Part shown: one piece after another, positions 1 to 33,311 of the stretch | Layout of the letters: each line of letters opens with the position of its first letter | Position numbering within the stretch: the stretch's first letter is position 1 | From: Gemmatimonadaceae bacterium | GTDB lineage: Bacteria; Gemmatimonadota; Gemmatimonadetes; Gemmatimonadales; Gemmatimonadaceae | NCBI GenBank assembly: GCA_025453855.1 | Contig: JALOPO010000002.1 | Span: 1-33,311, forward strand | Direction of reading: 5' to 3' | DNA length: 33,311 bases | Notes under the pieces: model-generated | The model's input: only the letters and a program-made list of their open reading frames with translations | Told to the model about the DNA's origin: nothing | Database searches by the model: none | Translations under genes and position numbers: made by a program

Positions 1-926
1 AAGCGGAGGAGCGCGTCGGCGAGGTCGAGGCCGCGCTGGTAGCGGTCGCCGGCGCTCTTCTGCAGGCACTTCATGGTGATCAGCGCGAGCGCGGGCGGGA
101 TCGCGGGGGCGGCCACGTCGATCGGGACGGGCTGCTCGTGCACGTGCTTGTAGCCCACGGCGTACGAGTCGTCGCCATCGAACGGCGGCGTACCGGCGAT
201 CATCTCGTAGAGCATCACGCCGCAGGCGTAGACGTCGCTGCGCCCATCGACCGCCTTCCCCATCGCCTGCTCGGGCGACATGTAGTGCGGCGTCCCCATC
301 GCGCGCCCCTCGCCGGTGAGGCGCTGGTGGAAGCCCGCGGTGGCGATGCCGAAGTCGGTGATGCAGGCGGCGCCGTCGGCGTCGAAGAGGACGTTGTCGG
401 GCTTCACGTCGCGGTGCACGATCCCGTGCCGGTGCGCGTGGTCGAGCCCCGCCGCCACCTGCGCCACGATCGCCGCGCTCTCCACCGGGTTCACGGTGCG
501 ATGCCGCGCGAGGCGATCGGCGAGCGAGCCGCCGGCGAGGAACGGGAGCACGACGAAGGTGCTGTCGGTCGTCGTGCCCGCGTCGAGGATCGCGCAGACG
601 TGCGGGTGCGTGAGCCGGCTCGCCGCCTCGGCCTCGCGGCGGAAGCGCTCGCGCATCTCCGGGTCGCGCGCGAGATGGCTGTAGAGGACCTTGATCACCA
701 CCCGCCGGCCGAGCGCGACGTGGCGCGCCTCGTAGACGTGCGCCATCCCGCCCGAGGCCAGCCGCCGCACGATCGCGTAGCGGCCACCGGTGGCGCGCCG
801 GAGCGCGCCGATCTCGCTGTCGGGGACATCGGCCGGGGGCGCGGCGACGTCGGGGAGCGCGACGCCGCAGCGCACGCAGCGCGGCGCGGCGGCGCGGTTC
901 CAGGTGCCGCAGTCGGGACAGAACAT
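1..926 (-). CDS. Ser/Thr protein kinase with N-terminal zinc ribbon (3' end cut by window edge)
   Basis: The reverse-strand reading frame opens at an ATG at 926 and runs off the window at position 1, so only the first 308 residues are visible. Residues 3-20 form a CPDC...CVRC zinc ribbon. A Hanks-type kinase domain follows from about residue 48: glycine loop ASGGMAHVYEA, invariant Lys in VVIKVL, catalytic HRDVKPDN, DFG (TDFGIA) and activation-segment MGTPHYMSPEQ. All catalytic residues are present, so it should be an active kinase that phosphorylates proteins on Ser/Thr. Any membrane segment or sensor domain would lie beyond the edge. The start is 11 nt after the stop of the GvpF/L-like gene, so it is probably the third gene of a corA-gvpF/L-kinase operon. 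The zinc ribbon before the kinase is less usual than a bare PknB layout. Confidence 0.93.
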   Translation of the reverse strand, partial: MFCPDCGTWNRAAAPRCVRCGVALPDVAAPPADVPDSEIGALRRATGGRYAIVRRLASGGMAHVYEARHVALGRRVVIKVLYSHLARDPEMRERFRREAEAASRLTHPHVCAILDAGTTTDSTFVVLPFLAGGSLADRLARHRTVNPVESAAIVAQVAAGLDHAHRHGIVHRDVKPDNVLFDADGAACITDFGIATAGFHQRLTGEGRAMGTPHYMSPEQAMGKAVDGRSDVYACGVMLYEMIAGTPPFDGDDSYAVGYKHVHEQPVPIDVAAPAIPPALALITMKCLQKSAGDRYQRGLDLADALLR

Positions 927-937
927 GCCGGGTGGGG

Positions 938-1603
938 TCAGGCGGTGAACTGCAGCTTCACGAAATCATAGGGGGGCCAGGGGCCGGTGAGGCGGAGGAC
1001 CAGGCCGGGGGACCGCTCGTCCTCGGCGGCCACCTCGGCCGCGAAGGCGTCCCACCGACCCCGCTCCACGAGAAAGGCCTCGGTGGCGATGGTGGTGCCG
1101 TCGCCGACCGCGCCCCCCGTGATCGGGACCGCCGCCACAGCATGACGACGGAGGATGCGGAACGATTCGGCCGCGGCCGCCGACGGGGGGAGGACGGCCG
1201 GATCGGAGCTCGCCCCGGCCAGGTCGCGACGGGCCGTCACGCGGGCCATGGTGCGCCCGTCGACGTGGGCGAGCGCCTCGGCGAGGGCGCTGGCGTGGAG
1301 CTCGAGCCACTGGGAGAGCGCCCCCGCCGACCGGAACTGGGTGCAGGGGGGCGCCGGCACGACCGAACCCGCCGCGGCCAGCGCCGCCACGTCCTCGTGA
1401 TGCTGCAGGTAGGTGGCGTCGTCGGCACCCGGACGACTGGTGGACGGCCGCGCCACGACCGCGATCTCACGGAAGGTGATCAGGTGCAGCGCGGGGCGCT
1501 CGACGGCGATCCGCTCGGCGTCGCGCGCGTGGACGATCCCCACGAGCCGGAGGGCGGCGCGCACCGGGGCGCTGCCGACGGGCGTCGGCGCCGACGGGGT
1601 CAC
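938..1603 (-). CDS. GvpL/GvpF-family gas vesicle protein homologue
   Basis: I start this 221-aa protein at a GTG (1603) that overlaps the corA stop as GTGA. The frame stays open further upstream, but that part is antisense-like arginine/proline sequence inside corA. Family hallmarks are an N-terminal LRLVGIVHA strand, a mid-protein ITFREIAVVARPS segment (the 'y.dlaAvvs' region of GvpF/L), a helix resembling 'L..h...l..aL', and the C-terminal signature LTGPWPPYDFV. GvpF and GvpL are accessory or minor proteins in gas vesicle assembly. No other gvp gene (gvpA, gvpN, gvpK) is in the window, so its role here is uncertain. The coupling to corA and the 11-nt gap to the kinase indicate one transcript. 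The family assignment is fairly secure; a gas-vesicle function is not. Confidence 0.85.
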   Translation of the reverse strand: MTPSAPTPVGSAPVRAALRLVGIVHARDAERIAVERPALHLITFREIAVVARPSTSRPGADDATYLQHHEDVAALAAAGSVVPAPPCTQFRSAGALSQWLELHASALAEALAHVDGRTMARVTARRDLAGASSDPAVLPPSAAAAESFRILRRHAVAAVPITGGAVGDGTTIATEAFLVERGRWDAFAAEVAAEDERSPGLVLRLTGPWPPYDFVKLQFTA

Positions 1604-2763
1604 AGGAGCTCCCAGCGCCGCAGGAGCCAGACGAGGCCGGCGCCGAGGCCGAGCTGCAGTGCGAGCATGATCCAGAAGCCGTAGGGCGAGTGCGAGAGCG
1701 GGATCCGCTCGAAGTTCATCCCCCACATCCCGCTCACCACCACGAACGGGACGCTGAGCGTCGCGATCACGCTCAGCCCCTTCGTCACCTGGCCCAGGCG
1801 GTTGGAGACCTGCGACAGGTACGAGTCCATGACGTTGCTCAGGAGCTCGCGGTACATGTCGATGCCGTCGTTGATGCGGAGGACGTGGTCGTAGACGTCG
1901 CGGTAGTAGAGCTGCGTCTCGGGGGTGAGCCAGGGCGTGGGGCGCGACGACAGCGCGTTGAAGACGTCGCGCTGCGGCGCGAGGTGGCGGCGCATGGCGA
2001 GCACGAGGCGCTTGACGGCGAAGACGTCGGCCAGCGAGTCCTGGTCGAAGCGCTGGTAGATGCGCTCCTCGATCCCGTCGAGGAAGTCGTCGAGCCGCTC
2101 GAGCACGGGGAAGTACGCGTCGACCGCCTGGTCGAGCATCTCGTGCATGAGGCGCTCGACGCCGCGGTCGAGGAGCTCGGGATTGGCCTGCACGCGCGCC
2201 GCCACCTCGTCGATCACCTCGGTGGGGCCGTAATGCGTGGTGACGAGGAGCGTGCGCGAGAGCCAGCAGGCGAGGTTGAAGGTCTCGACGTCGTACGGAT
2301 CGTCGGTGTCGTCGCAGAAGCGCAGCCCGCGCACGATCACGAAGAGCCCCGACTTGTACTCGTCGATCTTCACGCGGCTCTGCGGGTTGAGGCAGTCCTC
2401 GACGGCCAGCGGGTGCATGTCGAAGACCTTCTCGAGGAGCGCGACCTGGTGCCGGCTCGACGTGTCGATGTCGACCCAGAGGCGCGCGTCACCCGGGTCG
2501 CGCACGACCGCGCGAAGGTCGGACGGGTGCATCGTGCACTCGAGCCCCTGGCCCGGTCGGTGCAGGAAGATCCGCGGGACGCTCGACGGCACGGGACGCG
2601 GCCGCGGCTCGACGGCCTCCTGTCCCGGCGTCGACGTGCCATCCGCCGACGCACCGTTGGGAGGGGCCGACGCCGCAGCACGCTCGCGGCGCCCCTCGCC
2701 GCGTCGCGCGCGCGGCACGCCGAAGCGCAGGCGCGGTCGCCCCTTGGGGCCGCGTGGACTCAT
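1600..2763 (-). CDS. corA: CorA-family divalent metal (Mg2+/Co2+) transporter
   Basis: This 387-aa protein has the CorA architecture. A basic, Pro/Arg-rich N-terminal tail (residues 1-65) precedes a soluble alpha/beta funnel domain and long helices (about 70-320). The first pore helix ends in the signature GMN (348-350), the loop FERIPLSHSPYGF follows, and a second helix (about 361-380) precedes the basic C-terminus RRWELL. CorA pentamers conduct Mg2+ (or Co2+/Ni2+) across the inner membrane. The ATG at 2763 is supported by a GAGGGA ribosome-binding site (2772-2777) eight bases upstream. Its stop overlaps the GTG of the GvpF/L-like gene, so the two are translationally coupled. The extended charged N-terminal tail is longer than in well-known CorAs and may be disordered. 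Confidence 0.95.
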   Translation of the reverse strand: MSPRGPKGRPRLRFGVPRARRGEGRRERAAASAPPNGASADGTSTPGQEAVEPRPRPVPSSVPRIFLHRPGQGLECTMHPSDLRAVVRDPGDARLWVDIDTSSRHQVALLEKVFDMHPLAVEDCLNPQSRVKIDEYKSGLFVIVRGLRFCDDTDDPYDVETFNLACWLSRTLLVTTHYGPTEVIDEVAARVQANPELLDRGVERLMHEMLDQAVDAYFPVLERLDDFLDGIEERIYQRFDQDSLADVFAVKRLVLAMRRHLAPQRDVFNALSSRPTPWLTPETQLYYRDVYDHVLRINDGIDMYRELLSNVMDSYLSQVSNRLGQVTKGLSVIATLSVPFVVVSGMWGMNFERIPLSHSPYGFWIMLALQLGLGAGLVWLLRRWELL

Positions 2764-2771
2764 GCGGGGCG

Positions 2772-2805
2772 TCCCTCGTCGCGTGACGGCATGTCGGACA
2801 AGTTA
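2772..2805 (-). promoter_or_regulatory. Candidate -10 element and ribosome-binding site for corA
   Basis: On the minus strand a TAACTT hexamer (2805-2800), the only AT-rich patch in the short gap before corA, could be a -10 element. No convincing -35 lies 16-18 bases upstream of it. It would start a leader of about 30 nt containing the purine-rich GAGGGA (2777-2772), correctly spaced from the corA ATG. The ribosome-binding site is the more certain part. Confidence 0.35.
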
Positions 2806-2822
2806 GCGCGGCCGGTGCACAC

Positions 2823-3749
2823 TCACCGCAGCGCGCGCAGGTGCGTCACGCACGCCTCGCCCAGGCGCACCGGGTCGTAGCCACCCTCGAGGGAGCTCAC
2901 CACGCGACCACCACACCAGCGCTCCGCGCCATCGACGAGCAGCCGTGTCATCGTCGTCACGTCGTCGAGTTCGAGCGTGAAGGCGCCGAGCGGATCGCCG
3001 GCCAGGCAGTCGAAGCCGGCCGAGATGAGCACGAGCTCCGGCGTCCAGCCGTCGGTGGCGGCGTGCACGGCGGCGGCGAGCGCGTCGAGGTAGCGGGCGC
3101 GGGGGAGGTTCGGTCCCATGGGGACGTTCCACACGGTGCCGTGCGGCCCGCGATCGTCGGCCGCCCCGGTGCCCGGATACCAGGGCCACTGGTGCATGCT
3201 CACGAAGCGCACCCCCGCATCGTGCTCCACGAGCGCCTGCGTCCCGTTGCCATGGTGCACGTCCCAGTCGACGACGAGCACGCGCCCGAGCCCGTGCCGC
3301 TGCCGCGCGTAGAGCGCCCCGATGCCGACGTGGCCGAAGAGGCAGAAGCCCATCCCCGCATCGCGCAGCGCATGATGGCCGGGCGGGCGCACCGCGCAGA
3401 AGCTGCGCGTCGCCTCGCCGCTCAGCGCGAGGTCGATGCCGTCGAGCACCGCGCCGGTGGCGGCGGTCGCGGCATCCCACGACCCCTCGCTCACGCGCGT
3501 GTCGGGATCGAGCTCGCCGCCGCCAGCCGCCGCCAGGTCGCGCACGCGCGCCACGTACGCCGCATCGTGCGCGAGCGCGAGCTCGTCGACGGTCGCGTGC
3601 CGGCTCTCGCGATGCTGGATGGCATCGAAGAGCTCGAAGTCGTGCCGCAGCGCGCGCGGGATGGCACGCAGCCGCCCGACATGCTCGGCATGGTTCCAGC
3701 CGGTGTCGTGCCGACCGCAGTCGGAATGCGAGAGATAGGCGAGGCTCAT
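2823..3749 (-). CDS. Histone deacetylase-family (acetoin utilisation/APAH-type) amidohydrolase
   Basis: The 308-aa protein covers a full arginase-fold deacetylase domain. Visible catalytic motifs are RPPGHHA (121-127, the His-His charge relay), DWDVHHGNGT (161-170, with zinc ligands Asp and His), SAGFD (233-237, second Asp zinc ligand) and LEGGYD near the C-terminus. Bacterial members remove acetyl groups from small amines (acetylpolyamines) or from protein lysines such as acetyl-CoA synthetase; the sequence alone does not say which. The usual FCLFNN motif reads FCLFGH here, a change in the loop beside the active site. It stands alone between corA (about 60 nt) and the MoxR operon (about 88 nt), in the same direction, and has no signal peptide, so it is cytoplasmic. 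Confidence 0.93.
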   Translation of the reverse strand: MSLAYLSHSDCGRHDTGWNHAEHVGRLRAIPRALRHDFELFDAIQHRESRHATVDELALAHDAAYVARVRDLAAAGGGELDPDTRVSEGSWDAATAATGAVLDGIDLALSGEATRSFCAVRPPGHHALRDAGMGFCLFGHVGIGALYARQRHGLGRVLVVDWDVHHGNGTQALVEHDAGVRFVSMHQWPWYPGTGAADDRGPHGTVWNVPMGPNLPRARYLDALAAAVHAATDGWTPELVLISAGFDCLAGDPLGAFTLELDDVTTMTRLLVDGAERWCGGRVVSSLEGGYDPVRLGEACVTHLRALR

Positions 3750-3837
3750 GGCGTGGCTGGCGCGGATGCCGGGAACGATATGCGGCGCACGGACATCGCA
3801 CGAATCGCGGTGGGCGGTCGCGACGATGCCGCGCGCA

Positions 3838-5184
3838 TCAGGCGACGCCCGCGAGCCGACGGAGCACCCACGCCCCCGCGAGCGACAGGAGCGCGATCAC
3901 GGCGAGGAGGCGCGGCTCGGGGCGCCACGGTGCGCGCGCGGGTGCGACGGGGGCAGCGACCACGCGCGGCAGGCCGATGGTCGCGGCGAGCGTCGCCACG
4001 GGTGCCGCGTCGAGCGAGTCATGCAGCACGTCACGCACCGTGTGGGCGAGCGGCGGCGTGCGCGCCACGCCCGCGACGAGCGCCGACCACCAGCGACGGT
4101 GCGCGGCCGGTGCATCGTCGGCGCCGGCCATCCGCCAGCGCCACGAGTCCTCGTACCCCACCTGCACCACCCGTCCCGCGACATGTCGGGCGGCAGCGAT
4201 CGCGATGGCGCCATCGCGCGACTCGATCGGCACGGCGCGCGCACCCGTCACCACCGGCACCAGGTCGAGCCCGTGGCGTGGCTCGTCCTCGCTCGCCTCG
4301 GCGCCGGCCTCGCCACGCACGCGCGCACCGGGCGCACCCGCCCTAACCCCAAGCAGCGCGCCGCTCGCGGCGGCCGAGCCGACGAGCACCGCGCCGCCAC
4401 CGCCGCGCACGAAGTCGGGGATCGCCCGCAGCACCGCGGGCGCGGCCCCGTCGAGCGCGATCACCGCCGCGTGACGCGCACTGTCGAGCTGCGTGCTCCC
4501 CTGCCGCACCGCGACGGTGGGGGCGACGTCGAGCAGCGCATCGACCTGCCACCCCGCCTCCTCGAGCGCGGCGATCACGAAGCGCGACTCCCACCCGGCG
4601 CGACCGGCGACGAGGACGCGTGTGCCGGGGGTGATGGTGTGCACCGGCGCCGTCGCCCGCACGCCGTGCGCGCGCGCCACGACCAGCGACGCGAGCGAGG
4701 CCGCGCGCAGCAGCGTCGGCGCGCGCAGGCTGTCGAGCGCACCGGCGGCATCGGCGATGGCGACGATCGTGCCCGTGTCGCCCGCGACCACGAGCGATGC
4801 CGATGCGGCGGGCCCCTCCACGCGTCGCGCGGCGACGGCGATCGCCGGGAGCGGCGCCGCCGTGCGCAGCGCGAGCGGATGGCCCGCGCCGGCGAGCGCG
4901 CGGAGCGTCATCGTCGCGCGCAGCGCGGGCGCGCCGTCGAGCGTCACCTGCAGCGTCTCGCCCGGTGCGGCGGCGACCAGCGTCGCGAGTGCATCGCGCA
5001 TGCGGCCGAGCGGCGCGTCGAGCACCAGCGAGTCGCCGCGCACGCGCACGGCGGGCACCGGCGACGACGCGGGCGTGGCGAGCGCCCATGCGCACACGGC
5101 CGCCGCGGTCACGCCGATCGCCTGCAACGCGGTGGCGATGGTGGGCAGCGTGCGCCGCGGCGCGGCGTCAGCGCGTGAGGGCAT
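3838..5184 (-). CDS. Membrane-anchored protein at the end of the MoxR operon, function unknown
   Basis: This 448-aa protein is very rich in Ala, Arg and Val. A hydrophobic N-terminal segment (about residues 16-38) and a C-terminal transmembrane helix (about 428-444, followed by a short basic tail) anchor a large domain. Within that domain the stretches TRVLVAGRAGWESRFVIAAL and 'IPDFVRGGGGAVLVGSAAA' resemble the alternating strands of a class I amidotransferase-like or Rossmann-like fold, as found in membrane proteins at the end of Bat/MoxR operons. No catalytic Cys is evident, so enzyme activity is doubtful. The gene overlaps the end of the DUF4159 gene by 17 nt and is probably translated with it. 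It is likely a structural partner of the MoxR/BatA complex; this is inferred from context only. Confidence 0.8.
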   Translation of the reverse strand: MPSRADAAPRRTLPTIATALQAIGVTAAAVCAWALATPASSPVPAVRVRGDSLVLDAPLGRMRDALATLVAAAPGETLQVTLDGAPALRATMTLRALAGAGHPLALRTAAPLPAIAVAARRVEGPAASASLVVAGDTGTIVAIADAAGALDSLRAPTLLRAASLASLVVARAHGVRATAPVHTITPGTRVLVAGRAGWESRFVIAALEEAGWQVDALLDVAPTVAVRQGSTQLDSARHAAVIALDGAAPAVLRAIPDFVRGGGGAVLVGSAAASGALLGVRAGAPGARVRGEAGAEASEDEPRHGLDLVPVVTGARAVPIESRDGAIAIAAARHVAGRVVQVGYEDSWRWRMAGADDAPAAHRRWWSALVAGVARTPPLAHTVRDVLHDSLDAAPVATLAATIGLPRVVAAPVAPARAPWRPEPRLLAVIALLSLAGAWVLRRLAGVA

Positions 5185-5818
5185 AGACGACGAGGTTCAC
5201 GCCGAACCGCACGTTGTCGACGCTCAGGAACTTCCGGTTCTCGGGGTGGAAGCTCCACTCCGAGCTGTAGTCCTTGTTGCTGTAGATCACGCGCAGGCGC
5301 CCGTCACGCTCCGCGCCGAGGAGCTGCTCGTGCACGAGGTTGTCGCCCCAGCCATTGAGCTCGTGCGAGGTGTTCGGCGGGCCGTTCTCGAAGCGGAAGA
5401 AGCTGCGGTAGAGCGCGTGCGTGTTCGGGATCGGGCGCAGCGCGCCGGTCACGCGCGCCAGCTCCTCGGTGCAGGTGCGATGGAAGGGGCCATCGACGTC
5501 GTGGTTGTGATCGTCCACGAAGAGGAGCCCGCCGCGATCGAGGTAGCGCCCGAGCATGGTGCGCTCGGCCGCCGTGAAGCGCACCGGCAGGTGCCCGGTG
5601 AGGAAGGCGAGCGGATGCCGCAGCAGCGCCTCGGAGGCGAGCGGCACCACCGTGCCCGACGGCGCGACATCGATGCGCGTGAACCGCGCGACGGCGTCGA
5701 TCACGTTGGCCGCCACGAGCGGCGCCGAGTCCCAGTCGCCCGACTCGTACTGCACCGTGGCGAAGGTGAAGCGGTCTCCCGTGGCGAGCGGCGACCCGCC
5801 GTGCGCGCGCGCGGTCAT
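5168..5818 (-). CDS. DUF4159 domain-containing protein
   Basis: This 216-aa protein matches the DUF4159 pattern. It begins with a strand and 'Y.sGDWDsaP' (TFATVQYESGDWDSAP), continues with a central 'FLTGH' and 'YLDRGGLLFVDDHN', and has a conserved C-terminal half with 'LYRSFFRF' and the motif RVIYSNKDYSSEW. DUF4159 proteins adopt an amidotransferase-like alpha/beta fold and accompany MoxR, DUF58 and BatA genes in many phyla; their reaction is unknown. It has no signal peptide in the form seen here, so it may be cytoplasmic or secreted by the longer family members' route. Its ATG overlaps the stop of the upstream gene as ATGA. The family call is good; the function is not known. Confidence 0.87.
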   Translation of the reverse strand: MTARAHGGSPLATGDRFTFATVQYESGDWDSAPLVAANVIDAVARFTRIDVAPSGTVVPLASEALLRHPLAFLTGHLPVRFTAAERTMLGRYLDRGGLLFVDDHNHDVDGPFHRTCTEELARVTGALRPIPNTHALYRSFFRFENGPPNTSHELNGWGDNLVHEQLLGAERDGRLRVIYSNKDYSSEWSFHPENRKFLSVDNVRFGVNLVVYALTR

Positions 5819-8019
5819 GGCGCTCCCGTGCTCCAGAGCGGCGTGGCATCACCCCGCACCGGCACCAGTGCCGCGGCACGGCGTGCCCGCTGCAGCGCGG
5901 TCGTCGCATCGGCGCCGGTGGCGAGTGCGCCCAGCGCATCGTCGAGTGCGCGGGCGAGCACCGGGCGCGCCGCGAGCGCATCGAGGCGGAGGAGGCGCAG
6001 CGAGTCGGTGCCGGCGCGCGGCACACGCGCCAGGAGGACGAGCGCGCGATCGAGACGCGTGGCGAGCGCCGCGCCGGCGTCGGGGCGCGCCGGGAGCGGG
6101 GTGCGCGCATCGGCGCGTGCGCTGTCGGTGCCGGTGAGGCGGATCTTCGCGATGTCGACGAGCACCGCCGGCGGTGCGCCGCGCAGGTAGAGCCGCTCGG
6201 CCGCGCGCGCGCGCTGGATCGCGGCCACCGCGCGGCGCATCGGCGCGATGGCCGACGCCGGCTCGGCGCCGTCGAGCGCACGCGACGCGTCCCACATCGC
6301 GTTGTACGCCTCGAGCAGCGGGCGATTCACCGCCACCACCGGCGTCTCGTCACCGTGATCGTCGAGCGTGGCGTTGATCGCGGTGGCCCGTTCGGCCGCC
6401 TTGAGCACCGCCTCGGGGGTGCGCGGCTGCTGGAGCTGCGCGAGCTCGCTGGCGGTGTGGTCGTGGCCGTCGCCGGCGAAGTGCGCATGCTCGCCGCCGG
6501 GCGTGTCGCCGGTGCGCATGAAGATCACCGCCCCGACCTGTCGGCGCAGCCGCCCCTGCTGTGCACCGATCCGCCGCGACTCCGCCACGACCGCGTCGCG
6601 CGCGAGCGTGCGCTGTCGCGCGACCAGCCTTTCGGTGAGCAGGAGGAGCATGCGCTGGCTGATCACGCTCGTGTCGACCGGCGACGGCGGGAGCTGCTCG
6701 ACGGCCACCGAGTCGCCCTCGTCGCTGCGCGGGATGCGGATCACGCGCGTGTCGCTGGTGCCGAGCTGCGCGCCGCGCACCGCGTTGCCGTCGCGCGCGG
6801 CGAGGCGCACGTGGAGCACGTCGCCCGGCTTCACGCCCAGCGCGCCCAGGTCGAGTGTTCCCTGCACCGCGACGTCGCGGTCGAGCGCGCCGGTTCGCGC
6901 GCCGAGGACGCCGGTGCGCGCGGCGAACTGCTCGCCGCCGCCGGTGGTGAGGATCCACTCGAGGCGTGCGTCGGCGATGCCGATGTCGTCGTGCGCGCGG
7001 CCGCGGAGCGCGATGGTGGCGGTGGTGTCGCGCGTGACCACGTCGGTGGCCGGGAGGTCGAGCGAGGCCTCGGGGACGCTGTCCGGCCGCGCGGCGATGG
7101 TGAGCGAGCGTTCGGTGATGCCGTCGGCAAGGAGGACGGCGACGGGCTGCGCGCCGACGCGGACGACGGCGCGCCACGCCTCGTCGCTCCGCTCGAGCGT
7201 CACCGCACGTGCGCCCGCGGTGTCGCCGGCTTCGCGCACGCGCAGCACGACGCGCGCCGCACCGGCCGCGCCCTCGATCTCGAGGCGCGTCCCCTCGATC
7301 GCCTCGACCACGCCGCCGTCGAGCGCGACCGGTCGATCCGGGGCACGCGTGTACGCGGGCGGGACGAGGCGCGCCGTGATCGCGACCGCGCCCGGCGGGA
7401 GCGTGGCGATCGCCGACGGCGGCACGGGTGCACCGCGCATGATCGCCGCGCCGGCATCGGAGCGTTCGCGCCAGGGCCAGAGCGCGAGCGCGAAGCCGGC
7501 CACGGCCGCGCCGAGCATGGTGAGCGACTGGCGGAGTCGCGCACGCGCGATCGTGGCGGCGGGCGCATGCCAGGGCACCGCGCGCACGAACGGCTCGAGG
7601 CGGGCGCGCTCGGCGGGCGACGCGTCGGCGAGGGTGACGAGCGCATAGCGGAGCCGCGGCTCGGCGCGTTCGACCCAGAGCGCGGCATCGGTGGCGGTGA
7701 CGCGCTGGCGCGCGCCGCGACGGATCGGCGTCACGATCCCGATCGCGCCGGTGACGATCGCGACGATCGCCACGCCGGTGCGCGAGGGGACGCCGAGCAC
7801 GATGTGCGAGAGCGCGAGCACGAGCACCGGGAGCAGCGCCCAGGCGAGCGCGATGGCGACGAGGCGCAGCGCGCGCGCGCGGCCGAGGAGGCGTGCGAGC
7901 GCGGCGAGCTGCACGTGCGGATCGGACGCATCGTCGCGCAGCGTCCCGCGTGGCGACGGGCGCGGCGACGCGCTGCTCGCGGTGGCGAGCGGCGATGGCT
8001 CGAAGGGCGTGGCGGTCAT
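5815..8019 (-). CDS. Large membrane protein of the MoxR operon, DUF4175-like
   Basis: I place the start at the ATG at 8019, which overlaps the previous stop as ATGA. The frame is open further upstream but reads as arginine-rich noise there. The resulting 734-aa protein has an N-terminal low-complexity tail, two transmembrane helices (about residues 51-74 and 80-97), a third near 167-181, and then a long extracytoplasmic part. That part contains Ig-like beta segments (for example PSAIATLPPGAVAITARLVP and DDIGIADARLEWILTTGGG) and a helical region ending near 'ERATAINATL'. This layout fits DUF4175-type proteins that accompany MoxR/BatA systems in Gram-negative bacteria. A strongly acidic/His patch (HAHFAGDGHDH) lies in the helical part. 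The molecular role is unknown; it is probably a periplasm-facing scaffold. Confidence 0.82.
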   Translation of the reverse strand: MTATPFEPSPLATASSASPRPSPRGTLRDDASDPHVQLAALARLLGRARALRLVAIALAWALLPVLVLALSHIVLGVPSRTGVAIVAIVTGAIGIVTPIRRGARQRVTATDAALWVERAEPRLRYALVTLADASPAERARLEPFVRAVPWHAPAATIARARLRQSLTMLGAAVAGFALALWPWRERSDAGAAIMRGAPVPPSAIATLPPGAVAITARLVPPAYTRAPDRPVALDGGVVEAIEGTRLEIEGAAGAARVVLRVREAGDTAGARAVTLERSDEAWRAVVRVGAQPVAVLLADGITERSLTIAARPDSVPEASLDLPATDVVTRDTTATIALRGRAHDDIGIADARLEWILTTGGGEQFAARTGVLGARTGALDRDVAVQGTLDLGALGVKPGDVLHVRLAARDGNAVRGAQLGTSDTRVIRIPRSDEGDSVAVEQLPPSPVDTSVISQRMLLLLTERLVARQRTLARDAVVAESRRIGAQQGRLRRQVGAVIFMRTGDTPGGEHAHFAGDGHDHTASELAQLQQPRTPEAVLKAAERATAINATLDDHGDETPVVAVNRPLLEAYNAMWDASRALDGAEPASAIAPMRRAVAAIQRARAAERLYLRGAPPAVLVDIAKIRLTGTDSARADARTPLPARPDAGAALATRLDRALVLLARVPRAGTDSLRLLRLDALAARPVLARALDDALGALATGADATTALQRARRAAALVPVRGDATPLWSTGAP

Positions 8020-9411
8020 CGCGTCAGCGCCTCGTCGCCGGGCGACGCGTCGGTCGCGGCCACCTCGCGACGACCGGTGAGGCGGCGGCGCAGCAGCGGC
8101 TCGACAGCCGCGAGGAGCGCGGCTGCACCGACGAGCCACGGCGCCCACACGGCGCGTTGCGTGGTGACGAGCGTGGCGCGTGTCACGGGGGTGAGTGCGC
8201 CGGGCGCGGCGGCGAGCGCCGCGAGCGCGCGATCGTCCAGCACGGGGACCGGCGCGTCGCACGGGCGCGCCAGCCGCGCGATGGCGTGACGCGCCTCCGG
8301 CGTGATGGCGGCGTCGCCGCGCGAGGGAAGGCCGATCTCCACGAAGCGAGTGCAGCCGCCATGCGGTCCGCGGAGCTCGACCGCAGCAGGGGATCCGTCG
8401 CGCCACCACGCGATCACGTTCGTCCACTGAAAGAGCGGCGGCTCGACTCGACGCCCGCGCGCGAGCGGCGCGACCCAGACGGTTCCGTCATCGAGGCGAA
8501 CGGCATCGAGATCGGCGCGGACGGAATCCGGAGCTGGCATCCACAGGATCCGCGTGGCCGTCGAGTCGCGACCGTCTTCGAACGTGGTGCGGCCCAGCGT
8601 CACGCGCGCGCCGCCCGGCACGCGCGGCACAATGCCCGCAGCCACCGGGTCGTCCGGTAGGGCTGGCGCCATGTACAGCATGGTGATCGAGCCAGGTGTC
8701 GTGTCGCCCGCCGGCGCCGCACTCGCGACGCGCACCATTGCGAGTCGCTCCGGTAGCAGTGCGCGCAACTGCCGGGTGGCGGCGGTCACCGCATCGGCGT
8801 GGAACGGCGAGACGACGGTGAACGCGAGCGTGTCGGCATCACGCGCGAGCGAATCGCGAATGCGGGCGAGCACCGCGAGCGCGACATCGAGCCGCGAAGG
8901 CAGGAACCGGCGCGGTAGACGAACGGGTGGGTGCGGTGGGAAGACGAACCGCTTGCCCACGGCGCTGGCCGGGCGTGCCTGCGAGACGGAATCCCGCCAT
9001 GCGCGCGCCAGCGAATCCGCATCCGGCGGATCGCGCCGCGCCATGCTGTCCGCGCGCCATGCCGCCACCGACTGCACCCGCGCCGCCGTGTCGAAGTCGA
9101 TCACCGCATCGCGCGCATCGAGCCCGCGCACCGCCGCCATCCGCGCCCCCTCGCTCGCTCGCGCATCGAGCAGCACCACGCGCCGCACGCGCACCGACTC
9201 GCCCGCCGGGACGCACTGCGCCGCCCCGAGGCCGAGCAGCGCCAGCACGAGCACCCGCAGCACGAGGAGCCAGGGATCGCGCGGCCGGCGCACGAGCGCC
9301 CGCGCATCGAGGTCGCCGGCGGGGAGGAAGCGCGCCGAGCAGGTGCGCGAGCACCGTCGCCAGCGCCGCCACACCGGCGACCCCGAGCAGCAGCGGCGCG
9401 AGCCACGTCAT
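8016..9411 (-). CDS. BatA-like double-transmembrane protein with apparent frameshift near 9335
   Basis: The natural start is the ATG at 9411, overlapping the DUF58 stop as ATGA. It encodes MTWLAPLLLGVAGVAALATV, the typical BatA N-terminal helix. About 25 codons later the sense continues in another frame as ARFLPAGDLDARALVRRP, followed by the second helix DPWLLVLRVLVLALLGLGAA. The total span of 1396 nt is one base more than a whole number of codons. Removing one base near 9333-9339 would join the two helices in frame (LLARFLP). The downstream frame alone could only start at a GTG (9374) and would lack helix one. The rest holds a von Willebrand-like domain and a C-terminal helix (APWLVGAAALLAAV). 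BatA-type proteins sit in the inner membrane with MoxR and DUF58. This is either a sequencing error or a real lesion. Confidence 0.8.
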
Positions 9412-10391
9412 GCGCGTCCCACGGTCACCGGCGTGCCCGCCGCACGCGCGGGCGCCGCACCGTCCGGCGACGCCGGCTCGCGTCCCGTCGCATCGCGCGC
9501 CGCCGCCAGCCGCCGCACCCACGTGGCCGCCGGGAGCGCATCGTCGACCTCGAGGTAGCGCGCGCCGATCCGCTGCCACGCCGCGCGCTCCTCGGCGCGC
9601 CACGCGGCGAAGGTCGCGTCGTGCGCGAGTGCCGCCGTGCGCGCGAGCGGCCGCCGCAGCCCATCATCCTCGGGATCGACGGCGATCGCCCCCGCCATCG
9701 CGAGTGCGCGCTCGCCGGCAGCCACCACGTGCGCCACGTGCAGCTCGGTCCCGTGCGCCACCAGCGTCGCCGCCGCCGCGCGCATCGCGTCGGCATCGCC
9801 GAGCAGGTCGCTCACGATCACCACGCGCGCGACCGCACGCTGCGGGGCGAGGAGCGGCGCGCACGCGGCGTCGCCGGCGGGTGCGGTCGCATCGAGCACG
9901 CGCATCAGCTCGCGCACCACGTCGCCGCGGCCGCGCGGGGCGAGGCGCAGCGACGCGTCGGCGTGCGCGATCGCGAGCCCCACCGGGTCGCCGGCCGCGC
10001 GCGCGATCGCCGCCACGCCGATCGTCACGTGCCGCGCGACGCGCCACTTGCCCGCACCGCCCGGCGGCGCCGCCATCGACGCGCTCGCGTCGACCACCAG
10101 CAGCGTCGGCGCGATGCTCGACGAGGGGGCGAGGCGGATGTACGCGCGCTCGGTGCGCGCCAGCAGCTTCCAGTCGAGGCGGCGCGGATCGTCGCCCTGC
10201 CGGTACGGCCGATGCGCCATCACCTCCATGCTCGGCGCGGTGCGTCGCGCCTCGTGCGCGCCGGTGACGGCGTGCGGCGGCCGGCGATCGGCGCGCCAGC
10301 GGATCCCGCGCACGGCGTCGAGGAGCGCGCCGTACTCGTGCGCGGCGCGCGTCGCCTCGTTCGTCGCGCTCTCGCCACGCCGCGCCGTCAT
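9408..10391 (-). CDS. DUF58 domain-containing protein (MoxR partner)
   Basis: I start this 327-aa protein at the ATG at 10391, five bases after the moxR stop; earlier codons lie inside moxR and read as noise. The DUF58 signature YRQGDDPRRLDW is at residues 63-74, followed by 'LLARTERAYIRL'. A von Willebrand factor A-like fold then begins with LLVVDASASM (97-106), whose DxSxS metal-site motif is intact. DUF58 proteins are the usual direct partner of MoxR AAA+ ATPases; the pair is thought to act as a chaperone that inserts metals or assembles protein complexes. No transmembrane segment is seen. It overlaps the BatA-like gene by four bases, consistent with coupled expression. Confidence 0.94.
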   Translation of the reverse strand: MTARRGESATNEATRAAHEYGALLDAVRGIRWRADRRPPHAVTGAHEARRTAPSMEVMAHRPYRQGDDPRRLDWKLLARTERAYIRLAPSSSIAPTLLVVDASASMAAPPGGAGKWRVARHVTIGVAAIARAAGDPVGLAIAHADASLRLAPRGRGDVVRELMRVLDATAPAGDAACAPLLAPQRAVARVVIVSDLLGDADAMRAAAATLVAHGTELHVAHVVAAGERALAMAGAIAVDPEDDGLRRPLARTAALAHDATFAAWRAEERAAWQRIGARYLEVDDALPAATWVRRLAAARDATGREPASPDGAAPARAAGTPVTVGRA

Positions 10392-10395
10392 GCGC

Positions 10396-11424
10396 TCAGT
10401 CGGCGATCGCGCCCCGCGGCGGCGGCACCGCGTCGAGCAGCGCGCGCACGATCGCGTCGGCATCCACGCCGTCGGCCTCGGCCGCGTAGTTCGGGAGCAC
10501 GCGATGGCGCAGCACCGGGAGCGCGACACGACGCACGTCGTCGGGCGTGGGCACCGGGCGCCCGTCGAGCAGCGCGTGCGCCTTGGCGCCGAGCACCAGC
10601 GCCTGCCCCGCGCGCGGCCCGGCCCCCCAGCGCACGTAGCGCTGCACGAGCGACGGCGTGCGCGCGTCGCCCGGGCGCGAGGCGCGCACGAGCTGCGCCG
10701 CGTAGCGCAGCACCGGTTCGGCGGCGGGGAGCTCGCGCACCGCGAGCTGCAGCGCGCGGACCTCGTGCGCGCCCAGCACCGGCTCGAGCGCGGCCGTCGC
10801 GCGGCCCGTCGTCTGGCGCAGGATCGCCACCTCGTCGTCCTCGCCCGGATAGCCGACGCGCACCTGGAAGAGGAAGCGGTCGAGCTGCGCCTCGGGGAGC
10901 GGGTAGGTCCCCTCCTGCTCGATCGGGTTCTGCGTGGCGAGCACGAAGAACGGGTTGGGCAGCGGCATCGACTCGCCGGCGGCGGTCACGCGACGCTCCT
11001 GCATCGCCTCGAGCAGCGCGGCCTGCGTGCGCGGCGGCGCGCGATTGATCTCGTCGGCCAGGACGATGTTGGCGAAGACGGGGCCGCGCACGAAGCGGAA
11101 GCTGCGGTGCCCCGTCGCGGTGTCCTCCTCCAGCAGCTCGGTGCCGGTGATGTCGCTCGGCACCAGGTCCGGCGTGAACTGGATGCGGCGGAACTCGAGC
11201 GACATGGCATCGGCGACGCTCTGCACCATGAGCGTCTTCGCGAGCCCCGGCACGCCGACGAGGAGCGCATGGCCACCCGCGAGGATCGCCAGCAGGAGCT
11301 CGTCGAGCGCCTCGCCCTGCCCCACCACGCGCGTCGCCACCTGCGCGCGCAGCCGCTGCGCCCCCTGGACGAGCGCGGCGAGGTCGCTCGCGGGCGCGAC
11401 CTGTGTGCGGGGTGGCGCCGTCAT
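10396..11424 (-). CDS. MoxR-family AAA+ ATPase
   Basis: I start this 342-aa cytoplasmic ATPase at the ATG at 11424 (MTAPPRTQ); the frame is open upstream but gives non-family sequence. Motifs in order are Walker A GVPGLAKT (57-64), the MoxR-specific 'RIQFTPDLVPSDITG' (80-94), Walker B VLADEINRAPPRTQAALLEA (121-140), sensor 1 VLATQNP (161-167) and 'EGTYPLPEAQLDRF', with the C-terminal lid following. MoxR ATPases form hexameric rings that work with VWA-domain proteins in protein or metal-site maturation, stress resistance and cell-envelope integrity. It heads the run DUF58, BatA-like, DUF4175-like, DUF4159. The small ubiquitin-like gene upstream ends 22 nt before its start, so that gene may be the true first cistron. 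Confidence 0.96.
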   Translation of the reverse strand: MTAPPRTQVAPASDLAALVQGAQRLRAQVATRVVGQGEALDELLLAILAGGHALLVGVPGLAKTLMVQSVADAMSLEFRRIQFTPDLVPSDITGTELLEEDTATGHRSFRFVRGPVFANIVLADEINRAPPRTQAALLEAMQERRVTAAGESMPLPNPFFVLATQNPIEQEGTYPLPEAQLDRFLFQVRVGYPGEDDEVAILRQTTGRATAALEPVLGAHEVRALQLAVRELPAAEPVLRYAAQLVRASRPGDARTPSLVQRYVRWGAGPRAGQALVLGAKAHALLDGRPVPTPDDVRRVALPVLRHRVLPNYAAEADGVDADAIVRALLDAVPPPRGAIAD

Positions 11425-11446
11425 GGCGTGCGACGCGACGTGCGGC

Positions 11447-11797
11447 TCACTTGAGCGGACGACGCTTGCGGAAGTGCAGGAGCAGCGTGGAGCCGTCGAG
11501 CACGCCCGCGTCGGCGAGCGCACGGCGCTCGTCGCGCACCTCGTGGCCGCGCAGCTTCACGAGCACGTCGTCCGGGTACTGCACGTCGGGGGCGAGCACG
11601 GCCAGCGCGCGCGCCTTCACCGTCGCCACCGACTCGCGCGGCGAGGCGACGACCGCGATCGCGTCCCACGCGTCGAGGAACTGCACGCGGAAGGCGATGG
11701 TCGCCTCGCCCTCGCCCGCGAGGACGAGCGGCGCGCCGGGTGTGCGGAGCTGGTTCACGAACGGCGTCGTGCCGGCGGGAACGGACGAGTGGGCCAT
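11447..11797 (-). CDS. Small ubiquitin-like-fold protein without C-terminal Gly-Gly
   Basis: This 116-aa protein has a variable N-terminal extension (1-30), then a segment that follows the ubiquitin pattern. Strands lie at about 33-40 (TIAFRVQF) and 45-51 (DAIAVVA), then a helix (55-68, SVATVKARALAVLA, like ubiquitin's TIENVKAKIQ). Next come strand VLVKLRG (78-84) with 'G.EVRDERRALADAGV' (ubiquitin G.qLeDgrTLsDYnI) and a last strand GSTLLLHFRKRR (compare ubiquitin STLHLVLRLR). It ends in RPLK, not Gly-Gly, so a direct modifier role would need a different mechanism. YukD/EsaB of type VII secretion is a precedent for a ubiquitin fold without Gly-Gly. No E1, E2 or JAB gene is adjacent. It is 22 nt upstream of moxR in the same direction. 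The fold call is my reading of pattern, not a search result. Confidence 0.75.
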   Translation of the reverse strand: MAHSSVPAGTTPFVNQLRTPGAPLVLAGEGEATIAFRVQFLDAWDAIAVVASPRESVATVKARALAVLAPDVQYPDDVLVKLRGHEVRDERRALADAGVLDGSTLLLHFRKRRPLK

Positions 11798-11896
11798 GGC
11801 TCGGTGCGGGTGGCGTGGGCGCGGGCGCTCACGCGGTGGGTACGTCGCGGGCCGGCCGAAGGTTGCAGCCGGCGCCGGTCGCTCGCCGCGCGGCGA

Positions 11897-12229
11897 TCAG
11901 GGCGCGGCCGTGCTCGCGTCGCCCTCGGCGAGCGCGGGCGGCTCGGGGGGCGCCACGTACGGCGGGAGCGTGGAGAGGAAGCGGGCGATCTGCTGGTCGA
12001 ACAGGTAGGAGCTCCCGGTGACGCGCGTCCCCTCGGGGAGCGGTGCCACGCCGATGATGAGCTCCTCGTTCCCCTGCCCGCGCAGCGCCACGAAGGTCGG
12101 GCCTTCCTTCTCGGGGAAGGCGGCGTAGATGCCGTTCTGGCTGGCGAAGAAGTCGACGGCGCGGGCGAGCACCGCGGCGCCATCGAGTGCGGTGGCGGCT
12201 TCCTGGAGCGTGCGGACGGGGGCGGTCAT
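11897..12229 (-). CDS. Conserved-looking small protein of unknown function
   Basis: This is a 110-aa protein I do not recognise. An N-terminal helix (TLQEAATALDGAAVLARAVDFF) is followed by an alternating beta-rich core (PTFVALRGQG, EELIIGVAPLP, TRVTGSSYLFD), a helix QQIARFLSTL, and a Pro/Ala/Glu-rich tail (about 90-110). It has no signal peptide, cysteine or transmembrane segment, so it is probably cytoplasmic. The codon-level protein composition (Phe, Tyr and Gln present, few Arg runs) is that of a true gene rather than an antisense shadow. It lies between an unknown gene (51-nt gap upstream) and the ubiquitin-like gene (99 nt downstream), all on one strand. A TATCTT element six bases before the ATG suggests it may be transcribed as a leaderless message. 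Confidence 0.75.
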   Translation of the reverse strand: MTAPVRTLQEAATALDGAAVLARAVDFFASQNGIYAAFPEKEGPTFVALRGQGNEELIIGVAPLPEGTRVTGSSYLFDQQIARFLSTLPPYVAPPEPPALAEGDASTAAP

Positions 12230-12235
12230 GGCCGG

Positions 12236-12241
12236 AAGATA
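12236..12241 (-). promoter_or_regulatory. Candidate -10 element giving a leaderless message
   Basis: TATCTT on the minus strand ends six bases before the ATG at 12229. That distance would put the transcription start at or next to the ATG. The surrounding sequence is almost pure G/C, which makes this AT-rich hexamer stand out. No -35 consensus is visible. The same six-base spacing is seen upstream of trpS. Confidence 0.35.
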
Positions 12242-12280
12242 GCCACGCCCGCCCCCGTCGCCCCGCGCCCGCCGCGCCGG

Positions 12281-12946
12281 TCAGCCGAGCGCGAGCGAGA
12301 CGAGCGGTGTGCTGAGCGGCTGCTCGCTCCCGGTGCTGTCGAGCGCCGCGAAGCGCGCCGCGGCGATCGCGTGCGGGCCCGGGTCGCCCATGCCGCCGTT
12401 CATCGTGTCCATGAGCGTGCAGGTCGCGCCGACGACGATGCTCTCGGCGGTGCCGAAGAGGACGTCCTGCACGAGGCGCAGGAGCCCCTCGGCGACGAGG
12501 CGATCCTCGAAGAAGACGTTGGGCTGCGTGATGAACGCATCCCAGGCGGTGGCCGCGGCCGGCCCGGTGAGCGACGAGACGGTGCCGCCGACGTAGGTCG
12601 CGCGCGTGATCGGCGCCCGGTTGCGCGTGTCGACCATGGTGCTCATCTGGAAGGCGATCTGCGCCATCGCCGAGACGGTCACGCCGTCGGCGGCGTAGTA
12701 GGCGATGCCGAGGACGCTCACGAAGCGCGGCACCTCCATGCTGCCGACGTTCTTCGCGACGACGCCCGCGACCAGCAGGCGCGGGATGATCTCGCGCGGC
12801 GTGGGATTGCGCACGTCGCCGGTGGGCGGCTTGACCGGCGGTGGGGCGGCCGATCCGTCGCGGATCGACCCGGGGAGCTTCTTCACGGGCGGCGGGGCGG
12901 CGCCGCGGCGCACGGCGGGAGTGGCGGCCTTCTTCTTCGCGGGCAT
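12281..12946 (-). CDS. Unknown protein with Lys/Pro-rich N-terminal tail
   Basis: This is a 221-aa protein with no recognised family. Residues 1-47 are a low-complexity basic tail (MPAKKKAATPAVRRG, then repeated APPPVK and PPVKPP motifs), probably disordered. The rest is a compact domain with mixed hydrophobic segments, including IIPRLLVAGVVAKNVG, VLGIAYYAADGVTVSAMAQI, GLLRLVQDVLFG and SIVVGATCTLMDTMNGG. No enzyme motif is evident, and the hydrophobic runs are too interrupted to be clear transmembrane helices. A GAGAG upstream of the ATG at 12946 may be the ribosome-binding site. The gene lies 96 nt after the Ser/Thr kinase gene and 51 nt before the next unknown gene, so kinase, this gene and the ubiquitin-like gene could form one operon. 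The basic tail could be a kinase target or bind nucleic acid; both are speculation. Confidence 0.77.
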   Translation of the reverse strand: MPAKKKAATPAVRRGAAPPPVKKLPGSIRDGSAAPPPVKPPTGDVRNPTPREIIPRLLVAGVVAKNVGSMEVPRFVSVLGIAYYAADGVTVSAMAQIAFQMSTMVDTRNRAPITRATYVGGTVSSLTGPAAATAWDAFITQPNVFFEDRLVAEGLLRLVQDVLFGTAESIVVGATCTLMDTMNGGMGDPGPHAIAAARFAALDSTGSEQPLSTPLVSLALG

Positions 12947-13042
12947 CGGCTCTCGTGGGCGGGGGAGTGGAAGATGCGAGGCGACGCGCGCCTCAGGGCG
13001 CGAGCGCGCCGGTCGTGCGGGACGAACACCGCGTCACTCGCC

Positions 13043-15757
13043 TCACTGCGCGAGTGCCCGCAGGCAGAGGTGCATGGGGAGCTGCGTGACGGCGGTGCGC
13101 GGACGGAGCGCGACCTCGCGCAGGAGGGTGCGCGCCCGTGCGCTGTCGCCGATCACGCGAAGCTGCTGCACCGCCGCGGCCACCGCCACGGCATCGATGG
13201 GGCGATCGCCGCCGGTGTCGTCGGTCGGGTCGCCGCGACGCGCGATCGCGACCAGCGTGTCGGCATACGCGGTCGGCGTGAGCGACGGTGCGACGCGCGC
13301 CGCCGCCGCCAGCGCCGGTGCCAGCCCCGCGCGTCGGCGATCGGCGCCCGCGAGCGCGGCCACCGCGTCACCCTGCACCGCGTTGACGCGCGCATCGCTC
13401 CCGAGGAGCGTGCTCGCGAAGCGATGGACCGCGAGCGTGGTGTCGATCGTGACGGCGAGTCGCGTCCGTGCCTGCGGGGCGATCGCGTCGAGCACGAGGC
13501 GCTGCTGCACGAACCAGCGGCGGAGCGTGCGGCTGTAGCCGGTGTCGGCCGCGGCACGGGCGAGGATCGAGTCGGCGCGCGTGAGTTCCCCCATCGCGCA
13601 CGCCCCGCCGGCGCGCGCGGCGGTCACCAGCGGGCCGACGTAGAGCTGCGTGGGCGAGACGCGTCCGCTCTCCGCCAGCTCGTCGGCCACGCGGCGCACC
13701 AGCGCGCCGTCACGTCGTGCGAGCGCCTCGCCGATGAGCGCGAACGGCTGCTGCTCGGCCGTGAAGCGCGGGCGCAATGCGGCGATCGAGTCGGGGCGAC
13801 CGAGCGCGGCGAGCGCGATCACCTGGTTGAAGAGCGCGGTCCACCCGGTCTCCTTGCGGATCGGGTTGAAGCGCCAGGCCGCGGCGAAGTCGTCGAGCGC
13901 GCCGGCGTAGTCGCCGAGGTAGAGGCGCGCGTTGCCGCGGTTGTTGCGCGCCGAGAGCGCGGTGCTGTCGACCGCCAGCACCTCGTCGTAGATGCGCACC
14001 GCGCGCGCCGGGTCGGCATCGACCTTGAGCGCCACTTCCGCATCGAGGCGCAGCCGCTGCAGGTCGGTGAGGCGCTGCGGGAAGGCGCGGGCGCGCTGCA
14101 GCATGGCGACCGTCGAGTCGCGCACCCCGAGGTTGCCGTAGTTGGTCGCGAGCGCCGCCCATGCGGCCGCGAAGGCGGTGTCGCGCGCCACGGCACGGCG
14201 CAGCAGCGCGGTCCCCTCCTCGATGCGGCCGGCGCGGCTCAGCTCCACACCGCGCACGTACTCGTCGAAGGCATCGAGCGCCGGCGTGGCGACGTCGTAG
14301 AGCGGGCGCGCGCCGCGCAGCTCCTCGGCGCGCGCCCCCACCGCCTGCTGCAGCCTGCGGCCGAGGCGATCGACGAGCGAGACGATCGAGTCGCGCGGCC
14401 CGCGCTCGGCGAGCGTCACGAGCGAGCGGCCGTCACTGCTGGCGAGGACGTCGAGCGAGATGCTGATCGCCGGGCCGAGGTTGCCGACGGTGCCGGTGAT
14501 CGCGGCGGGGACGCCGTAGCGCTTCGCCGCCTCGACCGCGCGCACGGGGGTGATGCGTGCGGTGTCGGGCCACCCCGCGGCGCGCGCGACGCGCCGCATG
14601 TCGAGCGCGCTCAGGCCGCGCGCCACGCGCGACTCCTCGAGGCTCGCGCGCACCAGCTCGCGCACCGCGCGGGCGAGCGCGGTGTCGGCGGTGCCGGCGT
14701 CGAAGTCGCCCACCACCACCCATCCGCGCGACGGCGCATCGACGGCCGCGAGATCCACCGCCATCGGCTCGACCGTCTCGGCGGCGGCACGGCGCGAGCG
14801 CCACGTCTCGACGCCCACGATCGTCGCCGCCACGGCGAGCGTCGCCCCGAAGGCCGCCATGGCCCACGAGCGGCGGGCGGCGACGGGGCGCGGGCGCGCG
14901 GGGGCGACCGCCACGCTCCCGCTCCGCGAGAAGGCGCGCAGGTCGTCGAGTTCGTGGGCGGCGTCGGCGGCGGTGGGGCGGCGGAGCGGATTCTTGTCGA
15001 GCATCCGCTGCACGAGCGCGTCGATCCCGGCCGGGATCCCGGTGCGCTGCAGGAGCGACGGGGGCGGATCGTTCACGTGGCGCAGGAGGACGAGGGCGTG
15101 CGGGCCGCGCCCGAACGGCGGGGCGCCCGCCAGCATCTCGTACAGCACGCACCCCAACGCGTACACGTCGCTCGCTCCCGTGACCTCGTGCTCCCCCGTG
15201 CCCTGCTCGGGGCTCATGTAGGCCGGCGTCCCCACGACGTGGCCCGTCTTCGTCCACGAGCTCTTGCGGATTCCATCGACGAGGCGCGCCACGCCGAAGT
15301 CGCCGAGCACGGCGTGCCCCTCCTCAAGGAGGATGTTCTCGGGCTTCACGTCGCGGTGCACGACGGCGTGCGCGTGGGCGAAGGCGAGCGCCTCGGCCAC
15401 CTCCTGCGCGATGCGCAGCGCCTCGTGGGTGGCCAGCGCGCCGTCGTCGAGGCGGGCGCGGAGCGAGGCGCCGCGGATGAGCGGCATCACGTACCAGCGG
15501 AGCTGCTCGTGCGCCCCCGAGTCGTGGACGGGGAGGATGTGGGGATGGGTGAGCCGCGCGGCGAGCTCGATCTCGCGCCGGAAACGATCGGCGGCGTGCG
15601 GGCTCGTGTCGTCGTCCTTGAGCACCTTGACCGCCACGTCGCGCGCGTGGCGCCGGTCGGTGGCGCGGTAGACGACGGCCATGCCGCCCTGCCCGATGGA
15701 CTCGTGCAGGACGTACCGCTCCCCCAGCGCCGCTGCCAGCGCCTCAGTGCTTCGCAT
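13043..15757 (-). CDS. Membrane Ser/Thr protein kinase with TPR-like C-terminal sensor region
   Basis: The start at the ATG at 15757 (MRSTEALAAALGERY) gives 904 aa; the open upstream extension is not kinase-like. The PknB-type kinase domain spans about residues 14-270, with GQGGMAVVYRA (22-32), catalytic Lys44, HRDVKPEN (134-141), DFG (153-155) and GTPAYMSPEQ. It should therefore be active. One transmembrane helix (about 298-318) leads to an extracytoplasmic part. That part starts with a domain containing RGWVVVGDFD and 'ALARAVRELVRASLEES', seen in many kinases and adenylate cyclases of these bacteria, and continues as a tetratricopeptide-like helical repeat region to the C-terminus. It would sense envelope conditions or partner proteins and signal inside. 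A weak AT-rich patch at 15783-15805 may hold its promoter. Confidence 0.95.
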   Translation of the reverse strand: MRSTEALAAALGERYVLHESIGQGGMAVVYRATDRRHARDVAVKVLKDDDTSPHAADRFRREIELAARLTHPHILPVHDSGAHEQLRWYVMPLIRGASLRARLDDGALATHEALRIAQEVAEALAFAHAHAVVHRDVKPENILLEEGHAVLGDFGVARLVDGIRKSSWTKTGHVVGTPAYMSPEQGTGEHEVTGASDVYALGCVLYEMLAGAPPFGRGPHALVLLRHVNDPPPSLLQRTGIPAGIDALVQRMLDKNPLRRPTAADAAHELDDLRAFSRSGSVAVAPARPRPVAARRSWAMAAFGATLAVAATIVGVETWRSRRAAAETVEPMAVDLAAVDAPSRGWVVVGDFDAGTADTALARAVRELVRASLEESRVARGLSALDMRRVARAAGWPDTARITPVRAVEAAKRYGVPAAITGTVGNLGPAISISLDVLASSDGRSLVTLAERGPRDSIVSLVDRLGRRLQQAVGARAEELRGARPLYDVATPALDAFDEYVRGVELSRAGRIEEGTALLRRAVARDTAFAAAWAALATNYGNLGVRDSTVAMLQRARAFPQRLTDLQRLRLDAEVALKVDADPARAVRIYDEVLAVDSTALSARNNRGNARLYLGDYAGALDDFAAAWRFNPIRKETGWTALFNQVIALAALGRPDSIAALRPRFTAEQQPFALIGEALARRDGALVRRVADELAESGRVSPTQLYVGPLVTAARAGGACAMGELTRADSILARAAADTGYSRTLRRWFVQQRLVLDAIAPQARTRLAVTIDTTLAVHRFASTLLGSDARVNAVQGDAVAALAGADRRRAGLAPALAAAARVAPSLTPTAYADTLVAIARRGDPTDDTGGDRPIDAVAVAAAVQQLRVIGDSARARTLLREVALRPRTAVTQLPMHLCLRALAQ

Positions 15758-15889
15758 GCATCCCCGTGTGGCGGACGCGGCCAAGAATGGTCGAAAGATT
15801 AAGCCACTGACAGGGGTGCGCCCCGATGGAGGTGGCGCGCCGGCCACCCGAGTGCGCAGCGGCGTCGCGCACAAGCGATCTCGGGCGCA

Positions 15890-15922
15890 CCGCGCCCCCG
15901 GTGCCAGGCACCGGGGGCGCGG
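15890..15922. repeat. Perfect 16-bp inverted repeat with GGTGCC-A-GGCACC core
   Basis: The arms 15890-15905 and 15907-15922 are perfect reverse complements around a single A at 15906. As an RNA it would be a very stable GC stem, although the centre is too tight for a normal loop. It lies 25 bases after the SDR stop and upstream of the kinase, so it could act as a terminator for the SDR gene. The core GGTGCCAGGCACC recurs in the hairpin at 22917-22958, which suggests a dispersed palindromic element rather than only a terminator. Confidence 0.8.
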
Positions 15923-15946
15923 GGGGCGCGGGTGGCGCGGTGCGCG

Positions 15947-16654
15947 TCAGCGCGCGCTGCCGTCGCGACGGCGCTTCGGCGTGAGCGGGCGCACCTCCAC
16001 CGAGTACTGGAGCAGGTGCGGCGGCGTGTCGACCTGGTGCCGCACCGCGAGCGCCACGTCCTCGGGCGTGATCATCCAGCTGGTGTCGGTGCCGGCCGGG
16101 AAGAGCTCCGTGGCCACCGAGCCGGGGTTGATCATGCTCACCTTGACGCCGCTGTCGCGCACCTCGAGCATCAGGCACTCGCAGAAGCCGCGCACGAAGT
16201 GCTTGGTCCCCACGTAGCACGACCCGTTCACGAAGGTGTTGCGCGCCGCGGTCGACGAGATCGTGATCACGTGCCCGCGCCCGCGCTCGACCATCCCCGG
16301 GAGCACCGCGCGCGTCACGTGGTAGAGCGCGTTCACGTTCACGTCGACCATCCGGTGCCACTCGTCGGGCGTGAGCTGCAGGAAGGGCTTGAGCACCGCC
16401 ACGCCGGCGTTGTTCACCAGCACGTCGCAGTCCACGGCGTCGAGCTCGCGATCGACGGCCGCCGGATCGGTGATGTCGCACTCGATCGGCGTGACCTGCG
16501 CGCCGCGGCGCGTGGCCTCGTCGGCGAGCGTCCAGAGGTCGCGGGCGGTGCGGGCGACGACGACGAGGTCGTGCGTGGACGCGAGCTCGAGGGCGATCGC
16601 ACGGCCGATGCCGCGCGAGGCGCCGGTCACGAGCGCGGTGGGACGGGTGGGCAT
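15947..16654 (-). CDS. Short-chain dehydrogenase/reductase (SDR)
   Basis: The ATG at 16654 gives a 235-aa classical SDR. The cofactor-binding motif TGASRGIG is at residues 10-17, NNAG follows the 'CDVLVNNAGVA' strand, the catalytic Ser is in ITISSTAA, and the catalytic Tyr-Lys pair is in YVGTK. The motif INPGSVATEL shapes the substrate pocket. Such enzymes interconvert alcohols and ketones with NAD(P)H; the substrate cannot be read from the sequence. The absence of an acidic residue right after the second strand ('VVVARTARDL') favours NADP(H). It is cytoplasmic and stands apart from its neighbours (91 nt from the CDGSH gene, 189 nt from the kinase), so it is probably monocistronic. Confidence 0.93.
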   Translation of the reverse strand: MPTRPTALVTGASRGIGRAIALELASTHDLVVVARTARDLWTLADEATRRGAQVTPIECDITDPAAVDRELDAVDCDVLVNNAGVAVLKPFLQLTPDEWHRMVDVNVNALYHVTRAVLPGMVERGRGHVITISSTAARNTFVNGSCYVGTKHFVRGFCECLMLEVRDSGVKVSMINPGSVATELFPAGTDTSWMITPEDVALAVRHQVDTPPHLLQYSVEVRPLTPKRRRDGSAR

Positions 16655-16745
16655 GCAACGGGCTCCGGATGGCGGGGAACGACCGAAATCGGGCATCGCG
16701 CGTCGGTCGCAGGGGATCGACCGCGCACGCGCCGAGCGACGCGGA

Positions 16746-16958
16746 TCAATCGGCGCGGAAGCCGATCACATGATGCGTGCCGTCGCAGAACGGGAGCTCG
16801 CGGCTCGCGCCGCAGCGGCAGAGCGCGCGCGCCGTGCCGGCGAAGACCACGCGTCCCTCGGCGTCGACGAGGCGGAACGGCCCGCGCACGAGCAGCGGGC
16901 CGTTCGCGCGACAGGCGATGGTGCAGCGGGCGTCGGCCGCCGCCTCGTCGGCCGCCAT
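16746..16958 (-). CDS. Small CDGSH-type iron-sulfur protein
   Basis: This 70-aa gene is easy to miss because its frame continues open into the antisense-like part of glyQS. It starts at the ATG at 16958, only two bases after the glyQS stop. The C-terminal half carries the CDGSH zinc-finger-type cluster motif CRCGASRELPFCDGTHHVIGF: Cys-X-Cys, then Cys-Asp-Gly-Thr-His, where three Cys and one His bind a 2Fe-2S cluster. The N-terminal half (GPLLVRGPFRLVDAEG) is the strand region common to single-motif bacterial CDGSH proteins. Members are redox or cluster-transfer proteins with poorly known partners. It should be expressed with glyQS. A third cysteine pair (ARCTIAC) near the N-terminus is not part of the motif. 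Confidence 0.88.
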   Translation of the reverse strand: MAADEAAADARCTIACRANGPLLVRGPFRLVDAEGRVVFAGTARALCRCGASRELPFCDGTHHVIGFRAD

Positions 16959-16960
16959 GC

Positions 16961-18313
16961 TCAGCCGTGCAGCCGCTCGAGCAGCCACCCCTTCACCTGC
17001 CCCGCCGCGACACGCACCTGCTGCAGCGTGTCGCGGTCGCGGATCGTCACCGTCTGGTCGGTGGTCGACTGTCCGTCGACGGTGATGCACCACGGCGTCC
17101 CGACCTCGTCCTGGCGACGGTAGCGCTTGCCGATGCTCCCCGACTCGTCGACGTCCACCGGGAAGGCGGCGCGCAGCTCCCGCGCGAGGGCATGCGCCAT
17201 CTCCGGCTGCCCGTCCTTCTTGGTGAGCGGGAAGACCCCCGCCTTCACCGGCGCCAATGACGGGTGCAGCCCGAGCACCACGCGCCCCTCGTCCTCGCCC
17301 GGCACCGCCTCCTCGCGATAGCCGTTCACGAGCACCGCGAGCGTGGTGCGATCGGCCCCCACCGACGTCTCGATCACGTAGGGGACGTAGCGCTTGTTCC
17401 CCACCGCATCGAAGTACTCGAGCTTCTTGCCGCTGAACTGCTGGTGCTGCGTGAGGTCGAAGTCGCTCCGGTTGTGGATCCCCTCGATCTCCTGGAAGCC
17501 GAGCGAGCCACCGAAGTCGAAGGTCACGTCGTAGGCGGCGCGCGCGTAGTGCGCGAGCTCGCCGGCCTCGTGCTGGTGCCAGCGCAGCCGGTCCTCGCGC
17601 AGCCCGAGCGAGAGGTGCCACGCCCAGCGCGCGGCGCGCCACTGCTCGAACCACTCCATGTCGGTGCCCGGCTCGACGAAGAACTGCATCTCCATCTGCT
17701 CGAACTCGCGCGTGCGGAAGATGAAGTTCCCCGGCGTGATCTCGTTCCGGAACGCCTTGCCGATCTGCGCGATGCCGAACGGGACCTTCTGCCGGCTCGA
17801 CTGCTGCACGTTCAGGAAGTTCACGAAGATCCCCTGCGCCGTCTCGGGGCGCAGGTAGACCGTGGCCGCGCTCTCCTCCACGGGCCCCATGAACGTCTTG
17901 AACATCAGGTTGAAGAGCCGCGGCTCGGTGAGCTGACACGTCTCGTGCTGGCCCGGCTGCTTGCTCGGCTTCTGCGGGCAGCGCGCATCCTCGAGCTTGT
18001 CGGCGCGGAAGCGCCCCTTGCACGCCTTGCAGTCCACCAGCGGATCGGTGAAGCCGGCGACGTGCCCGCTCGCCTCCCACGTGCGCGGGTGCATGAGGAT
18101 CGCCGCGTCGAGCCCCTCGATGTCGTCGCGCTGGCGCACCATCGCGCGCCACCAGAGGTCCTTGAGGTTCTTCTTGAGCTCGACGCCGAGCGGACCGTAG
18201 TCCCACACCGAGCCGGCGCCGCCGTAGATCTCGGAGCTCTGGAAGATGAAGCCGCGTCGCTTGGCGAGCGACACGAGCTTGTCCATCACCTCGGGGTGCG
18301 TGCTGGCGGGCAT
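16961..18313 (-). CDS. glyQS: Glycyl-tRNA synthetase, dimeric single-chain type
   Basis: The 450-aa enzyme charges tRNA-Gly with glycine. It is the alpha2, eukaryote/Gram-positive-like form rather than the two-subunit GlyQ/GlyS form. The start region reads [19 protein letters not shown] and '[18 protein letters not shown]', the family's class II motif 1. A zinc-binding insertion DCKACKGRF...CPQ lies near residues 106-130. Motif 2 follows in [19 protein letters not shown], and '[13 protein letters not shown]' is the glycine-specific segment. The anticodon-binding C-terminus contains [21 protein letters not shown] use the ATG at 18313; a GTG at 18334 is possible. A CDGSH gene follows after two bases. 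No T-box leader is evident upstream. Confidence 0.97.
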
Positions 18314-18387
18314 GAGCGGACTGGCTGGGCGCACGCCTGGATGCCGCGGCGTCGTCCGCGACTGGATGGCGTGCGTCGTGTCCCGCC

Positions 18388-18393
18388 AATCTA
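18388..18393 (-). promoter_or_regulatory. Candidate -10 element for glyQS
   Basis: TAGATT on the minus strand is the only AT-rich hexamer in the 121-nt gap upstream of glyQS. It would give a leader of roughly 70 nt. No matching -35 is visible, so this is a weak call. Confidence 0.25.
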
Positions 18394-18434
18394 TCGCCGC
18401 CCGCCAGCGGCAGCGCCGTCCGCGTGTCCGCGCG

Positions 18435-19502
18435 CTACGCCCGCCGGCGTCGGCGTTCGGCGCCCAGCACCTCGGCGATGCGCACGGCGATCAGGTCGCC
18501 GTGGAAGCGCCCGGTCTCGATGAAGGTGCGATTGGCCGCGTACCCCGACGCGAGCACGCCGGCCATGAAGAGCCCGGGGCGCGTCGTCTCCATCGTGCGC
18601 GGATCGTGGTCGGGGACGCCGCTGTCGCGATCGATCCCCACCCCCGCCTGCTCGAGGAGGCCGCACTCGGGCTGGTAGCCGGTCATGAGGTACACCTGCG
18701 TCGCACGCACCGCCGGCCCACCGTCGTCGAGGTCGACGTGCGCCGGATGGATGCGCGTGATGCGCGCCCCGAAGCGGGCACGGATGTCGCCGCGCCGCAA
18801 CCGCCCCTGGATCTCGGGCTTCACCCACGGCTTCACGCCATCGTCGATGTCGTCGCCGAAGTGGACGATCGTGACGCGCGCCCCCGCCCGCTGCAGCTCC
18901 AGCGCGGCGTCGACGGCGCTGTTCCCGCCGCCGACCACCACCACGTCGTTGTCCCACCCCACGTGCCCCTCGATGAAGCGGTGCGTCACGTGCGGGAGCG
19001 TGTCGCCCGGCACGCCAAGCCGGTTGGGGCGCCCGAAGTAGCCGGTCGCCACCACCACGGCGGCGCTGTCGATCACGCGCGGCTCGCCATCCGGCGCGCG
19101 CGAGTGCACGCGCCACGCCCAGTCGTCGAGCTGCTCCACGTGCTCCACCGGCTCGAAGGTGCGCACCACCAGGCGATGATGATCGGCGACGGTGCGGTAG
19201 TAGGCGAGCGCCTCGCGGCGCGTCGGCTTGGGTCCGGGGATGGCGAACGGCACGCCGCCGATGCTGATGCGGTCGGCGCTGCTGAAGAAGGCCATGTCGA
19301 CCGGATAGCTCGCGATCCCGGCCACGATGCAGCCGCGATCGTAGACGCGCACGCTGTGCCCCGTCTCCTGCACGGCGATGGCGGCGGAGAGGCCGCAGGG
19401 CCCGGCGCCGACGACGACCACGTCGACGTCGCGCGGCGGCAGGGCGCGCGGCATGCGCCGCTCGGGGATGATGCGCGGGGCGGCGGGCAACGGCTTGGGC
19501 AT
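18435..19502 (-). CDS. YpdA-family FAD/NAD(P) disulfide reductase, copy 1
   Basis: This two-dinucleotide-binding flavoprotein is 355 aa from the ATG at 19502; an ATG at 19454 would give 339 aa, closer to the family length. The FAD motif is [14 protein letters not shown], and the NAD(P) motif is [21 protein letters not shown] in the second half. Family features are [31 protein letters not shown] and the C-terminal [12 protein letters not shown]. YpdA enzymes reduce bacillithiol disulfide with NADPH in Firmicutes and lack the CxxC of thioredoxin reductases; the single conserved Cys in GPCG is present here. The next gene upstream is a close paralogue (copy 2), and purA lies before that. Whether this organism makes bacillithiol cannot be told from this window. 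Confidence 0.9.
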
Positions 19503-19587
19503 GGCGGACGGCGACGGCGCGTGACGGAAGGCCGCGGCGTGCACCGCGGACGATGCCCTCGCACGGTGCAACCGTCGCGCCGTGCGA

Positions 19588-20580
19588 TCAGCGCGCTGCG
19601 GTGCGTGTGGTGATCGCCGCCGCGATCAGCTCGCCGTGATGGCGCCCGTTCTCGATGAACGTCCGGTTGGCGTCGAAGCCGCTCGCCAGCACCCCTGCGA
19701 GAAAGAGCCCGGGAACCGGCGTCGCCATCGTCGCCGGATCGTGGGCCGGCACCCCCGTGTCGGCGTCGATCGGCACGCCGGCCTGCGCCAGCAGCCCGCT
19801 CTCGGGGAGATAGCCGAGCATCGTGTGGACCTGCGTCGCGGCGATGCGCTCGCTGCCGCGCGGCGTCGTCACCGTCACGTGATCGGGGGCGATCGCCGTC
19901 ACGCGCGCCTCGAAGACGCCGCGGATCGCCCCCTCGCGCAGCCGGGCCTCGATGTCGGGGCGCACCCACGGCTTCACCTTGGGGTCGAGCGTCGCCTCGA
20001 AATGGACGAGCGTCACGCGCGCGCCGGCCCGATGCAGTTCGAGCGCCGCATCGACCGCGCTGTTCGCCCCGCCGACCACCACCACGTCCTGGTCGAAGCC
20101 GGCATGCCCCTCGGTGAAGCGGTGCGACACGTGCGGGAGCGTCTCGCCCGGCACGCCCAGGCGGTTCGGACGGCCGAAGTAGCCGGTCGCGACGATCACG
20201 TGCGCCGCGTCGATCGGCTGGCTGCCGTGCGCACGCGACTCGGCGTGCAGTCGCCAGCCGCGCTCGCCGCGCACGAGGTCGTGCACGGTGGTGAACTGCC
20301 GCACGTCGAGCGCGAAGTGGCGTGTGACGGCGCGGTAGTACGCGAGCGCATCGCGCCGGGTCGGCTTGGCCGACGACACCACGAACGGCACGTCGCCGAT
20401 CGACAGCCGCTCGGCGGTGCTGAAGAAGGTCATGTCCACGGGATAGCTCGCGATCCCGCTCACCAGGCAGTCGCGCTCCAGCACCACCGTGCGCAGCCCC
20501 TGCCGCCCGCAGGCGATCGCCGCCGCCAGCCCGCACGGCCCGGCGCCGACGATCGCCACGTCGACCCGCTCGACGGTCAC
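19588..20580 (-). CDS. YpdA-family FAD/NAD(P) disulfide reductase, copy 2
   Basis: This 330-aa paralogue of the next gene downstream starts at a GTG (20580) that overlaps the purA stop as GTGA. The frame stays open into purA, but that part is shadow sequence. Motifs match copy 1 closely: [66 protein letters not shown] and FLAGVLASGFDANRTFIENG. The third Gly of the NAD(P) motif is Ala here (GGANSA), which might alter nucleotide preference. The two copies differ throughout, so the duplication is old. Translational coupling to purA suggests expression with purine synthesis, though a functional link is not obvious. Confidence 0.9.
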   Translation of the reverse strand: MTVERVDVAIVGAGPCGLAAAIACGRQGLRTVVLERDCLVSGIASYPVDMTFFSTAERLSIGDVPFVVSSAKPTRRDALAYYRAVTRHFALDVRQFTTVHDLVRGERGWRLHAESRAHGSQPIDAAHVIVATGYFGRPNRLGVPGETLPHVSHRFTEGHAGFDQDVVVVGGANSAVDAALELHRAGARVTLVHFEATLDPKVKPWVRPDIEARLREGAIRGVFEARVTAIAPDHVTVTTPRGSERIAATQVHTMLGYLPESGLLAQAGVPIDADTGVPAHDPATMATPVPGLFLAGVLASGFDANRTFIENGRHHGELIAAAITTRTAAR

Positions 20581-21875
20581 GCCGCCACTGCCTCCTCGAG
20601 ACCGATGATCTGGTCGCGGCGCGTGCCGACGCTCACGTAGGTGATCGGCGTCTCCACGAGCGCCTCGATGCGGTCGAGGTAGACGCGCGCCTCGCGCGGG
20701 AGCCCGTCGAGCGTGCGCACGTCGCCGGTGGGGCGCTTCCAGCCGTCGAACCACTCGTAGCGCGGCGTCGCATGCTCGAGCAGCGAGAGGTCGCCCGGGA
20801 ACTCGGTGTGCAGCGTGCCGTCGACCTCGTAGCCGGTGCAGATCGCGAGGCGATCGAGCGTGTCGAGCACGTCGAGCTTGGTCACCGCGAGATCGGTGAG
20901 CCCGTTCACGCGCGCCGCGAAGCGCACCACCACGCCGTCGAACCAGCCGCAGCGCCGCGCGCGCCCGGTGGTCGCGCCGAACTCGTTGCCGAGCGTGCGC
21001 ATCTCGGTCTGCATCGGCTCGGGGAACTCGGTCGGGAGCGGTCCGTTGCCGACGCGCGTGGTGTACGCCTTCACCACGCCGAGGATGCCGTGCAGCGCCG
21101 TGGGGGCGATGCCGGCGCCGATCGCCGCGCCGCCGGCCGTGGTGTTGCTGCTGGTGACGAACGGATAGGTGCCGTGATCGATGTCGAGCAGCGAGCCCTG
21201 CGCCCCCTCGAGCAGCACCGCGGCGCCGCTCTTCAGTGCGCGATGCACCACCAGCCCGGTGTCCTCGGCCAGCGCGAGGAGTCGCGGCGCGAGCGCCTCG
21301 AGGCGGGCGAGCGTGTCGTCGACGGTGACCCGCTTGTCGCTCCCGCTGGCGGCGAGACGCCCGTTGGCATGGGCGACGCCGGCCTCGACGAGCGTGCGCA
21401 GCCGCGCCGGGTTGCGCAGGTCGAGCACGCGCACGCCGCGGCGCCCCGCCTTGTCCTCGTACGTGGGGCCGATGCCGCGCCCGGTCGTGCCGATCGCCTT
21501 GCTGCTCGCGCTCTCGCCGTCGACGAGCTTGTGGTACGGGAGCACCATGTGCGCGCGCTCGCTCACGTAGAGCCGCCCGCTCACGTCCACGCCATCGGCG
21601 ACCAGCGTGTCGATCTCGCGGAAGAGCGTCTCGGGGTCGAGCACGACGCCGTTGCCGATCGCGCAGCGCACACCGGGATGCAGGATCCCGCTCGGGATCT
21701 GGTGCAGGACGTACTTCTTCTCGCCCACGTAGACGGTGTGGCCGGCGTTGGCGCCGCCCTGGTAGCGGACGACCCAGTCGGCGCGCTCGGCGAGCACGTC
21801 GACCAGCTTCCCCTTCCCTTCGTCGCCCCACTGGGCGCCGACCACCACCACGGTGCGTCGGGTCGAATCGAACAT
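20577..21875 (-). CDS. purA: Adenylosuccinate synthetase
   Basis: The 432-aa enzyme uses GTP to join IMP and aspartate into adenylosuccinate, the first committed step to AMP. The ATG at 21875 starts MFDSTRRTVVVVGAQWGDEG. The GTP/Mg2+ loop GDEGKGK is at residues 17-23, GGANAGHT (catalytic His) at about 40-47, and the IMP-binding GTTGRGIGPTYEDK follows. Near the C-terminus lie the base-binding 'TKLDVLD' and 'TPITYVSVGTRRDQ'-like segments. All active-site motifs are intact. The stop overlaps the start of YpdA copy 2. Upstream lies a 204-nt gap containing a terminator hairpin that separates it from the DUF456 gene. Confidence 0.98.
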   Translation of the reverse strand: MFDSTRRTVVVVGAQWGDEGKGKLVDVLAERADWVVRYQGGANAGHTVYVGEKKYVLHQIPSGILHPGVRCAIGNGVVLDPETLFREIDTLVADGVDVSGRLYVSERAHMVLPYHKLVDGESASSKAIGTTGRGIGPTYEDKAGRRGVRVLDLRNPARLRTLVEAGVAHANGRLAASGSDKRVTVDDTLARLEALAPRLLALAEDTGLVVHRALKSGAAVLLEGAQGSLLDIDHGTYPFVTSSNTTAGGAAIGAGIAPTALHGILGVVKAYTTRVGNGPLPTEFPEPMQTEMRTLGNEFGATTGRARRCGWFDGVVVRFAARVNGLTDLAVTKLDVLDTLDRLAICTGYEVDGTLHTEFPGDLSLLEHATPRYEWFDGWKRPTGDVRTLDGLPREARVYLDRIEALVETPITYVSVGTRRDQIIGLEEAVAA

Positions 21876-21995
21876 CAGCGCGCTCGCTCCGGCACGGGGC
21901 TCCGGGGGGAGGAAGTGCCGGCGAATGGATCTCGGGACCGGGATCGCGCCGGGTCGCCGACCGGAGCCCGAGGCCCGGCGCGCCCGCGAACGCGA

Positions 21996-22024
21996 AACGC
22001 CCCGGGCGGGGTGCCCGAGGCGTT
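21996..22024 (-). terminator. Hairpin terminator after the DUF456 gene
   Basis: AACGCC-C-CGGGC pairs with GCCCG-A-GGCGTT across a five-base loop, giving an 11-bp stem with one internal mismatch. On the minus strand it follows the DUF456 stop by about 55 bases and is trailed by GTTTCGCG, a short T tract only. It separates the DUF456 gene from purA and fits a GC-rich intrinsic terminator. Confidence 0.6.
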
Positions 22025-22079
22025 GGTGGAATCTACGCGGGGCGGTGCGCCGGGGCGACCGGCGATGCCCCACACGGCG

Positions 22080-22577
22080 TCAGGCCCACGCCGCGGCCAC
22101 GAGCCAGACGCCGACCACGAGCCCCAGCATCGCCTTCTGCGCGGTGGCGACGGCGCGGCCGATCATCGCCCCCATCGCCACCTGGCGCGCCTTGAGGGCG
22201 TCCTTCTCGAGCGTGTACTCGGCCACCAGCGCGCCGGCGAAGGCCCCCGCGAAGGCGCCGATCACGGAGCCGATCACCGGCACCGGGACGCCGAGCATCG
22301 CCCCGGCGAGCCCGCCCGCGATCGCCCCCCACGACGCACGCCGCGACCCGCCGTAGCGGCGCGCGTAGCCGGCGGAGGTGCGGAACTCGACGACCTCGGC
22401 CACCGCCGCGATGGCGGCACAGAGGGCGAGCGTCCCCCACGAGAGCGTGGGCGGCGAGACCAGCAGCCGGTGGCCGACGCCGGCGAAGATCATGAGCCAG
22501 AGCCCGGGCAGGCCGAGGGCGACGAGGGCGAGCCCGGCGAGCACGGCGGCGACGAGCAGGAGGGTGGCGACGGTCAT
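22080..22577 (-). CDS. DUF456 family membrane protein
   Basis: This 165-aa integral membrane protein starts with a helix VATLLLVAAVLAGLALVALG and the family motif LGLPGLWLMIFAG. Two glycine-rich segments (SWGAIAGGLAGAMLGVPVPV and SVIGAFAGAFAGALVAEY) form the DUF456 core, and a final helix reads AMLGLVVGVWLVAAAWA. About four membrane passes are predicted. Function is unknown across the family. It is transcribed away from the ACT-domain gene, and the 460-nt divergent region between them holds two hairpins. A TACGTT five bases before the ATG could be a -10 element, but the call is weak. Confidence 0.88.
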   Translation of the reverse strand: MTVATLLLVAAVLAGLALVALGLPGLWLMIFAGVGHRLLVSPPTLSWGTLALCAAIAAVAEVVEFRTSAGYARRYGGSRRASWGAIAGGLAGAMLGVPVPVIGSVIGAFAGAFAGALVAEYTLEKDALKARQVAMGAMIGRAVATAQKAMLGLVVGVWLVAAAWA

Positions 22578-22645
22578 GCGAAAACGTACGCGGCACCCGC
22601 GGGACGAGTGTCAGCCCATGCGGCAGGCCAACGTACACCACATGC

Positions 22646-22744
22646 CTCCGTGCTCCGGTCGTCCCCGTTTCTCCGTTTTTCGAGGCAGTTCAGGGCCAGC
22701 AACGGCACGGAAAGCGGAGGAACGGGGACGACCGGAGCACGGAG
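22646..22744. repeat. Long 36-bp inverted repeat with pyrimidine-rich and purine-rich arms
   Basis: Arms 22646-22681 and 22709-22744 match at 33 of 36 positions in reverse complement, with the outer 24 positions perfect. The 27-base loop is 22682-22708. The three differences are all T opposite G when read as a plus-strand RNA, so every pair in the stem could form (Watson-Crick or G-U). The left arm is rich in C/T and the right in A/G. It is too long for an ordinary terminator and is not in a coding frame. It resembles the larger element at 24987-25252 in style, including a shared GGCAGTTC in the central or arm sequence. Confidence 0.85.
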
Positions 22745-22916
22745 AAGTGCGGGTCGCGATGTTGCGATGGGACGCGAGGAGTCGCGAGGAACGGCAACTG
22801 AATGTCGTGGCGAACGGCGCGATCGGGCGGGTCCGAGCGTGCCGCGACCAACGCAACGGCGGTGCGCCGTTCTTCGCGTCACCTCGCGGCGCCTTCGCAT
22901 CATCGCGGCCCGCCGT

Positions 22917-22958
22917 TGCCCCCCGCGGTGCCAGGCACCTCTGGCACCGCGGGGGGCA
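22917..22958. repeat. Perfect 17-bp inverted repeat containing GGTGCCAGGCACC
   Basis: Arms 22917-22933 and 22942-22958 are exact reverse complements around the eight-base loop GGCACCTC. The left arm plus the loop spell GGTGCCAGGCACC, the same 13-base core as the palindrome at 15890-15922. The element can fold in two ways: the long 17-bp stem, or the short GGTGCC/GGCACC stem inside it. It is about 80 bases upstream of the ACT-domain gene. Confidence 0.85.
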
Positions 22959-23037
22959 CCAGACGGCTCCCGTACCCTCCGCCTCCGCGGCGCTCACCAT
23001 TGGCGCGCCATCGGAGCGCCGTGCGACATTGGCGATC

Positions 23038-23694
23038 ATGCCTCGCATCGGCCTCCTCGTCACGACTGGCACCGGCCCCGGAGTCCTGCACGAACTCACC
23101 GGGGTGATCGCCCGCCGCCGCGGCGACATCGCGTCGGTGGACATCGTGGGGCAACAGGGCGACGCGTCGCGCACCTACTTCGAGCTCGAACTTCCGGACG
23201 ATGACGCCACGCCGCTTGTCGCCGAGCTGCGGGCACTCGCCAGCGTGCGCGCGGTGACGCTCGTGAACACGATGGGCGTCATCTACGGCAAGCGGATCAT
23301 CATCATGGGCGGTGGGGCGCAGGTCGGGCAGGTCGCGATCGGCGCGATCTCCGAGGCCGACCGCCACAACATCCGCGGCGAGCGCATCTCGGTCGACACG
23401 ATCCCGCTCGTTGGCGAGCAACCCCTGGCCGACGCCGTGCGCGCGGTGGCGCGCCTGCCGCGCGCGAGCGCGCTGGTGCTCGCGGGGTCGCTCATGGGCG
23501 GCGAGATCGAGCAGGCGGTGCGCGACGTGCGCGCGCAGGGGCTCCTCGTCGTCTCGCTCAACATGGCCGGCTCGGTCCCCGACGCGGCCGATCTCGTCGT
23601 CACCGATCCGGTGCAGGCGGGGGTGATGACGGTCATGGCCGTCGCCGACACGGCGCGCTTCACCGTGGCGCGGCTGCAACGGCGCGTCTTCTGA
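23038..23694 (+). CDS. ACT-domain regulatory protein, DUF5612-like
   Basis: The ATG at 23038 gives 218 aa. Residues 3-75 form an ACT domain (RIGLLVTTGTGPGVLHELTG, then IASVDIVG and YFELELP), the fold that binds amino acids and other small ligands. The rest begins GVIYGKRIIIMGGGAQVGQ and contains 'AISEADRHNIRGERISVDTIPLVGE' and 'ASALVLAGSLMGGEIEQAV', a Rossmann-like part that I associate from memory with DUF5612, best known from archaeal ACT proteins. No DNA-binding motif is seen. The MFS transporter gene follows after ten bases, so the pair may share a function such as ligand-sensing and export. The upstream frame is open far back but is non-coding in character. Confidence 0.82.
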   Translation: MPRIGLLVTTGTGPGVLHELTGVIARRRGDIASVDIVGQQGDASRTYFELELPDDDATPLVAELRALASVRAVTLVNTMGVIYGKRIIIMGGGAQVGQVAIGAISEADRHNIRGERISVDTIPLVGEQPLADAVRAVARLPRASALVLAGSLMGGEIEQAVRDVRAQGLLVVSLNMAGSVPDAADLVVTDPVQAGVMTVMAVADTARFTVARLQRRVF

Positions 23695-23704
23695 CCCGCC
23701 GCGC

Positions 23705-24943
23705 ATGACCACCGCCGCGCGTCGCCCCGCCGTCGGCTTCATCCTCGTGACCGTGCTGATCGACATGATCGGCTTCGGGCTCGCGTTCCCCGTCCTCCCG
23801 CTCCTCGTCGGCGACTTCACTCCCGATCGTGCACAGCAGTCGATCTGGACGGGGGTGCTGGCGGGCGCGTACGGACTGATGCAGTGGCTCGCCGCGCCGC
23901 TCCTCGGCGCGCTCAGCGATCGCGTCGGCCGCCGACCGGTGCTGGTGGTCGCGATCCTCGGCCTCGGCGCGCACCACCTGCTCATGGCGCTCGCCCCCTC
24001 GCTCTGGTTCATGCTCGCCGCGCGGCTCATCGGCGGCGCGGCCGGCGCGACCTTCTCGGTGGCGGGCGCCTACGTCTCCGACATCACCGCCCCCGCCGAT
24101 CGCGCGAAGGCGTTCGGCATGCTCGGCGCCACCTTCGGCCTCGGCTTCATCCTCGGGCCGGTGATCGGCGGCCTCCTCGGCGACCTCGACCCGCGCATGC
24201 CGTTCATCGTCGCGGCCGGCGCGTCGCTCGTGAACGCCTGCTACGGCGCGCTCGTCGTCCCCGAGTCGCTGGCGCCCGAGCATCGGGCGCCCTTCTCGTT
24301 CGCGCGCGCGAACCCGTTCGGCGCGCTGCACGCCCTCGTCGCGCAGCGCGCCACCGGGCCGCTGGTGCGCGTCTTCGTCCTCTACTCGCTCGCCCACGCC
24401 ATGATGGTCGAGACGTGGGTGCTCTACACGCGCTTCCGCTTCGGCTGGGGGCCGCGCGAGAACGGCATCTCGCTCTTCATCGTCGGTGTGGTGGCGACGA
24501 TCGTGGGCGCGTGGGGGCTCGGGAAGATGATCGCCGCCTGGGGCGACGTCCGCGTCGCGCTCCTCGCCCTCGCCAGCGGCGTGGTCGCCTACCTGGGCTA
24601 CGCACTGAGCGTGACGCCATGGATGATCTACGCGGTGACGATCCTCGTCTTCCCGCTCCACGCCACGACTCCCGCGCTCAAGGGGATCGTCTCGCGCACC
24701 ACGCCCCCGGATGCACAGGGCGTGACGATGGGCGCCCTCGACGGCATCTACGCGCTCATGGCGGTGATCGGCCCCCTCCTCGGCACGAACCTCCTCGCGC
24801 TGGTGAGCGACGCACCGGCCGCCTCGCCGCAGCTCGGCATCGTCTTCTTCACCTGCGCAGCCCTGCAGGCCGCCGCGTTCAAGCTCGCCCGCCGCCACCT
24901 CGCTGCCGTCCCCATTGCCGATGTCTCCGCCGCGTCGGCCTGA
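23705..24943 (+). CDS. MFS transporter, TetA-like drug:H+ antiporter family
   Basis: This 412-aa protein has twelve predicted membrane helices and the major facilitator signatures. The first helix contains [21 protein letters not shown] (motif D1-like). Loop 2-3 has the motif A sequence [13 protein letters not shown], helix 4 has '[22 protein letters not shown]', and helix 5 the motif C-like [13 protein letters not shown]. This is the layout of class A-type tetracycline/metabolite efflux pumps. Such genes are common in soil bacteria, and the substrate is not predictable; resistance should not be assumed. It follows the ACT-domain gene by ten bases, and no TetR gene is nearby. A large inverted repeat lies after its stop. 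Confidence 0.92.
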
Positions 24944-24986
24944 GCGTGCGTGCGAGCTCGCTGCTTCGTTCCGGATGCGTGCTGGT

Positions 24987-25252
24987 GAACAGCCGGAACT
25001 GCCAGGAAGAGCAGGGACGGACAGGGAACGGCAGCGACTGCGTGGACGGCCGTGAGCACAGCACGTTCAGCGCGAGGGCTGCATGCCGATGCGGGAACTG
25101 CGTGGACGCATGGCAATCAACAGTCCGCGCCGTGAGAAGCCATCGAGTGCCGTTTCCACGTGCGTCAGATCGGGTCTGCCCAGCTTCGGACGTCCTCACC
25201 GTCCCTGCCATTCCCTGTCCGTCCCTGCTCTTCCTGGCAGTTCCGGCTGTTC
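24987..25252. repeat. Large element with 48-bp near-perfect terminal inverted repeats
   Basis: Arms 24987-25034 and 25205-25252 are reverse complements at 47 of 48 positions; weaker similarity extends about ten bases outward. The 170-base interior contains no gene and has a 12-bp direct repeat (25037-25048 and 25097-25108). The whole fills almost all of the 333-nt gap (24944-25276) between the convergent MFS and DapA-like genes, so transcripts from both sides would read into a very stable stem. It could be a MITE-like mobile remnant or a bidirectional terminator or RNA-stability element. No target-site duplication is obvious at its edges. Apart from this element I see nothing else in the gap. 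Confidence 0.85.
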
Positions 25253-25276
25253 GACAGCACGGAGCAGGACCCGACG

Positions 25277-26173
25277 TCAGGCCGACGCGAGCACGTCCCG
25301 CGTGACCTGCACGACCTGCTCGCGCGCGGCATCGGAAAGCGGGAGCAACGGCGCCCTTGGCGCCCCCCCGACGCGCCCCGCCGCATCGACCGCCGCCTTC
25401 AGCCCCGGCACGCCGAACGTCACCGCCACCTCGGTCGCGAGCCGCGTCAGCGCCTGCTGCAGCGCGCGCCCACGCGCCTCGTCGCCGCCGTGCACCGCCT
25501 CGGCGATCGCCAGGCAGAGCGCCGGCGCGATGCAGCCGGTCGCGAGGATCGCCCCCTCGCACCCGGTCGCGAGTGCGATCCGCAGGCTCGGCGCGTGGCC
25601 GGTGAACACCGCGAAGGGCGCGGGCGCGAGCGTCTGGTAGCTGTCGCGCACCACCGCGTCGGCGCCGGAATCCTTGATCCCGATGACGTTCGGGTGCGAC
25701 GCGAGCCGGCCCACCACCTCGGCGTCGAGCGCGAAGTGCATGTACTGCGGAATGCTGTAGAGCAGCACCGGCACCGGGCTCGCATCGGCCACGGCGCGGT
25801 AGTGCGCCTCCTGCGCGGCGGGCGTCATCGCGTTCGTGTAGTAGTGCGGCGCGACGACGAGCACCGCGTCGGCGCCACCGGCACCGGCCCGCTGCGCACG
25901 CGCGATCGTCTGCCGCGTGCTCTCGGCGCCGATCCCCATGAGGAGCCAGCGATCGGTGGGGACGTGCGGACGCACCGCGGCCAGGAGCGCGTCGCGCTCG
26001 CCGTCGTCGAGGAGCGGCGCCTCACCCGTGGAGCCGCAGAGGACGAGCCCCTGCAGCCCGGCGTCGATCAGCGCCGCCGCGTTGGTCGCGGCAGCCGCGG
26101 CGTCGAGCGCGCCGTCGGCGCCGAAGGGCGTGGTGGCGGCGGCGAGGATTCCACCCAGCGGTCGCGTCGGCAT
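25277..26173 (-). CDS. DapA/NanA-family aldolase (dihydrodipicolinate synthase-like)
   Basis: The 298-aa TIM-barrel enzyme starts at the ATG at 26173, sharing one base with the trpS stop (TGATG). The pyruvate-carboxyl-binding GSTGE is at residues 47-51, the catalytic Tyr is at about 139 (LLYSIPQ) and the Schiff-base Lys is at 167 (VIGIKDSG). Class I aldolases of this family condense or cleave pyruvate with aldehydes. True DapA usually has YNVPxRT where this has YSIPQYMHF, so it is more likely another member (for example 4-hydroxy-2-oxoglutarate aldolase or a sugar-acid aldolase) than the lysine-pathway enzyme. No lysine-pathway gene is nearby. The frame continues open upstream into trpS but only as shadow. 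Confidence 0.9.
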   Translation of the reverse strand: MPTRPLGGILAAATTPFGADGALDAAAAATNAAALIDAGLQGLVLCGSTGEAPLLDDGERDALLAAVRPHVPTDRWLLMGIGAESTRQTIARAQRAGAGGADAVLVVAPHYYTNAMTPAAQEAHYRAVADASPVPVLLYSIPQYMHFALDAEVVGRLASHPNVIGIKDSGADAVVRDSYQTLAPAPFAVFTGHAPSLRIALATGCEGAILATGCIAPALCLAIAEAVHGGDEARGRALQQALTRLATEVAVTFGVPGLKAAVDAAGRVGGAPRAPLLPLSDAAREQVVQVTRDVLASA

Positions 26174-27162
26174 CAGTGCGCGAGCCCCATCATGTCGTAC
26201 ACCTCCCCGATCGTGCGCTCGGCCACCGCGCGCGCGCGCTCGGCCCCCTGCACCATGATCTCGCGCACCGTCCCCGGCTTCTCCTGCAGCTGCGCGGCAC
26301 GCGTGCGGATCGGCACCAGCGTCTCCTCCATGTGCGTGAAGAGCGTCTTCTTGCAGTCGATGCACCCCCACTTCGCGCCGCTGCAGTTCTCGCGCACCTC
26401 CGCCTGCACCGGCTCGGGGCTGAACGCCTTGTGCATGCTGTAGATGTTGCAGACGTCCGGGTTGCCGGGATCGGTCTTCCGCACGCGCGCCGGGTCGGTG
26501 ACCGCCGGGCGCAGCTTGGCCCAGATGTCGTCCGGCGCCTCGAGCAGCCCGATGGTGTTGCCGAGCGACTTGGACATCTTCGCCTGCCCGTCGAGCCCCA
26601 TCAGCCGGCGCACCGGCGTCAGGAGCGCCTGCGGCTCCGGGAAGTACGGGGAATCTTCCGGGCGGAACTTCGCGTTCCACTTGCGGGCGATGTCGCGCGA
26701 CAGCTCGAGGTGCTGCACCTGGTCCTCGCCCACCGGCACCCGGTCGGCACGGTAGAGGAGGATGTCGGCGGCCTGCAGCACCGGGTAGGTGAGCAGCCCC
26801 GTGATCACGCTCTCCTGCCGTGCGCTCTTGTCCTTGAACTGCACCTGCCGTTCCAGGTCACCGAGCGGGGTGACCGTGTTGAAGACCCACCCGAGCTCCG
26901 CGTGCGCGCGCACGGCGCTCTGGAAGAAGAGCGTGCAGCGGTCGGGATCGAGCCCGGCGGCGAGCAGCGTGAGCGCCATGTCGTGGCGGCGCTGGCGCAG
27001 GTCAGCCGGGTCGTAGTTTCCGGTGAGTGCATGGAGGTCCACGACGCAGAAGAACGACCGGTCGGGCCCCTCCTGCAGCCGCACCCAGTTCTGCACCGCC
27101 CCGAGGTAGTTGCCGATGTGCAGCTCGCCGGAGGGCTGGATTCCGCTGAAGATCCGAGACAT
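26173..27162 (-). CDS. trpS: Tryptophanyl-tRNA synthetase
   Basis: This 329-aa class I synthetase charges tRNA-Trp. The signature HIGN is at residues 15-18 and KMSKS at 195-199, with 'PVGEDQVQHLELSRDIA' (tRNA/Trp pocket) and 'PTPVRRLMGLDGQAK'-like sequence between them. The C-terminal part contains a Cys-rich segment NCSGAKWGCIDCKK, seen in a subset of bacterial TrpRS that may bind zinc or an iron-sulfur cluster; four Cys residues lie in the C-terminal domain. A promoter at 27197-27169 is predicted to start the message at the ATG itself. The stop is joined to the start of the aldolase gene. Confidence 0.97.
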   Translation of the reverse strand: MSRIFSGIQPSGELHIGNYLGAVQNWVRLQEGPDRSFFCVVDLHALTGNYDPADLRQRRHDMALTLLAAGLDPDRCTLFFQSAVRAHAELGWVFNTVTPLGDLERQVQFKDKSARQESVITGLLTYPVLQAADILLYRADRVPVGEDQVQHLELSRDIARKWNAKFRPEDSPYFPEPQALLTPVRRLMGLDGQAKMSKSLGNTIGLLEAPDDIWAKLRPAVTDPARVRKTDPGNPDVCNIYSMHKAFSPEPVQAEVRENCSGAKWGCIDCKKTLFTHMEETLVPIRTRAAQLQEKPGTVREIMVQGAERARAVAERTIGEVYDMMGLAH

Positions 27163-27168
27163 TGCCGC

Positions 27169-27197
27169 AAGCTATGGACGCTGACGCCCTCATCCAA
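27169..27197 (-). promoter_or_regulatory. Promoter of trpS, likely giving a leaderless message
   Basis: On the minus strand TTGGAT (27197-27192) and TAGCTT (27174-27169) are separated by 17 bases, a good sigma70-type arrangement. Six bases separate the -10 from the trpS ATG (27162), so transcription would begin at or next to the start codon. Most of the promoter lies inside the first codons of the divergent phosphatase gene. Confidence 0.55.
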
Positions 27198-28007
27198 TCG
27201 CACCCGCACGCCGCGCCCGCCGACCGCGTGCTCCTCGCCGCCCTCGTGGAGGCCGCGGCCGAGGCGGCCGCCTTCATCCGGTCGCACGAGGAGGCGCGTG
27301 GTGCGATCCGCTGGGAGGTGAAGGACGCCAGCGACTTCGTCTCGCTCGTCGATCGCGGCGCCGAGGAGCTCATCCGCCGCGCCCTCGCGCCGCTCGGGGC
27401 GGCGACCTTCATCGGCGAGGAGGGGTCGCCCGATGCGCGCGCCGGCGCCGGGCTCACGATCGTCTGCGACCCGCTCGACGGCACGACCAACTTCCTGCAC
27501 GGCTTCCCGGCCTACGCCGTCTCCATCGCCGCACTCGTCGACGGGAGTCTTGCTGCGGGCGTGATCCACGATGTCGCGCGCGACGAGGTCTTCACCTGCG
27601 TGCGCGGCGGCGGGAGCGCGAAGGACGGGCGCCCGATCCACGTCTCGCCGATCGACGATCCCGCGCGCGCCCTCGTCGGCACCGGCGCGCCGTTCCGCAA
27701 GCCGGACCAGCTCGCGACCTACCTCGACCAGCTCCCGCGCATCCTCGCCGTCACCAGCGGCATCCGCCGCGCCGGCTCGGCCGCGCTCGACCTCGCACAC
27801 GTCGCCGCGGGGCGCTTCGAGTGCTTCTGGGAGCTGCGCCTCGCGCCGTGGGACATCGCCGCCGGCCTCCTGCTGGTGCGCGAGGCGGGCGGCCGCGTGA
27901 CCGACTTCACGGGACGCGACGCGGAGGTGGCGCACACCGGGATCGTCGCCGGCAATCCCGCGATGCACGCCTGGCTGCTGCGGACGCTCGACGGGACGGT
28001 GCCGTGA
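27174..28007 (+). CDS. Inositol monophosphatase-family protein
   Basis: Translated from the ATG at 27174, this 277-aa protein has the two metal-binding signatures of the family: GEEGS (81-85) plus DPLDGTTNF (99-107, motif 1), and WDIAAG (about 219-224, motif 2). The core fold is complete, with the family segment 'TGAPF' and 'RAGSAALDLAHVAAGRFECFWE' between them. It removes phosphate from inositol 1-phosphate or related substrates with Mg2+. Sugar or nucleotide phosphates (as for CysQ or SuhB) are possible too. A TTG codon at 27162 would extend it by four residues and overlap the trpS start. ftcD overlaps its stop as GTGA. Confidence 0.92.
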   Translation: MDADALIQSHPHAAPADRVLLAALVEAAAEAAAFIRSHEEARGAIRWEVKDASDFVSLVDRGAEELIRRALAPLGAATFIGEEGSPDARAGAGLTIVCDPLDGTTNFLHGFPAYAVSIAALVDGSLAAGVIHDVARDEVFTCVRGGGSAKDGRPIHVSPIDDPARALVGTGAPFRKPDQLATYLDQLPRILAVTSGIRRAGSAALDLAHVAAGRFECFWELRLAPWDIAAGLLLVREAGGRVTDFTGRDAEVAHTGIVAGNPAMHAWLLRTLDGTVP

Positions 28008-29524
28008 GCCGCGCCGCGCTCGTGGAGTGCGTCCCCAACTTCAGCGAGGGGCGCGATCCGGCCGTCATCGAGGCGATCGTGCGCGCGATCGGCGAGGCGG
28101 GCGGGCGCGTGCTCGACCACTCGCTCGACGCGTGGCACAACCGCGCGGTGGTGACCTTCGTCGCCGAGCGTGACGCGATGGTCGATGCCGCGTTCGCCGC
28201 CATCCGCACCGCGCGCGACCGCATCGACCTGCGCGCGCATCGCGGCGTGCACCCGCGCATCGGCGCCGCCGACGTGGTGCCCTTCATCCCGCTCGATGGC
28301 GCCACGATGGACGAGTGCGTCGCCATCGCGCGCGCGCTGGCGACGCGCGTCGGCGACGAGCTGGCGATCCCCGTCTACCTCTACGAGTGGGCCGCGCAGC
28401 GCGAGGAACGACGCGACCTCGCGCACGTGCGCGCCGGCGGGCTCGAGGCGCTCGCGGCGTCGATCGCGAGCGATCCCGCGCGCACACCCGACGCGGGACC
28501 GGCGGCGTTGCATCCCACCGCCGGCGCCGTCGCGATCGGCGCACGCCCCTTCCTCGGCGCCTTCAACGTCTACATCGGCGATGCGAGCAAGGTGCCGGCG
28601 GCGCGAGCGATCGCCCGCGCGATCCGCGCGCGGCATGGGGGCCTGCCGGGCGTGAAGGCGCTCGGCCTCGAGGTCGGGGGACGCGCGCAGGTGAGCATGA
28701 ACCTCACCGATCTCGCCGCCGTGCCGCTGCACGTCGCGTTCGACGCGGTGGCGCGCGAGGCGGCGCTGCACGGTGCGCGCGCCGAGGCGAGTGAACTCAT
28801 CGGCCTCGCGCCGCAGGCGGCGATCGAGGCGGCGTTCCGTGATCGCATCGCGCTGGTCGATGCGCGCGACACCGTCTCGCTCGACCTGCGCGTCGCCGAC
28901 CACGCGCCCACCGCCGACGTGCGACCGGCCACGGAGGCGATCGCCGACCTCGATGCCCACGAGGCGAGCGGGACGGCGGCCGCGCTGGCGGCGATGCTGG
29001 CCAGCGCCACGACGCGCCTCGCGGCGAACGTGCACGTGCGGCGCGGGGGCACGGTGGCCGCCGAGCCGCTGCGCCTGGTGGTCGCGAGCTGCGAGACGAT
29101 CGAGCGCCACCTGCATCGTGGCGCGCAGGACGATGCGCGCGCATGGCAGGGCGTCGTGCAGGCGCGTCGACGCCCGCAGCGCACGCCGGCCGAGGCGGCC
29201 GAGCGTGCGCGCGCCGTGGATGCGGCGCTCGTGGCGGCCGCCGCGGTGCCGCTGCGCATCGCGCAGCTGGCGACGGATCTCGTCGCGCTGGCGGCCGAGG
29301 CGGCGCGCGAGGGCGATCATGTCACGGCACCCGACGCGTGGGCCGGAGCGACGATCGCGCACGGGTGCGCCCACGCGGCACTCGGGCTCGCGCGCGGCAA
29401 CCTGGCGATGCTCGGCGATGCATCGCTGGGTGACGAGTCGCGCGGCGAGGCGGGTCGGATCGCACGGCTCGCCGACGAGCTGCGCGAGCGGGCGCGGGCG
29501 GCGGTCGGGCAGGTGGGCGGGTGA
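28004..29524 (+). CDS. ftcD: Bifunctional glutamate formimidoyltransferase / formimidoyl-THF cyclodeaminase
   Basis: The GTG at 28004 overlaps the phosphatase stop, giving 506 aa. The N-terminal transferase begins ALVECVPNFSEGRD and continues with LDHSLDAWHNRAVVTFV and the RAHRGVHPRIGAADVVPFIP signature. Its second part includes IGARPFLGAFNVYIG and 'GRAQVSMNLTDLAAVPLHVA'. The C-terminal cyclodeaminase (from about residue 325) includes 'LVVASCETIERHLHRG' and ends near residue 500. The enzyme moves the formimino group of formiminoglutamate to tetrahydrofolate, and the cyclodeaminase releases ammonia, in histidine breakdown. The fusion matches the mammalian FTCD layout. No other hut gene is nearby, so coupling to a phosphatase is unusual context. 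Confidence 0.93.
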   Translation: MSRAALVECVPNFSEGRDPAVIEAIVRAIGEAGGRVLDHSLDAWHNRAVVTFVAERDAMVDAAFAAIRTARDRIDLRAHRGVHPRIGAADVVPFIPLDGATMDECVAIARALATRVGDELAIPVYLYEWAAQREERRDLAHVRAGGLEALAASIASDPARTPDAGPAALHPTAGAVAIGARPFLGAFNVYIGDASKVPAARAIARAIRARHGGLPGVKALGLEVGGRAQVSMNLTDLAAVPLHVAFDAVAREAALHGARAEASELIGLAPQAAIEAAFRDRIALVDARDTVSLDLRVADHAPTADVRPATEAIADLDAHEASGTAAALAAMLASATTRLAANVHVRRGGTVAAEPLRLVVASCETIERHLHRGAQDDARAWQGVVQARRRPQRTPAEAAERARAVDAALVAAAAVPLRIAQLATDLVALAAEAAREGDHVTAPDAWAGATIAHGCAHAALGLARGNLAMLGDASLGDESRGEAGRIARLADELRERARAAVGQVGG

Positions 29525-29573
29525 CGCGGCGAGCAGGCCGCTGCGGCGGTCGGACATGTGGGCGGGTGATGCG
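29501..29573 (+). repeat. 28-bp direct repeat duplicating the end of ftcD
   Basis: 29501-29528 (the last codons, stop and following bases of ftcD) is repeated at 29546-29573 with three substitutions. The second copy lies after the stop and is not translated. It looks like a small tandem duplication of the gene's 3' end, in the 268-nt region that also holds the downstream promoter. Confidence 0.6.
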
Positions 29574-29716
29574 CGCGAGGTGACCCGCCGTCGGGTCCGC
29601 GCGGTCGGGATGCTGCGGCCGCTGCAGCGGGTCATGCAGCCGGCGGGGGTGAACGGGTCGCACCGGGCGCGCGCGGCGCGTGCGTCAGCGCGTTCGTGAC
29701 GCGCCGGGCCTATCTC

Positions 29717-29728
29717 CTAAAGCTCTAG
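29717..29728 (+). promoter_or_regulatory. Operator 1 for the BlaI-type repressor domain
   Basis: CTAAAGCTCTAG is a near-perfect dyad (ideal CTAAAGCTTTAG) and ends one base before the TTGACA box. BlaI/MecI family repressors bind short AT-richer dyads of this kind at their own promoters. The flanking CTC is matched, in reverse complement, beside operator 2, making a larger inverted arrangement around the promoter. Confidence 0.65.
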
Positions 29729-29757
29729 TTGACACCGCCGCCCGGCGCCCCTAGCGT
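29729..29757 (+). promoter_or_regulatory. Sigma70-type promoter of the BlaI-BlaR1 fusion gene
   Basis: A perfect -35 TTGACA (29729-29734) is followed after exactly 17 bases by a -10 TAGCGT (29752-29757, three of six consensus bases including the key TA...T). The expected transcription start is near 29764, giving a leader of about 29 bases with an AGGAG ribosome-binding site at 29781-29785. The promoter lies between two matching operator dyads. Confidence 0.75.
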
Positions 29758-29770
29758 GGGGAGCGAGCAC

Positions 29771-29782
29771 CTAACGCTTTAG
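29771..29782 (+). promoter_or_regulatory. Operator 2 for the BlaI-type repressor domain, overlapping the ribosome-binding site
   Basis: CTAACGCTTTAG is a near-perfect copy of the same CTAAAGCTTTAG dyad with one mismatch. It lies just after the predicted transcription start and shares two bases with the AGGAG ribosome-binding site (29781-29785). Its reverse complement continued outward (CTCCTAAAGCGTTAG) matches operator 1 (CTCCTAAAGCTCTAG) in 13 of 15 bases. Repressor bound here would block polymerase. Confidence 0.65.
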
Positions 29783-29792
29783 GAGACCGCCC

Positions 29793-32700
29793 ATGCCGAC
29801 ATTCACCGAGCGCGAGCTCGACGTGATGACCGTCCTCTGGCAGCTCGGCGACGCAACCGCCGGTGAGGTCCGTGACGCACTCGCCGCCGACGGCCTCGAC
29901 CTCGCGTACAACAGCGTGCTCACGATGCTGCGGATCCTCCAGGAGAAGGGGCACGTCGCGCACGAGGTCGAGGGGCGCGCGCATCGCTTCCGCCCGCTGG
30001 TGCGGCGCGAGGAGGCGGGGCGGAGCGCGGTGCGGCGGCTGGTCGACGGGCTGTTCGATCGGTCGCCGGAGCTGCTGCTCACGCACCTGGTCCGTGACGA
30101 GCGCGTCGATCGCGCCACACTGGAGCGGTTGCGGGCGCTCGTGGAGCACGAGCTGGCCGAGGACGACGCGGGGGCACGCGGCGTCGTGGCGAAGCGGATC
30201 GGGTGGCCGACGCGCTGGGTCTGGCTGGCGGCGATGGTGGCGATGCTCGTGGCGCCGGTGGTGCCGCGCCCCGTTCCGGGACGCCTCGCCTTCACGGCGA
30301 CCACGTTCGCTGCCGTCGACGAACGTGCGGTCGCGCGGACGCGCGAGCGCATCCGTGGTGATGCGCGTGCAGGCGCTGGCGATGAATCCTCGGGTGTTCC
30401 GGGTACCATCGGCAACACGCGCGCGCTGCAGCGCAGGTCGGGCATCGGGACACCGCTCCCACCGGATGCACGCGTGGAGATCACGATGGGGCGTGTCACC
30501 GGCAACGCCGTCGTGTTAGCAGCGAACGACCGCCTGGCATGGGCGGGGCGCGTCGCAGCGGTGGCGTGGTGCGCACTTACCGTGGTCGCGCTGGCGCTGG
30601 TGGGGCTCGCCATCGGGCGGCTCGCGCGCGCGCGGCGTGAGTGGACGCGTGCCGACGAGGCCACGCACGCCGTGATCGCCGAGGCAGCGGGCAGGTCGGT
30701 GCCGGTCTCGATGTCGCGCGCGACTGGACCGGCCGCGTTCGGGCTCGGCGAACTGCAGGTGGTCCTTCCGGCTTGGGTAGGCGAACTGCCCGACGGCGAA
30801 CGCACGCTCCTGCTCGCCCATGAGGCGGCGCACATCCGCGCACATGACCCACGTCTGCTCGCCGCCGCGCTGCTGCCTGTCGCCCTTGCACCATGGCACG
30901 TGCCGCTGCTCGTCGCCTACCGGCGGCTCTGCCGCGCGGTGGAGCACGATTGCGATGCCCGTGTGCTCGCGCGTCACGGCGATGCTCGTGCGTACGGGCG
31001 ACTTCTCGTGCACACGGCCGAGTGGCTGCTCGCCGGACGTGGGGCGTGGCGCGGTGGCCTTGCCGCGCGCTGGATCCTTGCTCCCGTCCCGGCCTTCGCG
31101 GCGTCGCCGACGGAGCTTGAAGGGCGACTGCGCGCCCTCGTGCGCCGTCCCGCGAGCTGGGGCACGCGACTCGGGACGCTGTGCGTGGGGGCGATCGGCG
31201 TGGTGGCGCTGCTCGCAGCCTGCGCGGCACCGTCGCCGACGACGGGATCGTCGCGCATCACGTACGGGGTGTCATCGCTGCCACGGACGTTGCGCGACTC
31301 CATGCGACTGTACGACCGGGTGAATGACCTGCGCATGCGGAGCCGTCTCGAGGCGGTGAGGGATTCGCTCATCGACGCTGCGGCCCTGCAGGCGATTCCG
31401 GCACTCGACACGCTCGCCGGTGTCGATTCACTCAGCATCTGGGTGCTGCTCGACGACGACCTCCGCGCGGTCGCGACACGCGTCGCGCCACGTCACCAGT
31501 TCCTGTGGGCGATGGAGCGCGTCGTCCCGGGCTTCGGCCGGGACACGTACACGGTGGCCACACGCGGTACGCCGGACGCGGCACTCGCCGCGAACGTCAA
31601 CTCGTGGTCCCGCGCCTTTCCGCTGCTCGACCCCGACCGCGTCAACCAGCACGGGGCACGCGAGCTGCGCCTCCCGCAGGGGACGCTCACGGTGCAGTGG
31701 GCGCGCCTGTACGCGGGCGACAGCACATCCACGATGCGGCTCCGCGCGGCTGGCGAGCCACCGCGCGTCCCCGCGTGGTACCGCACGGTGGTCGAAGCGG
31801 TGAGCCGCGACGGCGCGGTCGCCCGGCGCGACTTCGCGGCGGCACTGGACCGGGGCCTGCGCGCGAGCCTCGCATCGCGCTACCCCGAGGCGCTCGACAC
31901 GATTGCCACGCGTGGGGAGTCGTTCGTCTGGCTCGTGCTCGGCCCGACCGGCAATGCCGTCGCGCACGCCACGGGCCGCGCCGGCATGGGCGTGAAGCGC
32001 CCGCGGACCAGCGACGCCACGCCGCTTGCGCGCGCCGTGCCCACCACACCCGAGTCGCAGCTCACCATCGATGACGCCGCGTGGCGCACGAAGTTCCCCA
32101 CGCTCAACCTCACACCCGCGAGCTTCGGCTGGACGTCGTTCCTCGTCGGCACTCGCACCGTGAACGTGCTCTGGGTGCTCACCGATGTCTCCCTCGCCGG
32201 CGGCTCCCGTACCGCGCCGGCCGCCGGCGCGCCAGGCGCTACGCCGGCTCTCGTCGCCGACACGGTGCTCGCGATGGCGCAAGCACTCCCCACCGCACCA
32301 GCGCTCGCAGCGACGCCGGCACTCGCCACGACACCAGCGCGCGCCGCAACGCCGGCACTCCCCGCAGCGCACGCCCCCGCGGCAGCACAGGCAGTCGACG
32401 CACGCCGCGCCGACTCGCTCATCGCCGATGCCTACGTCGACGCCCATGCCGCGCAATCCGCGCGCGTCGAGCGGCTCCGTCGCTCGGTGCGACGCGCGCT
32501 GTCGGCCCGTGAGGCCGCGAACATGGACCGCCTCCTGCGCAGCACCATCGTCACCGCGCGCCCCGAGCTCCTGCGTGGCCGCCGCACCGACGCCGACTTC
32601 GTCTGGCTCGTCTTCGACTCCACCGGACAGGTCGTCGCCAGCGACACCGGGCGCGCCGGTCTCGGTGTCAAGGTCGACGGCTGGCGCGGCGAACTTCTCC

Positions 32701-32873
32701 CGTTGCCGCGCGCCACCGACGTCACCGCACGTGACTCGCTGGTGCTCGACCCGCGGGCGTTCCGCACCAAGTTCGCCGGACGCGTGCATCGCGGGAGCGG
32801 CTACACCTGGCAAGGGCTCACCCTCCCCAACGGACAGATCAACGTCCTCTGGACCGTCGCGGCACGCGACTGA
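29793..32873 (+). CDS. BlaI-BlaR1 fusion: DNA-binding repressor joined to an M56 membrane metalloprotease
   Basis: This is one open frame of 1026 aa. Residues 1-125 are a complete BlaI/MecI winged-helix repressor with dimerisation region (TERELDVMTVLWQLGDATAG, NSVLTMLRILQEKGHV). After a short linker it enters M56/BlaR1 sequence at WPTRWVWLAAMVAMLVAPVV (helix about 141-157), which corresponds to the second helix of ordinary M56 proteins; the first is absent. A helix at 254-275 precedes the gluzincin domain with HEAAH (343-347) and third-ligand region EHDCDARVL (384-392). A last helix lies at 459-479. Residues 490-1026 are extracytoplasmic, with three divergent repeats and an Ala/Thr/Pro-rich linker (about 809-865). 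No penicillin-binding domain is seen. A promoter with two operators precedes it. A partial gene follows after 19 nt. Confidence 0.93.
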   Translation: MPTFTERELDVMTVLWQLGDATAGEVRDALAADGLDLAYNSVLTMLRILQEKGHVAHEVEGRAHRFRPLVRREEAGRSAVRRLVDGLFDRSPELLLTHLVRDERVDRATLERLRALVEHELAEDDAGARGVVAKRIGWPTRWVWLAAMVAMLVAPVVPRPVPGRLAFTATTFAAVDERAVARTRERIRGDARAGAGDESSGVPGTIGNTRALQRRSGIGTPLPPDARVEITMGRVTGNAVVLAANDRLAWAGRVAAVAWCALTVVALALVGLAIGRLARARREWTRADEATHAVIAEAAGRSVPVSMSRATGPAAFGLGELQVVLPAWVGELPDGERTLLLAHEAAHIRAHDPRLLAAALLPVALAPWHVPLLVAYRRLCRAVEHDCDARVLARHGDARAYGRLLVHTAEWLLAGRGAWRGGLAARWILAPVPAFAASPTELEGRLRALVRRPASWGTRLGTLCVGAIGVVALLAACAAPSPTTGSSRITYGVSSLPRTLRDSMRLYDRVNDLRMRSRLEAVRDSLIDAAALQAIPALDTLAGVDSLSIWVLLDDDLRAVATRVAPRHQFLWAMERVVPGFGRDTYTVATRGTPDAALAANVNSWSRAFPLLDPDRVNQHGARELRLPQGTLTVQWARLYAGDSTSTMRLRAAGEPPRVPAWYRTVVEAVSRDGAVARRDFAAALDRGLRASLASRYPEALDTIATRGESFVWLVLGPTGNAVAHATGRAGMGVKRPRTSDATPLARAVPTTPESQLTIDDAAWRTKFPTLNLTPASFGWTSFLVGTRTVNVLWVLTDVSLAGGSRTAPAAGAPGATPALVADTVLAMAQALPTAPALAATPALATTPARAATPALPAAHAPAAAQAVDARRADSLIADAYVDAHAAQSARVERLRRSVRRALSAREAANMDRLLRSTIVTARPELLRGRRTDADFVWLVFDSTGQVVASDTGRAGLGVKVDGWRGELLPLPRATDVTARDSLVLDPRAFRTKFAGRVHRGSGYTWQGLTLPNGQINVLWTVAARD

Positions 32874-32892
32874 CCCCATCCCCGGGCACAAC

Positions 32893-33311
32893 ATGCGCAC
32901 TCTCCTCGCCGCCGCGGCGCTCGTCGCCGCGGCCATCGCCCCCGGCGCGCTCGCCGCCCAGCAGCCTTCCGTACCTGCCACCCCCGCACGCCCCGACACG
33001 CTCGTCGGCCGCGTCGCCGCCGACAGCGGTGCCGCGCCCGACTCCATCGACGTAATCGTCACGCGCGGCCCCGATCGCGCCACTTTCCGCACGCGCACCG
33101 ACGCCCAGGGCCGCTGGCGCCTCGTCGTCGACCCGGGCACCGGCGACTACCTCGTCTACGTCACCGCACCGGGCTTCGTCGCACAGCGTCGCCGGATCAC
33201 GCGCGCCGCCACCGAGCAGCGCTTCACCATCGACATCGTGCTCACGCGCACCGCCGTGCAGCAGCTCGCACGCGTCGAGGTCAAGGCGAGCAAGCGCAAG
33301 GCGCCCGATCG
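32893..33311 (+). CDS. Secreted protein with carboxypeptidase-regulatory-like domain (3' end cut by window edge)
   Basis: Only the first 139 codons are visible. A signal peptide (MRTLLAAAALVAAAIAPGALAAQQ) is followed by a short Pro/Ala spacer. A beta-sandwich of the carboxypeptidase-regulatory type then spans about residues 35-120 (TLVGRVAADSG, then TDAQGRWRLVVDPGTGDYLVYVTAPGF and RRITR). The visible end, 'QLARVEVKASKRKAP', resembles the junction to a TonB-dependent receptor plug or barrel, which often follows such a domain. It would then be an outer-membrane protein. It starts 19 nt after the BlaI-BlaR1 fusion gene and is probably co-transcribed, so it may be a target of that regulator. Confidence 0.85.
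   Translation, partial: MRTLLAAAALVAAAIAPGALAAQQPSVPATPARPDTLVGRVAADSGAAPDSIDVIVTRGPDRATFRTRTDAQGRWRLVVDPGTGDYLVYVTAPGFVAQRRRITRAATEQRFTIDIVLTRTAVQQLARVEVKASKRKAPD

Follow-up and report, generated by a model that had tools for sequence, protein, structure and literature searches.

The BatA-like gene of a MoxR operon in the window (the entire 33,311-nucleotide stretch of DNA that was analyzed) is split between two reading frames, and net 35 bp are absent at the break relative to an intact homologue. The frame break was confirmed in the sequence as written. We slightly favor a genuine deletion in the organism, recent and amounting to net 35 bp in the helix 1-helix 2 loop, over an assembly or consensus artefact.

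The operon is located on the minus strand and comprises, in order, (i) a gene encoding a MoxR-family AAA+ ATPase (10396-11523; Pfam AAA_3, E 1.9e-62, and AAA_lid_2, E 2.8e-18), (ii) a gene encoding a DUF58 protein (9408-10391; Pfam DUF58, E 1.9e-27), (iii) the BatA-like gene, (iv) a gene for a large protein that gave no match in a Pfam search (5815-8019), and (v) a gene encoding a DUF4159 protein (5168-5818; Pfam DUF4159, E 9.3e-48). The junctions around the BatA-like gene are tightly spaced. The MoxR stop at 10396 is followed by ATG 10391, the likely start of the DUF58 gene judging from the surrounding sequence, and the last two genes are coupled through ATGA at 8019 and 5818, respectively. 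The BatA-like ATG (9411-9409) overlaps the DUF58 stop TGA (9410-9408), also as ATGA. Outside the BatA-like gene the operon is intact, and the genes directly upstream of it, encoding MoxR and DUF58, are those that accompany members of the BatA family. Three further MoxR-type genes (49-59% identity) were found in the same bin, on contigs C333 (15293-16300), C347 (1196-2140) and C352 (1639-2700).

The BatA-like gene opens with an intact segment (9337-9411, minus strand) that contains ATG 9411 and the first membrane helix (MTWLAPLLLGVAGVAALATVLAHLL), as indicated by orthologue alignment, a codon-usage scan and hydropathy. The rest of the gene (8016-9332, minus strand) is placed in the +1 frame by the codon-usage scan, the profile match and hydropathy; it encodes the second helix, the body and the C-terminal helix, and ends at the stop codon 8018-8016. 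The scan, performed in 11-codon windows and trained on the other genes of the analyzed DNA, favored the ATG frame up to the position centered on 9340 (∼9337) and the +1 frame from 9328 (∼9332) over most of the remaining gene. A profile of 15 intact orthologues matched frame 0 at profile positions 1-56 (iE 1.4e-6), with the alignment extending past the break, and frame 1 at positions 37-417 (iE 9e-22 and 1e-50). The frame switch was thus located at 9337-9332. These results uphold most of an earlier note on this DNA, which had described a BatA-like gene with an ATGA-coupled start at 9411, the expected first membrane helix and a frame break near 9335. The cause that it proposed, one extra base, did not survive comparison with a related sequence.

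This sequence, C17, is a 3,093-bp contig of the same bin that carries homologous DUF58 and BatA-like genes and, in its 3' part, a homologue of the next gene. The longer matches are ∼75-81% identical at the DNA level, and the BatA-like gene of C17 is intact (418 aa). In a pairwise DNA alignment the window and C17 match to offset 74-77, a 35-base gap follows, and the match then resumes. The junction lies at 9333-9337 on the minus strand, an interval within which four equally scoring placements make the exact position of the deletion ambiguous. Where C17 reads HLFARRRPTAVPIATTRFLPAG, the window has HLLGA and then, in the other frame, RFLPAG; the helix 1-helix 2 loop is short of about 12 residues, including the family-invariant T37 and the near-invariant P30. 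Because −35 equals +1 modulo 3, the deletion imitates the insertion of one base, and one added base, with the gene otherwise complete, would indeed account for a frame change equivalent to +1. However, a one-base sequencing slip does not explain a break at which net 35 bp are absent compared to an intact homologue and residues present in every orthologue are gone. The window is not collinear with its relatives apart from one base, as shown by the gap relative to C17 and by the linker missing relative to all 15 orthologues. The alignment contradicts this proposal, and we accord it practically no credence.

Of the 15 aligned orthologues, one is that of C17 and the other 14 belong to genomes from the same family or order. 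The linker between helix 1 and helix 2 is uninterrupted in every one, with T37, R39 and F40 (T37-x-R39-F40) invariant and P30 nearly so, and all 15 match PF07584 (BatA) and TIGR02226 (two_anch). Neither frame of the window matches PF07584 (Pfam, E 0.1), and this domain was not recovered at E 0.001 by a query in which X residues spanned the gap; the N-terminal domain of the family is represented in the window only by the split matches with the orthologue profile. A wider search of the family gave matches in 75 of 179 genomes, that of the window included, and 29 of the loci were examined, some of them in genomes already sampled. The profile is covered without a break from position 1-2 to its end in 27 of these; the other two (L035 and L043) are cut by contig ends. 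Neither the 15 aligned orthologues nor the 29 wider loci yielded an internal GTG start or a protein devoid of helix 1. The idea that the family normally starts at an internal GTG was thus rejected; the two loci that might have seemed to do so are those cut by contig ends. A contig-level genome scan with the window protein identified no relative.

The window thus shares with BatA-type proteins encoded beside MoxR and DUF58 the two upstream genes, and with the orthologues of the same family and order both N-terminal helices and the body. It differs in the splitting of the N-terminal domain over two frames, in the loss of the linker, and in an extra segment of ∼40-50 residues that the aligned orthologues lack.

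The ratio of third-position to first-plus-second-position changes relative to C17 is 0.85 for the body of the BatA-like gene and 0.88 for the next gene. The similarity of these values indicates that ordinary constraint acted on the BatA-like gene during most of the period after its divergence from C17, and the lesion is therefore either recent or not present in the cell at all. The persistence of coding bias and conserved residues downstream of the break points the same way, to a recent or artificial lesion.

If the deletion is in the DNA of the cell, as we infer, its likely cause would be a pair of short G+C-rich direct repeats. The junction reads GGCGCGC, and the inferred ancestral codons for 'GAR' and 'TAR' could both have read so; a slip between such repeats would take out exactly 35 bp. 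A 7-base repeat is too short for a short-read assembler to collapse, and this provides mild evidence for a genuine deletion.

The frame change limits the product of ATG 9411 to 190 residues, the frame-0 product ending at 8841-8839 after 190 codons, and ribosomes starting there would make a peptide in which helix 1 is followed by nonsense sequence. Only a restart at an internal GTG (9374, for example) could produce the remainder, and helix 1 would then be left out; according to hydropathy, the product from GTG 9374 keeps helix 2 and the C-terminal helix and loses helix 1. In the genome as written, the BatA-like subunit is probably lost or non-functional. It should be noted that what Bat proteins do is unsettled and that such a loss would not necessarily be harmful, since Leptospira biflexa deleted for batABD showed no phenotype in growth or under oxidative stress (PMC3557215).

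An assembly or consensus artefact, in which the cell has an unbroken gene and the 35 bases disappeared during library preparation, low-coverage G+C-rich assembly or mixed-strain collapse, is a serious competitor to which we give a little less than an even chance. The bin is a draft of 561 contigs, 74% complete, and it may be mixed, because it is fragmented and includes a 3-kb contig on which a homologue of this region lies. All sampled orthologues are intact, as is the remaining operon, and the coding bias and family-conserved residues retained in the downstream frame would also be seen with a mere consensus fault. On the other hand, no long repeat that could make an assembler collapse the region flanks the junction, and a search of the bin found no near-identical copy in intact form. 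A codon scan of the whole window with a heavier switching penalty detected no further gene that was obviously broken internally, so the contig does not give the impression of being full of errors; such a scan is weak for short pieces, as the 75-base 5' piece was absorbed into its neighbors because the DUF58 gene and the BatA-like body share a frame. The bin also yielded no second DUF4159 gene of close similarity. C17 therefore probably derives from a related species whose fragment was co-binned, rather than from duplication of the operon. The searches made included no other genome of the window's genus, and a literature search on assembly-type frameshifts in draft metagenome bins returned nothing of use.

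Whether mutation or assembly fault, the lesion is of an ordinary kind. It shares with frame-breaking short deletions of the pseudogene or draft-assembly-error type a loss that is not a multiple of three, a short G+C-rich junction and intact relatives, and shows nothing unusual beside them.

The downstream frame is open for 438 codons with its coding bias kept (an open frame of this length arose by chance in 33 of 2000 order-1 Markov sequences), which might suggest a functional short form initiated at GTG 9374 without helix 1, or a joining of the two frames by programmed frameshifting. We consider this very improbable. No orthologue lacks helix 1, and inspection by eye revealed no evident Shine-Dalgarno-like site before GTG 9374 and no slippery heptamer. 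Programmed frameshifting was rejected on the ground that it would not restore the missing linker. It is equally hard to credit a lineage with a working MoxR-DUF58 operon whose BatA-like subunit is made from the internal GTG without the first helix; if true, it would show that the protein can do without its first anchor.

The case matters mainly for annotation: automatic gene calling could start a 452-aa protein at GTG 9374 and miss the first helix, and the record deserves a frame-broken flag. It is also a minor warning that what looks like a +1 frameshift may turn out to be a deletion of 35 bp.

The extra segment of the body is in frame, at about 8903-9065 (RADSMARRDPPDADSLARAWRDSVSQ...RFLPSR), and is absent from all 15 aligned orthologues. 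Its codon-phase signal drifts to other frames at ∼8980-9004 and 8908-8932. The segment may thus contain frame changes that compensate each other, or it may be a linker under weak constraint. A search with 8890-9075 for a repeat or mobile element behind it found no strong second copy in the bin.

Elsewhere in the window, positions 29793-32873 contain an open frame of 1026 aa, in which a Penicillinase_R (BlaI-type) repressor domain is followed, in one frame, by an M56 (BlaR1-type) peptidase domain, possibly representing a repressor/peptidase fusion.

Follow-up and report, generated by a model that had tools for sequence, protein, structure and literature searches.

We found, in a draft genome of a Gemmatimonadaceae bacterium, a gene in which a BlaI-type repressor continues into an M56 metalloprotease that lacks its first transmembrane helix (TM1). 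Comparison with related loci suggests that this gene is best explained by a deletion in a single lineage, and we propose, with a probability of roughly 0.4, that it is a lineage-specific deletion fusion whose product, tethered to the membrane, probably represses its own promoter until its own protease relieves the repression. The source is one draft MAG (3.19 Mb in 561 contigs, 74% complete), and the window, i.e., the whole stretch of 33,311 nucleotides that was analyzed, is an entire contig.

Table 1. Features of the fused gene and its promoter (positions in the window)
Feature	Positions	Strand	Basis or remark
Left BlaI-like box, CTAAAGCTCTAG, directly 5' of the -35 element	29717..29728	+	position and CTA...TAG form common to most orthologous promoters
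Promoter: TTGACA, 17-nt spacer, weak -10 TAGCGT	29729..29757	+	most of the compared blaI promoters have TTGACA here
Right BlaI-like box, CCTAACGCTTTAGG, overlapping the AGGAG ribosome-binding site	29770..29783	+	orthologous promoters, sequence
Fused gene, 1026 aa	29793..32873	+	single ORF
BlaI/MecI/CopY-type repressor domain, residues 1-122	29793..30158	+	Pfam PF03965 at 5-118; 76% identity to L009 BlaI
Junction, residues 123-138, EDDAGARGVVAKRIGW; site of lost blaI stop, M56 start and TM1	30159..30206	+	78 nt between anchors vs 125-220 nt in relatives
TM2 of M56 (remaining), residues 139-157	30207..30263	+	hydropathy, alignments; helix 140-153 in model
Long variable loop between TM2 and TM3 (EL1 equivalent)	30264..30557	+	hydropathy, alignments
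TM3, residues 256-274	30558..30614	+	hydropathy, model
HEAAH zinc motif, residues 343-347	30819..30833	+	H, E and H are invariant alignment columns
EHDCD, gluzincin ExxxD motif, residues 384-388	30942..30956	+	E and D invariant
APVPAFAAS, residues 430-438	31080..31106	+	profile alignment to 8exp
TM4, residues 460-478, ending in lipobox-like LLAAC	31170..31226	+	hydropathy, sequence
Presumed sensor part, ~547 aa	31230..32870	+	no Pfam match; homology to L009 over the first ~325 aa, followed by ~220 aa that L009 lacks

A single reading frame encodes a BlaI domain and an M56 protease

The sequence as given does contain the fused frame: no internal stop occurs between positions 29793 and 32873 of the forward strand, and one frame of 1,026 codons holds both domains, which are separate repressor and protease genes in BlaI/BlaR1-type systems. 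The N-terminal part belongs to the BlaI/MecI/CopY repressors, since Penicillinase_R (PF03965) matches residues 5 to 118 over the whole domain (model positions 2 to 114 of 115; E value, 9.6e-27; 94.1 bits against a cut-off of 22.6). Peptidase_M56 (PF05569) matches residues 257 to 409 (E value, 1.2e-12; 48.1 bits against a curated cut-off of 31), and the HExxH and ExxxD motifs are both present. Hydropathy analysis of the fused protein revealed four hydrophobic segments (residues 139 to 157, 256 to 274, 356 to 374, and 460 to 478), the third of which is, judging by homology, the re-entrant one. The first-pass annotation had described a complete BlaI domain running without a stop into M56 sequence at TM2 and a HEAAH protease that stays cytoplasmic; the anatomy of a complete BlaI and an intact protease of the cytosolic type is supported. 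It was wrong to end the gene at position 31230, which lies about at TM4, as the frame continues to 32873 with a C-terminal part of about 550 aa.

The sequence profile of the M56 proteins recovers BlaR1 from the PDB (8exp; E value, 1.4e-6), and an AlphaFold model of residues 1 to 486 matches BlaR1 by fold (8exp; E value, 2.4e-4; 8exr; TM score of 0.58 by target). The model has high confidence for the protease only and low confidence for the BlaI part, for which the alignment contained no BlaI rows, and it is not informative on cleavage. In the profile alignment to 8exp, with the column placed by eye, F435 of APVPAFAAS falls at or beside Phe284, the P1' residue of BlaR1 autocleavage.

The first helix of the protease is missing at the junction

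The M56 proteins of related loci begin with MIAxWM..., a helix of about residues 1 to 23 and a short stretch, followed by TM2 at a conserved RWxW, so that orthologues have two helices (residues ∼1 to 23 and ∼36 to 58) before the extracellular loop. The fused protein has only the second: PTRWVW (residues 139 to 144) and all downstream M56 sequence are kept, hydropathy analysis revealed no hydrophobic segment from the end of the BlaI domain to residue ∼136, and P139 aligned by blastp to residue 33 of the closest orthologue. The loss of the first helix, already noted in the first-pass annotation, is confirmed. A TM1 hidden in another frame at the junction was ruled out, as none was found and the spacing itself is short.

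As anchors for this spacing, we took one fixed residue of BlaI and the R of RWxW. It is 78 nt in the fused gene, compared with 125 to 220 nt (median, 143) in separate pairs and with 158 and 185 nt in the nearest relatives, L048 and L009. The deficit is therefore 47 to 142 nt (median, 65), amounting to 80 nt against L048 and 107 nt against L009, and equals 2 modulo 3 for all separate pairs but one; as the two genes do not share a frame, such a loss brings them into one. Roughly 65 to 110 nt thus appear to be missing, covering the blaI stop, the M56 start, and M56 residues 1 to ∼20. The simplest account is one deletion of this size, reaching from shortly ahead of the blaI stop to M56 codon ∼21, that would have removed the stop, the overlapping ATGA start, and the first helix together; given the assembly, their loss is shown by the comparison with relatives.

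The fusion might be nominal, with two proteins still made through cleavage at the junction or through internal initiation, for which an in-frame GTG just 5' of TM2 (GVVAKRIG, near 30186) would be available. We consider this highly improbable: the BlaI part lacks a stop codon and could be freed by proteolysis only, and the product of an internal start would still lack TM1.

Related genomes keep two separate genes

We then compared the locus with 35 distinct blaI-M56 pairs from the family, the order, and the same genome. All 35 consist of two genes in different frames with TM1 kept, nearly always with a 4-base ATGA or GTGA overlap. The Gemmatimonadota pairs L009 (genome G018) and L048 (G003) and the intact two-gene paralogue on contig C8 of the same genome resemble the fused gene in having an orthologous repressor (up to 76 to 78% identity to its BlaI part), an M56 protein 42% identical over its whole length and more so in the protease, and the same promoter layout; they differ in being two genes with a 4-nt overlap and TM1 present. 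Further BlaI genes are present in the same genome.

No second uninterrupted fusion was found in ∼310 genomes (179 Gemmatimonadaceae and samples of 149 to 200 from the class and the phylum), in large searches that scored 3 to 5 candidates per genome and that very divergent fusions could escape. Likewise, none was found among plasmid records, where 10/10 matches are annotated as separate BlaI and M56 genes, and the open-access literature yielded no report of a BlaI-M56 fusion. L087 (contig C80 of genome G227), the single match that extended over both domains, was rejected: its M56 gene, beside blaI, has a near-repeat that partly duplicates the M56 N terminus, frame changes, and three TGA stops between BlaI and the protease. 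The recurrence across Gemmatimonadota that the first-pass annotation had asked about was thus not seen, and the arrangement it had named as refuting its reading, separate genes with the helix present, is that of all relatives examined, which does not prove the fusion false. Together, these results point to a deletion in a single lineage or an error in one assembly, not to an established architecture, and the absence of recurrence leaves no evidence of selection for the fusion. We treat the fusion as a one-off: both its function and its very existence depend on a single assembly, the sole genome of its genus.

An error would mean that the assembly dropped ∼65 to 110 nt or took the allele of a minor strain, and that the organism has the usual two genes, as all relatives do; the fragmentation and 74% completeness of the MAG are in keeping with this. 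However, a graph assembler requires a shared k-mer to skip sequence, direct repeats across the breakpoints in relatives do not exceed 11 nt, and no 21-mer at the junction is repeated within the window; a k-mer mis-join is therefore not apparent. The flanks of the junction are clean and in frame on both sides, and no second allele or version of the locus was found in the assembly. We regard an artifact as rather unlikely. An in-frame loss has a chance of one in three, so the open frame alone is weak evidence, and it is unremarkable for a working and a dead allele alike.

A real fusion could also be a recent deletion allele that is dead or dysregulated, with the repressor constitutive, trapped, or inactive and paralogous pairs covering the function. 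Such an allele is nearly as likely as a working tethered repressor: a single deletion step is a simple way to lose function, no recurrence was seen in the ∼310 genomes, TM1 is universal elsewhere, and the intact C8 paralogue and other BlaI genes are at hand. Since every relative keeps TM1, its loss may harm the protease. On the other hand, the 1,026-codon frame has no further lesions, the catalytic motifs and the promoter boxes are intact, and divergence is not accelerated. In a relative-rate test, which is blind to recent loss of function, the fused lineage had no significant excess of amino acid changes over L009 (7 versus 6 in the protease), and there is thus no sign of long decay.

Promoter and putative operators

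Two conserved dyad boxes, putative operators recognized from sequence, flank the promoter of the fused gene (Table 1). Most blaI-M56 pairs of the family share this layout, in which TTGACA directly follows a first CTA...TAG box and a second such box lies near the start. A generic promoter scan made no call at 29729 to 29757, owing to the weak -10 element.

Proposed topology and mechanism

BlaR1 with its four helices has both termini outside, as seen by cryo-EM (PMC9834060), which agrees with the outside N terminus assumed in the first-pass annotation. The protein is dimeric, cleaves BlaI directly, and also cleaves itself in cis (PMC9834060). Given the BlaR1 topology, loss of TM1 should place the N terminus of the fused protein inside, so that repressor and protease would share the cytoplasm. 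We propose that the working tethered repressor would insert into the membrane by three helices and the re-entrant loop, keeping both the BlaI domain and the zinc protease in the cytoplasm and the C-terminal part outside. The tethered BlaI part would bind the two boxes at 29717 to 29783 and repress its own promoter; upon a signal sensed by the outer part, the protease would cut the BlaI part in cis or in the dimer partner and relieve repression. Since dimeric BlaR1 cuts both BlaI and itself, tethered BlaI would be a plausible substrate; the pairing of a tethered BlaI dimer with a dimeric protease seems geometrically reasonable, and self-release by self-cleavage is possible. Membrane-tethered BlaI may fail to reach its operators. 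The full one-component scheme, in which a tethered repressor with its own metalloprotease and outer sensor derepresses by cutting its own BlaI part or that of its dimer partner, is less likely than not.

The fused gene shares with BlaI/BlaR1 (MecI/MecR1) of Staphylococcus and Bacillus a BlaI-type repressor, an M56 gluzincin protease with HExxH and ExxxD, helices matching TM2 to TM4, and BlaI-like boxes at its own promoter, but it encodes one polypeptide instead of two, lacks TM1, and has no penicillin-binding sensor domain that we could find. Repressor and inactivating activity are also joined in one chain in HTH-ImmA/IrrE (COG2856) fusions and in self-cleaving repressors such as LexA; these are soluble, have unrelated protease folds, and are not membrane sensors, so that the likeness is one of analogy only. 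If functional, the fused gene would show that one small deletion is enough to merge a two-protein signaling route into a single chain, and it would offer a simple construct for distinguishing cis from trans cleavage of BlaI by BlaR1-type proteases and for probing their need for TM1. As one sequence from one draft genome, its main worth for now is as a testable case.

The C-terminal part

The protein is not BlaR1 in the strict sense: the C-terminal part has no Pfam match, so that the penicillin-binding (SxxK) domain of the beta-lactam sensor was not detected, and the NCBIfam model for BlaR1 reaches 14 bits, its cut-off being 400. We place the protein in the broad BlaI-M56 group; its C-terminal part is lineage-specific. 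The L009 orthologue lacks the last ∼220 residues of the fused protein; these extra residues (32200 to 32870) follow an Ala/Pro-rich linker and resemble the preceding domain by eye (FVWLV..TG...GRAG.GVK occurs twice).

TM4 ends in a lipobox-like xxxC in the fused protein (LLAAC, 31209 to 31223) and in roughly three quarters of the Gemmatimonadota M56 proteins listed, among them L009, L054, L056, L059, L062, L066 to L069, L071, L082, and L083. This motif might direct signal peptidase II to the outer part for cleavage and lipidation, a step comparable to the signal-peptidase cut that has been reported for BlaR1. Downstream of the fused gene, positions 32893 to 33311 hold the start of a gene with a signal peptide-like N terminus and a carboxypeptidase regulatory-like domain (PF13620), truncated by the contig end.
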